64,000 nt of DNA from an uncultured Alphaproteobacteria bacterium (GTDB lineage Bacteria > Pseudomonadota > Alphaproteobacteria > Rs-D84): positions 97,698-161,697 of the forward strand of contig CALXMR010000001.1 in NCBI GenBank assembly GCA_944389525.1, written 5' to 3'. Below the pieces are notes generated by a model that had not been told where the DNA came from, searched no databases, and saw only the letters and a program-made list of their open reading frames with translations. Positions 1 through 64,000 of the stretch are shown here, in pieces. Every line of letters begins with the position of its first letter. Position 1 is the first letter of the stretch. Position numbers and translations under genes: made by a program.

Positions 1-4
1 AAAC

Positions 5-385
5 ATGAGATTTAAATATCTGGTTTTATTGTTGGCATTATCAGGATGCGCATCCGTCAATCGGGGCAGTATTGATGACGCAACAATCCTAAACTGGGAA
101 AACGAATCCGTAACAATGGAACAATTTGTCCGCGATCACAAGGCATGCCTGGGCATAGACAAACCGTCATACATGCCGCGTTCGCGTATTGCAAAATTAC
201 TGTCCCCGAACCAAAGCAGTATTATGCCCGATTGGGATGGTCTGTGGGTAACATTCCAATCAAACGAATATCGTGATGTAGGCCAGCGGGCGTTACTGTC
301 CGTGCCACGCAATACAACATCGAAATCTGTGGGCGCGTATCGCAAATGCATGTTCCGGCGGGGCTATTTACTGCGCGCCAGTTAA
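5..385 (+). CDS. putative lipoprotein, unknown function
   Basis: A 126-residue protein with a lipoprotein signal: a short hydrophobic stretch ends in LALSGC near residue 15, so Cys15 is the likely lipidated residue and the mature protein is probably membrane anchored. The rest shows no domain I recognise; it is polar, with two further cysteines near residues 48 and 116 (KACLG and YRKCM). It lies directly upstream of ftsQ on the same strand with 53 nt between them. The start at 5 is at the window edge, so the ribosome binding site cannot be judged. Confidence 0.65.
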   Translation: MRFKYLVLLLALSGCASVNRGSIDDATILNWENESVTMEQFVRDHKACLGIDKPSYMPRSRIAKLLSPNQSSIMPDWDGLWVTFQSNEYRDVGQRALLSVPRNTTSKSVGAYRKCMFRRGYLLRAS

Positions 386-438
386 AAAATACCGGCGGCC
401 ACTTTCCAATCATAATATTTTGTGATATAATAGTGCAC

Positions 439-1119
439 ATGAAACGCGGTATTTGGTTTTGGCTGTATTTTATTATTGCCATTATATTGGCGGTGTACTT
501 TGCAACCCGCATAACTATGACCTATATGAACCGCGGGCAAATTGCGCATGTGCGCGGAATTACAATATCTGCAGACGGCGCGAACAAGGATTTAACCCCC
601 ATCGCCACTGCGGCGGCGGTTGCGCCGGGTACAAACGCATTCCGCACCGATCTGGCCCAAATAAATACACGAATTGCATCGGTCCCGGGCGTACGAAACA
701 GTGCGGTTCGCCGCATGCCAAATGGGAATCTGGCGGTAACGGTCGAACTATACCGTGCGGTCGCACAATGGACTGATGGCACACATTTTTTCCCATTATC
801 CGCAGATGGGACAATTGTGAACAAACCAACCGACATGCGCGCAGAAAACACCGTTGTATTTCGCGGTGAATTACCCAATGACATCAGTGCAATTACCAAC
901 GCAGCACAAAGCATAAATGCCCATCTGGATTATCTGGAATGGGTCGAAGGTCGGCGTTGGAACATCCACACCACGGGCGGGATAACGGTTATGTTACCTG
1001 AAAAATCCCCCGATGCGGCGATTGCTGGTTTGATGGTATTGGATAAAAATCATGGAATTTTATCAAAGCAGATTGAACTGATTGATATGCGTGATGACGC
1101 GCGGATTTTGGTAAAATAG
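439..1119 (+). CDS. ftsQ: cell division protein FtsQ
   Basis: A 226-residue bitopic membrane protein. It has a short basic cytoplasmic start (MKRG), one transmembrane helix at about residues 4-23, then a periplasmic POTRA-like segment (IRGITISADG, followed by an Asp-Leu-Ala helix and a VPGVRNSAVRRMPNGNLAVTVE strand pair) and a C-terminal beta-rich domain, as in FtsQ, which links the FtsBL and FtsWI divisome parts. An in-frame ATG at 346 would add a long unlikely N-terminus overlapping the upstream gene, so the ATG just before the membrane helix was chosen. The position right before ftsA matches the conserved division cluster. It is short for an FtsQ, in keeping with a compact genome. Confidence 0.8.
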   Translation: MKRGIWFWLYFIIAIILAVYFATRITMTYMNRGQIAHVRGITISADGANKDLTPIATAAAVAPGTNAFRTDLAQINTRIASVPGVRNSAVRRMPNGNLAVTVELYRAVAQWTDGTHFFPLSADGTIVNKPTDMRAENTVVFRGELPNDISAITNAAQSINAHLDYLEWVEGRRWNIHTTGGITVMLPEKSPDAAIAGLMVLDKNHGILSKQIELIDMRDDARILVK

Positions 1120-1133
1120 TTAATTGATAAAAA

Positions 1134-2912
1134 ATGAACTTGGGTGATTCTTGTTTTTTGTGTCTGGACATCGGCACACAGTGTGTGCGCGGGATTGCCC
1201 ATCATGTTTTATCAGGACGAATTGTACAATCTGCGGTGCACACGGTTGACAGTTTTGATACCGTGTTCGCATTAAAATCTGTAATTGATGAACTAGAACA
1301 TCAAATTGGTTCACACTTTGAATCTGCATACATAACGGGCAATTTTGGACAATCTGGGTTTGAAATGGTGGCCAAAAATACCGTATGGCGTGGTGAACAC
1401 AAAATCACTGCATCTGATATCCGCACCCAGATTGCACAAATCACCCCCCCAGACGGATTTTTTCCGATGCATGTGTTTCCGCTGCGATACGATACACCAA
1501 CGGCGCGCAACATGTTTTCGCCGATTGGGCATACTGATCGTCAACTGATATCTGCATTTGGTGCAATATTTTATGCATTTGCCGCAACAGATGAACTGAA
1601 CACAAAACTGCGCCATGCACATATCCAGCCAACCGCATTTTTCGATCCCCAGTTTTTACAAAACGCGACATTTCGTCAAAAGAAACAAACCGCGATGTTC
1701 ATCGATTTTGGTGCCGAATATACCAGCGCATCTATCTGGATGGATCGCGGACCGGTATGGCACACTAAACTGGCCATTGGCGCGACAGATATAATCACAG
1801 ACATATCGAAAAAACTGAACATCAATTTTGACGATGCGCACCGCATATACCGCAATGTTGCATGCATGCTGTCCAAAGAAATGGACAGATTTACCCCGGC
1901 CGATACCGAATACGATTTTTCACGCGCCGATGTAAATGATATAATTTTACCGCACATGGTTGATATTTGCGCCCAGATAAAATCTGCCTCTGCGGCGGCA
2001 ATGTCTAAATACAAGCCGTCTGTAATAAATATATCCGGTGGCGGCGCGGAAATAGATTCAATGAATGAATTTGTTGAAAATGTATTTGCCTTGCCTGTTA
2101 AAAATATTGGCGCGGATGCATCTGTACGGGCATTATCATCATATATCTGGGATACAGAATCCGAACATCGTAATAAATATATGGTGCGACATGAACGGAT
2201 AAACAACATTGGCACGCGCGTTTTTCGTATATTCCGCCGCCGCAATACCCAGCGTAAAAAATTTATCCCAATTATGCCCAGTACATTATGCTTTGACATG
2301 AAAAGCCCAATGACATATTCACTGTTCAATTCTGGTGACATATCGATGATACATGTTGATATAATGGACGGTTTTTATGTCGACAGAATTGCAGGCAGTA
2401 TCGCGGAATTAAAATACATCCGCGCCCACACGAATGCCCACTTGCATGTACACCTGATGACAGAAAGCCCGACCGTCTGGGCACATGATGCGATTGCGGC
2501 GGGTGCGGATACGGTTATTATGTCAACCAATACATCTGGATTGCGTGCGGCAATTCGCGCGGTGCGCGCGGCGGGTCGGCGGGCCGGCGTTGCATTAAAC
2601 CCAGAATCATCGGTCGCAATATTAAAACCGATTTTACGCGAAATTGATGAAGTAATGATAATGGCGGTCACACCTGGGGCGGCGGGCCAAGAATTCAATG
2701 ATGCATGCCTGCATAAAATATCGGTGCTGGCGGCGACACGCAAAAAATATGGATTAAAATATCTAATCTCTGTTGATGGTGGCATAAATGCCGATACAGC
2801 ACAAAAATGCTGGGCGGCGGGCGCAGATTTGCTGGTCAGTGGTTCATACCTGGCACACAGTAATGATTTTCCATTGGCGGTGCAAAGCCTGTTGCGCAAG
2901 ATAGAAAATTAA
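1134..2912 (+). CDS. FtsA-ribulose-5-phosphate 3-epimerase fusion
   Basis: One uninterrupted 592-codon frame holds two proteins. Residues 1-375 are FtsA, the actin-like membrane anchor of FtsZ: phosphate-1 motif LDIGTQ at 11-16, phosphate-2 motif FIDFGAEYTS at about 189-198, adenosine motif NISGGGAEI near 297-305, and a basic amphipathic stretch (RVFRIFRRRN) near 360-370 that resembles FtsA's C-terminal membrane-targeting helix. Residues 378-592 are a complete Rpe TIM barrel, the pentose phosphate enzyme interconverting ribulose-5-P and xylulose-5-P: PSTL, HVDIMDG (H407, D409, D412), HVHLM (H440), VTPGAAGQ, SVDGGIN (D548) and GADLLVSGSY. Metal ligands and both catalytic Asp are present. An in-frame ATG at 2274 could give free Rpe, but no clear Shine-Dalgarno precedes it. 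No ftsZ follows; the next genes run on the opposite strand. Confidence 0.88.
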   Translation: MNLGDSCFLCLDIGTQCVRGIAHHVLSGRIVQSAVHTVDSFDTVFALKSVIDELEHQIGSHFESAYITGNFGQSGFEMVAKNTVWRGEHKITASDIRTQIAQITPPDGFFPMHVFPLRYDTPTARNMFSPIGHTDRQLISAFGAIFYAFAATDELNTKLRHAHIQPTAFFDPQFLQNATFRQKKQTAMFIDFGAEYTSASIWMDRGPVWHTKLAIGATDIITDISKKLNINFDDAHRIYRNVACMLSKEMDRFTPADTEYDFSRADVNDIILPHMVDICAQIKSASAAAMSKYKPSVINISGGGAEIDSMNEFVENVFALPVKNIGADASVRALSSYIWDTESEHRNKYMVRHERINNIGTRVFRIFRRRNTQRKKFIPIMPSTLCFDMKSPMTYSLFNSGDISMIHVDIMDGFYVDRIAGSIAELKYIRAHTNAHLHVHLMTESPTVWAHDAIAAGADTVIMSTNTSGLRAAIRAVRAAGRRAGVALNPESSVAILKPILREIDEVMIMAVTPGAAGQEFNDACLHKISVLAATRKKYGLKYLISVDGGINADTAQKCWAAGADLLVSGSYLAHSNDFPLAVQSLLRKIEN

Positions 2913-2915
2913 TAC

Positions 2916-3317
2916 CTATTTTATAACAATATGTCGCGCATCACCACTGCCTGTGATGTACAGATGAATTGTATTTTCCGGCAACATATCCGCGGCGATT
3001 TCCGGCCATTCAATCAGTGTTATGTCATTCTGTATGGCATATCCCAATCCAATTTCAACCAGTTCAGATTTATCCATAACCCGATACAAATCAAAATGTG
3101 ATATACCATCATAGTTTTGCACAATTGTAAATGTCGGACTGGGGACAACAGTATCTGCCCCGCGCAGTTCTTGGATTATTGTGCGTGCAATTTCTGATTT
3201 ACCCATACCCAAATCGCCATGCAACGCAACCACGCACGGCGCATGCAGCCTGTGTGCAAATTCGCGCGCAAACGCACGCGTTTCATCAATATTTTTTAAA
3301 TCGTATTCTGATTTCAT
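2916..3317 (-). CDS. tsaE: tRNA t6A biosynthesis ATPase TsaE
   Basis: A 133-residue P-loop ATPase that works with TsaB and TsaD to make N6-threonylcarbamoyladenosine at A37 of ANN-decoding tRNAs. Walker A is GDLGMGKS (residues 34-41, with Ser where Thr is usual), followed by the family signatures PSPTF, HFDLYR and LIEWPE. The start at 3317 places it 4 nt after the uvrB stop, so the two genes are cotranscribed; longer upstream starts would run into uvrB and add a Cys-rich tail unlike the family. tsaB and tsaD are not in this window. Confidence 0.92.
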   Translation of the reverse strand: MKSEYDLKNIDETRAFAREFAHRLHAPCVVALHGDLGMGKSEIARTIIQELRGADTVVPSPTFTIVQNYDGISHFDLYRVMDKSELVEIGLGYAIQNDITLIEWPEIAADMLPENTIHLYITGSGDARHIVIK

Positions 3318-3321
3318 ACCC

Positions 3322-5316
3322 CTACTCCAACAGCAACAAATCATCTTCCATTTTATGGATTGCATCGCGCAATTCTGCCGCCCGTTCAAATTCCAGATTT
3401 TCAGCCGCGTCACGCATTTGTTTATTTAACTTCTTGATTTCTTTCCGCAATGAATCTGCATCCATCACACCATCACGCGTATAAACAAAGCGATGTTTTT
3501 TATCTGTTTTTTCTTGTTTATCGCCAACCTCTGCAAATACCGCTTTGGACACAGTTTTAGGTATTATATTATGCTGGCGATTATACGCCATTTGCTTTTC
3601 ACGGCGCCGCGCCGTTTCGCCCAGTGCCGCCCGCATAGAATCAGTAATTGTATCGGCATACAATATCACACGCCCATTTGCATTACGCGCCGCACGCCCA
3701 ATTGTCTGAATCAGACTGCGCGTTGAACGCAAGAATCCTTCCTTGTCGGCATCCATAATCGCGACCAGTTCGCATTCTGGCACATCCAAACCTTCGCGTA
3801 ACAGGTTAATCCCAACCAATACATCAAATTTTCCCAAACGCAAATCGCGCAATAATTCAATTCGTTCCAGTGTCTCAATATCGCTGTGCAGATATTTTGC
3901 CCGCACCCCATTTTCAACGAAATAGTCGGTTAATTGTTCCGCCATTTTTTTGGTCAGTGTGGTCACCAACACGCGCCCATGTACCCGCTTTACTTCATCC
4001 AACAAATCATCCACCTGGTGTGCGGTTGGTCGCACCTGGCATTCTGGGTCTAACAAACCTGTGGGTCTGATAACCTGCTCTGACACAACACCGCCTGATT
4101 GTTCCAGTTCCCACTGTGCCGGTGTTGCCGATACAAAAATACTCTGTGGTCGCAGCGCATCCCATTCTTCGAATGTCAACGGTCTGTTATCGATACAGGC
4201 CGGCAAACGAAAACCATATTGGGACAGTGTTTCTTTGCGCGCCCTGTCCCCACGCGACATTGCGGCAATTTGCGGTATTGTTACATGACTTTCATCCACA
4301 AACAAAATTGCATCACGCGGCAAATATTCAAACAATGTTGGTGGCGGTTGCCCAGGGGCGCGCCCCGACAGATACCTGGAATAATTTTCGATTCCGCGAC
4401 ATGTCCCGGTTGATTCCATCATTTCAATATCAAAGTTCACGCGTTCACGCAAACGCTGTTCTTCGATATACTTCATATTTTCATGAAAGTATTCCAGCCT
4501 GTCTTTTAAATCATCACGAATTTGCCCAATTGCCTGTAATATCGATGGCATCGGTGTGGCATAGTGCGTATTTGGATACACCGCCACCCTGTCCAACTTT
4601 TGTAACTTTGCCCCGGTTAATGTATCGAATTCCCAAATCTCTTCGATTTCATCACCCCAGAACGACAATTTCCACGCCCTGTCCTGGCTGTGAGATGGGA
4701 ATATATCCAGCGCGTCCCCACGCACACGAAAATCACCGCGTTCAAACGCCATATCGTTGCGTTTATATTGAATATCAACCAACGAATGCATAACATCAGC
4801 CATGCTAATTTTATCGCCCGCGTGCAAGACCACCTTCATCCCAGAATATTGTTCTGGCGCCCCCATACCATATATCGATGACACAGACGAAACGACAACA
4901 ACATCGCGTTCTTCCAGCATGGCGCGCGTTGCACTGTGACGCATACGATCCAACTGCTCGTTTATTGATGCATCTTTATCAATGTATGTATCCGTGGTTG
5001 GTAAATATGCCTCTGGCTGGTAATAATCATAGTACGATACAAAATATTCAACATGATTGTTTGGAAAGAATGATTTCATTTCCGTATATAACTGTGCCGC
5101 CAATATTTTATTTGGTGCCATAATTAACGCCGGCCGCCCCAGTTCAGCAATAATATTTGCCATTGTAAATGTTTTACCCGACCCCGTCACCCCCAGCAAT
5201 ACTTGGCTGCGCCGGCCATCACGAATACCGGCAACCAATTCAGATATTGCCTGGGGCTGGTCCCCCATGGGTTTATAATCACTGTGAAGATCGAATATTT
5301 TTTTATTCACAAACAT
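3322..5316 (-). CDS. uvrB: excinuclease ABC subunit B (UvrB)
   Basis: A 664-residue damage-verification helicase of nucleotide excision repair. Walker A GVTGSGKT is at residues 42-49. The aromatic beta-hairpin that clamps DNA ([10 protein letters not shown]) is near residue 95, the helicase motifs [14 protein letters not shown] and QTIGRAARN follow in order, and a C-terminal UVR coiled-coil (about residues 625-660) mediates UvrC contact. Length and order are normal. It starts 42 nt from the divergent AsmA-like gene, so a short shared promoter region separates them, and it is followed by tsaE. Confidence 0.97.
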
Positions 5317-5358
5317 AAATATAATCCATTATAATCAAAATACAAGGGAAACAGGGGA

Positions 5359-7833
5359 ATGGCACTAAAAGCACGATACAAGCGCAGAATACTGTGGACC
5401 GCAATTGGTGCGGTGGCATTGATATTATTGGCAATTGTTATTGTGCCCCCGATGATAAGTCTGAATAATTTAAAGCCAAAGATAACACAAACTATTGCCG
5501 AACAAACTGGCATCCCGTCCCAGATAAATGGCGATGTTCATTTCAGTCTGTTGGGTCGCGCAACGATTGTTGCCAACGATGTTGAAATATCGTCTGGTCA
5601 TATTGGTGCGATAATGTTCACGGTCCCGTTGACCAGTATATTTAATTTATCCACGGCACCCCTGACCGGCGACATAACTGTATATGACGCGGATATTTCG
5701 ATATCCAACCTGATACCCCAAGACATAAATCATAAAATCGAAATTCACCAATCGCGAATAAATTTTCGCAATCGCAAATTTAATGTGATTGATGCCACGC
5801 TGGATGGTGGGCATCTGACTGGTGTTGTGCGCACCCAAAATCATAAATACGATATCGATTTTGATAATGATGTATTTTATATCCACAATCATAATGACAA
5901 ATTGGAAATATCTGGCCAACTGTATGCAGACGGTTCCGTACGCGGTCACATTGAAATGGAAACAGATGAAATCAATCGCTGGTTCGGATTTGCCCAACCA
6001 AAAATTGATAAAATGGTTAATATAAAGATGAATTTTGAATGGGATGGGGGTCGCGGCTGGAAATTCAACGATATACAAATGCCCAAAATTTCTGGCAACA
6101 TAGAAATCAAACCCAACGGGGCCAAGGTTGTACAACTGCGCGGCCACGATATTGAATATGATTTATCTTTTCTGACCCAACCATCGCGCATATTCTACCA
6201 GACAACATTTGATTTAGACTTTACCGGCAACATGAAATTTGGCGCACGGGATTTTCACCATATATCTGTCCGCGCGATTGGCACACGCGATGCATTAAAT
6301 ATAGACAGCATTATTGCCGATGACATCGCCATGTCCGGCGGCAGCATTGACCAATTTGGCGCCAAAGATATAATGATTGCCATGCCATACAATGGAATGC
6401 CTGCTACATGTATATTTTCTGGCACGCCCACCAATTGGAAATGCAGTCGATATACATACGATGATTATGTTGGTGCGATATCTGTATCCCCAGATGAATT
6501 TGATCTGCTGGTATATTCGCAAAAACCATCCCCAAACCGTAATGACGCAATTCGTGATTTATTGAAATTCGCGCCACGCGGGCATATTGATTTTGAATTT
6601 TCTGATATTGCCGGCACATATGATATTGACGGCGACAAAATCATTCCGTCATATAGATTTGCAGATGGAAAAACATTGCATTGGTTGAACCCGAACATGA
6701 ACCAGATTCCCCAATTCATGCGCAGTGCGATTGGCAATTTTGAATGGGATGGCGATATGATGCACTTTGTCCCTGATTCTGGACGATGGGAATTATACCT
6801 GACTGATACAACATTTTTCATCACTGGCCAAAATGCCAAAGAATGGTTCCCCAGCATAGATATGCAGGCGTTTAACAATATGTCATACAGTGTATCTGGC
6901 ACATACCGCGGGGAAACTGTATCAAATCTGAAAATCAAGATTGGCGGTCATACATTTACTGGCGCGTTCAGTGGCGATGTTTTAACACTGCACACCGATG
7001 TATTAGATATCGATTCTTTTATCAATCAAAACTATCTGGATAATTACGAAGAATTATCGTTCTTTACAACATCGCCAATAACAATACCATTCGAATTACC
7101 AATAAATATTTCACTGTCCGCAGATGCAATGCTGTACAACGGAACTGTGTTCAAAAACTTTGTATATGCATTAAAGCGCGACTCCCAAACATTTTCGATC
7201 ACAGATCGCGACCGTGGCAATTTATTAGTAACACTGCGGCGCGATGGAAACAGATACGATATATTTGCCCAACTGAATCGCTTTAAACTGGGCGGAACAT
7301 TGCTGTCTGCACAAATGCCGTTGAATTTGCGCGATGCAACGGTGACCGCCGAAATAAACATGCGTACATTTGGCAATATTGCACATGATCTGGAATATAA
7401 TTTAATGGGCGATATGGATTTATCATTTGATGGCGGATATTTAATTGGAATTGGTGTTGATGATTTATTTGCATCTGCACCCCAGATAAATACATTTAAT
7501 GCCGAATACGCATTGTCATACGCGCTGGACGGTGGTGAATCTGTGATAAAAAAGATGCGTATTGTTGGCGAATATAAAAATGGTGATTTTAAGACAACCG
7601 AACCTGTTGTGTTGCAATTGCGTCACACAGATGCAATCGGAACCATGGAAATCACAGACGGTGCAATGTACGCAAATCTGCACCTGGTATTACGCGGCAC
7701 ATCGCCCGACCCCCAACCGATTGATTTGCAAATATTGCCAGACGGCACACGCAGATATTCACTGTCTGAAATTATGATGAATTTTGATCCGACATACATG
7801 CGCGAATTTATTCGCACACATACAAAGTTCTAG
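5359..7833 (+). CDS. AsmA-family envelope protein
   Basis: An 824-residue protein with a basic N-terminus and one transmembrane helix (about residues 11-31), followed by a very long beta-rich periplasmic part. The beginning (LKPKITQTIAEQTGIPSQINGDVHFS and the following VANDVEIS) is the AsmA N-terminal signature. AsmA-like proteins (AsmA, YhdP, TamB) are bridge-like proteins implicated in phospholipid transport to the outer membrane; that role is family knowledge, not seen here. A Shine-Dalgarno-like AGGGGAATGG overlaps the start. Its stop overlaps the stop of the convergent gene at 7830: the CTAG at 7830-7833 serves both strands. Confidence 0.78.
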   Translation: MALKARYKRRILWTAIGAVALILLAIVIVPPMISLNNLKPKITQTIAEQTGIPSQINGDVHFSLLGRATIVANDVEISSGHIGAIMFTVPLTSIFNLSTAPLTGDITVYDADISISNLIPQDINHKIEIHQSRINFRNRKFNVIDATLDGGHLTGVVRTQNHKYDIDFDNDVFYIHNHNDKLEISGQLYADGSVRGHIEMETDEINRWFGFAQPKIDKMVNIKMNFEWDGGRGWKFNDIQMPKISGNIEIKPNGAKVVQLRGHDIEYDLSFLTQPSRIFYQTTFDLDFTGNMKFGARDFHHISVRAIGTRDALNIDSIIADDIAMSGGSIDQFGAKDIMIAMPYNGMPATCIFSGTPTNWKCSRYTYDDYVGAISVSPDEFDLLVYSQKPSPNRNDAIRDLLKFAPRGHIDFEFSDIAGTYDIDGDKIIPSYRFADGKTLHWLNPNMNQIPQFMRSAIGNFEWDGDMMHFVPDSGRWELYLTDTTFFITGQNAKEWFPSIDMQAFNNMSYSVSGTYRGETVSNLKIKIGGHTFTGAFSGDVLTLHTDVLDIDSFINQNYLDNYEELSFFTTSPITIPFELPINISLSADAMLYNGTVFKNFVYALKRDSQTFSITDRDRGNLLVTLRRDGNRYDIFAQLNRFKLGGTLLSAQMPLNLRDATVTAEINMRTFGNIAHDLEYNLMGDMDLSFDGGYLIGIGVDDLFASAPQINTFNAEYALSYALDGGESVIKKMRIVGEYKNGDFKTTEPVVLQLRHTDAIGTMEITDGAMYANLHLVLRGTSPDPQPIDLQILPDGTRRYSLSEIMMNFDPTYMREFIRTHTKF

Positions 7834-8186
7834 ACATCATTCCGTGTCCGTTGCATGAATGCGCGCCGCGATATAATATCGCCATTTTCATCTGCATAAT
7901 ATTTATATCGTCCCACCGCCACACTGTAAAAACCGCGTGCAAAGAATTGTACCCCGCGCCGGTTGCAAACCAGCATTTTGTTTTTTCCAATTAAATCTGC
8001 GGCACGCCCAATAAACAAATCACAAAAAGATTGAACGAATGAATGTGTCACACGCGGTGCGTACAAGACATTACCACGCTTGACCAAGTGCGATATATCA
8101 TACGCCGCCGAATTTGATTTTAATATGTTTTTTTGATACTGACTTAACCCCATTACGGTGGCCAGTTTTTCTATATCCGCACTCAT
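7830..8186 (-). CDS. hypothetical protein, 118 aa
   Basis: A 118-residue soluble protein I do not recognise. It begins MSADIEKLATVMGLSQYQ, has a basic middle part and an RRGVQFFARG stretch, and ends with several basic residues. The ATG at 8186 was preferred over a start at 8273, which would read through the aspS terminator and add a Cys-rich tail. It sits downstream of aspS on the same strand but behind an intrinsic terminator, so it probably has its own AT-rich promoter at 8190-8240. It overlaps the AsmA-like gene tail to tail. Confidence 0.55.
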   Translation of the reverse strand: MSADIEKLATVMGLSQYQKNILKSNSAAYDISHLVKRGNVLYAPRVTHSFVQSFCDLFIGRAADLIGKNKMLVCNRRGVQFFARGFYSVAVGRYKYYADENGDIISRRAFMQRTRNDV

Positions 8187-8241
8187 AATGAATACAATTA
8201 TATTTATATACAAAAATTTTTTAACAGGTATGAATTCACAA

Positions 8242-8270
8242 CAAAAAACGGGTCCGCACACGCGAACCCG
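8242..8270 (-). terminator. intrinsic terminator after aspS
   Basis: On the minus strand CGGGT and ACCCG pair around a GC-rich loop and are followed by a run of six T, about 20 nt after the aspS stop codon. Confidence 0.7.
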
Positions 8271-8291
8271 CAATTAACTAGATTACAAAAA

Positions 8292-10061
8292 TTAACCCTT
8301 CTTGCGCACCTGAATATGTGTTTCACGCAATTGTGTTTCTGTAACCGGCCCGGGCGATCCCATCATCAAATCTTGACCGCGTTGATTTGTTGGGAACGCA
8401 ACAACTGAACGCAAGTTTGGTTCATTTAACATAATTTGCACCAAACGGTCCAGACCAAACGCACACCCACCGTGCGGTGGTGCGCCATATTGGAATGCCG
8501 TATACATACCACCAAATTTTTGTTTTACAACTTCTTCGTCATACCCGGTGATTTCGAAACAGCGCAACATAACATCTGGGTTAAAGTTACGCAACCCACC
8601 ACTGCAAATTTCTGCGCCATTTAATACCATATCGAATTGCGCCGCCTTGATTGACAACGGATCTTTTGTTTTCAATTCATCCAATGTTGCCATCGGGTAC
8701 GAAAACGGATTATGGGTAAACGCAATACCGGTGGGTGATTCTGGGTCCACCTCAAAGAATGGGAATTCTTCGATCCAGCACAGACGAAATTCTTTTTCAT
8801 CAATCAACCCCAAATCTTCGCCCAGTTTATTGCGCAACTTGCCTGCGGCCTTGGCGGCGACATCTGGCGCATCACAGATAAAGAACAATGACGAATTATC
8901 CCCGGCAATTTCATGCAGTTTCGCAATGCGCGCGGCATCCAGTTTTTTTGCCACGGGTCCCTTGGCTTCGTCTGCAAAGACAATATATCCCAATCCGCCC
9001 AGTCCCAATTCTTTAACCGCCCAATCGCCCAATTTATCATACCACGAACGCGGTTTATCTGAACTGTTTGGTGCAGGAACGGCGCGAACAATGCTGCCAT
9101 TTTCAATCGCATTTGCAAAGATACCAAAATCGGACCCACGGAATATATCCGTTACATCCGATATTATAATTGGATTGCGTAAATCAGGTTTGTCTGTACC
9201 ATATTTTAACATTGCCTCGTCAAATGGGATGTGCGGGATATCATCGCATATTTTTGCATCTGGGACAAATTCGCGAATAAGTTGCGGCATCAGTGTATCA
9301 CCAACCGCCTGGATATCTGGCAAATCAACGAACGACATTTCCAAATCCAATTGATAGAATTCCAATAATCTATCGGCACGCAAGTCTTCATCACGGAAAC
9401 ATGGCGCAATTTGAAAATATCTGTCGAACCCAGAAATTTGCAACAATTGCTTGAACTGTTGTGGTGCCTGGGGCAACGCATAAAACATACCATGATGATT
9501 ACGCGATGGCACGATAAAGTCGCGCGCACCTTCGGGACTGGACGCCGTTAAAATAGGCGTTTGGAATTCAGAAAATCCCATTTCCCACATTTTATCACGA
9601 ATGAATTTAATCATACGGTTACGCATTAAAATATTGTGATGCAGTGAATCGCGCCGCAAATCTAAATAACGATATTTCAGCCGCAAATCTTCGGCCACAG
9701 AATCATCATCGCCAAACACCTGGAACGGCAAAACATCTGAATTGGTCAAGACATGCCATTGTTTGGATTGAACCTCTATCGCACCTGTGGGTATTTTATC
9801 GTTAACCGCCGCCGCATCACGCGCGACAACAGTCCCGGTAATTTGAATAACAGATTCTGGGCGCACTTTCTCTAACGCTTCGTCCCCGCCATCAAACACG
9901 CATTGCGTAATACCATAATTATCACGCAGGTCAATGAACAACAATGCACCATGATCACGCTTGCGATGCACCCACCCGGACAAAGTAACCGTTTCACCAA
10001 CATTGGATTTATTCAGTTCACCACATGTATGGGTTCTGTATTTTGATTTCAAAGATAACAT
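8292..10061 (-). CDS. aspS: aspartyl-tRNA synthetase
   Basis: A 589-residue class II synthetase charging tRNA-Asp. It has an OB-fold anticodon-binding domain (GWVHRKRDHGALLFIDLRD, about residues 30-50), motif 2 (FQIAPCFRDEDLRADR), a bacterial GAD insertion domain in the middle, and motif 3 (GCAFGLDRLVQIM) near the C-terminus. Length matches the bacterial type. It begins 20 nt after a hairpin that forms part of a T-box leader (see 10082-10234). Until the mobile element inserted, it lay directly downstream of tRNA-Thr(GGU) on the same strand. Confidence 0.97.
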   Translation of the reverse strand: MLSLKSKYRTHTCGELNKSNVGETVTLSGWVHRKRDHGALLFIDLRDNYGITQCVFDGGDEALEKVRPESVIQITGTVVARDAAAVNDKIPTGAIEVQSKQWHVLTNSDVLPFQVFGDDDSVAEDLRLKYRYLDLRRDSLHHNILMRNRMIKFIRDKMWEMGFSEFQTPILTASSPEGARDFIVPSRNHHGMFYALPQAPQQFKQLLQISGFDRYFQIAPCFRDEDLRADRLLEFYQLDLEMSFVDLPDIQAVGDTLMPQLIREFVPDAKICDDIPHIPFDEAMLKYGTDKPDLRNPIIISDVTDIFRGSDFGIFANAIENGSIVRAVPAPNSSDKPRSWYDKLGDWAVKELGLGGLGYIVFADEAKGPVAKKLDAARIAKLHEIAGDNSSLFFICDAPDVAAKAAGKLRNKLGEDLGLIDEKEFRLCWIEEFPFFEVDPESPTGIAFTHNPFSYPMATLDELKTKDPLSIKAAQFDMVLNGAEICSGGLRNFNPDVMLRCFEITGYDEEVVKQKFGGMYTAFQYGAPPHGGCAFGLDRLVQIMLNEPNLRSVVAFPTNQRGQDLMMGSPGPVTETQLRETHIQVRKKG

Positions 10062-10081
10062 TTTGGTCCCTTTTTTTCTTT

Positions 10082-10234
10082 GGGCGCCAATTTACAAAAA
10101 ATTGAAAACGGCACCCGCTTTTCAAAATTCAGGGGCGCAATTAAATCAGATTGCGCGGTGCCACCCTGGTTTATTACTTTTTATCGGGTTTTGCGCATTC
10201 CATGGTTGTCAGTCATATCATCACACGCATGCCC
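10082..10234 (-). promoter_or_regulatory. T-box riboswitch, tRNA-Asp specific, upstream of aspS
   Basis: On the minus strand the T-box core AGGGUGGCACCGCG lies at 10154-10167. It forms a textbook antiterminator: CAGGG (10164-10168) pairs with CCCUG (10130-10134), a 7-nt bulge UGGCACC (10157-10163) follows, then GCGCAAU (10150-10156) pairs with AUUGCGC (10135-10141). UGGC would bind the 3' end GCCA of an uncharged tRNA with discriminator G73, which bacterial tRNA-Asp has. Upstream, GGG/CCC and UGCGU/GCGCA (10186-10234) enclose a loop containing GAC, an Asp codon, as a very short Stem I. An alternative helix pairs GGCACC of the T-box with GGUGCC (10110-10118), followed by a U-rich stretch; when free, that strand can pair with GGCGCCC (10082-10088). 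The antiterminator is clear; the Stem I model is inference. Confidence 0.85.
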
Positions 10235-10245
10235 AAAAAATTTTC

Positions 10246-10253
10246 TGGTGCCC
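10246..10253. repeat. putative attL core
   Basis: TGGTGCCC, identical to the last eight bases of the tRNA-Thr gene (GGGCACCA on the minus strand). The sequence to its left continues into the aspS leader, as expected for the original chromosome beyond the tRNA. Confidence 0.65.
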
Positions 10254-10285
10254 CTACTACATAAAAGTTGGGACAACTGGAACAG

Positions 10286-10314
10286 ATTTTATAATGAAAT
10301 AATGCGAAATGCAA
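10286..10314 (-). promoter_or_regulatory. putative promoter for aspS inside the element
   Basis: On the minus strand TTGCAT (10309-10314), 17 nt, then TAAAAT (10286-10291). This sigma70-like pair lies inside the left end of the element and points at the aspS T-box leader. It may have replaced transcription that formerly came from the tRNA-Thr promoter. Confidence 0.45.
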
Positions 10315-10518
10315 GGATTATTAAGGAAAGCGGTATATCCGACATTTTACGCGTCGCAAATGGTGGATTTGCCCCCGCTCCCGATTCTTCTGCTCCCATT
10401 ACCGACAAAGAATAGGAATAGATATAAAAAAATATAATATACTACCACCATTTCTGCTTGAAAATCACACATGGTTTGCTACTATTTACTAGAAATTAAA
10501 GTAATTTGGGGTGTTTCG

Positions 10519-11751
10519 TTGACAGCAGAAGTCATTGTTTATAATAAAAATGCAATTGCGCTTGCAGCTGATAGCGCCGTGACTGTTTATGGTAGCAAAA
10601 CATACAATTCCGCAAATAAACTCTTTATGTTATCAAAATATTATCCGGTTGGTGTATTGATATATAATTCAGCATCTATAAATGGGATATCTATTGAAAT
10701 CATAATTAAAGAATATCGAAAAAAATTAGGAAAAAAGTGTTTTGCAACCCTAAAAGAATACAAAGATGATTTTGTAAAATTTTTAAAAGAATTTTTAGCT
10801 AAACAAATAACTGACAATGATAAAAAAACAAGTTTAATAAACCAACTGCACAACTTATTCAATTATGTATTTAATCTACCAGATGTACCACAAGTACAAC
10901 AAGGGCAAGATTTTTTTACTGTAATAAACAATTTCCTAGATAATGTTTTATTATATGTTAGCAAATCGTATAGCAAGGATACTGATATAGACTTTTCAAT
11001 AATTGATCTCAGAAAAGAAATGGAAAATCTTATATCAATAAAGACGCAACTGCAACAAATAAACCAGGACACAATAACAAAATTAATAGAGATATTACCT
11101 TATTATATGAATATCCCTTTTAATCCAAATCTAACTGGCATTGCTATTTGCGGATATGGAGAAGATGAATTTTCTCCGATGGTATACGGTTTTGAAACCA
11201 TTGGATTTGTTAATAACTTTTTCAAAATAAACGATTTACAAAATAATGAAGGCTCCAGTAATGGCGTTATCCCATTAGCACAGCGAGATATGACAGATTT
11301 GTTTATTAAAGGCGTTGATACGCAGGTTTATGAATTTATTGTAAACCAGTACAATCAGTTTATAGACAATTTTTTTTCAAAAATACCTGGCATGGATCCT
11401 GTATTTGCGAGATACGTAACAACAAACAAACAGGTTATATCAAAGAAAATACAAGAAGTTTTACAAAAAGAAAAAATACAACCGCTACTCGATGTTATAA
11501 GTATATTATCCAAAGATGAATTGGCGGAGCTAGGAGAAAGTTTAGTTAACCTGCAAGCATTAAAACATAAAATGTCCTTAAATATGGAAACTGTTGGCGG
11601 TCCAATAGACGTTGCGATAATTTCTAAACACGATGGTTTTATTTGGAAAAAGAGAAAGCTATATTTTGATAAGGATATAAATCAGCATTTCTTTGAAAAC
11701 TACTTTTCTAAAGATGAAGTTTGTGATATCATTAAAAATAAAGAGGAATAA
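10519..11751 (+). CDS. proteasome-type Ntn-hydrolase (predicted peptidase)
   Basis: A 410-residue protein whose start resembles a proteasome beta subunit or HslV. Starting at TTG 10519, preceded by GGGGTG 6 nt upstream, Met removal leaves TAEVIVYNKNAIALAADSAV. Counting Thr as 1, Asp17 lies in AADS and Lys33 in SANKLF, the exact spacing of the Thr1/Asp17/Lys33 catalytic triad of proteasomal subunits. A glycine-poor strand pair (YYPVGVLIYNSA) follows. Residues about 55-330 are a long helical insertion absent from HslV, and the C-terminus (GGPIDVAIISKHDGFIWKKRKLYF) looks like the closing strands of the Ntn fold. An in-frame ATG at 10471 would bury the Thr. No HslU-like ATPase is nearby. It is the first gene of the integrative element. 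The fold is inferred from motifs; function is unknown. Confidence 0.72.
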   Translation: MTAEVIVYNKNAIALAADSAVTVYGSKTYNSANKLFMLSKYYPVGVLIYNSASINGISIEIIIKEYRKKLGKKCFATLKEYKDDFVKFLKEFLAKQITDNDKKTSLINQLHNLFNYVFNLPDVPQVQQGQDFFTVINNFLDNVLLYVSKSYSKDTDIDFSIIDLRKEMENLISIKTQLQQINQDTITKLIEILPYYMNIPFNPNLTGIAICGYGEDEFSPMVYGFETIGFVNNFFKINDLQNNEGSSNGVIPLAQRDMTDLFIKGVDTQVYEFIVNQYNQFIDNFFSKIPGMDPVFARYVTTNKQVISKKIQEVLQKEKIQPLLDVISILSKDELAELGESLVNLQALKHKMSLNMETVGGPIDVAIISKHDGFIWKKRKLYFDKDINQHFFENYFSKDEVCDIIKNKEE

Positions 11752-11753
11752 AA

Positions 11754-11960
11754 ATGACTAATTTTCTTATAACTTCAAGTTTTAATAAAAACCAGTCTAT
11801 AAGCCCTCTTTCTAGTTTCTGGAAACATAAAAGCTTAGGGCAAGATATTGCCGAGAATTTTTATACCAAATTCAAAACAAGACAGACGAAACGCGCTTCA
11901 ATAACTCAGAAAACATCAACGAAATTGTCGTGCAATTCAAAGAAATCGTTAGTAAAATAA
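11754..11960 (+). CDS. small protein downstream of the Ntn-hydrolase, possibly frameshifted
   Basis: A 68-codon frame starting 2 nt after the Ntn-hydrolase stop, preceded by GAGGAATAAAA, so translationally coupled. The first ~38 residues (MTNFLITSSFNKNQSISPL, then WKHKSLGQDIAENFY) look like a real protein. The tail is an unusual run of Lys, Thr and Ser. From about 11865 the -1 frame (stop at 11963-11965) reads NKTDETRFNNSENINEIVV and continues to a plausible end. This suggests either a single-base change at the TTTTT run at about 11857-11861 or programmed slippage. No recognised domain. Confidence 0.5.
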   Translation: MTNFLITSSFNKNQSISPLSSFWKHKSLGQDIAENFYTKFKTRQTKRASITQKTSTKLSCNSKKSLVK

Positions 11961-12109
11961 TTTAAGTTGTAAGAAATATAGCTCTTCTATAATTGCTTTA
12001 TAAACCATATTATATTGTCGTTGTGATATTTTTGCATACCTGTAATCCCTGTTAAACATTAATTGCTCTAAACGCACCTTAACAAAACAGACACATACAA
12101 TTGTTAGAC

Positions 12110-12138
12110 TTGCAATCAAAGGTATGTTCAGTTAGAAT
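12110..12138 (+). promoter_or_regulatory. putative promoter of the barrel gene at 12385
   Basis: TTGCAA (12110-12115), a 17-nt spacer, and TAGAAT (12133-12138). Transcription would begin near 12145, giving a leader of about 240 nt that contains the structured RNA at 12150-12368. The rest of the gap 11966-12110 shows nothing I can assign. Confidence 0.5.
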
Positions 12139-12149
12139 TCAAATTGAAT

Positions 12150-12368
12150 CCATAGGGATATGGGTTCGGGGTCGTTCAAAACCCATAATTGCACGGTGTG
12201 AAAACATCGTTATCCGTTTTTGACAGCATAATGGTGTTTTTTACACTGTTTTGCCTGGCCTTTGGGTCGGGTGTCTGTGGCTATATAACAGGTTCGCCGA
12301 AATCCACAGGGTCATTGCAATTATGATTTTGAAAATACCCGACCGTCATTCCCGTGGCGGTCTTTTTG
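12150..12368 (+). promoter_or_regulatory. structured leader RNA with terminator (copy 1)
   Basis: Shared with 56489-56706. Helices: ATGGGTT/AACCCAT (12160-12186); ACGGTGT/ACACTGT (12193-12199 with 12243-12249) enclosing CATCGTTAT/ATAATGGTG (12205-12213 with 12228-12236); CCTGG/TCGGG (12254-12271); CTGTGG/CCACAG (12275-12280 with 12304-12309) enclosing the conserved loop ATATAACAGGTT. A short TCAT/ATGA hairpin follows, then an 8-bp terminator GACCGTCA/TGGCGGTC with TTTTT ending just before the ribosome binding site. Several helix pairs differ from the second copy by compensatory changes. This arrangement fits a transcription-attenuating riboswitch or protein-bound leader. I do not match it to a known class. 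Confidence 0.75.
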
Positions 12369-12384
12369 CATAAAGGGGTAAAAA

Positions 12385-13623
12385 ATGAAAAACACAAATA
12401 TTATCTTGTTCACATTTATTACATTGTATTTTTGTAATTCAGCATTTGCAATCAATCCGAAAATATCTGCATATAACGATACCATGTATTGTTTAGTTGA
12501 CCCCAAACATGCAAAAAATGGTGAACTAACCGCTCAATCAGACACATATTTTTTCTATAATCTAGAAACCTTGGATTTGGATATTACGTGGACAGAGTGG
12601 CTTGCAGACGGTTCTGGTGGCGAATACATTGCCCCGTACTCCCCAACAACCATTCATTACCAAAACGTCACTTTAAAAGATATTGCAAAAAATCCTGACT
12701 TAGTCTCTTTTTACGAAGGAACATCTACATTTTTACCATCTTTACAAAAACAAGCATCAGAATATTTCTCCCAAATCCTAAAAGAGAACTATGTTTTTAT
12801 AACGTCCGCCAAAACAAGAAATCTGTTTTATTCAAATATTAACCAAATAGATAACAGACTCCTAGAGCCCTATCATTCCGATTTAACTGTATGGGCAACA
12901 GAATCTTATAATTGGTTTAAGCAAAATAGCTATTCAGATTTCACAAGTTCTGCTTTTGGTTTACATATAGGCATGGACAAATACATTAAAAATAATTTGT
13001 TATTAGGTTTTAGTTACTCTTTTAGTGATGGAGAAACAACATATAAAAATAATCTCACACAAGACGATTCAATACACAATATCTATTTATATTCAATGTA
13101 TAATTTTAATAGTGTGTATCTAAGTTTATTATTTAATTATGGATTTTCACAGTATAAAAACATCGATAATTTCAGTGCATCAAATTTCGGAACTGTTATA
13201 AATATGGGCTATAAAACGCCACAAAATATTATAGCCGAAACAGGTTTGCGCTATCTGAATCTATTACCTGTTTCTTATAAAGATTCTATCGGTAATGAAA
13301 CATCTTTTGACTCTAATAATTTTTTAACATGGACAACTGGACTTAAATACACCATAAATTTAAATCCATTTTCTATAAAGATAAATTTTAACATTTTATA
13401 CGATATTTTATATGATAACGATGAAATAACAGTTTATTATAATACACATGACATTTTCGCAAATACAGCATTTAAATCATGGGATCCATTTGGTATAGAA
13501 ACAGGTCTTTCAGCACAAACAACTTTCAATAACGGAATAAGTTTGTCTATAGAATATTCATTAAGCGCACGACAAAATTTTCATAGCCACACAGGACTTA
13601 TCAAGATTGATTATAAATTTTAA
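12385..13623 (+). CDS. outer-membrane beta-barrel protein (autotransporter-barrel-like)
   Basis: A 412-residue exported protein. It has a Sec signal peptide (MKNTNIILFTFITLYFCNSA, cleavage near AFA at residue 23), a passenger-like region of about 150 residues, then roughly 230 residues of alternating amphipathic strands (for example LLLGFSYSFSDGETTY, YLSLLFNYGFSQY, SIKINFNILYDILYD) ending in IKIDYKF, a terminal aromatic as BAM substrates have. This resembles an autotransporter or Omp barrel domain. The AT-rich codon use matches the rest of the element. It is preceded by the structured leader, which it shares with the chromosomal barrel gene at 56727. A surface role of the element product is inference. 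Confidence 0.72.
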   Translation: MKNTNIILFTFITLYFCNSAFAINPKISAYNDTMYCLVDPKHAKNGELTAQSDTYFFYNLETLDLDITWTEWLADGSGGEYIAPYSPTTIHYQNVTLKDIAKNPDLVSFYEGTSTFLPSLQKQASEYFSQILKENYVFITSAKTRNLFYSNINQIDNRLLEPYHSDLTVWATESYNWFKQNSYSDFTSSAFGLHIGMDKYIKNNLLLGFSYSFSDGETTYKNNLTQDDSIHNIYLYSMYNFNSVYLSLLFNYGFSQYKNIDNFSASNFGTVINMGYKTPQNIIAETGLRYLNLLPVSYKDSIGNETSFDSNNFLTWTTGLKYTINLNPFSIKINFNILYDILYDNDEITVYYNTHDIFANTAFKSWDPFGIETGLSAQTTFNNGISLSIEYSLSARQNFHSHTGLIKIDYKF

Positions 13624-13717
13624 AACAGAAAATCTATTATAAAATAATTACAAAAAACGGCAGAATTCTCAAAAAAATTGGCTGTAAAAATGTATTTATT
13701 TTGTTTTTATAAAAAAT

Positions 13718-13763
13718 ATACAAATATGTATAAAATACTTGATAATATTATACATTGTTGTAT
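13718..13763. promoter_or_regulatory. paired palindromic operators upstream of the MerR-like gene
   Basis: Two copies of ATACA-N4-TGTAT at 13718-13731 and 13750-13763, 32 bp centre to centre (about three helical turns). A promoter-like TTGATA (13739-13744) and TATATT (13761-13766) overlap the second copy. This suggests autorepression by the regulator encoded immediately downstream. Confidence 0.55.
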
Positions 13764-13793
13764 ATTTTTGTAAAGGACAAAGGTTATACAAAA

Positions 13794-14618
13794 ATGTTCA
13801 ACTATACAGATGGGACACAAAAAGACCTGGATTTAATTCAACAAGCCGTAGAATTAAACAACTGCAAAATTTTACAATCTCTTCGAGAAAGAAACAAATC
13901 CGCTAATCAAACTCCACTATCTTTTAGAATAATAAACAGTTGGACAAGTTCTGGAATTCTAGATGACGAACGCAAAAAACCACAAGGTTGGCGCAAGTTT
14001 TCTACAATGGACATAATATTAATGACAATACTTATAGAACTAAGAAAATTTGGTCTATCGATTGAAAAACTTAAACAAGTAAAAAACTCTCTTTATCTAC
14101 CTGCACAAGAATCTAATAACCCAAACGCAATAACCAGACTTGAATTTGCTTTATTGCGTTCAAAAACCAGCATAGAAGACGGTAATACATATCTTCTGAT
14201 AGATAGCAATGGAAACACAGGCGTGATTACAGAACGAGATATCGCACTAAATAGAACAACCAATAACATTCCCGCTTCTTATATTTATATTAACTTTAAT
14301 AAAGTAGAAAAAGAAATTCTAAAAGACAAAACAACGCAAATATGGGATGAAGATACTTTTTGGCTATATAACAGTGAATGGAACCTTATAAAAAACATCC
14401 GTCTCGCAGACGATAAAAGAGAAATAACCGTAAAAACAAATAAAAATCGAATAAACCTGGTAGAAAAAAGCTTTGCAAGCAAACCAAAAGATACAGAAAG
14501 TTTACATAATCTTATAAACAAAATCGGATACGGGCAAATTAATCTAACCATAAAAGACGGTAAAGTTAGCTACTTACAAGGAAAAACACAAAAAAAGAAC
14601 AAAGCAATAACAGACTAG
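13794..14618 (+). CDS. MerR-like winged-helix transcriptional regulator
   Basis: A 274-residue protein. Residues about 40-100 match the MerR-type DNA-binding domain: FRIINSWTSSGIL as the helix-turn-helix start, KPQGWRKFSTMDIILM as the wing and following helix, and LRKFGLSIEKLKQVKNSL as the third helix. The C-terminal 170 residues, rich in Lys, Asn and Thr, match no ligand domain I know; they contain strand-rich stretches such as NTYLLIDSNGNTGVI. The ATG at 13794 follows AAAGGACAAAGG; an in-frame ATG at 13755 lies inside the promoter and operator region. It probably controls itself through the ATACA-N4-TGTAT sites and possibly the recombinase or the barrel gene. Confidence 0.65.
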   Translation: MFNYTDGTQKDLDLIQQAVELNNCKILQSLRERNKSANQTPLSFRIINSWTSSGILDDERKKPQGWRKFSTMDIILMTILIELRKFGLSIEKLKQVKNSLYLPAQESNNPNAITRLEFALLRSKTSIEDGNTYLLIDSNGNTGVITERDIALNRTTNNIPASYIYINFNKVEKEILKDKTTQIWDEDTFWLYNSEWNLIKNIRLADDKREITVKTNKNRINLVEKSFASKPKDTESLHNLINKIGYGQINLTIKDGKVSYLQGKTQKKNKAITD

Positions 14619-14691
14619 ACATGTTGAAAGGAAACAATGTTTTGATTATCGGAAGCACCGGAGCCAAAACGCAAACCTTTTGGTGGGCACT

Positions 14692-14841
14692 ATGGCGACG
14701 ATGTCGGTGGCAGAATGCCGCAAATACCTCAAAAACATTAGTTTAACCGATAAAGAAATAGAGTGTTGCAGAGATAATCTGACAATCATAATTAACACTA
14801 TTTTTAATAAGGTTTTACAAAATGGAACAAATAAAAATTAA
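14692..14841 (+). CDS. small protein upstream of the recombinase, 49 aa
   Basis: A short frame overlapping the recombinase start by 20 nt. It reads MATMSVAECRKYLKN, then a helical segment with LTDKEIECC and RDNLTIIINTIF. It resembles, in size, composition and position, the small helical proteins often encoded just before large serine recombinases. The initiation codon is uncertain (14692 or 14701). I cannot assign a function beyond a possible role coupled to recombinase expression. Confidence 0.45.
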   Translation: MATMSVAECRKYLKNISLTDKEIECCRDNLTIIINTIFNKVLQNGTNKN

Positions 14842-16348
14842 TACAGCAGTTGCATATTACAGGGTTTCAAGCGACAAGCAAGTAAGCCAAGGTAACGGTC
14901 TGGATACACAACAATGGGCATGCGAATCTTGGGCACAACGGAATAACTGCACAATCGAAAAATTTTATATAGATGCGGCAAAAACAGGAACTAAAACCGA
15001 AGGACGTGATCAACTTGCAGAAATGATAGATTATCTATCAAAAATAAAAGAACCTCGTCTGGTATTATTTTATGACATAAGCCGATTAGCACGCAACGCA
15101 GGAGATTTCATTAAATTACGCAAATCTATGGAACGATGCGGGCACAGATTGGCAACATGCAAAGGGATTTTAGAAACAAGCCCTGTCGGGAAATTCATGG
15201 CAACAATAGAAGCGGCACAGGCAGAGTTATTCGCAGACCAGAACAGAGAAAGAACTATTGCCGGTATGCGTGAAGCCGCCAGAAATGGGTATTGGATTAC
15301 GCAACCCCCAAAGGGATACCAATTCGTAAAAATTGGCGCACGCAAAGAATTAAAACGACAAGAACCATTGGCAGGGATAATACAAGAAGCCCTAGAACAA
15401 TTCGCCAGCGCAAAATTAGTATCTCAGACCGATGTAGCAAACTTTTTAACAGAAAGAATGCACTTAGCCGGCGTCCCTACCCCAAAAAACATATTTGATT
15501 TCGTGAAACGCATCTTAACCGACCGCAAATATACGGGTATATTCGCATATCCTAAATATGATATTCCAGTACAAAAATGGCACATAGAACCATTAATAGA
15601 TACTGCGACATTTGATTTAATCCAAGACCGCCTACATGGACGAAATCGCCTTAGACACAAGAAATACAACAAACATGATGAACCTTTCCCACTAAAGGGA
15701 TTTATAACCTGTCCCGAGTGTGGTCGCCCGTTAACTGCTAGTATGACGAAAAGCGGCAAATATCCATACTATCAATGTCAAAACAAGAACTGCCCTAAAA
15801 AGAAACTTGCCAACGTATCACCGCAAATTTTGCACGAAGAATTTGAAACAGAGGTTTTGAATAAAATTGCCCCGAAAGAGAATCTGATTGCGCTGGCACG
15901 AGCATTAGCAACAAGGGAATATTCAAACCGCAATAAAGCAGCATGTGCGAATAACGAAGAAAAAAAGAAACGCATATCTGCAATAGAACAAGAACAATCA
16001 TTAATCACTGACGCATATATCAGCGCAAACGATGTTATGAAAAAGGCACTTAACGCAAAAATTAATGCGCTGGAATCAGAGAAATTATCACTACAATCAG
16101 AAGTTGATAACTTTACCCCTGAATTAATACCATTTGATGAAGCGTTCGGATATGTATCTGATTTTATTTCACGCCCCATTGAAGCATGGAAAAATGGAGA
16201 TTACAACATCAAACAAGTAGTCCTAAATTTGTGCTTTAGGGACAAAATTTCCTACAACAAAGAACAAAAATTTGGGACTATAAATTTATCCCCGATTTTC
16301 GGGCTATTTAACAGTTTTTCGGGGGAGAATTCTTTAGTGGTGCCCTAA
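14822..16348 (+). CDS. large serine recombinase (integrase of the element)
   Basis: A 508-residue site-specific recombinase. The N-terminal resolvase domain has the catalytic Ser in AYYRVSSDKQ (about residues 11-20), the Arg-containing LVLFYDISRLARN and the FMATIEAAQAELFADQNRERT helix. A recombinase domain (residues about 155-280) follows. A zinc ribbon (CPECGRP, then CQNKNC, about 299-325) and a coiled coil near 385-430 are typical of the large subgroup. It lies at the right boundary of the element. Its last codons GTG GTG CCC TAA lie within the tRNA-Thr 3' end, so the final residues VVP and the stop codon come from the integration target. Confidence 0.95.
   Translation: MEQIKINTAVAYYRVSSDKQVSQGNGLDTQQWACESWAQRNNCTIEKFYIDAAKTGTKTEGRDQLAEMIDYLSKIKEPRLVLFYDISRLARNAGDFIKLRKSMERCGHRLATCKGILETSPVGKFMATIEAAQAELFADQNRERTIAGMREAARNGYWITQPPKGYQFVKIGARKELKRQEPLAGIIQEALEQFASAKLVSQTDVANFLTERMHLAGVPTPKNIFDFVKRILTDRKYTGIFAYPKYDIPVQKWHIEPLIDTATFDLIQDRLHGRNRLRHKKYNKHDEPFPLKGFITCPECGRPLTASMTKSGKYPYYQCQNKNCPKKKLANVSPQILHEEFETEVLNKIAPKENLIALARALATREYSNRNKAACANNEEKKKRISAIEQEQSLITDAYISANDVMKKALNAKINALESEKLSLQSEVDNFTPELIPFDEAFGYVSDFISRPIEAWKNGDYNIKQVVLNLCFRDKISYNKEQKFGTINLSPIFGLFNSFSGENSLVVP
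16338..16345. repeat. putative attR core
   Basis: TGGTGCCC, the 3' terminus of tRNA-Thr (CCA, discriminator A and the last acceptor bases), matching the copy at 10246-10253. It also lies inside the last codons of the recombinase gene. Confidence 0.65.
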
Positions 16349-16411
16349 GCAAGAATCGGACTTGCGACTCGTCCTTACCAAGGACGTGTTTTACCACTAG
16401 ACTATTAGGGC
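16338..16411 (-). tRNA. tRNA-Thr(GGU)
   Basis: Acceptor GCCCTAA/TTAGGGC, anticodon stem CGTCC/GGACG with loop TTGGTAA (anticodon GGT), and T stem GCAAG/CTTGC with TCCGATT. The gene encodes its own CCA (discriminator A). Its 3' end is the integration site of the 6.1-kb element and overlaps the recombinase gene on the other strand. Confidence 0.95.
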
Positions 16412-16462
16412 AATCATTGCCTAGTAATTATAAATGCCACACGCCAAAAATCAAGGATAAAA

Positions 16463-16488
16463 AACACCCCGCCTGTTGCGGGGCGATT
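16463..16488 (-). terminator. intrinsic terminator after the gene at 16505
   Basis: On the minus strand CGCCCCGC and GGCGGGGTG pair around AACA, followed by TTTTTT. Confidence 0.75.
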
Positions 16489-16504
16489 CAACAGACGCAC
16501 ACAC

Positions 16505-17083
16505 TTATTCTATACAGCAATTAACCGCATTTTTGACCCAGTTTTTTAACTTTGACATGCGACCCGCCGGCGCTGCATCTGGGGTTATATCTGCCGCCTG
16601 GGATGCGCGTGGCGCGTGCGATGCCACAGATTTAGATGTATGTTTCGTCTTGACCCATTTTACATCCGTCCCGCCATTCAGCATCCCCATATTTAACCCC
16701 CAGAATATGCAATACAGTCCATACGACCGATCAAACAAATCATACGCCCCGTCTTTATCCCCCGCCGCCAATGCTTTGGTACCAACCTCAAACAAACGCA
16801 TAGACACCGCCAGCAAGTGTTTCGAAATACACCATACTTCCCCTTCATACGATGGGATAATTTTCTGCATCATCTGCTTGCGCTGTTCGCGCACTTCGTC
16901 AATCAAGTCATAGAATTCATGCTTGCCCGTTTTGGCACCCGAAAACATCAGATGCTCTTCGATAGAAATCAGATTCATAATACCAATCGTTAAATCTTGA
17001 TCCGAAGATAAGTCCTTTGGATTAACTTTTTTTGCCGCATCCAGTTTTTCAACAAATTCGCGCACATTTTTTATTTTTTCCAT
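16505..17083 (-). CDS. hypothetical soluble protein, 192 aa
   Basis: Not recognised. Mostly helical, with charged N-terminal heptads (MEKIKNVREFVEKLDAAKK) and a middle segment with WCISKHLLAVSMRLFEVG and AYDLFDRSYGLYCIFWGLN that may form a helical bundle. A low-complexity Ala/Ser/Pro linker precedes a basic end (KLKNWVKNAVNCCIE). No signal peptide. It lies 21 nt downstream of the CPIC membrane protein on the same strand and is closed by a strong terminator, so the two genes form an operon that is divergent from the ArsR-like regulator. Confidence 0.6.
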   Translation of the reverse strand: MEKIKNVREFVEKLDAAKKVNPKDLSSDQDLTIGIMNLISIEEHLMFSGAKTGKHEFYDLIDEVREQRKQMMQKIIPSYEGEVWCISKHLLAVSMRLFEVGTKALAAGDKDGAYDLFDRSYGLYCIFWGLNMGMLNGGTDVKWVKTKHTSKSVASHAPRASQAADITPDAAPAGRMSKLKNWVKNAVNCCIE

Positions 17084-17104
17084 TTTATCCCCCTGTTACA
17101 GAAA

Positions 17105-17611
17105 TTACATGCATATGCAAAACAGCCAACTGGCCAACGCCAATGCCACCACCGGCAACACGACGCGTTCAAACGGAAAATGTGCATGCCCGCCATTTTT
17201 CGCCTTCATCCATTCATACAGTTTTTCAACCAGTATAAATATAACCATCCCAACGATTGCACCAAACAATATTGGGTCCACATAGAAAACATTCCAAATC
17301 CAAACAGGACTGTAATCAATATCACCAACATAGGCAAATCCAATCATTGCGACCGACAGACCAATCAGCAATGCATTGCGTCCCCAGAAATTCCACCCCT
17401 TTTTATCACAGAATTTAATCATCCAATATCCCAACAATGTCAACAGCGCACCCGCCCACAGACCAACAATTCCAACCGGCACCCCCAGCGATTCTGCAAC
17501 ACCAACACCCGCCCCAATTGCAATTGTACATATTGGACACGCCGGATTTGCCGCCGCCACCGCCGGAAACACACACGCCAACCCCACAAGCATTTTTGAT
17601 AAACATTTCAT
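17105..17611 (-). CDS. multi-pass membrane protein with CPIC motif
   Basis: A 168-residue protein with an N-terminal hydrophobic signal-like helix, then NPACPICTIAIGAGVG near residues 22-37 and four further membrane helices, ending LFCICM. A CPIC pair next to a glycine-rich helix suggests a redox-active or metal-binding cysteine pair at the membrane surface, but I do not know a characterised family. It starts the operon facing away from the double-wHTH regulator; the AT-rich gap between them carries two identical 15-bp repeats. Thiol, sulfide or metal stress control would fit, as inference only. Confidence 0.65.
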   Translation of the reverse strand: MKCLSKMLVGLACVFPAVAAANPACPICTIAIGAGVGVAESLGVPVGIVGLWAGALLTLLGYWMIKFCDKKGWNFWGRNALLIGLSVAMIGFAYVGDIDYSPVWIWNVFYVDPILFGAIVGMVIFILVEKLYEWMKAKNGGHAHFPFERVVLPVVALALASWLFCICM

Positions 17612-17640
17612 ACATTTCCCCTTTCAAAACATTGTATTTT

Positions 17641-17687
17641 TAATATATATCAAAATTTATATATATAATAATTAATATATATCAAAA
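17641..17687. promoter_or_regulatory. direct-repeat operator between the CPIC gene and the ArsR-like gene
   Basis: TAATATATATCAAAA occurs at 17641-17655 and again at 17673-17687, 32 bp apart, in the divergent promoter gap. This is the likely binding site of the adjacent double-wHTH regulator. Confidence 0.5.
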
Positions 17688-17736
17688 AGTCAAATAATTT
17701 ATTTACGATTTAAAAAAATAATGTTATATTAGTGAT

Positions 17737-18405
17737 ATGTCGAACCAAATTCTGCCAGATGTAAAAATAAAATGCATGTTACCAGATGCCATTATGGAAC
17801 GCGCGGTCCGCGGGTTGACCTATATTGCGCACCCACTGCGTTTGCGTATACTAGAATATCTGGATGTATATGGCGCATCATCTGTATCGGCAATTGCGCG
17901 CGCCGTTGGTGCCGAACAAATGATAGTATCACAATCACTGCGTAAAATGCGCGATGCAGATTTGGTACAAACACACCGCCGCGGGATATTTGTATACTAT
18001 GAAATATGCCGCGAATATCCGGCCAGTATATTTATATGCATGCGCAAACTGTTTGGTCACATGACAGACCAGTTACAGTTTTTACGCGCCACACACAAAG
18101 AAGTTTTGCCATCTGATTATACAACAATGGTCGCCAGTCGAATAAAACTGTTCGCCAATCATGACAAGATGCGCATACTGGAATACCTGACCTATCATGG
18201 TGAATCATGTGTATCAGATATCGTGTTGGGCACCGCCCTGCCCCAGACACGTGTTTCGCAATACCTGAAAAAACTGATGGACGATGATTTTGTAAAATCG
18301 CGCCGCGATGGCCGGCATATATATTACGAAATAACCGCCGGTGTACATAAAACAACAATCGGATGTATACATAAACGATTTGAAAAAACCGGAAACAAGT
18401 TTTAA
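17737..18405 (+). CDS. ArsR-like regulator with two winged-helix domains
   Basis: A 222-residue protein made of two ArsR-family wHTH units in tandem. Unit 1 is at about residues 25-95 (AHPLRLRILEYLDVYGASSV, then QMIVSQSLRKMRDADLVQTHRRGIFVYYEI). Unit 2 is at about 135-205 (NHDKMRILEYLTYHGESCV, then QTRVSQYLKKLMDDDFVKSRRDGRHIYYEI). ArsR proteins normally have one unit and dimerise, so this looks like a covalent dimer. Cysteines at about residues 14, 92, 101, 165 and 213 could serve as sensors. It is divergent from the CPIC membrane protein and likely represses it. Confidence 0.8.
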   Translation: MSNQILPDVKIKCMLPDAIMERAVRGLTYIAHPLRLRILEYLDVYGASSVSAIARAVGAEQMIVSQSLRKMRDADLVQTHRRGIFVYYEICREYPASIFICMRKLFGHMTDQLQFLRATHKEVLPSDYTTMVASRIKLFANHDKMRILEYLTYHGESCVSDIVLGTALPQTRVSQYLKKLMDDDFVKSRRDGRHIYYEITAGVHKTTIGCIHKRFEKTGNKF

Positions 18406-18408
18406 TAA

Positions 18409-18458
18409 AAAATAAAATCGGGCATTCGCCCGGTTTGATTTTGGTAGCGGGAGAGGGA
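18409..18458 (-). repeat. duplicated 3' end of tRNA-Met plus terminator
   Basis: This 50-nt segment matches 18582-18631 at 48 positions. It contains a terminator hairpin (CGGGC/GCCCG) and the last 17 bases of the tRNA-Met gene (CCA end and acceptor strand). Nothing upstream completes a second tRNA. The 123 nt between the copies hold no ORF but three strong hairpins: GTCCACTGGCGTGGAC at 18463-18478, GGCGCG/CGCGCC at 18508-18525, and a long one with TTGAACCCCC/GGGGGTTCAA at 18536-18562. Confidence 0.65.
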
Positions 18459-18583
18459 ATTCGTCCACTGGCGTGGACGCATCTGCACAAATTTGCTGTC
18501 CGCAACCGGCGCGTTCCCACGCGCCTATTTGTTTGATTGAACCCCCTTTCCCGGGGGTTCAAGTCCACATACACAAATACCAA

Positions 18584-18612
18584 AATAAAATCGGGCATTC
18601 GCCCGATTTAAT
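18584..18612 (-). terminator. terminator after tRNA-Met
   Basis: AAATCGGGC/GCCCGATTT with a short ATTC loop and flanking A/T runs, directly after the tRNA 3' end; a near-identical copy is at 18410-18440. Confidence 0.7.
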
Positions 18613-18614
18613 TT

Positions 18615-18691
18615 TGGTAGCGGGAGAGGGACTTGAACCCCCGACACGTGGATTATGATTCCACTGCTCTAACCAGCTGAGCTATCCCGCC
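18615..18691 (-). tRNA. tRNA with CAU anticodon (elongator Met, or Ile2)
   Basis: Acceptor GGCGGGA with 3' strand TCCCGCT, giving an unusual G1-U72 pair; anticodon stem GTGGA/TCCAC with loop ATCATAA (anticodon CAT); T loop TTCAAGT. CCA is encoded. It has a normal G1, so it is not the initiator. Elongator Met is the better guess; a lysidine-modified Ile2 cannot be excluded from sequence alone. Confidence 0.9.
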
Positions 18692-18816
18692 AATGCCCCG
18701 CATTATAGCAAAGAATTTATTAAATGCAAGTGACATTTACACCCCATAAAAAAAACATTATAAAATCATAACAAATAGTTATTGCAAAGATTTTATATAT
18801 TGTATATATTTTGCGT

Positions 18817-19374
18817 ATGAAAAAAATTACAGCATTTGTTTTTTGCCTGATTTTCGCCACATCTGCCTATGCAGACACAAATCCGTTTATGGGCGAACAT
18901 AAAAATCAAATGGCCCTGAACATTGGCCAGGGTGTAAACAGCGGCTTTTTAATTCCGCCCCCGACCCAACCTGTGCCATTTTATTTTTTGCACATCCAAT
19001 ATTCACAACCGACCACTTTTTTTAAGTTACCGGCACGCCAATCGATAAACATTGGTCAGACACTGGGCTTCGACAGTAAATATGGATGGAACTGGACAGA
19101 TTATACAATTCCCATGATATTTTTATCCGAAGATATTGCACTGGCCCATGGTGATAAATGGTACTTTGCGACCAGCATTGGCATGGGATTACAGGCACAG
19201 CAAAACGAACGCCTGGGGGCAAAACTGTTATTCCAGTTTAAACTGATTGGCGGATACAGAATAAACGACAAATGGGGTCTGGAAATATTTATGCAACACT
19301 TTTCCAACGCCAACACCGCGCCCGAAAATTATTCATACGCATTTTATGGTGCTGGATTTACATACAGTTTTTAA
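18817..19374 (+). CDS. PagL-like lipid A 3-O-deacylase family protein
   Basis: A 185-residue exported protein with signal peptide MKKITAFVFCLIFATSAYAD. The rest is a small beta barrel ending in GAGFTYSF. Near the C-terminus FMQHFSNANTAPEN matches the PagL signature in which His and Ser of HxSN are catalytic; the third catalytic acid (Glu) could be the Glu of NTAPEN. PagL removes the 3-O-acyl chain of lipid A in the outer membrane. The ATG at 18817 starts the signal peptide directly; a TTG at 18811 is possible. It is closed by a bidirectional terminator shared with ung. Confidence 0.72.
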   Translation: MKKITAFVFCLIFATSAYADTNPFMGEHKNQMALNIGQGVNSGFLIPPPTQPVPFYFLHIQYSQPTTFFKLPARQSINIGQTLGFDSKYGWNWTDYTIPMIFLSEDIALAHGDKWYFATSIGMGLQAQQNERLGAKLLFQFKLIGGYRINDKWGLEIFMQHFSNANTAPENYSYAFYGAGFTYSF

Positions 19375-19400
19375 AAAAACCGGCAGTGCCGGTTTTTTTA
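19374..19400. terminator. bidirectional terminator (PagL-like / ung)
   Basis: AAACCGGCA/TGCCGGTTT perfect hairpin flanked by A and T runs between two convergent genes. Confidence 0.85.
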
Positions 19401-19402
19401 TT

Positions 19403-20065
19403 TTACCAATCAATGGGTGTTTTTCCATGCGCAACCAGATATTCATTCGCCCGGGAAAAGTGATGGTTACCAAAGAAACCGCGACTGGCCGACAGTGGTG
19501 ATGGATGCACACTTTTTAAAATCAAATTATTTTCTGGGTTAACAAATTCTGCCTTGCGTTGGGCATAACTGCCCCACAGCATATAGACAATATTATCACG
19601 CGCCGAAACTGTGCGTATAACCGCATCGGTAAATTGTTCCCATCCGCGTCCCACATGCGATGCCGCCCGATGCGCCGCCACCGTCAGTGTGGAATTCAAC
19701 AACAACACGCCCTGTTTTGCCCAATCTGTTAAATCGCCATGCGTTTTTGATGCCCGCCCCAGGTCATTTTGAATTTCTTTGTAAATATTTACCAGTGACG
19801 GCGGAATTGGTGTCGGTGGCAATACAGAAAAACACAGTCCATGCGCCTGGCCTGGTTCATGATATGGATCTTGACCAATAATAACAACCTTTACATTTTC
19901 CAATGGACATAAATTAAACGCATTAAAAATATTTGCCGGCGCCGGATACACCGCGTGTCCCGCCAGATATTCACCCCGCACAAAATCGGTCAGTTTGATA
20001 AAATAATCCTTGTCAAATTCCGCGCCCAGCGCATCTTTCCATGATTGTTCAATTTTTACATTCAT
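19403..20065 (-). CDS. ung: uracil-DNA glycosylase
   Basis: A 220-residue family 1 UNG that excises uracil from DNA. Water-activating motif GQDPYH with the catalytic Asp (about residues 63-68), uracil-binding LLLNSTLTV near 120, and the minor-groove loop HPSPLSASRGFFG near 187-199 are all intact. Its start lies 17 nt inside the upstream HhH-GPD gene, indicating translational coupling in a DNA repair operon downstream of gyrB. Confidence 0.97.
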   Translation of the reverse strand: MNVKIEQSWKDALGAEFDKDYFIKLTDFVRGEYLAGHAVYPAPANIFNAFNLCPLENVKVVIIGQDPYHEPGQAHGLCFSVLPPTPIPPSLVNIYKEIQNDLGRASKTHGDLTDWAKQGVLLLNSTLTVAAHRAASHVGRGWEQFTDAVIRTVSARDNIVYMLWGSYAQRKAEFVNPENNLILKSVHPSPLSASRGFFGNHHFSRANEYLVAHGKTPIDW

Positions 20066-20720
20066 GTTTTAGTTCCTTTATCAAACCTGTTTGTGAACTT
20101 TTCCACAAAACAACATCGATATAGCCACGCGGCAAACCCGTCTGGTGGCACAGGTCATCAAACATCGCATCACACGCGCCACGAATTTCCGGACACAGTT
20201 TTTTATTATCTATTTTCGCACCCAATGCCGGATTTCCTGTATACAGCACACCCAGACGTTGTATCCAAATATCATATTTCACCACATCTTCGCCCAAGTT
20301 GCGCGCCAGATGATTTGCGGTAATTTTTCCAATATGTGGCAACCGCGCCAGATAATTCACGCGCGCATCTGTATCATTCAACGAATAATATTCATCCCGC
20401 AATTGTGCGCGACTATTCCAGATTTTGCACACGGCATTAATTTTATTTTTGTTATGAAACATTGAAAACAGCCCATCAAAATCCGAACCATGCGCGCGCA
20501 AGAAATCCATTATCTGGCCATGAATTTTTTTTGCCGTCTTTTGTGAAAAACCGCCCGCCAATATTACATAGACACAATTTTCTGCGAACGCGTACGCGTC
20601 CAAAACATGCCGGTGTGACAAATTTTCGCGTATTTCATCAAACGATTGTGCATCAGAATCCAATCCCATTTCACGCAAATGCGCATCCAGTGCAAAAAAC
20701 CAATCTGCCGTAAACATCAT
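20049..20720 (-). CDS. HhH-GPD family DNA glycosylase-like protein
   Basis: A 223-residue helical protein with a helix-hairpin-helix near residues 125-140 (LARLPHIGKITANHLARNLG) followed by VKYDIWIQRLG, whose Asp occupies the position of the catalytic Asp in the GPD motif. There is no Lys at the nucleophile position of bifunctional enzymes and no C-terminal FeS cysteine cluster, so it differs from Nth (found separately at 52044). The 3' end overlaps ung by 17 nt. Base-excision repair is the likely role; the substrate cannot be told. Confidence 0.7.
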   Translation of the reverse strand: MMFTADWFFALDAHLREMGLDSDAQSFDEIRENLSHRHVLDAYAFAENCVYVILAGGFSQKTAKKIHGQIMDFLRAHGSDFDGLFSMFHNKNKINAVCKIWNSRAQLRDEYYSLNDTDARVNYLARLPHIGKITANHLARNLGEDVVKYDIWIQRLGVLYTGNPALGAKIDNKKLCPEIRGACDAMFDDLCHQTGLPRGYIDVVLWKSSQTGLIKELKHECKN

Positions 20721-20726
20721 AAGACA

Positions 20727-21035
20727 CTAGTCGTTTTGTTGCTCTTTGCCTGCGGATAATATTTGCGATACAGACATGGTCTGCGACCTCCCTGCACGCA
20801 ATTTATTTTTTGCATTTAAAAGGTCATTCTTTTTCTTTTCGTTTATCCCCAATTGCTTTTCCAACGCCTGGAATCGGGCCAGTTTTTCTGGACTTTTATC
20901 ATTATGGGAAAAAATTTCATATTCCAGTTGATGATATTCCCGCCACAACGCATCATCTTCCACACGCTGTGGCGCACTTTTACGGTGAATTTCGCCATAT
21001 TCATCAACATAAAAATCGTTTTCATTTTCCGCCAT
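20727..21035 (-). CDS. hypothetical charged protein, 102 aa
   Basis: A small, strongly charged protein between gyrB and the repair genes. It begins MAENENDFYVDEYGEIHRKS, continues with a predicted helix (WREYHQLEYEIFS, EKLARFQALEKQLG) and ends in a basic and polar tail. I do not recognise it. It starts 16 nt after the gyrB stop and ends 6 nt before the next gene, so it is part of the operon. The ATG at 21035 was chosen over 21047. Confidence 0.6.
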   Translation of the reverse strand: MAENENDFYVDEYGEIHRKSAPQRVEDDALWREYHQLEYEIFSHNDKSPEKLARFQALEKQLGINEKKKNDLLNAKNKLRAGRSQTMSVSQILSAGKEQQND

Positions 21036-21050
21036 ATTGTACCCCACCGC

Positions 21051-24090
<3,040 letters not shown>

Positions 24091-24094
<4 letters not shown>

Positions 24095-24116
24095 AACGCC
24101 AATGGCGTTTTATACC
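24091..24116. terminator. bidirectional terminator
   Basis: TATAAAACGCC/GGCGTTTTATA perfect palindrome with an AAT centre, between the RusA-like gene and pilR. Confidence 0.85.
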
Positions 24117-24158
24117 AGATTACAAAGTTCAAAGTGCAAACAGCAAATGCGCCCTGTT

Positions 24159-25232
24159 TTATGTCAGTGCGCTGGTAATTTGATCTTGCATCTGGAAAGT
24201 ACCCAGCACAACCCATGCAATAATTGCCGATACCAGTAAAATTCCAATACTGTTCAACACATTGGATACAGATTCCATTTTACGCACAGATTCTTCCAGA
24301 TAATCATTTGCCACCCGCCCCAGGTTTTCATCAAACCCATTCATATCAGCATATATTGCCAAATCGCCAATAATTTCTGAATTCGGAAAATCGCGTCCCG
24401 TACTGTTTAACGCCGCCCCCAGATTTGCGCCATTTGCGATATAGTGCAATGTTTCTTCCAGTATATCACGCAGATATTTATTTGAATTATCCGCCAGCAT
24501 ACGCATTGCATCTGGTATTGTAATACCGGCGGCAACCATTGACGACAAACTCATCAACCAGCCCACAGACATTTGAATTTTATAAACATTCCATGGTGGC
24601 AACTTATCAAATTTTGCACGCAACCGCCCCGACCAATTTGGTAAACTGATACCGATAATGACACACAGTGCAACAAACACCCCCAAAATAATATACCAAT
24701 ACTGTATTGAAAATTCAGACAGCCATATCAGCGAACGCGCCATACCAGTCCAAACCATGTTATCACCGGCAATTTCTGCCAATGGCGGGACCAGATAAAT
24801 CCCCACCAGCATAATGATACCAAATGTCAACAACAGCAAGAATAACGGATACGCAATTGCATTTACCATTGCGCGGCGTATACGCTGGGTACCGGTAACA
24901 ACCCGGCTGACATTTTCCAGTGCGACAACCAAATCAGACAAATTTCCCGATGTTACCAACAGTGTTTCATCTGGTGGCACCCAACCGCGTGTGGCATCAG
25001 AAAAACTCATCCCGCGTTCCAGGTTTTTTTGCCATTCACGCATAACGATTGCAAATGGTTCGTTTGGCTTTTTACCACCGTGGGATTCAATGGACTCCAT
25101 CCGCCCCAGCGCATCCATCAATGTAAAATCATTACGCAACAGCGATGCCAGCTTGCGCGCGGTGGCCATTCTTTTTTCCGTATTCATACGAAAAACAATA
25201 CGCGCATACCACAGATCCATTTTTGATGTCAT
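24159..25232 (-). CDS. pilR: type IVb pilus inner-membrane platform protein (PilR/PilC/GspF family)
   Basis: A 357-residue polytopic membrane protein with two T2SSF/GspF repeats: a cytoplasmic helical domain at about residues 20-120 (SLLRNDFTLMDALGRM and EWQKNLERGMSFSDAT), two membrane helices (LFLLLLTFGIIMLVGIYLV and YWYIILGVFVALCVIIGI), the second repeat (VGWLMSLSSMVAAGITIPDAM) and a final membrane helix. It assembles with the ATPase to drive pilin polymerisation. The ATG at 25232 begins 1 nt after the pilQ stop; longer frames extend into pilQ. Gene order pilO-P-Q-R matches the R64-type thin pilus cluster. Confidence 0.85.
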   Translation of the reverse strand: MTSKMDLWYARIVFRMNTEKRMATARKLASLLRNDFTLMDALGRMESIESHGGKKPNEPFAIVMREWQKNLERGMSFSDATRGWVPPDETLLVTSGNLSDLVVALENVSRVVTGTQRIRRAMVNAIAYPLFLLLLTFGIIMLVGIYLVPPLAEIAGDNMVWTGMARSLIWLSEFSIQYWYIILGVFVALCVIIGISLPNWSGRLRAKFDKLPPWNVYKIQMSVGWLMSLSSMVAAGITIPDAMRMLADNSNKYLRDILEETLHYIANGANLGAALNSTGRDFPNSEIIGDLAIYADMNGFDENLGRVANDYLEESVRKMESVSNVLNSIGILLVSAIIAWVVLGTFQMQDQITSALT

Positions 25233-25233
25233 A

Positions 25234-26871
25234 TCAATACACCCCCGGTCTGTCCAGCAACCCAACCCAACGTTCCAGTTCATCTACGCCAATAATACCC
25301 TGTAACATCAGTGATGTGGCGGCCTCTTTCAATGTGCGTCCATCCATTTCTTCCAGCCAGTATTTATACGCCCCATCGGTATTACCGGCCAACGCCATGC
25401 GCAAGAATTCACTGTTTGTAATAATAATTTCACCGGCTTTTATCCGCCCCAGTGTTCCAGTCCCCTTGCATTCTTCGCATCCTGCGCCACGAACATACAC
25501 CTGGCGCAAACCCAATTCACCAAACGCATCCATTACACGGCGATACGCCGGATTTTCTGGGTGGTCAATTAATCTTTCACGACAATATGGACACAACTTT
25601 TTAAACAGACGCATAGATATCAGTCCACGCATCAATGTTTCTTCTTTCAGTTTAAATGCCTCTATCCCCAAATCTAATAATCTGGTCAATGCCGCCATTG
25701 CCGAATTAGCATGCAATGTGGTCCACACATTATGCCCCGACAACGCACCACGCACCGTCAGTTGTGCCGCGGCCAGCGTACGAATTTCCCCCACCATCAG
25801 CGTATCTGGGTCACTGCGCAACGCGGCGGCCAATGCCTCGGTATATTTTTCTTCGCGTTGCTCTTCATTCATTGTGTTAACAACAGGCATCTGGTGCGCG
25901 CCAAATATTTTCTGTTCAACCGGGTCTTCGACCGTAATCATATTTATTTCATAGTGATGTTCTTTTAACATCAACGACATATTACGCACCAATGTGGTTG
26001 ACTTACCTGAACTGGTTGGACCGGCAACTATAACCAGCCCTGTGGGAAACGAACGCAATCGCATCAGCAATTTTTGTTCATATTCACCAAACTCTTGTTC
26101 TGTTTTAATCCCCTCAGACGGGTTATCATACAGCAATCGCATAACGACATACCGACTGCCGAATGCAATTGGATTAAACTGCATACGAATACTTAAAATT
26201 CCCCGTGGCAGATATAAATCCTTGGTCCCGCGCAGTGGGGTTCGCCCATCTTTTTGTGCCGATTGATATTCATTCTGGGCATAGTTTGCATTTGAAATAT
26301 CCGATGATGCAAACGCCGCACGAACAAAAGATTCCCCCCACCCGGCGTTATATTCCAGCACTGGTTGCATACTGCCATCGATACGAAAATAAATTGTTGT
26401 TTGATCAGCAACCTCTATATGAATATCCGATACCTTTTGTGCGGCGGCCTTGGCGATAATATCGACAAAGTCCTTTTGCATTTGGTTATCATAATCCTGG
26501 CGTGAACGCGATATCCCACCCAGCCGACTTTCATACGCCTTGTATATACCAGACACCAGCCCCAGGTCAGAATAAAACGGTATACGCATTGGTCGTGCGC
26601 GTTTTTTTAATAAATCCAAAAACGCCAACACCCGCCCGTCATAACGATGTGTGCGCGATATAATAATCTCGCCCCCGGAAAAATACGCAATTAAACTTTG
26701 TATATCTTTGGGTAATTCTTGCTCTGCCCCGGTGGCAGTCAGTAATTTATTTCCATTCGAAAACAGATAATCAATAATATCCTTGTTGTCTGCACCTTCC
26801 AGTCCCACCGGAATTGATGGTTTTTGTGCAACCGGAATATTATTCAAGATATTGTTTTCTGCTTCGTTCAT
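25234..26871 (-). CDS. pilQ: type IVb pilus assembly ATPase (PilQ/GspE family)
   Basis: A 545-residue secretion ATPase. Walker A is GPTSSGKSTT near residue 284, followed by the Asp box (MITVEDPVEQ), Walker B (DPDTLMVGEIR) and His box (GHNVWTTLHAN). A zinc-binding tetracysteine element (CPYC, then CEEC near 437-470) is typical of GspE/PilB/PilQ ATPases. The N-terminal region (about 1-150) carries only weak similarity to GspE_N. It powers pilus extension. It is cotranscribed with pilP upstream (17 nt gap) and pilR downstream. Confidence 0.93.
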   Translation of the reverse strand: MNEAENNILNNIPVAQKPSIPVGLEGADNKDIIDYLFSNGNKLLTATGAEQELPKDIQSLIAYFSGGEIIISRTHRYDGRVLAFLDLLKKRARPMRIPFYSDLGLVSGIYKAYESRLGGISRSRQDYDNQMQKDFVDIIAKAAAQKVSDIHIEVADQTTIYFRIDGSMQPVLEYNAGWGESFVRAAFASSDISNANYAQNEYQSAQKDGRTPLRGTKDLYLPRGILSIRMQFNPIAFGSRYVVMRLLYDNPSEGIKTEQEFGEYEQKLLMRLRSFPTGLVIVAGPTSSGKSTTLVRNMSLMLKEHHYEINMITVEDPVEQKIFGAHQMPVVNTMNEEQREEKYTEALAAALRSDPDTLMVGEIRTLAAAQLTVRGALSGHNVWTTLHANSAMAALTRLLDLGIEAFKLKEETLMRGLISMRLFKKLCPYCRERLIDHPENPAYRRVMDAFGELGLRQVYVRGAGCEECKGTGTLGRIKAGEIIITNSEFLRMALAGNTDGAYKYWLEEMDGRTLKEAATSLMLQGIIGVDELERWVGLLDRPGVY

Positions 26872-26888
26872 TCCCGCGCCTGTGTATT

Positions 26889-27620
26889 TTATTTTGACTT
26901 GGTCACATTTAACATTTGTGTATCAGTACCATTGGTAAACACAACACCTTCGTCCAGTGATATTGATTTCACTGTATATCCATCGACTGTGCGACCGACG
27001 CTGATTGTTTTATTTTGTCCAGTATTCAAATCTTCGATTGTCGCCTGTAATTGTGCGCCCGCCCCGATTACATTTATTAGTCTGTACTTTTCGCCAAAAT
27101 TAATTGTATTATCTGATTCTGTTTTTTCTGTCGTGGCGCTGGACGATGATTTTTTTGCACTGTCTGCCTTTAATTCTTCGGTTTGTGCAACCAGTTCTTC
27201 TTTCTCACGCGCCAGACGCGCGGCTTCGGCTTCCAATTCAGCCTGGGCATTTTCCAATTCTTGCCGTTGTTGTTCTGCGCGCCCCGACAATGTATCAATT
27301 TCCATATGTAATTTTATTTTTTCTGCGGCCAACCGATCCAGTTCCAAATCCAACTGGGCGCGTTCTTTTTCCAGTTCCATTAAAACCTTTTCCTGTTCCA
27401 GTGTTGTAATCTGTTGGAACAGCGAACCGTTCATATCATATGCCGCGACCGCATCTGCATTAACAGATTCCATATCTGCATCTATGTCCGTATCTGTAAC
27501 AGTGGCATCTATGGTGACTTCATCGACCAGTGCGTTCGTATCATCTGCATATCCCGAAATTGGTACTGCAATAATACCCGCAACAACAAACATTAAAAAT
27601 ATTTTTATTTTATTTTGCAT
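26889..27620 (-). CDS. pilP: type IVb pilus biogenesis protein PilP
   Basis: A 243-residue exported protein with a signal peptide (FLMFVVAGIIAVPISGYADD), then a long periplasmic coiled coil at about residues 70-150 (heptads such as LEKERAQLDLELDRLAAEK), and a small beta domain at the C-terminus (INVIGAGAQLQATIEDLNTG, IKSISLDEGVVF). The YVIGAGxxLxA...G type C-terminal fold and the position between pilO and pilQ identify it as PilP of the type IVb system. Its 5' end overlaps pilO by 11 nt. Confidence 0.8.
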   Translation of the reverse strand: MQNKIKIFLMFVVAGIIAVPISGYADDTNALVDEVTIDATVTDTDIDADMESVNADAVAAYDMNGSLFQQITTLEQEKVLMELEKERAQLDLELDRLAAEKIKLHMEIDTLSGRAEQQRQELENAQAELEAEAARLAREKEELVAQTEELKADSAKKSSSSATTEKTESDNTINFGEKYRLINVIGAGAQLQATIEDLNTGQNKTISVGRTVDGYTVKSISLDEGVVFTNGTDTQMLNVTKSK

Positions 27621-28869
27621 AGATAATCACCTCATAGTTCCATGTGCGCGCCGATGCATTCCATGCACAGCGTGTCATATAAACCCCACCAAAATCATCG
27701 AATATTTGCATAAATTGCGTTGGCACCAGTTTTGATTCCGCTGCAACCTCTACAACATTCAGATATACAGTATCAACCCCATTGGTTAGTGTATCGACCA
27801 CCATTGCGGCATCCGCCGGTGTGTCTATTCCCTGGAACGCGGTCATAACCGCGCGCAAAACTGTTTCAACATCACGTTCATCAATCGATGCATATGTTGG
27901 TACATCTGGCAACTTGGCACGTACCGTCAATGCATTATCAGACTGCTGTTGCACAAACGATGCCGGCATCAATTCTGTTGCCATCATATAAAAATCGTCC
28001 AGTGTTCCATAATCACGCGAAAATTGTGCAATTGCATGTGTTTCACCACATTCAACATTTGTCTGGGACCATCCTGTTATCGGCTGCATTAAAAATCCCA
28101 TTGCCTGGTAACACACCTGGGCACGCGCCATTGGATCCGGCAGGTATTCATACGGCAACACAATTGGCCCAGGCAGTGCCGGTTTTTCTATTTCGAACAC
28201 CGCATCTAATTCTTTATTTTTTTCTTGGACCTGTTTTTCAAATTCTGCGGCCAGTTCTGGACTGATATTTGATAATTCTGATGTTGTCGCCATCTGTTCC
28301 AGTGGATCACGAAAGAACCACATTGACCCAATAACAAAAACAATAATCAATACCCCAGATACCAATCCGGCGCCCACCCGACTGATTGGTCGCAACGGCG
28401 CGCGCACTGCCCGCACTATTAAATCAGACAAATTGCGTTCCACCGCGCGTGGCATCCCCCATGGGGCCGGTGCAAACAATGCGCCCCAATCAGGAATTTC
28501 AGACAATTTAAAATATTCTGCGCGGGCGTCTGATTCACTGGTAAACAATTTATCTTCCAGAATAACACCATTACGCACCGCCACCAGATAAAAATATTTA
28601 TCAATTCCGAACACCGCCAGAAATGATGAATATTCCCCCAACGCATCCGTTACGGCGGCGGCGGCACTGTCCATACCACTGCGATGTCCGGCGCGGCGTG
28701 CACCCAATCCGACCATACCGCGATATTCTGTGTATAAATTCAGTTTTTTATCAACACTGCGTGCCAACGCGCGTGCATATGTGCGCGCAACATAACCCGC
28801 ACCCGTTGGTTGCCAAAACAACCCAACGGCATATTTTTTTCTGTTAATGGTTATAACCTGGCCTGACAA
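27610..28869 (-). CDS. pilO: type IVb pilus accessory protein PilO
   Basis: A 419-residue protein. The N-terminal cytoplasmic domain (about 1-180; SFLAVFGIDKYFYLVAVRNGVILED is typical of PilO2/PilM-like actin-fold domains) is followed by one membrane helix (VSGVLIIVFVIGSMWFF, about 192-208), a short coiled coil (FEKQVQEKNKELDAVFE) and a periplasmic beta domain. This is the layout of R64 PilO. It starts the operon; a terminator and about 120 nt of AT-rich DNA (28870-28992) that must hold its promoter lie upstream. No pilin, secretin (PilN) or prepilin peptidase is in the window. Confidence 0.8.
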   Translation of the reverse strand: MSGQVITINRKKYAVGLFWQPTGAGYVARTYARALARSVDKKLNLYTEYRGMVGLGARRAGHRSGMDSAAAAVTDALGEYSSFLAVFGIDKYFYLVAVRNGVILEDKLFTSESDARAEYFKLSEIPDWGALFAPAPWGMPRAVERNLSDLIVRAVRAPLRPISRVGAGLVSGVLIIVFVIGSMWFFRDPLEQMATTSELSNISPELAAEFEKQVQEKNKELDAVFEIEKPALPGPIVLPYEYLPDPMARAQVCYQAMGFLMQPITGWSQTNVECGETHAIAQFSRDYGTLDDFYMMATELMPASFVQQQSDNALTVRAKLPDVPTYASIDERDVETVLRAVMTAFQGIDTPADAAMVVDTLTNGVDTVYLNVVEVAAESKLVPTQFMQIFDDFGGVYMTRCAWNASARTWNYEVIIYAK

Positions 28870-28941
28870 TTCTCTCTCTATATAACATTACTAAATAATT
28901 ATAACATAAAAACATCTATCTTGGCAAACACAGAATATAAT

Positions 28942-28972
28942 AAAAACCCGCCGTTTTTATCCCGGCGGGTGA
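28942..28972 (-). terminator. terminator after the lipoprotein gene at 28993
   Basis: CACCCGCCG/CGGCGGGT hairpin followed on the minus strand by TTTTTATT. Confidence 0.8.
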
Positions 28973-28992
28973 TATTTATATATAACTAAAAA

Positions 28993-29433
28993 TCAGCAAC
29001 CACCCATACCACCATACATTGCATTATTACAATTTATATGATGTTCAACAACGACCGGTGTTGCGGTAACACTGCTGCCACCATCGGCGGCAGTACGCAC
29101 GGCGTTTGGATGTGGACAATCATAAACATTTGCAACCAGTATAAATGCGCGTTCCGGTCCAAATATCACCCATTCATTTGGGCGTGTACGCTGGCTGGTA
29201 ATCCAGTACGCGTTCCCAGGACGCGCCTGGTCCGCGATTCTGTTTTCCAGATACACCCGTGCATCATCGGCATCATATACCGAAACTTCTGATTCAATCT
29301 TGTACAAGAATGTGCATCCAATTGGTTCCGCATCCAGTTGTGTAATATACTGACTGCCGTTTTCTGGTTTTATCAAACCACTGCACGCTGTAAATGCAAA
29401 AACCAGCGAACATAATGCGATTATTTTTTTCAT
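28993..29433 (-). CDS. small lipoprotein, DUF4156/RcsF-like
   Basis: A 146-residue lipoprotein: the signal MKKIIALCSLVFAFTAC places the lipidated Cys at residue 17. The mature part has a small alpha/beta core (IGCTFLYKIESEVSVYD and AYWITSQRTRPNEWVIFG, then ILVANVYDC) similar in pattern to DUF4156 or RcsF-type envelope lipoproteins, and a glycine-rich end MYGGMGGC. It is the last gene behind lpxC (14 nt gap), so likely transcribed with the lipid A operon. Function unknown. Confidence 0.6.
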   Translation of the reverse strand: MKKIIALCSLVFAFTACSGLIKPENGSQYITQLDAEPIGCTFLYKIESEVSVYDADDARVYLENRIADQARPGNAYWITSQRTRPNEWVIFGPERAFILVANVYDCPHPNAVRTAADGGSSVTATPVVVEHHINCNNAMYGGMGGC

Positions 29434-29447
29434 GTTTTATCCTGTAT

Positions 29448-30395
29448 TTACTTTGTTTCAATTATATCATAGTTTTCTGGATTACTGAACAGTTTTTTCA
29501 GCACCAGGTTATTCAACGCATGACTGCCCTTATAAGATTCCATTTTACCAACAATCATACCACCTGATGTAAACATATCGCCAATCGCATCAATAATTTT
29601 ATGTCGAACAAATTCATCTGGCCATATAGTTTCGTTCAGTGTTCCATCCCCCGCATCGTTCAGCGCAATTACATTTGTTTCATCGGCGCCGCGTCCCATA
29701 CCATGCGCTTTCAGATATTCCCATTCTGAATACTTGCCAAATGTGCGCGCCCGTGCGATATTTTTAACAAAATCAGTCACTGATTTCTTGTCATTATAAA
29801 AGGTATAAGAATAAGTCTGTCGCCCAATAATTTTTTCTGGATAAACCAATGTCGCAGATATTTCTAAGCCATCCGCCCCACTTGGCTGTAACGACACAAA
29901 TCCGTCATTTTTACGACCCGATATTTTTTCCAAGAACCATAGTTTCACACGCACCATAACCGGCATGCGGCGCCGAATTTCGCGTGCATACGCAATAACC
30001 GGCCGGCGTACAATAATCTGGCGCCGCGCGGCGCGGCCCACAATACCGGCCGCCATAAATGCGTCATAGAATTGCAATGCACTGCCGTCCAATATGGGTG
30101 TTTCCGGCCCATCAATATCAATAATTGCCCCATCAATACCGGCCATAAACAACGCCGCCATCATATGTTCAACCGTCTGGACATGTGCGCCCGATACACA
30201 TCCGATTGTTGTATTGCGCATAGATGTATCACCAACATTATCAAATTTTGCCAAAATAGGCTCAGAATTTGGAATATCCGTGCGATGAAAAAATATACCG
30301 TATGATTTTGCCGGTCGCACAACAACATCCACTGGTAAACCAGAATGAATGCCACGACCATTAATTTTAACCTGTTTTTTTAATGTCCGCACCAT
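29448..30395 (-). CDS. lpxC: UDP-3-O-acyl-N-acetylglucosamine deacetylase
   Basis: A 315-residue zinc deacetylase, the committed step of lipid A synthesis. The zinc ligands are present: VEHMMAAL (His77), HKIIDAIGDM (His and Asp), and the catalytic GSHALNN. ATG 30395 overlaps the lpxK stop by 1 nt and follows GGGAG by 10 nt; an in-frame ATG at 30416 within lpxK is less likely. The operon order acyltransferase-lpxK-lpxC-lipoprotein is unusual, because lpxC normally sits in the cell division cluster. Confidence 0.95.
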   Translation of the reverse strand: MVRTLKKQVKINGRGIHSGLPVDVVVRPAKSYGIFFHRTDIPNSEPILAKFDNVGDTSMRNTTIGCVSGAHVQTVEHMMAALFMAGIDGAIIDIDGPETPILDGSALQFYDAFMAAGIVGRAARRQIIVRRPVIAYAREIRRRMPVMVRVKLWFLEKISGRKNDGFVSLQPSGADGLEISATLVYPEKIIGRQTYSYTFYNDKKSVTDFVKNIARARTFGKYSEWEYLKAHGMGRGADETNVIALNDAGDGTLNETIWPDEFVRHKIIDAIGDMFTSGGMIVGKMESYKGSHALNNLVLKKLFSNPENYDIIETK

Positions 30396-31297
30396 CAAAT
30401 CTTCTCCCTCAGCCATTTAAAAAATGCATCATCAATTTTCATATCTAAACGCACATATTTTATTTTTTCGCGCGCCCAATCTGGCAAACGCATCCAATCT
30501 TTTTCTGTGGTAACCAGACGCGCCCCACGCCGTGCCGCGGCATCAATCAGTTTGTTTATATCCGCATCTGTATACTGGTAATGATCGGCAAACGCGCGTC
30601 GTCCAACCAGATTTTTCATCGCACGGAAAAATTTTTTTGGATAACCAATACCGGCAAACGCGTACAGTTTTTCATTATCTGGGTATGGTGATATATTCTC
30701 CGTTGTTGCATAAAAGACAGGTATACCCGCCGGCAATTTAAACCGCCGGCGCGCACGCGCCGCACGCACAACAATAATTGCATCTGCACGGCGCGCGGCC
30801 CGCCGTGGTTCACGCAGCGGCCCGGCCGGCAATAAAAAACCATTTCCATATCCAATTGCCTGATTAAATACTAACACAGAAATATCTTTCTTGACCCCAG
30901 GATTTTGTAATCCATCATCCATTACAATTGGTCCCCGACTAGATGTCTGACGATCCAACAGCATAACATTACTTTTTCTGTCACCAACATGCACCTGGAT
31001 ACCATCGCGTGCCAACATCGCGGCCTCGTCCCCGACATTTCCTGTTTTTGCACTTTTTTTGTATCCACGCATAACAACCGGCGCATCCAGCATTTTTGCC
31101 ACCGCACGAACAATTGGTGTCTTGCCCACCCCACCGGCCAATATATTACCGAAACAGATAACTTTTCTTTGTGATTTATACGCGCCAATTTTGCGACAAA
31201 AATATACACCACGACCAACCAGATAATAAATCCACGACACCGGCACCAACAAAAATGCCAGCGGTGTTTTATGCATAAACCACCATGGTGTTTTCAT
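30395..31297 (-). CDS. lpxK: tetraacyldisaccharide 4'-kinase
   Basis: A 300-residue inner-membrane-associated kinase that phosphorylates lipid A disaccharide at the 4' position. An N-terminal hydrophobic helix (LAFLLVPVSWIYYLVGRG) is followed by a P-loop (CFGNILAGGVGKTP, about residues 48-61), MRGYKKSA and VMDDGLQNP (catalytic Asp region). Start and stop codons overlap those of both neighbours by 1 nt. It is slightly shorter than the E. coli enzyme. Confidence 0.95.
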   Translation of the reverse strand: MKTPWWFMHKTPLAFLLVPVSWIYYLVGRGVYFCRKIGAYKSQRKVICFGNILAGGVGKTPIVRAVAKMLDAPVVMRGYKKSAKTGNVGDEAAMLARDGIQVHVGDRKSNVMLLDRQTSSRGPIVMDDGLQNPGVKKDISVLVFNQAIGYGNGFLLPAGPLREPRRAARRADAIIVVRAARARRRFKLPAGIPVFYATTENISPYPDNEKLYAFAGIGYPKKFFRAMKNLVGRRAFADHYQYTDADINKLIDAAARRGARLVTTEKDWMRLPDWAREKIKYVRLDMKIDDAFFKWLREKI

Positions 31298-32100
31298 TAT
31301 TTTTTACCCTTGGTCACTTTTTTCTTTTTACGCTTTGCCTCGTGTTCTGCGCGCAGTTTTTTCTTGAATTCATTAGATTTCAAGTCTTGTTCCACCTGGA
31401 ACAAATTAAACTCGCCATCCATTTCCCGCACCTGGCGCACCATGATATCTTCCAGTTTTTTACGAATTTCTTCAAATTGTTCGGCATTAACCTTTGAATC
31501 AACAAATATTGGTGTTCCAACCTTACATGTAATCAGCGAAAAAGGCAATGCGACCAAATACCTGTCCCATCGCTTTTGAAACCATGCATGCGATGTGGAA
31601 TAACACACCGGAATAATCGGCGCGCCGGTCATTTTTGCAAAATACAGTGCCCCATCCTGGACCCGCAGTGACGGCCCACCCGGACCATCTGGGGACATAC
31701 ACATAGAATAATCGCCCCGGCGCAATACGCGCACACCCTGGCGCAAGACAGAAATACCACCATCAGATGTACTGCCATAAATAGATTTTAATCCGAACAA
31801 ACGCTGTAACTTTGCCATCATGCGACCGTCTTTGTGCTTTGACGCAACGGCATAGGCACGCATTCCCCCCAAACAAACAATGGGTGACAACATCATACTG
31901 CGCCCATGCCAGAACACAAATATTGCGGGTTTTTTACGATATTTTTTAAAAGTTTCCCAATTTGTAATCCGCCGGCGACATGTAAAATAAACGAACCAGA
32001 TTGCAATCGCCATCAACCCGGCCACAACCCATTGCATCCACCCCATGGACAGAACAGGTTCCCAAAACGCTTTCCATAATTTTCTAAATGTTTGATACAT
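31297..32100 (-). CDS. DUF374 lysophospholipid acyltransferase-like protein
   Basis: A 267-residue membrane-anchored protein of the DUF374 group within the LpxL-like acyltransferase superfamily. An N-terminal membrane helix (WVVAGLMAIAIWFVYFTC) is followed by IFVFWHGRSMM (catalytic His position), GLKSIYGSTSDGG, and SPDGPGGPSLRVQDGALYFAKMTGAPIIPV, the DUF374 signature. A highly basic C-terminus (about residues 245-267) is notable. The position before lpxK supports a role in late acylation of lipid A (inference). Confidence 0.82.
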   Translation of the reverse strand: MYQTFRKLWKAFWEPVLSMGWMQWVVAGLMAIAIWFVYFTCRRRITNWETFKKYRKKPAIFVFWHGRSMMLSPIVCLGGMRAYAVASKHKDGRMMAKLQRLFGLKSIYGSTSDGGISVLRQGVRVLRRGDYSMCMSPDGPGGPSLRVQDGALYFAKMTGAPIIPVCYSTSHAWFQKRWDRYLVALPFSLITCKVGTPIFVDSKVNAEQFEEIRKKLEDIMVRQVREMDGEFNLFQVEQDLKSNEFKKKLRAEHEAKRKKKKVTKGKK

Positions 32101-32205
32101 ATTTCTAATACTCTACTTACATACGCCCCAGATTCTAGCAGTAAAAAAATCATATTTCAAGACACTTAGGAATTGCCCCCTAAAAATCAACGAATGCATT
32201 TTTAT

Positions 32206-32233
32206 TTGACAAATTGGCAAAAACTGGTACAAT
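32206..32233 (+). promoter_or_regulatory. promoter of tRNA-fMet
   Basis: TTGACA (32206-32211), a 16-nt spacer, and TACAAT (32228-32233), 13 nt before the tRNA 5' end. Confidence 0.8.
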
Positions 32234-32246
32234 CCAACCCGTTTGA

Positions 32247-32323
<77 letters not shown>

Positions 32324-32330
32324 GTTAAAA

Positions 32331-32365
32331 TAAAAACATACCTTTGTGGTATGTTTTTATTTTTA
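32331..32365 (+). terminator. terminator after tRNA-fMet
   Basis: AAAAACATACC/GGTATGTTTTT hairpin with a TTTGT loop and a following T-rich run. Confidence 0.85.
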
Positions 32366-32423
32366 TTGAATTCTTTTTTTAATACTATACTATTAATTAG
32401 TCAACTATAAGTAATGGATTAAC

Positions 32424-33605
32424 ATGAAAAAAACACTTATTTTACCAAAAGGTGACACCCTGGAGATCCAGGATGTAAAAAAACAAATAAATATATTAAA
32501 GAATATTATAAATAATTCAGATTTAAAAGACATATCTGAAAAGTATGATTTATCTAAATCGTACTTGGTACGCAGTATTTTTCCATTACTGAACACTCAT
32601 ATGGCGACTATTTTAAGTAAACGCATTAAACAATACGGTGCTAAAAATTTAAAAAGAAGAATTCAATCTGTAATCAAAGACGCAGAAATAGCCATAAAAA
32701 AAGACAAATTCAGACCAAAAGATTTGAATATTTATGATTTTATTAAATCTGATTGGTTATATCATGTAAATGGCGAATTTTCAACATTTGATAAAAATCT
32801 ATCCACCATGAATAAGATATATACCGACTATTATGTCACCTATTCTCATGATATCGCAGTAAATGCAACAAAAAAATTTGTTAATAGCATGAATAAGATA
32901 AGCAAAGCACAAAAATTTATATACTATGTGCCAGGAATTGTGTCAGAAGCCAAAGAGACAGATCCGAAAGTAATATACAGAGAAACAAAAAAATCTGATG
33001 TAAAAGAAGCTTATTTTCTGGGTAGAATTTTTGCAGAAATTCTGCAAGATTTTCTATGTACAACATTAACAACAACCAATAAAAAAACACTGAAAGTCAA
33101 TGCAACACAGCAACTTGCCACAGATATTGTAAACATAATCAAATTAAATCCTTATTTGGGTGATGCAATAAAAAAAGGCCTGTACGCTAAGGATACCAGA
33201 ATGCTGGAAAATGCACTGAAAAAAATATCAAATGCACTTTGCAAAAAGATGAAATTATCAAACCGGCCATCTGTTTGTGTTGAAGATCAATATTCTTGCG
33301 GTCAAGATGGTTCTTATATTCCGAGATGTAATGAAATATATGTATTCCGGGGTACAATCAGAAACTCTTTCCCAAAAGATGTGGATATAAATACAATATA
33401 TCGTTACACAATTGCTATATTTGCGCATGAATTTATACACTTCATTGATACCAAACATAGTAACAGGGGAACGATGGGACCACAGAGATTCATGATATCA
33501 GAAAACATAGAATTTGATCTGATATATCAAACAATACCACACGAAGAACATGCAGAACAAATTGTTGATATATTAAAAATTGATAAAAGGTTAAAAACAA
33601 GGTAA
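32424..33605 (+). CDS. HExxH putative metallopeptidase, AT-rich
   Basis: A 393-residue soluble protein. Near residue 334 IAIFAHEFIHFIDTKH carries an HExxH zinc motif followed 3 residues later by Asp, and EENI/EFDL with HEEHAEQ lies 25-40 residues downstream, offering Glu or His as third ligand. The first 330 residues are mainly helical and Lys/Asn/Ile-rich; residues 37-60 (DISEKYDLSKSYLVRSIFPLL) could be a helix-turn-helix. No signal peptide. It sits immediately behind tRNA-fMet and its terminator. Base composition and codon use differ clearly from the flanking lipid A genes and resemble the 10-16 kb element, suggesting acquisition. Target unknown. Confidence 0.65.
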   Translation: MKKTLILPKGDTLEIQDVKKQINILKNIINNSDLKDISEKYDLSKSYLVRSIFPLLNTHMATILSKRIKQYGAKNLKRRIQSVIKDAEIAIKKDKFRPKDLNIYDFIKSDWLYHVNGEFSTFDKNLSTMNKIYTDYYVTYSHDIAVNATKKFVNSMNKISKAQKFIYYVPGIVSEAKETDPKVIYRETKKSDVKEAYFLGRIFAEILQDFLCTTLTTTNKKTLKVNATQQLATDIVNIIKLNPYLGDAIKKGLYAKDTRMLENALKKISNALCKKMKLSNRPSVCVEDQYSCGQDGSYIPRCNEIYVFRGTIRNSFPKDVDINTIYRYTIAIFAHEFIHFIDTKHSNRGTMGPQRFMISENIEFDLIYQTIPHEEHAEQIVDILKIDKRLKTR

Positions 33606-33636
33606 TATTATTATCGTTACGATAACAGAGAAAAAT

Positions 33637-33972
33637 ATGAAAAAAATATTATCAATTTTATGTGCAATATTTTTGGCCGCATGCAATGATACCCCACAAA
33701 TTACCGGCACATGGACCCAACCCGTGCCAAATATGCCCGGCATGACCCAGGGTTTTGTACTAAACACTGATGGCTCGGCCCAATCTGTGAACATGGCAAC
33801 ACTGCAATACGACACATGGACCCGGGATGGTAATACACTGACCATGACAGGCCAAAGTATTGGAAACGGTCAAACCATAGAATTCACAGAATCTTATACC
33901 ATCGAAACATTAAACACAGACACCCTGGTGTTGCGTTATGGTGATATAACAATAACATATTCACGCCAATAA
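33637..33972 (+). CDS. lipocalin-like small lipoprotein
   Basis: A 111-residue lipoprotein; MKKILSILCAIFLAAC gives lipidated Cys16. The mature part (ITGTWTQPVPNMPGMTQGF, then WTRDGNTLTMTGQSIGNG, IETLNTDTLVLRYGDITITYSR) has the strand pattern and TGTW start of the short lipocalin-like lipoproteins found in Bacteroidetes and Proteobacteria. The codon use fits the host chromosome. Ligand unknown. Confidence 0.65.
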   Translation: MKKILSILCAIFLAACNDTPQITGTWTQPVPNMPGMTQGFVLNTDGSAQSVNMATLQYDTWTRDGNTLTMTGQSIGNGQTIEFTESYTIETLNTDTLVLRYGDITITYSRQ

Positions 33973-33998
33973 AAAACGCCCATATGGGCGTTTTTTTA
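33971..33998. terminator. bidirectional terminator
   Basis: AAAAACGCCCAT/ATGGGCGTTTTT perfect palindrome between convergent genes. Confidence 0.85.
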
Positions 33999-34001
33999 TT
34001 A

Positions 34002-34622
34002 TTATTCAAAACACGCGCGCAATGTTTCCCCAGTATCATGCTGGTCAACGCGTTTGTTACGAATTTCTTCGGCCGCCTTGATTTTTTGTTTAACCAAGAT
34101 TAAATCTGGATGCGCCTGTAATTCCGCATTCAGTTCTGTAATCGCGGCATCAATATCCGATGCAGATCGCACAAAAATCGGTGTGATTGAATCCGCGGCA
34201 CTGTATATAGAATCTTGCAGTTCTTTTTTAAAATCATCCATCACCGACAGATATGCGCGAATATGTTCATCTTCGTGCGATAAAATTGCAGTATATGAAC
34301 ATGTATTCGGCTGATGTCTGATATCAATCTGTACTAAAAAATTACTGTACCCAACAACCGCATACACAGATTTCAGTGCAACACAATACCCATCTTCGAT
34401 ATTTGTGATATCTGCAACAATATCATAGTTATCAACCATTGTTGCCACCACATTACCGTGTAATAGATCCATATGACGCAGTGGTTGAACAACTTCTTTG
34501 GACCATGTCGGATTTTCTAGATCAATTCGTGGCGTTAATTTATAGGGCAAACAATCATCACCCGCCCACACCGGTCCAGATAATAGCAGTAAAAACAGAC
34601 ATACTAAATATTTCACATACAT
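34002..34622 (-). CDS. exported protein with HEDEH motif, linked to virB genes
   Basis: A 206-residue protein with a signal peptide (VKYLVCLFLLLLSGPVWAG, cleavage after WAG). In the mature part CSYTAILSHEDEHIRAYLSVMDDF at about residues 108-131 contains HEDEH, an HExxH-type zinc motif; the C-terminal half is helical and charged. It begins 2 nt after the virB4 stop on the same strand, so it is part of that operon. Possible roles include a periplasmic metallopeptidase or cell-wall factor of the secretion system (inference). Confidence 0.6.
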   Translation of the reverse strand: MYVKYLVCLFLLLLSGPVWAGDDCLPYKLTPRIDLENPTWSKEVVQPLRHMDLLHGNVVATMVDNYDIVADITNIEDGYCVALKSVYAVVGYSNFLVQIDIRHQPNTCSYTAILSHEDEHIRAYLSVMDDFKKELQDSIYSAADSITPIFVRSASDIDAAITELNAELQAHPDLILVKQKIKAAEEIRNKRVDQHDTGETLRACFE

Positions 34623-34624
34623 TT

Positions 34625-37045
34625 TTATAAATCACCGGCACCCTGTTTTTTCAGATATTCGGCAACAAAATTATTTCCATATTGTTTGTATAACTCTTCG
34701 GCCAATAATACTGATGATCGTCCTGATTCAAACAGACGCAACAAATTGCCCAATCCGCCCAATTCGGTATTTAAAATCACAGATTCCCCAGTAACCGGCC
34801 GTGATAATAACACTGCGCGTTTCAGATTTGGATACGCTTTGCCCTGGATAAAGGCCATTTCCAACGGATTTAAATTCCAATATTGATAATCTGATGCATC
34901 GGCCGCCGGATTGCGGAAAAACAGAACAGTTTGCGCCTGGCCACGAACAACATCACCAATCCCCAGTTTATCCAAGACATTTGCCCGTTGAAACGCGACC
35001 ATATACGCCTGGCGATTTTTGCGCCCTTCTTGTAACCCGGTAATAAAATTATCACGAAACATTTTATTTTCCAACATTGGTGCTGTTTCGTCAATCATAA
35101 TCAGTGATGGATTACCACCCGATACAGTTATATTATTAATTCTGTGCAGAATATATGAAATCACCGCAGGTGCCAATGTTTCATCTTGCAATATATCTGT
35201 AAAATCAAATGTGGTCAGTCTGGAATTCAAATCCAAAGTATCTGATTCTTCGTTAAACATATCGCCATATTGCAGTGGGTCTATCCATTTTTTCAATGCC
35301 GGCCGCATATTACCAGCGGATGAAAAACAACTCTGCCACAGGTTTTTCAACAATCTGTCTTTATCAGATAAATAATCAAAATTAACAGAAACAGCGCGTG
35401 CAATTTCATCGGCCGAATTTGCATCTGATTGTCCGGTAATCATTGCGAACCACCGGCGCAAGAACGCGCGATTTGCGGCCGTATCCGGCATCTTTAACGG
35501 ATTTAAATGTGTCTGGAATGTATCCGTTGTTTTTGTTTCATTTTTTTCTTTGCCTTGCATTGTTACATATTTACCGCCAACCGACAGTGTAAATATCTCT
35601 GCCCCTTTGTTACGGTCAAAAAAGAACGCCTTTAACCGCGGATGCCGCAATGATTGTGATATCAAGAAACTAAACAATGTTGTTTTACCACCACCGGTGG
35701 GTCCAATTGTCAATGTATGTGCCACCGCCGCTGGGGCAGATGATACATGGAATTGAAATTGATATGGTGTACCCTGGGCAGTTGGAAATATCACCAATGG
35801 TCCCGGACCCCAGTCACTGTTTGCGACCCCGCGTGGTGTACTGGACATCGGGATACTAATTGCCGCCGTGCGCGACAACATTTTAAAACTGCGCGGGAAA
35901 GTATCAAATCCTGGAATTTGTGCAAACCATGATACTTTTGATGCAAAAGTTTCAACAATTGGGGACACACCAAACGATGCAGCAACCTTGCCAAATTCAC
36001 CAATATATGTTTGCAGTTCTTCGATTGTTGCGCCAAATATAACAAACAATGGATAGTAATTAACCAAACTTTGATTCCCAGAAATATTTTCATCCATTGC
36101 ACTTTGTGCGGCATCAATTTGTTCTTCGGCCGATATTTCATCTTCTTTGGTTGTGGCGCGGCGTTGTTGTATCGCTTTTTCGATATCTGCGGCCCCCATT
36201 ATATGAAATCCATTCATACAAATCATTTCTGTTTGGATTGTTGATACAGAATTATAAAAATCTTCATCCAGATAATCTGGCGACATTTTAAAAGAAATCA
36301 GTGCCGCAAAAGATTGCCGCCCAGCCCCCGTATATTTAATAATGCCGTTTTTCATAAATTCAACATCATCAACTGTCACAACACTAGAAATATTCTGGTC
36401 ACACACAATTGGGCTTGGTTTTGTAATTGGTGATAATATTCGACCAAAGAATTTTGCCATATTATCAGGTGCATCATTACGCAGCACAGTTGGCTTATAT
36501 GCCGCCAATATTGTCTCGATATAATTACCGTATTGATTTAACTTTGCGCGCGCATCCGCCCCAAAAACAGACAGAACAATATAGTAATTGTTTGAAAATA
36601 TACGCAACCCCTGGGATTTCCATTTATTGTATATTTTTTGTAAAACAGGCTGGTCAAATTCATAGTTTGTATTTTCATCGACCGCATCACGCACCATATA
36701 GAAACGCAACACGACATTAGAATCACGAATTTGGTTAAATAATTGTGCCCGCAAATCCAAGAATTTTTCGCGCGTTGCATCGTCTTGCATACTGGTTTGT
36801 ACACCACTGACATGATACACACGAATGATACTGCCGTCTGTCAATGTTATAGAATTATCATTATATACCGTGTTAAAAGGCAGATATTGCGAATATTTTG
36901 AATACGAAAATTTCGGAAAAATTTTACGCGTCAGTGTCGGAATATACATCATTAATACAATAAATATAAACAACACCGCCATAACTAAAATAATGGCTGT
37001 GATTGGAAATCCCCCACCTGCAAAATATTCAAAAAATCCATTCAT
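34625..37045 (-). CDS. virB4: type IV secretion ATPase VirB4
   Basis: An 806-residue T4SS ATPase. Two or more hydrophobic residues-rich stretches at the N-terminus (ITAIILVMAVLFIFIVLMMYIP) indicate a membrane anchor, which most VirB4 proteins lack but some VirB3-VirB4-coupled systems have. The CagE/TrbE/VirB domain spans about 60-400. Walker A TIGPTGGGKTTLFS is near residue 447, Walker B SLIMIDETAPML near 665, and QEGRKNRQAYMVAFQ follows. Neighbours are virB3 (3 nt upstream) and the HEDEH protein (2 nt downstream). No other vir genes are in the window. Confidence 0.92.
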   Translation of the reverse strand: MNGFFEYFAGGGFPITAIILVMAVLFIFIVLMMYIPTLTRKIFPKFSYSKYSQYLPFNTVYNDNSITLTDGSIIRVYHVSGVQTSMQDDATREKFLDLRAQLFNQIRDSNVVLRFYMVRDAVDENTNYEFDQPVLQKIYNKWKSQGLRIFSNNYYIVLSVFGADARAKLNQYGNYIETILAAYKPTVLRNDAPDNMAKFFGRILSPITKPSPIVCDQNISSVVTVDDVEFMKNGIIKYTGAGRQSFAALISFKMSPDYLDEDFYNSVSTIQTEMICMNGFHIMGAADIEKAIQQRRATTKEDEISAEEQIDAAQSAMDENISGNQSLVNYYPLFVIFGATIEELQTYIGEFGKVAASFGVSPIVETFASKVSWFAQIPGFDTFPRSFKMLSRTAAISIPMSSTPRGVANSDWGPGPLVIFPTAQGTPYQFQFHVSSAPAAVAHTLTIGPTGGGKTTLFSFLISQSLRHPRLKAFFFDRNKGAEIFTLSVGGKYVTMQGKEKNETKTTDTFQTHLNPLKMPDTAANRAFLRRWFAMITGQSDANSADEIARAVSVNFDYLSDKDRLLKNLWQSCFSSAGNMRPALKKWIDPLQYGDMFNEESDTLDLNSRLTTFDFTDILQDETLAPAVISYILHRINNITVSGGNPSLIMIDETAPMLENKMFRDNFITGLQEGRKNRQAYMVAFQRANVLDKLGIGDVVRGQAQTVLFFRNPAADASDYQYWNLNPLEMAFIQGKAYPNLKRAVLLSRPVTGESVILNTELGGLGNLLRLFESGRSSVLLAEELYKQYGNNFVAEYLKKQGAGDL

Positions 37046-37048
37046 TTT

Positions 37049-37345
37049 TTATGCCGCCAATTTTCCTGGTACCCTTTTTTTTAACAATTGTATTTTTGCA
37101 GATATAATCTGGCCCAACTGTGGATCGCGTTTTGAAAATGCCGCCAAAATCATATGCACCACAACAACAGATATTAAAAAGTACAATGGATCAATAAATG
37201 TATTTATCCCGCCAATAATTAACCCAGCAACAAAAATGATAATAAAAACAATAAATTGCACCGCAAAATTAATCACCGCCAACGAATACGGCACATAAAA
37301 TATGCGCGCTGGATTTGCTAATGCTTTCAGAACTTGTTGCTTCAT
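37049..37345 (-). CDS. virB3: type IV secretion protein VirB3
   Basis: A 98-residue inner-membrane protein with two hydrophobic helices (AVINFAVQFIVFIIIFVAGLIIGG and LYFLISVVVVHMILAAF) after a short start containing ALANPARIFYVPYSLAVIN, the conserved 'R P x x x G V P' region in degenerate form. The motif KRDPQLGQII after the second helix is typical of VirB3/TrbD. Its location directly before virB4 supports the assignment. Confidence 0.85.
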   Translation of the reverse strand: MKQQVLKALANPARIFYVPYSLAVINFAVQFIVFIIIFVAGLIIGGINTFIDPLYFLISVVVVHMILAAFSKRDPQLGQIISAKIQLLKKRVPGKLAA

Positions 37346-37383
37346 TTTTGGACAGAATCCCCCCTGCTGCTTGAATTATAACA

Positions 37384-37575
37384 ATTTCAACAGTTTTCAA
37401 CAAGTATAAAAAACATCCGGCCAAAATTGTTAAAAATGTTAAAAAGACCGGTATTTTTTAACAGTTAATTATTATGCTATATTTTTCAACAGTATTTATA
37501 TAACACACAGAAAACCAACAAAAAAATGTTGAAAAACTGTTAATAAAAAACTAAAAATTAATTTCAACAAAACTA
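37384..37575. repeat. AT-rich gap with TTTTCAACA repeats
   Basis: The 320-nt gap between virB3 and L36 holds TTTTCAACA at about 37394 and 37484 and its complement TGTTGAAAA at 37527, plus weaker TTTCAACA copies at 37385 and 37561 and several TTAACAGTTAA-like words. It could be a multi-site operator or a replication-related region; two mismatches separate the 9-mer from a DnaA box. The remainder up to 37665 shows only promoter-like AT tracts. Confidence 0.45.
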
Positions 37576-37665
37576 ACCGCACCAACAATAACAACAAATA
37601 TATATAATAATTATTTGATTTTTTAAAAAAACTGTTTATAATCAGGTCCGTAAAAAGGATTTGAT

Positions 37666-37800
37666 ATGAAATTTTTAAGTTCATTAAAGGCCTGGAAAAA
37701 ACGCGGTAATGTAAAACAAATTCGCCGTGGTAAACAGGTTATCTTGATTGATCCTGATAATCCAAAGTTCAAGGCAAAACAGGGATTCAAGAAAAAATAA
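37666..37800 (+). CDS. rpmJ: 50S ribosomal protein L36
   Basis: A 44-residue protein, MKFLSSLKAWKKRG, then KQIRRGKQVILIDPDNPKFKAKQG. It matches the alphaproteobacterial L36 pattern (MKVxxSLKxxKxR...VIRRKGRxYxIxKxxPRFKARQG), the type that lacks the zinc-binding cysteines. A ribosome binding site (AAAAAGGAT) lies 8 nt upstream and a terminator downstream. Too short for routine ORF calling. Confidence 0.9.
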   Translation: MKFLSSLKAWKKRGNVKQIRRGKQVILIDPDNPKFKAKQGFKKK

Positions 37801-37830
37801 AAAATTGCGCAGTTTTGCGAAAATCTTTTT

Positions 37831-37858
37831 ATGTCCGAATTTTCGGGCATTTTTTTAT
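37831..37858 (+). terminator. terminator after rpmJ
   Basis: ATGTCCGAA/TTCGGGCAT hairpin followed by TTTTTTTATT; its tail reaches the 3' end of the convergent SufD-like gene. Confidence 0.8.
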
Positions 37859-38538
37859 TAAAACAGGTTAAAATCATTCATAAACGCTTCACGAATAGCA
37901 CTTTCTACCTCTGCCCCTGATAATCCACCGGTGCGCAGATATTGAATTTGCATATCATTTGGCTGATATACAGATGCACTGTGGTCGGCTGATTTTGGAA
38001 CGGCCGAAATTTTTTGTGCCGGCATAAATTCGATTCTGGCGCCATCTTCTGCCATGGATGAAAAACCGATATCAGACACAGTATTTTTGCATCCTTTATC
38101 AATAATCGCGGTCCCAGTTAATACAGATTTACTATTTTTTCCGGCATATAATTTATTTTTTAATAAAACAACCGTGTCAGATTCACTATGAATTGCCGTG
38201 CATTCATATTTAAAATCGTCATAATTTTCCATCATTATATGTCCGCGACATTCTGAATTTTTCCCGGCATTTTTGATAAAAATGTTCAAAAAGGCCGGCT
38301 TTTTATTTTTTACACGAACATCAATAAAGACATTTTGATTATCAACATTTATATTAATATCCAGCCGGCAAATACCGGCAATTTCACCAATATATATAAT
38401 ATGAACCGGCCGGGCATAGTTTTTATTAATATTAATTCCATCCAGTGTGGATAATTCTGGACAAAATACCCCATCGCGAAAAACCGCAGTTTCCGCCGGC
38501 ATGGTTTTTATATTGAATTCGTCCCACATGTATGACAT
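37858..38538 (-). CDS. short SufB/SufD-like protein
   Basis: A 226-residue protein, about half the length of SufB or SufD. The C-terminal part (VPKSADHSASVYQPNDMQIQYLRTGGLSGAEVESAIREAF, about residues 180-220) reproduces the SufBD signature SHGAxxGxxxxxxxxYLRxRGxxxxxAxxxLxxAF. The upstream beta-rich region (NVFIDVRVKNKKPAFLNIFIKN) fits the right-handed parallel beta-helix core. SufBCD is the scaffold for Fe-S cluster assembly; a reduced SufD that pairs with SufB is plausible. It is divergent from ychF with 27 nt between; no sufB, sufC or sufS is visible here. Confidence 0.65.
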   Translation of the reverse strand: MSYMWDEFNIKTMPAETAVFRDGVFCPELSTLDGININKNYARPVHIIYIGEIAGICRLDININVDNQNVFIDVRVKNKKPAFLNIFIKNAGKNSECRGHIMMENYDDFKYECTAIHSESDTVVLLKNKLYAGKNSKSVLTGTAIIDKGCKNTVSDIGFSSMAEDGARIEFMPAQKISAVPKSADHSASVYQPNDMQIQYLRTGGLSGAEVESAIREAFMNDFNLF

Positions 38539-38565
38539 ATTATCTGCATTATAAAGGAAATAAAA

Positions 38566-39645
38566 ATGGGATTCAATTGTGGAATTGTCGGATTGCCGAA
38601 TGTTGGTAAATCTACATTATTTAATGCATTGACACAAAGTGCCGCGGCCGATGCACAAAACTATCCTTTTTGTACAATCGAACCAAACACTGGCCGGGTT
38701 GTTGTGCCAGACAAAACATTGCACAAATTGGCCACTGTTGCCAAGTCTCAAAAGATTATACCTACCCAGTTGGAAATTGTTGATATCGCGGGTCTGGTAC
38801 GCGGGGCATCCACTGGCGAAGGATTGGGAAATAAATTCTTGGGTAATATATTGTCTGTGGATGCAATTATTCATGTGGTCAGATGTTTTGAAAATGATGA
38901 CATTGTGCATGTAAATGGGCGCATCGACCCATTATCAGATATTGATACAATTGAAACAGAATTAATGTTGGCAGATATTGAAAGCCTGGATAAACAGATA
39001 AAAAATCTGGAAAAAAAGGCGCATGGTTTGGACAAAAATGCAATAAAATTATTGGCAGATGCCACCACTATTCGTGATTGTCTGGCGCGGGGCGTGCCGG
39101 CGCGTGCATCTGGGGTGGATGCACATCCATTTAATTTACTGACGGCAAAATCTGTTATTTATGTATGTAATGTAGACGAAGCGTCCGCCGCATCCGGAAA
39201 TAAATTTTCTGATGCTGTGCGCGAAAAGTACGGTGCGATTGCCCCAGTGTTAGTTATATCGTCAAAAATAGAAATGGAAATTGCCCAAATTGTTGACCCC
39301 GATGAACGAAAAATGTTTTTGGACGATTTAGGCTTGGCTGAATCTGGGTTGGATAAAATAATTCGCACCGGATATGAAACATTGGGACTGCAAACATTTT
39401 ACACAATTGGCCCCAAAGAATCACACGCATGGACCATCACGCGTGGTATGACCGCACCACAGGCGGCCGGAAAAATTCATACTGATTTTGAACGCGGTTT
39501 TATTCGTGCCGAAGTTATATCACCAGACGATTTTATAAAATATGGTGGTGAACTGGCGGTAAAAGAGGCCGGCAAAATGCGTCTGGTTGGCAAAGAATAT
39601 GTTATGCAAGACGGTGATATATGTCATTTCTTGTTTAATAATTAA
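38566..39645 (+). CDS. ychF: redox-regulated ATPase YchF
   Basis: A 359-residue Obg-family P-loop protein that binds ribosomes and prefers ATP. G1 GLPNVGKS (residues 8-15), G2/G3 region with DIAGLVRGASTGEGLGNKFL near 70-90, an Ala/His-free switch and the C-terminal TGS domain (HTDFERGFIRAEVISPDDF). The G4 NKxD is replaced by the NVDE-type motif (CNVDEAS) typical of YchF. Length and order are normal. Confidence 0.96.
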   Translation: MGFNCGIVGLPNVGKSTLFNALTQSAAADAQNYPFCTIEPNTGRVVVPDKTLHKLATVAKSQKIIPTQLEIVDIAGLVRGASTGEGLGNKFLGNILSVDAIIHVVRCFENDDIVHVNGRIDPLSDIDTIETELMLADIESLDKQIKNLEKKAHGLDKNAIKLLADATTIRDCLARGVPARASGVDAHPFNLLTAKSVIYVCNVDEASAASGNKFSDAVREKYGAIAPVLVISSKIEMEIAQIVDPDERKMFLDDLGLAESGLDKIIRTGYETLGLQTFYTIGPKESHAWTITRGMTAPQAAGKIHTDFERGFIRAEVISPDDFIKYGGELAVKEAGKMRLVGKEYVMQDGDICHFLFNN

Positions 39646-39648
39646 TAA

Positions 39649-39682
39649 AAAAAGCCGGCATTTACCGGCCTTTTTTATACTT
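39649..39682. terminator. bidirectional terminator (GCCGGC family)
   Basis: AAAAAAGCCGGCATTTACCG and following GCCTTTTTT; nearly the same sequence recurs at 52017 and 57371. Confidence 0.85.
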
Positions 39683-39684
39683 TT

Positions 39685-41301
39685 TTACATCGAAATTAAC
39701 TTTTCTAATTTTTCGTTTGCATCGTGTATTTTTGTATCCAGTGCGATAATATCTGTGTCAACATTATCCCCAGATAATTTTTTTACCACCAATTCTTTGC
39801 GCTGTATATGCAGTTTTTCCAGGTATTTTTGTAATTTTAACGAAACAATATATTTTTCTGCGGCCGTTTTATCCAAATTCATATCAGCCACATCACCATC
39901 TAAATCGATGTTTAATGTTGCCAAGAAATCCGCGTACTGTTCAGCAATTTCCGGATATTTATTCGTAATAAAAATCAATGTGTTTTTTGTTATTGCATCA
40001 ATTTGTGGTAATTCTATTTTGGGAACATTATTTTTATTTTTCTTCCATTTATGCCATTCGTTAAACATACGCGAATCATATTCGTGTTCATATTCACTGC
40101 GTAATGTAACATCGGTTATTTTTGCAATTTTTTGTTTTAAAAATTTTTCTGCTTGTGTGCGTCCATTTGGTGTGGATACAGTAAATCCGGCGTTTGCCAG
40201 ATTCCATAAAAAATCAACCAACGGCACAGCATCATCAATAATTTTTTTCATCGCCACCGTCCCAGATGTTTTTAAAACTTCATCTGGGTCTTTACCGCCA
40301 CTGACAAACGCAAATCGAACATCAGATGCATCGCGCAAGAATGACATCATAATATCGCATGCGCGCGCGGCGGCCTTTTGGCCCGCACTGTCCCCGTCAA
40401 AGCAAAATGTTATATTTCTGTTCGCCTTGCACAGTAATGATATATGATCTTCGGTCAGTGCGGTACCCAATGGTGCGACCGTTTCTGGGAAACCATTACA
40501 TTGCATTTGTATTGCGTCTATTTGTCCTTCGACAACTATGCTGCGGTTGGCGCGATGAATTGCATCGCGTGCGAAATTAAATCCAAATATAGTGCGCCGT
40601 TTATGGAATAATTCTGTATCTGTGGTATTTATATATTTTGGTTCACTGCCATCCAGACTGCGTCCAGAAAATGCGACAATTTGCCCACGCGCGTTAAATA
40701 TTGGAAACATTAATTTATCACGAAAGAAATCATACATTCCATATTCGCCACGCCGACATAATCCTGTGGCCAGCAAGTTATCTTGTTTTATATTTACAAA
40801 TGTATTTGCGATTATGTTATTTTTTGGCGCATATCCAATACGATATTTTTTTATCATATCGTCACTGAACCCGCGCCGGCGTATATATTCCAGTGCATGC
40901 GCGCCATTTTCTTCGAACAATTTTTTTTGATAAACCTGGGCGGCATTATTTATAATTTCAAAATAAGATTCTTCGCGTGCAACCTGGTCCGGGGATTTTG
41001 GCTTGTAATCAGGCATTTTTAGCCCGGCCGCGGCCGCCAGTTCTGTAATAGCAGTTTTGAAATCTACATTTTCAGATTTCATCACAAACGATATAATATC
41101 GCCATGTTCGCCACATCCGAAACAGTGATAAAAACCCTTGTCTTCATTAACAGAAAAACTGGGTGTTTTTTCATTATGAAACGGGCAACATCCCCAATAA
41201 TTTTGACCTTTTTTAACCAACGGTACGCGGCGCGATACAATATCAACAATCGACAGACGCGCGCGTAATTCATCGGTAAAATTTCTGTCCAGCCCGGCCA
41301 T
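39685..41301 (-). CDS. dnaG: DNA primase DnaG
   Basis: A 538-residue primase making RNA primers at the replication fork. The N-terminal CHC2 zinc domain (CPFHNEKTPSF, then CFGCG; ligands near residues 39, 42, 61 and 64), the RNAP basic domain, and the TOPRIM core (VVEGQIDAIQMQ near 257, CFDGDSAGQKAA near 305 with FVSGGKDPDEV) are intact. The C-terminal helicase-binding region is short: the protein is 50-100 residues below common alphaproteobacterial lengths. It overlaps topA by 1 nt (TAATG) and is the last gene of the mreC operon. Confidence 0.95.
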   Translation of the reverse strand: MAGLDRNFTDELRARLSIVDIVSRRVPLVKKGQNYWGCCPFHNEKTPSFSVNEDKGFYHCFGCGEHGDIISFVMKSENVDFKTAITELAAAAGLKMPDYKPKSPDQVAREESYFEIINNAAQVYQKKLFEENGAHALEYIRRRGFSDDMIKKYRIGYAPKNNIIANTFVNIKQDNLLATGLCRRGEYGMYDFFRDKLMFPIFNARGQIVAFSGRSLDGSEPKYINTTDTELFHKRRTIFGFNFARDAIHRANRSIVVEGQIDAIQMQCNGFPETVAPLGTALTEDHISLLCKANRNITFCFDGDSAGQKAAARACDIMMSFLRDASDVRFAFVSGGKDPDEVLKTSGTVAMKKIIDDAVPLVDFLWNLANAGFTVSTPNGRTQAEKFLKQKIAKITDVTLRSEYEHEYDSRMFNEWHKWKKNKNNVPKIELPQIDAITKNTLIFITNKYPEIAEQYADFLATLNIDLDGDVADMNLDKTAAEKYIVSLKLQKYLEKLHIQRKELVVKKLSGDNVDTDIIALDTKIHDANEKLEKLISM

Positions 41302-43556
41302 TATTTTGTTTTTCTTTTAAATCTTTTTGTTGTTTTTTTGTTATTTATTAAATCAGTTGCTGTTTGTAAATCAGGTTGTGTATCAACCGATACATTTACA
41401 CCATTTGATGAAATATACGCACCATATCGTCCTGTTGGATAATAATATATGGTTTTACCAGTTACACTGTTTTCACCAATTATAATTGGGTCTGCTTTTT
41501 TCACCCCGCCCGCCAACAATTCACGCGCCACATCCAGTGTTATTGTTTCCGCCGTGTATTGTTTTGCAGCGGCATTTTTTTTGCCATCTGTTACATATGG
41601 ACCAAATCTGCCGATTCTGAATGATATACCATCACCCAAATCCACCGGCGCGTTTGTTGTTTTTGTATTTTCATCTGTCGGCTGTGGATTGCCAAAGTCC
41701 GCCAGTTTTTGTGTATAATCACACTTTGGATAATTTTCACATCCGATAAACGCGCCGAATTTAGATAATTTTATTCCCAATTTTCCGCTACATTTTGGGC
41801 ATTTATCATCACCACCTGGGAACAAATGATCATGCATTAAATTGTTTATTGCGTCAATAATTTCTGTTGTTTTAACCCCACGCGCATCATCAATCATTGC
41901 CGCCGTTGGTGTCCAGAAATTATTCAACGCATTTAATTTATCTTGTTTTCCATTAGAAATATCGTCCAATGTATCTTCTGTTTTTGCGGTAAAGTTAACA
42001 TCAACCAATTCATCAAAATATTTTGATAAATACGCAGAAATCACCCATCCACCGGCGGTTGGATGAAAACGATGTTGTTTATCCATCTCGACATATTTTC
42101 TGTCAACAATGGTTGACATAATTGTTGCGTATGTTGATGGTCGCCCGATACCCAATTCTTCCAATTTTTTTACCAGTGATGCCTCTGTATAGCGCGCGGG
42201 CGGTTGGGTAAAATGTTGTTCCGGGACCAGTTCTGTAATATCAATTTTATCGCCAACATTTAACGGCGGCAGTTTAGATTCTGTGTCATCGGCCGCGTCA
42301 TCTTTATCTTCGGTATAAACGCGCATAAAACCATCAAATGTACGCGTTGTACCAACGGCATGAAATATCGCCACATGATTTTCAGTTTCAATATCTGCGG
42401 AAACACTGTCGAATTGTGCATTTGTCATTTGACATGCAATGGTGCGTTTCCATATTAAATTATATAATTTTTCTTCATCCCCCGACAGTTCTGGCATTTT
42501 TCCATCAAAGTGTGTTGGGCGAATTGCCTCGTGCGCTTCTTGGGCATTTTTAGATTTTGTAACATATACATTCGGTGTTTTCGGAACAAACGCATCACCA
42601 TATGTATGTGCAATAAATCCGCGGATTTCGTTTACCGCATCTGCGGATAAATTTGTCGCGTCTGTACGCATATATGTGATTAATCCCTGCTCGTACAATT
42701 TTTGTGCGGTATTCATTGTGCGCCGTGATGAAAAATATAATTTGCGTGCGGCTTCTTGTTGCAGGGTACTGGTGGTAAATGGTGCGGCCGCCCGCCGTGA
42801 TATCTGTTTTTTATCAATTGATATAACGCGCGCATCAATCACCGGGTTACCAATTTTTTCCAGAATTTCATGCACATAGCGCTGATTTCCGATGGTCATT
42901 TTTTCGATTTTTTCACCATCATATTTGGCCAACATTGCATCAAATATGCCCGCCCCAGAATTACAATTTGCCGTAACAGACCAGTATTCAATTGGTTTAA
43001 AAGATTCAATTTCGCGTTCGCGATCAACAACCAGTTTAACCGCCACTGATTGTACGCGACCCGCACTGCGCCCCAGATTACGGCGCCACAGCAATGGTGA
43101 AATTCCAAATCCAATCAAATAATCCAACGCGCGGCGTACCAAATATGCATCAACCAGGTTTTTATCAATTTCGCGCGGATGCGCAATCGCATCCATCACA
43201 GCTTTCTTTGTAATTTCATGAAACGCGACCCGATAAACTTTTTTACCATTTAATGCTTTTTTTGTATTTAATATATCCAGAATGTGCCATGCGATGGCCT
43301 CGCCCTCTCTATCCGGGTCGGATGCCAGATATACAGCATCGGCCTTTTTCAATTCGTCCATAATTTGTTTAATTTGCTTTTCTTTACCCGGCATAATTTG
43401 CCAGCGCATTTTAAAATCATGTTCTGTATCAACACTGCCATTTTCTGGAACTAAATCCCGTACATGACCAACAGATGCGATAACACGCCACCCCGCCCCC
43501 AGGTATTTTTCAATTGTTTTTGCCTTTGATGGTGATTCGACAATCAGCAGATTCAT
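41301..43556 (-). CDS. topA: DNA topoisomerase I
   Basis: A 751-residue type IA topoisomerase relaxing negative supercoils. TOPRIM motifs IVESPSKAKTIEKYL (residues 4-18) and LASDPDREGEAIAWH (about 85-99), and the active Tyr in GLITYMRTDATNLS near residue 301. A C-terminal zinc ribbon (CPKCSGKLG, CENYPKC) is followed by several topo_C repeats with GRFGPYVTDGKK and GRYGAYISSNG. The start at 43556 follows AAGGAAG; the longer frame from 43628 would enter rodA. Confidence 0.96.
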   Translation of the reverse strand: MNLLIVESPSKAKTIEKYLGAGWRVIASVGHVRDLVPENGSVDTEHDFKMRWQIMPGKEKQIKQIMDELKKADAVYLASDPDREGEAIAWHILDILNTKKALNGKKVYRVAFHEITKKAVMDAIAHPREIDKNLVDAYLVRRALDYLIGFGISPLLWRRNLGRSAGRVQSVAVKLVVDREREIESFKPIEYWSVTANCNSGAGIFDAMLAKYDGEKIEKMTIGNQRYVHEILEKIGNPVIDARVISIDKKQISRRAAAPFTTSTLQQEAARKLYFSSRRTMNTAQKLYEQGLITYMRTDATNLSADAVNEIRGFIAHTYGDAFVPKTPNVYVTKSKNAQEAHEAIRPTHFDGKMPELSGDEEKLYNLIWKRTIACQMTNAQFDSVSADIETENHVAIFHAVGTTRTFDGFMRVYTEDKDDAADDTESKLPPLNVGDKIDITELVPEQHFTQPPARYTEASLVKKLEELGIGRPSTYATIMSTIVDRKYVEMDKQHRFHPTAGGWVISAYLSKYFDELVDVNFTAKTEDTLDDISNGKQDKLNALNNFWTPTAAMIDDARGVKTTEIIDAINNLMHDHLFPGGDDKCPKCSGKLGIKLSKFGAFIGCENYPKCDYTQKLADFGNPQPTDENTKTTNAPVDLGDGISFRIGRFGPYVTDGKKNAAAKQYTAETITLDVARELLAGGVKKADPIIIGENSVTGKTIYYYPTGRYGAYISSNGVNVSVDTQPDLQTATDLINNKKTTKRFKRKTK

Positions 43557-43560
43557 AATA

Positions 43561-44706
43561 TTAACTTCCTTTGGCCGACAATTGTTGATCTTTGTGAATA
43601 TGCGCGTTCTGGCACAGACCGAACCCAAACATCAGTGATAACAGACTGCTGCCACCAAAAGACATCAGTGGCAATGGCACCCCAACGGTCGGCATCAATC
43701 CCAGAACCATAGAAATATTTATAAAATAATAAATGAAAAAGTTCAACATAAAACCAAAACACACCAATTGACCAAACCGATTACGGCATGTTTTTGCACA
43801 CCAGAACAATATCACAATTATAAATGTATACAGTGCCAACAACGAAAACGCGCCAATAAATCCAAATTCTTCACCCAGCATGGTGAATATAAAATCAGTC
43901 TGTTTTTCCGGCAAAAATGATTGCTGTGATTGTGTACCGGCCATATATCCTTTGCCCAGCATGCCGCCCGACCCAAACGCTATTTTTGCCTGGTTAATTT
44001 GATACCCGGCCCCCTGGGCATCATGGTCAGGATTAATAAATGTAATAATTCTGTCGCGTTGATAATCGTGCAAGCCCCCATACCATACCAATGGCGCGGC
44101 CATCAGCCCCAGCACCGCGGCAATAATAAACCACTTTTTTTGTGCGCCCACAATATAGAAAACACCGACTGTAATCATCCCCAAGGATAGCGCTGTTCCT
44201 AAATCTGGTTGTGCCACAATCAGTAAAAACGGCACCAGCAACATCGCCGCCGGCACGACATAGTTTTTTAATTGTGTTAATTCTACTGAATTCATCCATG
44301 CAAAGTAGCGCGCCAACGCCAGTACCAGGGCAATTTTTATCAATTCAGATGGTTGTACATGGAAAAAGCCCAGATTTAACCATCGTTGTGCGCCCATACC
44401 AGTATGACCAACAAATGTAACCAGTATAATTAAAATCAATGCCACGGCATAAATTGCATACGCCGATTTTACCCATGTTTTTATATTAGTAAATGCGGCG
44501 AAAAAGAACACCCCAAATCCCAACACAATCTTGGTTAATTGTGATAATGCAAATGGTCGCCATGCACCACCACCCGCCGAATACAGAACAACAATTGATA
44601 CAGCCAGAATCAAACACATGGGTATAAACATCGCCCATGAAAAACGGCTAAGTTTTTCTGGGAAACTCATCATACTTGCATTTGAAACGCGTGTTTGTCG
44701 TGCCAT
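43561..44706 (-). CDS. rodA: SEDS peptidoglycan glycosyltransferase RodA
   Basis: A 381-residue polytopic membrane protein of the FtsW/RodA/SpoVE family that polymerises glycan strands with PBP2 during cell elongation. Conserved segments are RWLNLGFFHVQPSELIKIAL (about 107-126), AQPDLGTALS, LPEKQTDFIFTMLGEEFGF (about 268-286) and VGVPLPLMSFGGSSLL near 343. The placement between mrdA and topA, with mreC and mreD upstream, supports RodA over FtsW. Confidence 0.95.
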   Translation of the reverse strand: MARQTRVSNASMMSFPEKLSRFSWAMFIPMCLILAVSIVVLYSAGGGAWRPFALSQLTKIVLGFGVFFFAAFTNIKTWVKSAYAIYAVALILIILVTFVGHTGMGAQRWLNLGFFHVQPSELIKIALVLALARYFAWMNSVELTQLKNYVVPAAMLLVPFLLIVAQPDLGTALSLGMITVGVFYIVGAQKKWFIIAAVLGLMAAPLVWYGGLHDYQRDRIITFINPDHDAQGAGYQINQAKIAFGSGGMLGKGYMAGTQSQQSFLPEKQTDFIFTMLGEEFGFIGAFSLLALYTFIIVILFWCAKTCRNRFGQLVCFGFMLNFFIYYFINISMVLGLMPTVGVPLPLMSFGGSSLLSLMFGFGLCQNAHIHKDQQLSAKGS

Positions 44707-44709
44707 TTT

Positions 44710-46485
44710 TTATTTTTTCTGTTTTAACAATGTTCGCATAACTGCGGCCACGCTGCGTCCGGCCAGACCGGCACTGCCAGAATGTTCTGTTATTGCGCAT
44801 GCCGCATATTTTGGTTTATCTGTTGGCGCATATCCAACAAACATCCCGTGATTTCGCATATTCCATTGCAATTGTTCATTGGTCAGAACCCCACTTTCGC
44901 GTTCGGCGCGTGAAATACTGCGCACCTGGGATGTACCTGTTTTACCGGCCATGCGTGCACCACCAACATTAATTGCACTACCGGCGGCGGTTCCCCCAGG
45001 GCGCGTCACCTGTTCCAAACCGCGCAGCACAGCATTTATGTTTTTTTGTTGCAGTCCTAAATTCGCAAACTGTGGCGCATCCCCAGACACGATTAATCGT
45101 GGCATAACCACCTTGTTTGATACAGTGCGCGCAATCATGGTCGCCAATTGCAGACAGTTGGTTAATACAAAACCCTGGCCGATGCCAGAAATAATTGTAT
45201 CCCCATGAACCCAATGATATCCGATTTCGCGTTCTTTCCAGTATCTGTCGGGGATAATTCCGGCCATTTCGCGCGACAACACCCCATCCATATATTTTTG
45301 TTGCAGCCCCAGTTTAATTGCCATTTCTTTGATAGAATCAATACCAATTTTTAATGCCAACTGGTAAAAATATATGTCGCACGACCGTTTTAATGCGCCG
45401 GCCAAATCAACCCATCCGTGTCCTTCGTCTTCCCAGCAATGGTACCGCCGATCGCCATAATCCCAATGTCCTGGGCAATAAATTTTTTCATTTGGTGTAA
45501 TTGCGCCAGATTCCAATGCGGCCAGTGCAACAACAATCTTGAATGTTGAACCTGGTGGATACAGACCTTCAACTGTTTTGTTCATAAACGGTTTCATAAA
45601 ATCGTTACGCAGTGAATTTATATATTCTTCGCCATCATCGGTGCCAAACATGTTCGGATCAAAACTGGGGGCAGATACCATCGCCAATATATCACCAGTT
45701 TCAATATCCAGTGCAACCCCACACCCGGCGCGATGCTGCATCAATGCGTCATACAACGCGCGTTGTGCATCGGCATTGATTGTTGTTTGCAGGTTATTGC
45801 CGGTAATTGCCGGACTAAATTGTGATTTGTCTTCACCAGTTACGCGCCCAACTGCATTTGTTATCATTACTGTCTGTCCCGGGACCCCGGCCAGTTCATC
45901 ATTAAATCGCCGTTCCAGCCCGGTGACACCAGTTGTAAAGAATGGTGCATTTGCAACCGGTGTTTCAGGTGCGCCAACATATCCGAATATTTGCGCGCCC
46001 GCCGGTCCCATTTCATAAACGCGCGTAAAACCATCGCGTACATGTAATCCTGGGATGTTTTTTGCCTGTAATGCCGCCAATTGCGCCCAATCAGAATTTT
46101 CACTGATTAACACTGGTTGAAAGGCGCGTTGTTTTTTTATCTGGGCACGAATTCTGTCGATTCTTTTTTGATTTAAATTTAATTCGGCTGCAACCGCAGA
46201 CAACACAGAATCAATATCATCAATTTCTTCGGGAATGATGTATATTCTGTATGTTGGTGCATCGCGTGATATTGTTGCACCACCACCTGCCAAGATTTTT
46301 CCGCGCTCTGGCATATTTATCTGGATACGAAAAGAATTATTCTGGCTTTTTTCTGTGTATTCACGATAGTTAAATAATTGCATCTGTAACATACGCAGCA
46401 CCAGCGCCGATGTCAGCACCGCCCCCGCGGTCAAGAACAGCGCACTGCGCCGGTCAAAGGTTCGTGCAACTTCTTTATCTATCAT
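44710..46485 (-). CDS. mrdA: penicillin-binding protein 2 (PBP2)
   Basis: A 591-residue class B PBP, the transpeptidase partner of RodA. One N-terminal membrane helix (SALFLTAGAVLTSALVLRML), a pedestal domain, then the transpeptidase domain: nucleophile motif YPPGSTFK near residue 315, SxN-type SCD in LKRSCDIYFYQL, and KTGTSQV near 528. A zinc-binding cluster (CPGHWDYGDRRYHCWEDEGH, about 341-360) with two Cys and two His is seen, as in many PBP2 proteins. Overlaps mreD by 11 nt. Confidence 0.95.
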   Translation of the reverse strand: MIDKEVARTFDRRSALFLTAGAVLTSALVLRMLQMQLFNYREYTEKSQNNSFRIQINMPERGKILAGGGATISRDAPTYRIYIIPEEIDDIDSVLSAVAAELNLNQKRIDRIRAQIKKQRAFQPVLISENSDWAQLAALQAKNIPGLHVRDGFTRVYEMGPAGAQIFGYVGAPETPVANAPFFTTGVTGLERRFNDELAGVPGQTVMITNAVGRVTGEDKSQFSPAITGNNLQTTINADAQRALYDALMQHRAGCGVALDIETGDILAMVSAPSFDPNMFGTDDGEEYINSLRNDFMKPFMNKTVEGLYPPGSTFKIVVALAALESGAITPNEKIYCPGHWDYGDRRYHCWEDEGHGWVDLAGALKRSCDIYFYQLALKIGIDSIKEMAIKLGLQQKYMDGVLSREMAGIIPDRYWKEREIGYHWVHGDTIISGIGQGFVLTNCLQLATMIARTVSNKVVMPRLIVSGDAPQFANLGLQQKNINAVLRGLEQVTRPGGTAAGSAINVGGARMAGKTGTSQVRSISRAERESGVLTNEQLQWNMRNHGMFVGYAPTDKPKYAACAITEHSGSAGLAGRSVAAVMRTLLKQKK

Positions 46486-46933
46486 TGCCGACCCTTTTGA
46501 TTAATGCAGTGATGGGAAAATACAATGTTGTTGTCCATGCAAATAACCATATTGCACGCATCATATTTGAAACATTAAATTCAAACAACGCCAATAAAAA
46601 TGTTGCCAGTCCAAAAAAAACCGTAAACACATTCAGCGCATTTTTATCCAGTCGTGATAAATCGATAAAATTCTGGAATCCGTTGATTGCATAAAACAGG
46701 CAATATGCCGCAGTCCAGTAAAACAGTGTGTCAAACCGATAGTCTATCAGAAAACAAAAAATCACAGAAAATAGTGCAAACCACGGTACCGGCCGAACAA
46801 AAGAACAATAGAATATCGGAATTATTGCCAATATCCCGGCCGGATTCCAAAACGCCACCGACAAACGCCACAGAACAATGACGCAAATAAACGGGAATGC
46901 TGTTCGTAAAAAATCCAATACCTGTTTTTTCAT
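46475..46933 (-). CDS. mreD: rod shape-determining protein MreD
   Basis: A 152-residue membrane protein with five or six hydrophobic helices and few loops (FPFICVIVLWRLS, GILAIIPIFYCSFVR, WFALFSVIFCFLIDYRF, FTVFFGLATFLLALFEF, AIWLFAWTTTLYFPI). Sequence similarity is weak, as is usual for MreD, but size, topology and position between mreC and mrdA are convincing. It starts at the mreC stop (TAATG overlap). Confidence 0.85.
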   Translation of the reverse strand: MKKQVLDFLRTAFPFICVIVLWRLSVAFWNPAGILAIIPIFYCSFVRPVPWFALFSVIFCFLIDYRFDTLFYWTAAYCLFYAINGFQNFIDLSRLDKNALNVFTVFFGLATFLLALFEFNVSNMMRAIWLFAWTTTLYFPITALIKRVGNDR

Positions 46934-47757
46934 TATTCGTATTTATTGTCATCATTATTAAATTGTAAAACAATAACGCGTGACAGTGTCTGTGGTGTTC
47001 GCACATTAACATCTGTTTCATTTACAGTCTCGCCAACATAGATACCATTTGGCATAACCCCACTGATATTACTGGTGACCAGTTTTACCCCTGGGGATGG
47101 TTGAAATTCTGGGTCGCTAAAAAATCCCAATGTTGGTGTATCAGTACCATTACCCTGTATAAAACCATACACTTCGGACCCAGCGATTCTGACAGGTATG
47201 TTTATATCAGAATCTGTCAATGCGCGCACGCGTGAAAACCCGTGTGCCGTGTCAATTATAACCCCAACCAGCATTCCATCTGGTGCAACAACCGCCATAC
47301 CATCGGCCAACCCGTGTTGTTTACCCTTGTTTATGAAAAAAGTACTGTGATGAAATGCGGTATTATCGTACATAACATCGGCCACAATTGCCGTATTTGG
47401 CATATTTTGTACTATATCCAATTCACGCGATAATTTTTGGTTTTCCACCATTGCAATATCACACGCGTTTTTATCGCGCCGCGCCGCGTCCAATTCATGA
47501 CGCAGACGCGCATTTTCATCGCGCAAATCAGACAGTTCACGAATGTTTTCGGCCGCATTTCCAATGGCACGAATTGGCCATGTAATAACATCCCCGACCC
47601 AGTTCGCCACCGGCAACACAACATGCGCCAACCCGTTCATCAGTGCATAGTCGGGCTTTGCAATCATTATATATATAAATAAAATAGGCAGAACCGCGGC
47701 CGCGGCCGCAGATTTTATAATCGTCCATAATTTAGAAGATAACTTGGTCTGTCCCAT
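46933..47757 (-). CDS. mreC: rod shape-determining protein MreC
   Basis: A 274-residue bitopic protein: cytoplasmic start MGQTKLSSKLW, one membrane helix (AAAAAVLPILFIYIMIA), a coiled coil (LRDENARLRHELDAARRD) and two beta subdomains with IVADVMYDNTAFHHSTFFINKGKQHGLADGMAVVAPDGMLVG, the MreC signature. It scaffolds PBP2 and RodA to MreB filaments. The ATG at 47757 was chosen over 47793. mreB itself is 16 kb away at the right edge of the window, on the same strand. Confidence 0.93.
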   Translation of the reverse strand: MGQTKLSSKLWTIIKSAAAAAVLPILFIYIMIAKPDYALMNGLAHVVLPVANWVGDVITWPIRAIGNAAENIRELSDLRDENARLRHELDAARRDKNACDIAMVENQKLSRELDIVQNMPNTAIVADVMYDNTAFHHSTFFINKGKQHGLADGMAVVAPDGMLVGVIIDTAHGFSRVRALTDSDINIPVRIAGSEVYGFIQGNGTDTPTLGFFSDPEFQPSPGVKLVTSNISGVMPNGIYVGETVNETDVNVRTPQTLSRVIVLQFNNDDNKYE

Positions 47758-47895
47758 GGGAACCAGTTTAAACACTAAAATCCATATATTCAATAAAAAC
47801 TTGATTTTTCATTTAATTATGCCATAATACCGGCCGTACAACGAACCGAAATGGCCATGGCGTTGCCATCAGGTTATAAACAAAAAGGAATAAAA

Positions 47896-48099
47896 ATGCC
47901 AAAGTTAAAAACAAAATCGTACCTGAAAAAGCGTGCGTCCATGACGGCAACGGGTAAAATCCGTGTTGCCAGAAATGCCCACAAAAAATTGTTGCGTAAT
48001 AAATCAAAGCGCGCAAACAATGCGGGTTCAAAACCACAGTATTTGAACGATAACATGACGGGACAGGCGAAAATCTTGGCCCCATATGGATTGAAGTAA
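47896..48099 (+). CDS. rpmI: 50S ribosomal protein L35
   Basis: A 67-residue basic protein: MPKLKTKSYLKKRASMTATGKIR, NAHKKLLRNKSKRAN. This is the normal L35 length. The start is preceded by AAAAAGGAATAAAA. It forms the usual pair with rplT 12 nt downstream; infC is not upstream here. Confidence 0.95.
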   Translation: MPKLKTKSYLKKRASMTATGKIRVARNAHKKLLRNKSKRANNAGSKPQYLNDNMTGQAKILAPYGLK

Positions 48100-48111
48100 A
48101 GGGGGCAAATT

Positions 48112-48480
48112 ATGGCAAGGGTAAAACGCGGAACAACCGTAAAGCAAAAACATAACAAGATTTTGGCGCGTGCCAAGGGGTATCTGGGACGTCACCATTC
48201 TACATATCGCGCTGCGCGTGAAAAAACAGAAAAGGCGGGTCAATACGCATATCGCGATCGCCGCGTGAAAAAACGCGAATTTCGTGGGTTGTGGATTGTC
48301 CGTATCAATGCCGCTGTGCGTAATAATGGCATGACATACAGCCAGTTTATGAACGGTCTGAAACGGGCCGGTGTTGCCCTGGACCGCAAGGTTTTGGCCG
48401 AAATGGCGTATGCGGGTGACGCAAACTTTGTAAAATTGGTTGAAACAGCAAAACGATTTACTGCCACCGATGCTAAATAA
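48112..48480 (+). CDS. rplT: 50S ribosomal protein L20
   Basis: A 122-residue basic protein with the L20 start [23 protein letters not shown] and the [24 protein letters not shown] region. It is an assembly-initiating protein of the large subunit and in many bacteria represses its own operon. A terminator separates it from pheS. Confidence 0.97.
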
Positions 48481-48514
48481 GGCCTTGGCGGTGGGTATTT
48501 TATTTTGTATTATA

Positions 48515-48541
48515 AAAGCCGTCTTTGACGGCTTTTTTGTT
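48515..48541 (+). terminator. terminator/attenuator between rplT and pheS
   Basis: AAAAGCCGTC/GACGGCTTTT hairpin with a TTT loop and TTTTTTGTTTT tail, ending 20 nt before the pheS start. Such proximity would suit attenuation of pheST, but I find no Phe-rich leader peptide. Confidence 0.75.
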
Positions 48542-48560
48542 TTAATACGGGGATATCGTT

Positions 48561-49508
48561 ATGCAAGAACAAATAAAAAATATAAAAACACTTGAAGAAT
48601 TACAGGCATTGTATACGGCGACATTTGGTAAAAACGGTACAATGACCGCAAAATTAAAAAATATGAAAAATCTGGATAATGATGCGCGTGCAAAGTTAAA
48701 TCGTGAAAATGCGGCGCTGCGTGAATTATTCAAATTGCGCCAGACGGAATTGGAAAACGCGGCAATGCATGCGGCATTGGCGGCCCAGCGGTTGGACCCA
48801 TCGCTGGATATATTGCCTGAAAATCGCGGCACATTACATCCATTGACCCAGGCTTTGTCTGATATATCCGCGATACTGGAATCATTTGGATATGAAATGT
48901 GGACCGGGCCAGAGGTTGAAGATGACTGGCATAACTTTACCGCATTAAACACACCCGAATATCACCCTGCCCGCGATATGCAGGATACATTTTTCCTGGG
49001 CAATGGGAATGTCATGCGTACACAAACATCTGCGATACAGATACGCAGCATGGATAAAATTGGCGCGCCGATAAAAATGTTCGGCATTGGTGCCACATAT
49101 CGCAAGGAAATGGATGCCACACACAGCCCCATGTTCCATCAAATCGAAGGATTGTATATCGACACCGATATAACGATGTCTGATTTAATTGCGGATGTGC
49201 GTGAATTTTTAAAGCGATTCTTTGAAATGGACGATGTTGAACTGCGCGTGCGTCCATCGTACTTTCCATTTACTGAACCCAGCATTGAGATCGATATGAA
49301 ATGGCATGGTGACCAGTGGCTGGAAATCATGGGTGCGGGCATGGTTCATCCGAATGTTCTGCGCAATTGTAATATTGATGCTGATAAATACCAGGGCTTT
49401 GCATTTGGATTTGGCTGGGACAGATTGGCGATGTTAAAATATGGTTTAAACGATATACGCCAGTTTTATGATGGTGATGTGCGCTGGCTGCGGGAAACAG
49501 GCTTTTAA
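48561..49508 (+). CDS. pheS: phenylalanyl-tRNA synthetase alpha subunit
   Basis: A 315-residue class II synthetase subunit. A short N-terminal coiled coil (about 1-80) is followed by the catalytic core with LHPLTQALSDI (motif 1 region), GATYRKEMDATHSPMFHQIEGLYID (motif 2) and GFAFGFGWDRLAMLKYG (motif 3) near 285-301. It is 20-30 residues shorter at the N-terminus than many homologues. Paired with pheT 15 nt downstream. Confidence 0.97.
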   Translation: MQEQIKNIKTLEELQALYTATFGKNGTMTAKLKNMKNLDNDARAKLNRENAALRELFKLRQTELENAAMHAALAAQRLDPSLDILPENRGTLHPLTQALSDISAILESFGYEMWTGPEVEDDWHNFTALNTPEYHPARDMQDTFFLGNGNVMRTQTSAIQIRSMDKIGAPIKMFGIGATYRKEMDATHSPMFHQIEGLYIDTDITMSDLIADVREFLKRFFEMDDVELRVRPSYFPFTEPSIEIDMKWHGDQWLEIMGAGMVHPNVLRNCNIDADKYQGFAFGFGWDRLAMLKYGLNDIRQFYDGDVRWLRETGF

Positions 49509-49523
49509 TTATGGGGGCAAGAA

Positions 49524-51827
49524 ATGAAATGGACATATGATTGGTTAACAGACTATTTAAAAACAGATTTGTCGCCCGAACAAATTGCAGATATACTGAC
49601 CCGCACCGGACTGGAGGTCGAAGACCTGGTCACACCAATTGCACCAATTGCGGCAAAAATTATAGAGTGCAACAAACTGGACGGCAGCGATCATCTGCAT
49701 ATACTGATGGTGGACGATGGTACCAAAACCCTGCGCCAGGTGGTATGTGGTGCGCCAAACGCGCGCGTGGGGTTGGTGTCTGCACTGGCATTGCCGGGGT
49801 GTGTAATTGATGGGCATGAAATAAAATCCGGTAAATTACGCGGCGTTATGTCAAATGGCATGATGTGCAGTGCGCGTGAACTGGGTATCGGCGATGATCA
49901 CAGTGGTATTATCGAATTACCCGCTGATACAAAAATTGGCATCCCGGTAATAAAATCTGAAATTGTTTTTGATGCCGGTATTACGCCAAACCGTCCAGAC
50001 TATTTGTCTGTACGCGGCATTGCGCGTGACCTGGCGGCATGCGGGGCGGGGGAATATATCGCGCCGCACGATGATACATTAGCGCCAGTCAAATCATCGC
50101 GCGCGGTGAACATAAAAACAGATAAATGCCCGGTATATCAGTTTTGCGAAATTCACGGCATAAAAATCGCACAAAGTGCTGATACGGTAAAATCGCGCCT
50201 GGGGGCAATTGGCATTAATCCAAAGAATGCCCCGGTGGATACGACAAACTATATCTGTTACGACATGGGTCAGCCAATGCATTGCTTTGATGCAGACGAA
50301 ATACACGGCAATATTACCGTACGCATGGCGCAAAATGGTGAAAAATTCACCGACCTGTTTGGAAACGAACATACTTTGTGCGATACAGATATGATAATCG
50401 CCGATGATGCGGGTGCGCTGGCGTTGGCGGGTGTTATTGGTGGTGCGCGTGGCATGACAACCGATAAAACAGAAAACATTATACTGGAAAGTGCATATTT
50501 TAACCCGGTATCTGTCCGCAAAACGGCAAAAAGATTGGGTATATCGACTGATTCATCATACAGATATGAACGCGGCATTGACCCGACCATAACCGGTATT
50601 GCATTGGCACGCGCGGCGCATATGATAATGGACGCGTGTGGCGGCGAAATTGTGGGTACTGGCATTGGCGGAAAAATCCCAAATGAAAATCGTAAAATTA
50701 AATATTCACCAGATTTGTTCATGCGCAAGACAGGTATCGATATGCCGGCGGACAAACAGCGCGAAATATTAAAAAATCTGGGATTTGAAGTATCAGAAAC
50801 GGGTGCAACATGGACAATTACGCCACGTCCGGCGCGTGTTGATATTGAAATTCCGGAAAATATTGTTTCTGAATTAATTCGAATTTATGGATACGATAAT
50901 GTTATAGATGCCGCGCATCATCGCCCTAGTGATGCCGCAAAGCACCGTGATTATTATATCGGAATAAAACGCGAATTGGCATCCCGTGGCTTGAACGAGG
51001 CAAAATCATTCGGCTTTGGTAATTCCGCAGTCGAAGAATTATTGTCTGATGCGCCAATTGTAAAAATTGCAAACCCAATTACCAAAGATATGGATACGGC
51101 GCGCAACAGTTTGCTGGGCAATATTTTGGGTTTTGTTGCTGAAAATGAACATCGCGGATATCCGGATTTAAATATCTTTGAATTGGGTACCGTGTTTGAT
51201 GGTGACATGCCGAACCAACAACATACGCAAATATGTATCGTGCGTACAGGAAATACCGCGCCGCGCCACTGGACACATCGCAACCGCGCGCGCGATATTT
51301 ATGATGTCAAGGCGGATATAATCGCATTAATGCACGGTCAAAAATTCACGGTATGTACAGAAAATCCGCCACATTGGGCGCATCCATTCAGATATGGTGC
51401 GGTGATGCAGGGCAAAAAAAAGATTGCAGAATTTGGTGAATTATCGCCAATCGTGGCGCGTGCGCTGAAAATCAAGACGCGTACAAACATCGCAATAATT
51501 GAAAATGCAGACGCACTGCCAACCGCACGCCGACCGCATGAACCGAAACTGTCTGAATTTCAACCAATAACGCGTGATTTTGCGTTTGTGGTTGATTGTG
51601 ACACGTCGGCGGAAAAACTGACTGGCACGGCGATGGCATCAGACGGGCGCATTACAGATGTGGTCATATTTGATGCATTTGAATTGCCAGATGGCAAAAA
51701 ATCAATCGCATTCACAATCACAATCACCCCGACAGAAAATATGTCGGACAATGATTTACAGAAAATCCAAGACGCGGTCATCACGAATGTTGAACGCAAA
51801 TGTAATGCCCAAATTCGTGACAAATGA
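49524..51827 (+). CDS. pheT: phenylalanyl-tRNA synthetase beta subunit
   Basis: A 767-residue subunit. N-terminal start MKWTYDWLTDYLKTDLSPEQIADILTRTGLEVED, EMAP-type tRNA-binding domain (about 39-150 with VVCGAPNARVG), B3/B4 editing domain (NRPDYLSVRGIARDLAA and ESAYFNPVSVRKTAKRLGISTDSSYRYERGIDP), B5 and the C-terminal FDX-ACB anticodon domain (FQPITRDFAFVVD). All domains are present; length is slightly below average. Confidence 0.97.
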   Translation: MKWTYDWLTDYLKTDLSPEQIADILTRTGLEVEDLVTPIAPIAAKIIECNKLDGSDHLHILMVDDGTKTLRQVVCGAPNARVGLVSALALPGCVIDGHEIKSGKLRGVMSNGMMCSARELGIGDDHSGIIELPADTKIGIPVIKSEIVFDAGITPNRPDYLSVRGIARDLAACGAGEYIAPHDDTLAPVKSSRAVNIKTDKCPVYQFCEIHGIKIAQSADTVKSRLGAIGINPKNAPVDTTNYICYDMGQPMHCFDADEIHGNITVRMAQNGEKFTDLFGNEHTLCDTDMIIADDAGALALAGVIGGARGMTTDKTENIILESAYFNPVSVRKTAKRLGISTDSSYRYERGIDPTITGIALARAAHMIMDACGGEIVGTGIGGKIPNENRKIKYSPDLFMRKTGIDMPADKQREILKNLGFEVSETGATWTITPRPARVDIEIPENIVSELIRIYGYDNVIDAAHHRPSDAAKHRDYYIGIKRELASRGLNEAKSFGFGNSAVEELLSDAPIVKIANPITKDMDTARNSLLGNILGFVAENEHRGYPDLNIFELGTVFDGDMPNQQHTQICIVRTGNTAPRHWTHRNRARDIYDVKADIIALMHGQKFTVCTENPPHWAHPFRYGAVMQGKKKIAEFGELSPIVARALKIKTRTNIAIIENADALPTARRPHEPKLSEFQPITRDFAFVVDCDTSAEKLTGTAMASDGRITDVVIFDAFELPDGKKSIAFTITITPTENMSDNDLQKIQDAVITNVERKCNAQIRDK

Positions 51828-51863
51828 TGTAAAAAAATAACCCCGTGAAAACGGGGGAATAAA

Positions 51864-51947
51864 ATGACATTTAAAACAAAACAAAGATTTGTATTTGTAA
51901 TAATGGTTGTGGCAATATTGATATGTGGATACATGATTGCCATGTAA
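51864..51947 (+). CDS. 27-aa single-pass membrane peptide
   Basis: A short frame after pheT: MTFKTKQRF followed by a hydrophobic helix (VFVIMVVAILICGYMIAM). Its ribosome site GGGGGAA is part of the hairpin CCCCGTGAAAACGGGG (51841-51856), so translation could be structure-controlled. The hydrophobic helix and good start spacing support expression, but there is no homology evidence. Confidence 0.4.
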   Translation: MTFKTKQRFVFVIMVVAILICGYMIAM

Positions 51948-51954
51948 AAAACAT

Positions 51955-51986
51955 CAAAAAACACCGGTAAAGGCCGGCGTTTTTTG
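51955..51986. terminator. terminator-like hairpin
   Basis: AAAAAACACCGG/CCGGCGTTTTTT imperfect hairpin downstream of the 27-aa ORF. Confidence 0.6.
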
Positions 51987-52016
51987 ATAAATTATGTTTG
52001 TTGTGGAAAAATAATA

Positions 52017-52049
52017 AAAAATGCCGGCATTTACCGGCCTTTTTTATAC
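52017..52049. terminator. terminator of nth (GCCGGC family)
   Basis: AAAAATGCCGGCATTTACCG then GCCTTTTTT; the same family member as at 39649 and 57371. It overlaps the nth stop codon region. Confidence 0.8.
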
Positions 52050-52706
52050 TATTTTTGCACCTGCCCTGCACCATCGCGCCACCGGACATTCGCCGCATTT
52101 TGGGCGCACGGCCCGACAAATATATCGCCCATGCAAAACCATAACATGATTAACAATTGGATGATATTTTTTTGGAATAAGTTTTAGCAGTTTTTCTTCG
52201 ACCTTTTCCGGGGTATTTTCATCCGCCCCAACCCAACCATATCGATGTGCATTGCGAAAAACATGCGTATCCACGCCGATATTTGGTGCACCCCACAAAA
52301 CATTCATAATAACATTGGCTGTTTTTTGACCGATGCCGGGTAATTTCATCAGTGCATCACGATTGTGATATTTTTTCGGGAATTTATAATTATCATCCGC
52401 CCCGTCCGCATCATGCGCCAATTCCGCCGCCAAGCCCATGATACTTTTCGCCTTGTTATTAAAGAAAGACAACACGCGAATATGTTCCTTTAACCCGTCT
52501 ATCCCCAACGCCAACATTTTTGCCGGTGATGGCGCGATGCGGAATAATTCTGGTGTAACCTCGTTCACTTTTTTATCAGTTGCCTGGGCGGATAAAATAA
52601 CCGCGACCGCAAAAGTAAATTCGTTTACCGAATACAGTTCCGACCGAATATTCATATCAATTACGGTCGGAACATGCGTGAAATATATTTCTGGTGTCAG
52701 CGTCAT
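52044..52706 (-). CDS. nth: endonuclease III
   Basis: A 220-residue bifunctional DNA glycosylase/AP lyase for oxidised pyrimidines. HhH motif LMKLPGIGQKTANVIMN carries the catalytic Lys, GVDTHVFRNAHRYGW the catalytic Asp, and the 4Fe-4S cluster C-x6-C-x2-C-x5-C is present at the C-terminus (CRAVRPKCGECPVARWC). Length normal. Confidence 0.97.
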   Translation of the reverse strand: MTLTPEIYFTHVPTVIDMNIRSELYSVNEFTFAVAVILSAQATDKKVNEVTPELFRIAPSPAKMLALGIDGLKEHIRVLSFFNNKAKSIMGLAAELAHDADGADDNYKFPKKYHNRDALMKLPGIGQKTANVIMNVLWGAPNIGVDTHVFRNAHRYGWVGADENTPEKVEEKLLKLIPKKYHPIVNHVMVLHGRYICRAVRPKCGECPVARWCRAGAKIV

Positions 52707-52712
52707 GTTAAA

Positions 52713-53096
52713 TTATTCGGCGAATGCAAAGTTTGCCAATCTGCCTTCGCATAATTTCTGGCAATCGCTGTTACACAGGTTGCGTACACCATCCATGGTG
52801 TTTGCGGTAAATTCGACCGTATCAACCCATATGTTTTTGTGTGTTGCGTCCGATGCAAAGCACATACAGCGCGCCGTATATGATTCTGACCGTTTTGTTT
52901 CATCGCGAACAACGGTGCCGTTTACGCTTTCATAATTTGATGCAAAACTTTTTGCGACACCAATCCCCGCGCACTGCGATGTGATTTTGATTTCGTGCGC
53001 ATCCGCATCCAGTGTGCCGATATAAAACCCCGCCCCGAATATCAACAGCGCGCCAACTATTCCCAAAATCCAATGCAATGATTTGTGCATGTGCAT
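52713..53096 (-). CDS. membrane-anchored hypothetical protein
   Basis: A 127-residue protein with a His-containing start (MHMHKSLHW), one membrane helix (ILGIVGALLIFGAGFYIGTL) and an external domain with several Cys (SQCAG, ARCMCFAS, NLCNSDCQKLCEG) that may be disulfide bonded. Not recognised. It lies between ileS and nth on the same strand with short gaps. Confidence 0.6.
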   Translation of the reverse strand: MHMHKSLHWILGIVGALLIFGAGFYIGTLDADAHEIKITSQCAGIGVAKSFASNYESVNGTVVRDETKRSESYTARCMCFASDATHKNIWVDTVEFTANTMDGVRNLCNSDCQKLCEGRLANFAFAE

Positions 53097-53114
53097 GTTT
53101 TTCTCCTTTTTTTC

Positions 53115-56100
53115 TTATACTCGTTCAACAGATATCGATAAATTATACCCTTCGATTTCTGTATTATACACCCCCGCATCACTTTGCGACATATTTTTTA
53201 TCAGCGCGTCACGCATGATGCGCGCACGATGTTGTTCAATTGCATTGGCCAGTGCCGGGTCTGCGCTGTATTCCAGGTTAATTCTGTCAGACACATCCAG
53301 ACCGGCGACTTTCCGTGAATCTTGGATAAAGCGCAACGCATCGTTTGCCAATCCTTCGGCGGCCAGTTCTGAATTTATTTCTGTGTCCAGAACGACCACT
53401 GCCGTATTATCTGGCAATGCCGCGCCCGTCACCCCATCGCGCACAGTCAGGCGATTTTCAAATTCATCAGAATTTAATTCATACGCGTCAACATATAACT
53501 TACCATCGCGAATTTCGTAATTACCCTGCTTTACCGCGGGAATAATCTGCTTTAATGCGCCACCCAGACGCGCCCCAATTTTTGGCGTAATCAGGTATAC
53601 AAACGCGTCCGCCACCGTGTTGACATTATCGGTGAATTCAATTTGCTTTACATTTAATTCATCACGAATAATATCGCCATATTCTGATAAATCCGCCCCA
53701 GCCACGGTCAATTTATTTAATGGCAGTCGGTTACGCAGTTTATATTGTTCGCGTAATTGTTTTCCAACAGATACAACCATTTGTACGCGCCGCATATCAT
53801 CAACAATTTTTTTATCGTAATCTGTGGCATCTGGGAAAGATTGTAAATGCACGCTTTCCGCGCCTGTTAAATTGCGATAGATATAATCAGAAATAAACGG
53901 TGCAAATGGCGCCATTGCGCGACACAGTGTGGTCAACACCGTATACAATGTATCAAATGCCCCCTGGTCTTCGTCCCAAAATCTCTCGCGACTGCGGCGA
54001 ATGTACCAGTTATTCAGCACATCCAAAAATCGCACAAATTCTTTGACCGCGACATCAGGCTTGTATTCATCCAGTGCCGCCCCAACAACCGAAATCAGTG
54101 CGTTTAATTCGGCGATGATATATTTATCCAACGCGCCATCTGGGGTTGCGTTTTCGTGCGCCGTTATGTTGCCTGCATTGGCATACAGCGTAAAGAAATG
54201 ATACGCGTTCCACAGTGGGGTTAATATAGTTTTTGTCGATTCTGCAAATACCTTGCCTTCCTTGTCAACGGGGACAGGCTCTGCCTTCATAAAATTTGAC
54301 CCCAGTATAAACAGACGAATTGCATCTGCGCCGAATTGTTCAATTTGTTCTTCGGGATTAACAAAATTTTTCAGTGATTTAGAAAATTTCTTTTTATTTT
54401 CATCAACCACCATGCCGTTCGCAGACACTGTTTTAAATGCCGGGCTGTCGAATAACGCTGTTGCCAAAACCATCAGCGAATAAAACCAACCGCGTGTTTG
54501 ATCTTGGCCCTCTATGATATAATCTGCCGGGAAAGAGGCATTAAATTTGTCTGCGTTTTCAAACGGATAATGCAGTGATGCCCACGGCATAGACCCTGAT
54601 TCCACCCAACAGTCCAAAACATCGGGGATACGCGTCCATCCGTCTTTGGTTAATTTATCCAATGTTGGCCGATGCAGGTCATCGATTTTCACGCCAAAGA
54701 ATTCTTCGATTTCGGCAATTGAACCAAATACCTTATATTCGCCGTCCTTTTCCCAAATGGGCAACGGTGTCCCCCAAAAACGATTTCTGGAAATTGACCA
54801 CGGACGCGCGCCTTCGATCCATGTGCGGAACCGTTCACCAGCGGATGTCCAATTAACTTTTTTATTATTTTCAATTAATTTTTCGCGGATTTTTGGCACA
54901 TCGATATACCAAGAATCAGTCGCGCGATAAATTAACTTTTCCTTGCTGCGGTCACTGTATGGATAAGAATGCTTGTATTGTTCTTTTTTTACCAAATGCC
55001 CATTATCGCGCAAGAATTGTATAATCTTTGGGTTGGCCGCAAATATATTTTCGCCGGCCCAATCACGCACTGTTTCATCAAAGTTTCCATAATTATCAAC
55101 ATTTAATAAAACTGGGAATTTTTGGTTAATATTTTTTGCCGCCCAAAAGTCTTCGGCACCATAGGCCGGCGCAATATGCACAATACCGGTACCGTCACTG
55201 TCTGATACATAGTCTGCGGGGATTACCTGGTATAACAAATCAGATACGCCTGTATAATAATCAAACAATGGCGTATACTTTTTCCCGACCAGTTCGTTCC
55301 CCATCAGTTCGCCAATTTTTTCGCATGTGCTGAATTGCTTTTCATATGCAGACAGTCTGGATTCAGCGATGATATACACAGCGCCATCACTGTCACGCAT
55401 ACGCAGATATTTCATGCCTGGATTTACCGCAAGTGCCGAATTCGCCGGCAGTGTCCACGGCGTGGTTGTCCATGCTAATACGCGTTCGCCAGTTTCTAAT
55501 TCGAACCAAACGGTAATTGCATCATCAACAACATCGCGATAATCCTGGGACGCTTCGGAATTAGAAATAACCGTACCATTTACCCAGTCAAATGGGTTTA
55601 CGCTGTAATCCTTGTATAACAGACCACGATCATATAATGTTTTTAGTGTCCACAGCATGGATTCCATATAGTTTTTATCCATGGTTTTATAACCATATCC
55701 ATCACCCACATCGACCCAGCGCCCAATGCGTTCGATAAAGCGTTCCCATTCGTGCGTATATGTCAAAACATCGCACCGGCACATATCGCAAAATGCATCA
55801 ATACCCTGTTGTGCAACGATATCTTTGGCTTGTTTCCCCTGCTTTTTTTCAACGGAATTTTCGGCGGGCAAACCATGACAGTCCCAACCCAGTTCGCGCA
55901 CAACATGACGCCCACGCATAGTCTGATAACGCCCCACCATATCCTTGACGGCGGACACGCCCAGATGTCCCCAGTGTGGCAGACCATTTCCAAACGGGGG
56001 ACCATCATAGAACGAAAACGGATGTCCCATTTTTGTTTTATTTAATGATTTATGAAATGTATTATCATTGCGCCAGAATGCCAGCACTTCATGTTCCAAC

Positions 56101-56141
56101 GCCGGGAAATCTGCCTTGGGTTCTGTTTTTTTGTATGCCAT
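53115..56141 (-). CDS. ileS: isoleucyl-tRNA synthetase, eukaryote-like (IleRS2) type
   Basis: A 1008-residue class I synthetase. The N-terminus (FPALEHEVLAFWRND, FSFYDGPPFGNGLPHWGHL with HWGH as the HIGH box) and KKFSKSLKN for KMSKS match the IleRS2 group, which resembles eukaryotic cytosolic enzymes and is generally less sensitive to mupirocin (family knowledge). An editing domain (AWTTTPWTLPANSALAV) is present, and the C-terminus lacks a zinc finger. The start at 56141 follows AAGGAGC; longer frames run into the attenuator. Transcription appears to be controlled by a leader peptide and terminator (56159-56244). Confidence 0.96.
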   Translation of the reverse strand: MAYKKTEPKADFPALEHEVLAFWRNDNTFHKSLNKTKMGHPFSFYDGPPFGNGLPHWGHLGVSAVKDMVGRYQTMRGRHVVRELGWDCHGLPAENSVEKKQGKQAKDIVAQQGIDAFCDMCRCDVLTYTHEWERFIERIGRWVDVGDGYGYKTMDKNYMESMLWTLKTLYDRGLLYKDYSVNPFDWVNGTVISNSEASQDYRDVVDDAITVWFELETGERVLAWTTTPWTLPANSALAVNPGMKYLRMRDSDGAVYIIAESRLSAYEKQFSTCEKIGELMGNELVGKKYTPLFDYYTGVSDLLYQVIPADYVSDSDGTGIVHIAPAYGAEDFWAAKNINQKFPVLLNVDNYGNFDETVRDWAGENIFAANPKIIQFLRDNGHLVKKEQYKHSYPYSDRSKEKLIYRATDSWYIDVPKIREKLIENNKKVNWTSAGERFRTWIEGARPWSISRNRFWGTPLPIWEKDGEYKVFGSIAEIEEFFGVKIDDLHRPTLDKLTKDGWTRIPDVLDCWVESGSMPWASLHYPFENADKFNASFPADYIIEGQDQTRGWFYSLMVLATALFDSPAFKTVSANGMVVDENKKKFSKSLKNFVNPEEQIEQFGADAIRLFILGSNFMKAEPVPVDKEGKVFAESTKTILTPLWNAYHFFTLYANAGNITAHENATPDGALDKYIIAELNALISVVGAALDEYKPDVAVKEFVRFLDVLNNWYIRRSRERFWDEDQGAFDTLYTVLTTLCRAMAPFAPFISDYIYRNLTGAESVHLQSFPDATDYDKKIVDDMRRVQMVVSVGKQLREQYKLRNRLPLNKLTVAGADLSEYGDIIRDELNVKQIEFTDNVNTVADAFVYLITPKIGARLGGALKQIIPAVKQGNYEIRDGKLYVDAYELNSDEFENRLTVRDGVTGAALPDNTAVVVLDTEINSELAAEGLANDALRFIQDSRKVAGLDVSDRINLEYSADPALANAIEQHRARIMRDALIKNMSQSDAGVYNTEIEGYNLSISVERV

Positions 56142-56158
56142 GGTTTTATGCTCCTTAT

Positions 56159-56204
56159 AAAAAACGGGCGCCCATGCGCCCCAGCCACATGCCAAAGGCG
56201 CATG
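56159..56204 (-). promoter_or_regulatory. ileS attenuator: terminator and antiterminator
   Basis: Terminator: GGGCGC (56176-56181), AUGG loop, GCGCCC (56166-56171), G, then UUUUUU, ending 17 nt before the ileS start. Antiterminator: CAUGCGCC (56197-56204) pairs perfectly with GGCGCAUG (56173-56180), excluding the terminator. A third helix ACAUGC/GCAUGU (56200-56205 with 56187-56192) could sequester the antiterminator strand. A ribosome stalled on the Ile codons of the leader leaves the antiterminator strand free; one at the stop codon would cover it. Confidence 0.8.
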
Positions 56205-56211
56205 TACGGGA

Positions 56212-56244
56212 TTACTTTATAATAATTATTGCCGTGTTATTCAT
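56212..56244 (-). CDS. ileS leader peptide MNNTAIIIIK
   Basis: A 10-residue frame ATG AAT AAC ACG GCA ATA ATT ATT ATA AAG TAA with four consecutive Ile codons, two of them rare AUA. It begins 15 nt after the CCA end of tRNA-Thr(CGU), with AGGAA at the junction as a possible ribosome site. It ends 7 nt before the antiterminator. The Ile run before ileS is the hallmark of ribosome-mediated attenuation. Confidence 0.8.
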   Translation of the reverse strand: MNNTAIIIIK

Positions 56245-56258
56245 GTTTGTTTTATTCC

Positions 56259-56334
56259 TGGTGCCGGTTATAGGACTTGAACCTACGACCCCCTCATTAC
56301 GAATGAGATGCTCTACCAGCTGAGCTAAACCGGC
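56259..56334 (-). tRNA. tRNA-Thr(CGU)
   Basis: Acceptor GCCGGTT/AACCGGC, anticodon stem TCTCA/TGAGG with loop TTCGTAA (anticodon CGT), and T arm GTTCAAG. Encodes CCA. The transcript very likely continues into the ileS leader, as no terminator separates them. Confidence 0.95.
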
Positions 56335-56488
56335 GCACGCGCATATCTTAGTATATGTTTTTGCGGATTTCCAGTATTAAATTCGTGGGATTTCAATCTT
56401 GTTGATATATAACTTATGTATGCGTATAGATGTAATATATAGATATACAACTACTTGTATTTGTGGATTTTTTCCTGCATAATAAATT

Positions 56489-56706
56489 CAGAGTCCACAG
56501 GTTGTGATTTCGGGACTGTGATAAGTCCATATCTGTTCGGTGCGAAAGCATCGTTATCTGGTGTAATGGTGTTTTTGCACCGTTATATCCCCGACATTGG
56601 GGCGGGGGCCGCTGGTATACAACAGGTTTTACCAAAGACAGCGGAATCATCTAACAGATATGATTTATCACCCCCCCCGACCGCCAATACTGTGGCGGTT
56701 TAACTT
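56489..56706 (+). promoter_or_regulatory. structured leader RNA with terminator (copy 2)
   Basis: Counterpart of 12150-12368. Helices: GGACT/AGTCC (56513-56528); CGGTGC/GCACCG (56538-56543 with 56577-56582) enclosing CATCGTTA/TAATGGTG (56549-56556 with 56564-56571); CCCCG/CGGGG (56589-56607); CCGCTG/CAGCGG (56609-56614 with 56639-56644) around ATACAACAGGTT; AATCAT/ATGATT; and a terminator-like GACCGCCA/TGGCGGTT with a T-rich tail just before the ribosome site. The helix sequences differ from copy 1 while pairing is kept, whereas loop words such as AACAGGTT and CATCGTTA are identical. 56335-56488 is AT-rich with no gene and must hold the promoter. Confidence 0.75.
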
Positions 56707-56726
56707 TTTTTATAAAAGGAAAAAAT

Positions 56727-57311
56727 ATGAAAAAAATAATTCCTGTTGCACTATGTGCATTATTGCCTGCAAGTGTCTTTGCCACAGAAACGCCAGCCAG
56801 CACAACCAATATATTTGATAACACCAGATTCTTTATGGAATATGGCGCATCAATATTTTCCAGTGCCGGGACAAAAACAAAATTGGACAGTCAAACACTG
56901 TCAGACATTGATACAACATCAATCAATTCTGGCACATCGCTGTCTGTTGGTGCTGATTTTGATGGGATTCAACTGGCCTTTACCCCATCTTATTCAGATC
57001 AAGAAGACACATCTATTTTTGATTTGGGATTAAAATTGGATATTCCGTTTATGGACACTAAATTACAACCATATATTTCATTATCTGCTGGTATCGGATT
57101 TATCAGTATTGATTCATTAGATGTTGATAATGAAATTGGTCTTGGCTATGGCATTGGTGCCGGTGTAAAGTACACATTTAATGACAATATGTATGTCAAG
57201 ATTGGTCTGGAATATTCTGGCGCATCATTCAGTGTCGATGTATATGGATATGACGCAGATATGGACATATCTGGATTCAGTTTGACAACCGGTCTGGGGT
57301 ACAGATTTTAA
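56727..57311 (+). CDS. small outer-membrane beta-barrel protein
   Basis: A 194-residue exported protein with a signal peptide (MKKIIPVALCALLPASVFAT) and an eight-strand-type barrel like OmpA/Omp25/OmpW families: alternating strands such as SLSVGADFDGIQLAFTPSY, LQPYISLSAGIGFISI, YGIGAGVKYTFNDNMYVKIGLEYSGASFSV, ending GLGYRF with terminal Phe for BAM recognition. Preceded by a good ribosome site (AAAAGGAAAAAAT) and by the same leader RNA as the element-borne barrel gene. Function unknown; porin or adhesion-type surface protein are options. Confidence 0.8.
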   Translation: MKKIIPVALCALLPASVFATETPASTTNIFDNTRFFMEYGASIFSSAGTKTKLDSQTLSDIDTTSINSGTSLSVGADFDGIQLAFTPSYSDQEDTSIFDLGLKLDIPFMDTKLQPYISLSAGIGFISIDSLDVDNEIGLGYGIGAGVKYTFNDNMYVKIGLEYSGASFSVDVYGYDADMDISGFSLTTGLGYRF

Positions 57312-57312
57312 C

Positions 57313-57342
57313 TAAAAAAGGCCGGCAAATACCGGCCTTTTT
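57313..57342 (+). terminator. terminator after the barrel gene (GCCGGC family)
   Basis: AAAAAAGGCCGG/CCGGCCTTTTTT with a short CAAATA centre, immediately after the stop codon. Confidence 0.85.
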
Positions 57343-57370
57343 TGATAATTTTTATATACCACCAAAAGAC

Positions 57371-57402
57371 ATAAAAAATGCCGGCATTTACCGGCTTTTT
57401 TT
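57371..57402 (-). terminator. terminator after mnmG (GCCGGC family)
   Basis: AAAAAATGCCGGCATTTACC then GGCTTTTTTT; nearly identical to the hairpins at 39649 and 52017. Confidence 0.8.
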
Positions 57403-57409
57403 GGTGTTT

Positions 57410-59059
57410 TTAACTGCCACATTTAATTTTGCGTAATACAACCATGATTCCCGCTGGTGTCATTCCTGGAATGCGTGACAGATCGGCAATATTTTCTGGG
57501 CGCACCGCGGTTAACTTTTCAACCAGTTCATTTGTCAGCCCCGGCAGACCCCGGTATTCAAAATGCGCGGGGATTTTTAATTCTGCATCCCGCCGATATG
57601 CGGCAATTTCGCGTTCGTTGCGCTGGATATATCCGGCATAGAATTTATCGTTTTCGCGGATTTTATCGGCGCGATACGCGTATTTTTCATCCCGCGTGGT
57701 TGCATCCAACATCCCCAGCGCCACCGCCATATCACCCAGACGCGCAATTGCATTATCCGCACGCAGACGCAACCGATATTCCGCGCGTGACGAAAACATC
57801 CGATACGGTTCATCCACCCCCAGTGTTGTTATATCGTCAATTAACACGCCAATCATTGCGTTTGTTCTGTCTAAATTTAATGTATTCAAACCCAACGCAA
57901 ATGCGGCGGCATTTGCACCTGCAACGATGCCCTGGGCGGCGGCTTCCTCGTACCCGGATGTTCCATTAATTTGCCCGGCAAAGAACAATCCATCAATGTC
58001 CTTGGATTCCAGTGTGTCGCGCAGCGCGCGCGCGTCAATTGCGTCATATTCAATCGCATAGCCATATCGCACGACGCGCGCGTTTTCCAGTCCTGGGATC
58101 GTACGAATCCATGCATCTTGAATATCTGCGCCAAAACTGGTTGAAATACCGTTGGGGTAAATTAAATCACTGTTCAATCCTTCGGGTTCCAGAAAAACAT
58201 GGTGTGATGTATGTTCCGGGAAACGCATAACCTTGTCTTCGATACTGGGGCAATATCGCGGACCTGTGCCACGAATATCCCCGTTATACATCGGTGCCGC
58301 CGATATATTTTCGCGTATTAAATCATGTGTTTTTTGTGTTGTGTGGGTTATATAACATACCGCGTCATAGTTATTATTCGGGTTTGGCACGCTGAACCAA
58401 TCGTGTGGTGCGTCGCCTGGTTGTACTTCGCATACAGAATAATCAATGGACGATTTATCAATACGCGCGGGCGTACCTGTTTTCAGTCGCATGATTTTAA
58501 ACCCTGCCGCTGCCAGTGCGCCTGATATATTTTCATCTGCTGCCTGGTATTCGCCGTTGTCCATTATGCGCCCGGATGACACCTTTTCTGTGCCACGCGT
58601 AACCAGCCCATGCAAGAATGTCCCCGTGGTCAACACAATCGCCCGCGCATGATATTTATCATTTATTATCTTGCGCGCGATATCTAATTTATCAACCGTT
58701 TCAAACGCGATATCCAGATTATTATATTCACCCAGAATTTGTGTTATTGCATTGTGATATAATTCGCGGTCAATCTGTGCGCGCAGTGCCTGGGTCGCCG
58801 CGCCATGTGACGCATTCAGTGTGCGAAAATGAATCCCGGCGGCGTCCGCCGCGCGGCCCATAACACCGCCCAGCGCATCTATTTCGGCAACCATTTGGGA
58901 TTTACCCGGCCCACCAATAGACGGATTGCACGACATTGCACCCAAATCAGACGCGCGCTGGGTAATCAACAATGTGCGCGCCCCGCGCCGTGCAGATGCA
59001 CATGCGGCTTCAACACCGGCGTGTCCACCACCAATAACAATAACATCAAATTCTGTCAT
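57410..59059 (-). CDS. mnmG: tRNA U34 modification enzyme MnmG (GidA)
   Basis: A 549-residue FAD enzyme that, with MnmE, installs carboxymethylaminomethyl groups on U34. The FAD-binding [10 protein letters not shown] is at residues 10-19; [23 protein letters not shown] follows at about 43-65, and the TGTFLHGLV and [17 protein letters not shown] motifs are present. The C-terminal helical domain ends [20 protein letters not shown]. It is 70 residues below the usual ~620, shortened in the C-terminal half rather than truncated. It lies behind fabG in one operon; the absence of acpP and fabF there is unusual. Confidence 0.93.
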
Positions 59060-59062
59060 TGA

Positions 59063-59791
59063 TTAAAAACGCCCCATACCACCATTTACATGCAAGACTT
59101 GGCCATTGATGTACGATGCCGCATCTGATGCCAAGAACACACATGCATACGCAATGTCATCTGGTTCGCCAAAGCGTCCCGCCGGAATTTGTGCCAGGTA
59201 TGATTTTTTCAGTTCATCAGACAAAACATCTGTCATTGGTGTTTTGATAAATCCTGGCGCGATACAGTTTGCGGTGATTCCGCGTGATCCAACCTCTGCG
59301 GCAATTGATTTTGTCATTGCGATCATACCGCCCTTGGACGCCGCATAGTTTGCCTGACCTGGTCCACCAATTGCACCGATGATTGATGCCATATTAATAA
59401 TACGACCACCACGATTTTTCATCATCGGCATAATAACCGCACGACACATTTTAAAGCATGACCGCAGATTAGTATTTATAACATCATCAAATTGATCGTC
59501 CGACATACGCATCAACAATGTATCTTTTGTAATACCGGCATTATTTACAACAATATCAATTTTACCAGCCGTATCGATTGTGGACGCAACCAAATCAATT
59601 GCACCACCGTCAGACGCCAAATCAATTGGAATTTTGATATAAGAATTATCAAATTGTGCATCCAATTTATCCATACTGCGCCCAGACACAACGACCGTTG
59701 CGCCGGCTTCTTTCATACGCTTTGCAATTGCGCCGCCGATACCACCGGTTGCGCCAGTAATTAATGCAACTTTGCCTGTTAAATCAAACAT
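59063..59791 (-). CDS. fabG: 3-oxoacyl-ACP reductase
   Basis: A 242-residue short-chain dehydrogenase of fatty acid synthesis using NADPH. Rossmann TGATGGIGGAIA (residues 12-23), NNAG near 87, catalytic Ser in NMASIIG (about 135), YAASKGG with Tyr and Lys (about 148-152), and the C-terminal INGQVLHVNGGMG typical of FabG. Starts 1 nt after the fabD stop. Confidence 0.95.
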   Translation of the reverse strand: MFDLTGKVALITGATGGIGGAIAKRMKEAGATVVVSGRSMDKLDAQFDNSYIKIPIDLASDGGAIDLVASTIDTAGKIDIVVNNAGITKDTLLMRMSDDQFDDVINTNLRSCFKMCRAVIMPMMKNRGGRIINMASIIGAIGGPGQANYAASKGGMIAMTKSIAAEVGSRGITANCIAPGFIKTPMTDVLSDELKKSYLAQIPAGRFGEPDDIAYACVFLASDAASYINGQVLHVNGGMGRF

Positions 59792-59792
59792 T

Positions 59793-60668
59793 TTATATCT
59801 CCAACTTTTTTGCTGTCATATCTGGACATATGCGCGTTGTCAATCCTGTCAGAACTGCGCCTGGTCCAACCTCAATCGTTTCTGTGATACCCAATTCGTG
59901 CATTTTCAAGACTGATTCACGCCAATGCACGCCGTGCGTAATTTGATATACCAATGCATCTTTAATTTCATCCGGGTCAGACATCGGTGCCGCCGTTTTA
60001 TTAGAAATTAAAATGGCTTTTGGCGTTTTGATTTCAATTTTTTCCAATGCGGCGCGCATTTCATCCGCCGCGGGTGCCTGGATTCTGCAATGAACCGGCA
60101 CGGATAACGCCAACGGCATAGCGCGTTTTGCGCCTGCTGCTTTGGCGGCGGCCATGGTTGCCTCTACCACATCGCGCGCGCCTGAAATAACCACCTGGCC
60201 TGGGGAATTATCGTTTGCCACATCGCAATCTGTTTGTGCACAAATTTCGCGTACTTGTTCAATTGGCAACCCCAGTATCACGGCGGTCAATCCCGCACCA
60301 ACCGGTACCGCACGCTGCATCGCATCCCCACGCAGTCGCAACAAACGCGCGGTATCGCCAACCGACAGCGCACCCGCCGCACACAGCGCGGTATATTCAC
60401 CCAAACTGTGTCCTGCGACATATTCGGTTAATGGAACACCCGCCGCGCGTAACATCGCAATCGATACCGCCATGATTGCAGGCTGGACATTCGTGGTCAG
60501 TGTTAAATCATCCATCGGACCATTAAATATAATATCAGACAGTTTTTGATTTAACGCATCATCAACCTCATCAAATACTGCGCGTGCGTCTGGATTATTA
60601 TCATACAATTCTTTGCCCATACCAACGGCTTGCGAACCTTGCCCCGGAAAAACCAGTATAGATGACAT
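59793..60668 (-). CDS. fabD: malonyl-CoA:ACP transacylase
   Basis: A 291-residue acyltransferase loading malonate onto ACP. FPGQGSQAVGMG (residues 7-18), nucleophile motif GHSLGEY with Ser88, QRAVPVGAG with Arg, and catalytic His in VPVHCRI near 196. Gene order fabD-fabG is conserved; here mnmG follows in place of acpP and fabF. Confidence 0.96.
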   Translation of the reverse strand: MSSILVFPGQGSQAVGMGKELYDNNPDARAVFDEVDDALNQKLSDIIFNGPMDDLTLTTNVQPAIMAVSIAMLRAAGVPLTEYVAGHSLGEYTALCAAGALSVGDTARLLRLRGDAMQRAVPVGAGLTAVILGLPIEQVREICAQTDCDVANDNSPGQVVISGARDVVEATMAAAKAAGAKRAMPLALSVPVHCRIQAPAADEMRAALEKIEIKTPKAILISNKTAAPMSDPDEIKDALVYQITHGVHWRESVLKMHELGITETIEVGPGAVLTGLTTRICPDMTAKKLEI

Positions 60669-60729
60669 ATATACTCCTTACTTAAATTTTCAGCCTAATT
60701 ATAGAATTGAAAAGTGCGATGCGCAAATA

Positions 60730-61302
60730 TTATCTGATGGGGATAATTTTTTGATTATGTGCAGTATTTTTATCGCGCGCCGGACGGATTGAAAATTCAC
60801 ATCCGCAATAATTTTGACGATAAAAGTTTGCACTTTGTCCAATTTGTTGGCGCAGTTCTTCGTTCCATTTAACTGGAATATATTGCGCACCCAATGACGC
60901 TGTGCCGGCATCATCCACCTGATGTTGGCTTTTATGGCGCGATACACCAAAGACTGACGATACCGCATCATATCCGTGTTCTGCCGCCCACCGGCGCGCA
61001 TATTCAAATCGAAATTTAAAACATGCACTGCACCGCGGGCCGCGTTCTGGGGCATCTTCCATTCCGCGCACGGCATCACGCCACGCCGCGTGGTCATATT
61101 CGCCAATCGCGTATTTTACGCCCAGTTTTTCACAATATCGTATTTGTTCTGCCAGTCTTTTGTCATATTCGGCGGCTGGGAATATATTTGGGTTAAAGAA
61201 TAAAACGATAAAATCATCCACCCCCGGGATTTCCCCATCAGCTAATTCTTTTATCGCGCCCGCACTGCACGGCGCACAGCAAGACATTAACACCAGTTTC
61301 AT
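60730..61302 (-). CDS. queH: epoxyqueuosine reductase QueH
   Basis: A 190-residue metalloenzyme of queuosine synthesis, the non-homologous alternative to QueG. Conserved cysteines are in SCCAPC near the start, RCSACFKFR (about 93-101) and YCGCEFS near 167, as ligands for its 4Fe-4S cluster and adjacent metal. FFNPNIFPAAEYDKR and SSVFGVSRHKSQHQV are family signatures. ATGA overlap with metG. Confidence 0.93.
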   Translation of the reverse strand: MKLVLMSCCAPCSAGAIKELADGEIPGVDDFIVLFFNPNIFPAAEYDKRLAEQIRYCEKLGVKYAIGEYDHAAWRDAVRGMEDAPERGPRCSACFKFRFEYARRWAAEHGYDAVSSVFGVSRHKSQHQVDDAGTASLGAQYIPVKWNEELRQQIGQSANFYRQNYCGCEFSIRPARDKNTAHNQKIIPIR

Positions 61303-63308
61303 TTGATATTATAAACAGTTCCAATTTCTGTATCCGCCGCCAGTTCGATGATATTGTCCGTGTCATCGCCCGCACCAATTTCCGCGCCACTGCACATCAT
61401 GCCATATGATTCAACACCGGCGACAGTGCGCTGGGCAATGGGCTTTTTCGCGCCGGGTAATTTTGCGCCAATTGGTGCCAAAACACCAATCAAGCCAACA
61501 TGTACATTTGGTGCACCACATACAATTTGCAAGTTATGATTTTCGCCGTCATCAACGGTCAGAATATGCAAATCATCGCGCGTTGGGTGATTTTTTACAC
61601 CCACGATTTTTGCGACAATTGGCCGGGGCGTATCATCTGTTTTTGGTGCGTATTGCGCGGTTAATTTTTCAACCGTTTCATCATCAATCCGCGTAAACAG
61701 GTTTTCCGGCACAACAAAGCGTGCGCCATCCGCAACGCGTGGTGCATATTCATCTGGCCATGATAAATCCAATTCCGAATCCACGAACACGGCGCGTATT
61801 TTTTCGGCAGTTCCCGGGATAAACGGCGCAGATACACGCGCATACAAATCGATCAGCTGGAAACATTGATTCAGCACTGCACCCGCTGCAACCATATCAC
61901 CATTTTTCACCAATGTCCATGGTTCATGCACGGTCATGTATTCGTTACCAATCGCATATAAACTGCGCAACGCAACAATTGCACTGCGGAATTCGCACGC
62001 GTCCAATGCATCCGTTAAATCGCGCAACTTTTCGTTTATTTGGTTGTCTAAATCGGTATCACGCGCACCCGCCACTGGGACTGTATCGCCAAAGTTTTTG
62101 TTTGTTAATTTGCAAACGCGCGACACAAAGTTCCCCAACATACCGTTCAGGTCTTTGTTCACAATATCGGCAAAACGTTCGAACGTAAAGTTCGTATCGT
62201 CGGTCTCGGGCGCAGATGCCATCAGCGCATATCGCCACGCGTCCGCCGGCGCGATTGAAATCGCATCATCCAAAAACACACCGCGATTTTGTGATTTGGA
62301 AAACTTGCCGCCTTCAAAATTCAGGAAATTCATGGCCTTTAATTGATCGACAGTTTTCCAGTTATCGGCCAATGCCAATTGCTGTTCCGGGAATAAAACA
62401 GCGTGGAATTTTACGTTATCCTTGCCCATAAATTGCGCATAGTGCGTATCATCATTTTTCCACCAAGACGCCCAGTCATCGGTCGCCGCCTGGGATATAG
62501 AAACATATCCCCATGGCGCCTCAAACCATACATAGAATACTTTGTTTTCATATCCTGGCTTGTTTACAGGCACGCCCCACGACAGGTCGCGCGTAATAGA
62601 ATAATCCAACAGTCCTGTTTTTTGCCACCCGTACGCAATACTTTTTGCTGTTTTAGACCAATTGTCTGAATGTGTTTTTAACCAATCATCCCACAGTTTT
62701 TGCGCGGATGCCGCCAAAAAGAATAAATTTTTTGTCGGGCGCAGTTCGATATTTGTACTGCCAGAAATTGTGCTGCGTGGGTTTAATAATTCTGGGGCCT
62801 CGTACGTTGCGCCACATTTATCGCATTGGTCGCCACGTGCGTTTTCGTATCCGCATTTTGGACAGGTGCCCTCGATTTGCCTGTCGGCCAAAAACATATT
62901 GTCATCGACCGAGAAAGGCTGTAACGTTTCGCGTTCGTCGATTAATCCCAATGTGTCCAGACGTGTAAATAAATCCTGGACCAATTTTTCTTGTAATTGG
63001 GTATGTGTGCGGCCATACAGGTCAAATGATAATTCAAAATCACGTACCGCGCGCAAATGTTTTTCGTAATATTTATTATTGTATTCCAAAATGGGCATAT
63101 TTTCTTTTATTGCGCCGACCGCGGCGGGGGTACCATGTTCGTCTGCGCCACAGACATATAATACATCGCGTCCGCGCGCACGGCAGAAACGTGCATATAC
63201 GTCCGACGGTAACCAGCATCCCACTAAATGCCCCAGATGTAATTCACCGTTCACATACGGTAATGCGGATGTAATCAGATACTTTTGTTTTTTATTATTT
63301 GTTGTCAT
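61299..63308 (-). CDS. metG: methionyl-tRNA synthetase
   Basis: A 669-residue class I synthetase with YVNGELHLGHLVG (HLGH box, about 17-29), zinc knuckle CPKCGYENARGDQCDKC (about 148-164), GGKFSKSQNRG (KMSKS) near 330, the helical anticodon domain and a fused C-terminal EMAP-type tRNA-binding domain (about 565-669; LQIVCGAPNVHVGLIGVLAPIGAKLPG). The upstream region carries a Met-rich mini-ORF and a strong hairpin. Confidence 0.97.
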   Translation of the reverse strand: MTTNNKKQKYLITSALPYVNGELHLGHLVGCWLPSDVYARFCRARGRDVLYVCGADEHGTPAAVGAIKENMPILEYNNKYYEKHLRAVRDFELSFDLYGRTHTQLQEKLVQDLFTRLDTLGLIDERETLQPFSVDDNMFLADRQIEGTCPKCGYENARGDQCDKCGATYEAPELLNPRSTISGSTNIELRPTKNLFFLAASAQKLWDDWLKTHSDNWSKTAKSIAYGWQKTGLLDYSITRDLSWGVPVNKPGYENKVFYVWFEAPWGYVSISQAATDDWASWWKNDDTHYAQFMGKDNVKFHAVLFPEQQLALADNWKTVDQLKAMNFLNFEGGKFSKSQNRGVFLDDAISIAPADAWRYALMASAPETDDTNFTFERFADIVNKDLNGMLGNFVSRVCKLTNKNFGDTVPVAGARDTDLDNQINEKLRDLTDALDACEFRSAIVALRSLYAIGNEYMTVHEPWTLVKNGDMVAAGAVLNQCFQLIDLYARVSAPFIPGTAEKIRAVFVDSELDLSWPDEYAPRVADGARFVVPENLFTRIDDETVEKLTAQYAPKTDDTPRPIVAKIVGVKNHPTRDDLHILTVDDGENHNLQIVCGAPNVHVGLIGVLAPIGAKLPGAKKPIAQRTVAGVESYGMMCSGAEIGAGDDTDNIIELAADTEIGTVYNIK

Positions 63309-63333
63309 TGTGTTATGCCCTTTTGTAAAAATA

Positions 63334-63357
63334 TATGGGCGCCCAACGGGGCGCCCA
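63334..63357 (-). promoter_or_regulatory. hairpin/attenuator in the metG leader
   Basis: UGGGCGCC (63350-63357) pairs with GGCGCCCA (63336-63343) across CCGUUG and is followed by UAUAUUUUU, ending 27 nt before metG. ACGGG (63363-63367) can alternatively pair with CCCGU (63346-63350), a possible weak antiterminator. Confidence 0.6.
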
Positions 63358-63385
63358 GGAATCCCGTCAGAATTTTTGATTAAGA

Positions 63386-63406
63386 TTAATTATACATTCG
63401 CATCAT
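63386..63406 (-). CDS. metG leader peptide MMRMYN (putative)
   Basis: ATG ATG CGA ATG TAT AAT TAA: three Met in the first four codons, ending about 30 nt before the hairpin. The ribosome site (AAAAG) is weak, and chance occurrence is more likely than for ileS, but the match to the downstream synthetase is suggestive. Confidence 0.5.
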   Translation of the reverse strand: MMRMYN

Positions 63407-63430
63407 CTTTTATAACTTTATTTTTTACGC

Positions 63431-63527
63431 TGTGTGGCTTGTCACCTGCAACCTTCGGCGAATGTGTGGCTTGCTGCCCGCAACCTTCGGCGAAAGTGTG
63501 GCTTGCCACCCGAAGCCTTGGCGAAGG
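63431..63527. repeat. three 32-bp tandem repeats next to tRNA-Val
   Basis: Units at 63431-63462, 63463-63494 and 63496-63527, each of the form TGTGGCTTG, variable 7-8 nt, then AACCTTCGGCGAA or a close variant (GCCTTGGCGAA in the third). Each can form a small hairpin (for example GTGGC/GCCAC in the third). The array abuts the tRNA 3' end. Confidence 0.75.
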
Positions 63528-63528
63528 G

Positions 63529-63605
63529 TGGTGGGTGGTATTGGACTCGAACCAACGACCTTTACGATGTCAACGTAACGCTCTAACCAACTGAGCTAAC
63601 CACCC
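63529..63605 (-). tRNA. tRNA-Val(GAC)
   Basis: Acceptor GGGTGGT/ACCACCC, anticodon stem TTACG/CGTAA with loop TTGACAT (anticodon GAC), and T arm GTTGG/CCAAT-like with TTCGAGT. Encodes CCA. Followed on the minus strand by three tandem 32-bp repeats. Confidence 0.94.
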
Positions 63606-63699
63606 AAAACTTCCCAAAACTGTCCACAGAGCCCAGGGATTATATCAAACAAAATCCAGATTGCAATATTATTTTTTATACGCGCCATTGGCACATTAA

Positions 63700-63731
63700 A
63701 AAAAAACACCGGCGTTTGCCGGTGTTTTTTA
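63700..63731 (-). terminator. terminator of mreB
   Basis: AAAAACACCGGC/GCCGGTGTTTTTT hairpin; its arm overlaps the mreB stop codon. Confidence 0.8.
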
Positions 63732-64000
63732 ATACATTGTTTGCAGTATGTGTTTGTTTTTATCCAAACTGGACAACATCTTGCCCGAACCACATGCCAC
63801 ACACGCCAACGGGTTATCCACCAAGAACGCCGGCAGTCCCGTTGCCGCGCGTATTGCCGCATCCAGCCCGCGCAACAGCGACCCACCACCCGTCATTGCG
63901 ATACCCAAATCTGCGATATCGGCCGACAATTCTGGTGGCGTCAACGCCAGCGCATTACTGACCGTTGTAATAATTTTAGACACTGTTTGTGCCAATGCGG
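63729..64000 (-). CDS. mreB: rod shape-determining protein MreB (3' end)
   Basis: The C-terminal ~90 residues of MreB, the actin-like filament organising lateral wall synthesis; the gene continues beyond the right edge. LTPPELSADIADLGIAMTGGGSLLRGLDAAIRAATGLPAFLVDNPLACVACGSGKML carries the adenosine-binding TGGGS and the C-terminal pattern. The Leu codon TTG at 63993-63995 is internal, not a start. It is separated from mreC and mreD by 16 kb. Confidence 0.93.
   Translation of the reverse strand, partial: ALAQTVSKIITTVSNALALTPPELSADIADLGIAMTGGGSLLRGLDAAIRAATGLPAFLVDNPLACVACGSGKMLSSLDKNKHILQTMY

Follow-up and report, generated by a model that had tools for sequence, protein, structure and literature searches.

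Candidate transcription-attenuating leader RNAs related to sRNA-Xcc1 upstream of accessory genes in Alphaproteobacteria

Results

Two structured RNA leaders, A and B, lie in the 64,000-nt stretch of alphaproteobacterial DNA analyzed here (the window), each in front of a gene for an outer membrane barrel protein. All features described below are on the plus strand unless indicated otherwise. Leader A extends from its first helix, P1, to the end of the terminator U-run (12146..12367) and scores 184.9 bits against the covariance model R1 described below; leader B (56491..56712) scores 164.3 bits. The two are homologous and can be aligned end to end over ~220 nt each. An initial annotation of this DNA had proposed two structured, homologous leaders at 12150-12368 and 56489-56706, and both are present; the extents were roughly correct, with P1 starting at 12146 and 56491 and the RNAs being slightly larger than annotated.

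Both leaders are preceded by sigma-70-like promoters. In the promoter of leader A (12110..12138; −35 TTGCAA, 17-nt spacer, −10 TAGAAT), the boxes are conserved across 112 elements; the promoter of leader B (56455..56483; TTGTAT, 17 nt, CATAAT) was read by eye at the expected position and is absent from the consensus-scan list. P1 begins ~7 nt after the end of the −10 box. Because the −35 and −10 boxes of the 112 elements are found at constant positions of approximately −36 and −13 relative to P1, the transcript very likely starts at P1. At the opposite end, the consensus scan identified an intrinsic-terminator-like hairpin with a U-run in leader A (12342..12367; hairpin, 12342-12361) and a similar hairpin with a U-rich tail in leader B (56680..56712; hairpin, 56680-56699), i.e., two terminator-like sites per leader region compared with 0.2 to 0.4 expected. 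In 87% of the copies, at least four U residues are located within 8 nt 3′ of this hairpin. As previously annotated, the hairpins are right before the start codons (12385 and 56727), and, judged by sequence, a putative intrinsic terminator separates leader and gene. Leader A is followed by the Shine-Dalgarno sequence AAGGGG (12373..12378) and a gene for a 412-aa autotransporter-type barrel protein (12385..13623; PF03797, 41 bits), while leader B is followed by a gene for a 194-aa OMP beta-barrel protein (56727..57311; OMP_b-brl PF13505, 34.8 bits), consistent with the annotation of both products as exported barrel proteins.

Using BLASTN and nhmmer, we identified ~50 relatives in the genus, 43 of which were used to build R1. 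R1 copies are present in 87 of 96 genomes of the genus, reaching at least 24 copies per ~1-Mb genome. The genome containing the window has seven clear copies and a weak eighth, compared with the two leaders annotated initially. Copies were also found in every other searched genus of the family and in family f4, and none were found in families f2, f3, f5, and f6 of the order; class-wide, copies are scattered (26 of 289 genomes). The contig titles of relatives indicate rumen and gut Alphaproteobacteria MAGs. Genomes of the genus without a copy (G009, G030, G065, G070, G076, G100, G103, G112, and G115) suggest that either the whole system was lost in some species or copies were missed. The f4 copies (L171-L200) are divergent, number up to 26 per genome, and in many cases precede genes for short secreted cysteine-containing proteins.

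The start codon is located at most 45 nt from the element in 105 of 112 cases (median, 21 nt), and 106 of 112 have a Shine-Dalgarno sequence. The ~100 nonredundant products encoded downstream are diverse and accessory. They include surface- and glycan-related proteins (OMP barrels, autotransporters, glycosyltransferases, RgpF, and Stealth), many short exported or lipoprotein-like proteins, DNA-related proteins (EcoRI, Eco57I, type I and type III DNA methyltransferases, Mrr, and UvrD-like), ankyrin proteins, and regulators. The association is thus not specific for barrel genes, in contrast to what the two leaders in the window had suggested. Distant copies also precede genes for exported and outer-membrane-like proteins, as assigned by sequence reading. 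The position of 105 of 112 elements close to the start codons of such diverse accessory genes argues that the RNA is a cis-acting leader; the downstream gene content points to no ligand.

The consensus structure was evaluated on 102 sequences, of which 101 are distinct. In this fold, 96.6% of cells are paired, and 44 of 57 pairs have changes on both sides. Tested in an R-scape-like manner against a tree-based null, 14 column pairs were significant, each with at least 91% standard pairs, and the observed covariation was reached by none of 500 shuffles. The covariation is overwhelming and corroborates the proposal of a conserved structured leader. From 5′ to 3′, the fold consists of P1, P2a with a loop pseudoknot (PK1), the long helix P2, P3, P3b, P4, P5 with P5a, and the terminator T. 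In leader A, the 5′-terminal hairpin P1 (12146..12167) is followed by the P2a hairpin (12169..12184), in which loop nucleotides 12176-12178 pair with 12330-12332 to form PK1; PK1 is paired in 99.7% and uses all four pair types. The 5′ strand of P2 (12184..12193) pairs with 12316-12325. P4 (12253..12272) is 97.1% paired, and P5 (12275..12309) contains the conserved internal loop TATATAACAGG...GAAA. The corresponding elements of leader B are P1 (56491..56511), the P2a hairpin with the PK1 partner as its loop (56513..56528), the P2 5′ strand (56529..56537; partner, 56653-56661), and P4 together with the PK2 5′ strand (56589..56608; PK2 partner, ~56671-56682; −18.5 kcal/mol).

Of the helices proposed initially, CTGTGG/CCACAG is P5, and CCTGG/TCGGG is P4; the latter, however, is excluded when the long-range pseudoknot PK2 forms. 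The CGGTGT/ACACTG helix fits the alignment but competes with local hairpins, namely, CGGUGC-GAAA-GCAUCG and GGUG..CACC; in leader A, P3 is the hairpin CGGTGT-GAAA-ACATCG (12194..12209), and its alternative partner is at 12243-12248. Both rival pairings fit ~96 to 98% of cells, and the local hairpins have more double changes. Three interactions had been missed altogether: PK1, PK2, and a complementarity of the P1 hairpin to the terminator loop.

PK2 is a second pseudoknot, in which GUCGGGGAG, the 3′ strand of P4, pairs with CUCCCCGAC, overlapping the base of T. In leader A, GGTCGGGTGT (12265..12274) pairs with ATACCCGACC (12335-12344; −19.3 kcal/mol). The PK2 flanks covary at positions +1 to +3 (z scores of 8.5, 7.2, and 7.2), and the covariation ends at +4; the 43 double-change cells of PK2 were matched in 0 of 500 shuffles. 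PK2 was also recovered independently in distant sequences (z = −5.7), and column 258 has both P4 and PK2 pairing partners. P4 and PK2 are thus mutually exclusive yet both conserved, which is the mark of a switch. The energies are near balance, with −20.9 kcal/mol for PK2 versus −13.0 kcal/mol for P4 plus −10.4 kcal/mol for T. PK2 overlaps the terminator stem by two bases only, and a shortened terminator hairpin could survive PK2 formation.

In leader A, the 5′ strand and loop of P1 (12150-12159) show complementarity to nucleotides 12348-12357 in the terminator loop and 3′ strand (−9.6 kcal/mol), and in leader B, CCACAG of P1 (56495-56500) is complementary to CTGTGG of the terminator (56690-56695; −9.8 kcal/mol). 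Across the family, complementarity between these segments is far higher within than between elements (z = −11), while the controls are flat (z = 0.7 and −0.3). The signal persists after thinning (z = −7.1) and in distant sequences that were not used in model building (z = −7.0). A candidate pairing of the P1 3′ strand with the terminator 5′ strand was dropped (z = 0.7).

At the Rfam gathering threshold, the window contains only tRNAs, and neither leader matches an Rfam riboswitch. Below the threshold, a stretch of leader B (56599..56686) aligns to RF02221, sRNA-Xcc1 (25.2 bits; gathering cut-off, 53 bits), and copy C3 in the same genome reaches 31.4 bits (E = 5.7e-4), also short of the cut-off. 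In a phylum-wide search, R1 matched L216 (E = 4e-9), which Rfam places in RF02221 with 69.9 bits. In the reverse direction, model R2, built from RF02221 loci only, found its best match within the window in leader A (12182-12346; 18.3 bits, E = 5.7e-4) and gave 37.8 bits with intermediates; leader B was not recovered by R2 in the window search. A further R2 match (22455-22559; 14.6 bits) is located within predicted ORFs and is probably a chance match. Homology is, therefore, detectable in both directions with the full-length models R1 and R2. These comparisons identify the window leaders as divergent, full-length relatives of sRNA-Xcc1, with a 3′ domain that is a sub-threshold relative of RF02221. 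The RNA had initially been presented as a candidate new structured RNA that could not be placed in a known family; with a core from the sRNA-Xcc1 superfamily, it is not categorically new.

The Rfam model covers an 87-nt 3′ half alone, whereas the window leaders are full length. A P2a hairpin was identified 5′ of the region modeled by Rfam in 25 of the fetched RF02221 loci; the P2 5′ strand and P3 come next, and a start codon lies shortly downstream in nearly all loci. RF02221 loci and the window family share P2a with the PK1 loop, P2, P3, P5 with the AAUACAA internal loop, the PK2 closing strands, and the position directly before a start codon; the window family has both the PK2-type closing helix and P5 with the AUACAA/GAAA internal loop expected of RF02221. 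The RF02221 leaders (L217-L246 and L247-L251) appear to be ~160 to 200 nt long and precede SymE-like and phage antirepressor genes, gene classes that were assigned by sequence reading. They occur in Xanthomonas and in integron, phage, and plasmid loci, including phages Aaphi23 (ant), Rac-SA53 (ant), and 4316 (KilA-N) and plasmids of P. aeruginosa (BRO) and Providencia (Rha).

The two groups differ in other features. The P1-terminator pair of the window family is absent from the fetched RF02221 loci. Instead, the Shine-Dalgarno region of RF02221 loci repeats words of the PK1 loop and the P2 5′ strand, which implies translational control by strand swapping. In these loci, the 3′ strands show complementarity with both the 5′ half (z = −10.4) and the Shine-Dalgarno region (z = −9.3; after thinning, −5.2 versus −2.1 for the control). 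The control region, 70 to 120 nt downstream, itself deviates from zero (z = −2.6), and part of the −9.3, therefore, reflects relatedness or base composition. A Shine-Dalgarno copy was also sought in the alphaproteobacterial version (the f1 set) and was dropped (z = +1.3).

Discussion

We suggest that each leader is probably a cis-acting transcription attenuator of the gene behind it, with the PK2-containing core as the ON state. RNA polymerase would start at P1, and the RNA would fold into a pseudoknotted core composed of P2a (with its loop in PK1), the long P2, P3, and P5 with its internal loop. In the OFF state, the 9-nt CUCCCCGAC just 5′ of the terminator would remain unpaired, P4 and the terminator hairpin would form, and transcription would stop. 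In the ON state, CUCCCCGAC would pair with GUCGGGGAG as PK2, opening P4 and taking the base of the terminator; in addition, P1 could capture the terminator loop and 3′ strand by means of its own loop and 5′ strand, allowing read-through. Because PK2 and P1 capture would both permit read-through, the folded core, probably stabilized by a ligand or a protein, would turn the gene ON. The computations establish the structure, the exclusive pairings, the location as a leader, and the homology, and the activity of the terminator, the ON/OFF direction, and the sensing of a signal are what we infer.

The strongest competing idea, which we consider unlikely, has the opposite polarity: P1 and the terminator would form a kissing contact that stabilizes the terminator, and the folded core would be OFF. 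Both hairpins can retain their stems when their complementary loops of ~6 nt pair. Moreover, the P1-T duplex (approximately −10.4 kcal/mol) is matched by the terminator by itself (−10.4 kcal/mol); mutual pairing is thus likely less stable than the P1 and terminator hairpins together, and the contact may be a kissing loop and not an antiterminator. However, PK2 competes with the terminator, and a clear hairpin is missing from the 3′ segment of L179 and of some f4 copies although this segment is complementary to the P1 5′ strand, which fits strand capture. Several f4 relatives have a degenerate terminator or none, and termination cannot, therefore, be the sole output there.

The favored attenuator model must also be weighed against the published view of sRNA-Xcc1 as a trans-acting sRNA with a proposed link to virulence. 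The RNA was cloned, detected at ~100 nt on Northern blots, and mapped by RACE to 88 nt (PMC2996969), and a trans-acting small RNA gene would, as here, have its own promoter and terminator. In that case, the location before start codons would be incidental, which is improbable given that the 105 proximal copies, equipped with Shine-Dalgarno sequences, precede ~100 unrelated genes, that genomes contain many differing copies, and that RF02221 loci are also directly before symE, ant, KilA-N, BRO, and rha. An article from 2025 likewise places sRNA-Xcc1 in front of symE within integron cassettes (PMC12444791). We infer that the 88-nt sRNA-Xcc1 is the 3′ half of a cis-acting 5′ leader.

A constitutive 5′ UTR that stabilizes the mRNA and has no regulatory role would account for a 5′-terminal hairpin at the presumed transcription start; it would, however, leave the conserved, exclusive P4/PK2 pairings and the terminator-like hairpin before the Shine-Dalgarno sequence without a purpose, making this explanation very unlikely. 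Least probable is a small mobile element with terminal inverted repeats, as hinted at by the many copies per genome, the repeat-like P1 and terminator, and the location upstream of accessory genes, since the end sequences vary among copies while each keeps its own complementarity, the distance to the start codon is constant, compensatory changes are extensive, the alphaproteobacterial copies had no match in phage or plasmid collections in nucleotide searches, and a 20-base core pattern had no match in viral contigs.

Transcription-attenuating riboswitches, such as the purine, SAM, and cobalamin classes, combine pseudoknots or kissing loops with a terminator expression platform. The attenuator proposed here resembles them in both respects, but its genes are unrelated and accessory and do not belong to a single pathway. 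The put and EAR antitermination RNAs are structured leaders of surface-polysaccharide or mobile genes and act on later terminators. The window family is similar in being a structured leader of such genes; by contrast, its conserved unit includes the terminator. The direct comparison with put and EAR covered the Rfam scan.

In the RF02221 relatives, the same core would have another output, with the Shine-Dalgarno sequence being freed or hidden. We tentatively raise the possibility, which we hold less firmly than the attenuator model, that one ancient core detects a common signal in the cell and, throughout the Proteobacteria, regulates recently acquired genes by two outputs. If so, phage antirepressors and SymE would be controlled via a hidden Shine-Dalgarno sequence and surface and DNA-modification genes via termination, and the accessory genome would have this RNA as its common gatekeeper. 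The question of sensing can be addressed in well-studied hosts by way of their phage and plasmid loci. For an RNA that is represented in Rfam as an 87-nt "sRNA," our analysis provides the full fold, the gene context, and a likely mode of switching; the proposal of a virulence-linked trans-acting RNA is reinterpreted as part of a cis-acting leader. The literature that we searched contains no description of the full architecture, the leader role, the alternative outputs, or the large expansion. In one uncultured family of gut bacteria, this expansion marks surface, glycan, and DNA-modification genes.

Two individual copies have unusual arrangements. In L205, the copy (1501-1742, minus strand) is head-to-head with a permuted alphaproteobacterial tmRNA gene (1837-2399, plus strand). 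In L210, a tandem second half element resembling PK2/P5 (GGGGAGATCGTAGCGTATGTTCAGAGGG...CTCCCCGGCC) is located 3′ of the first.
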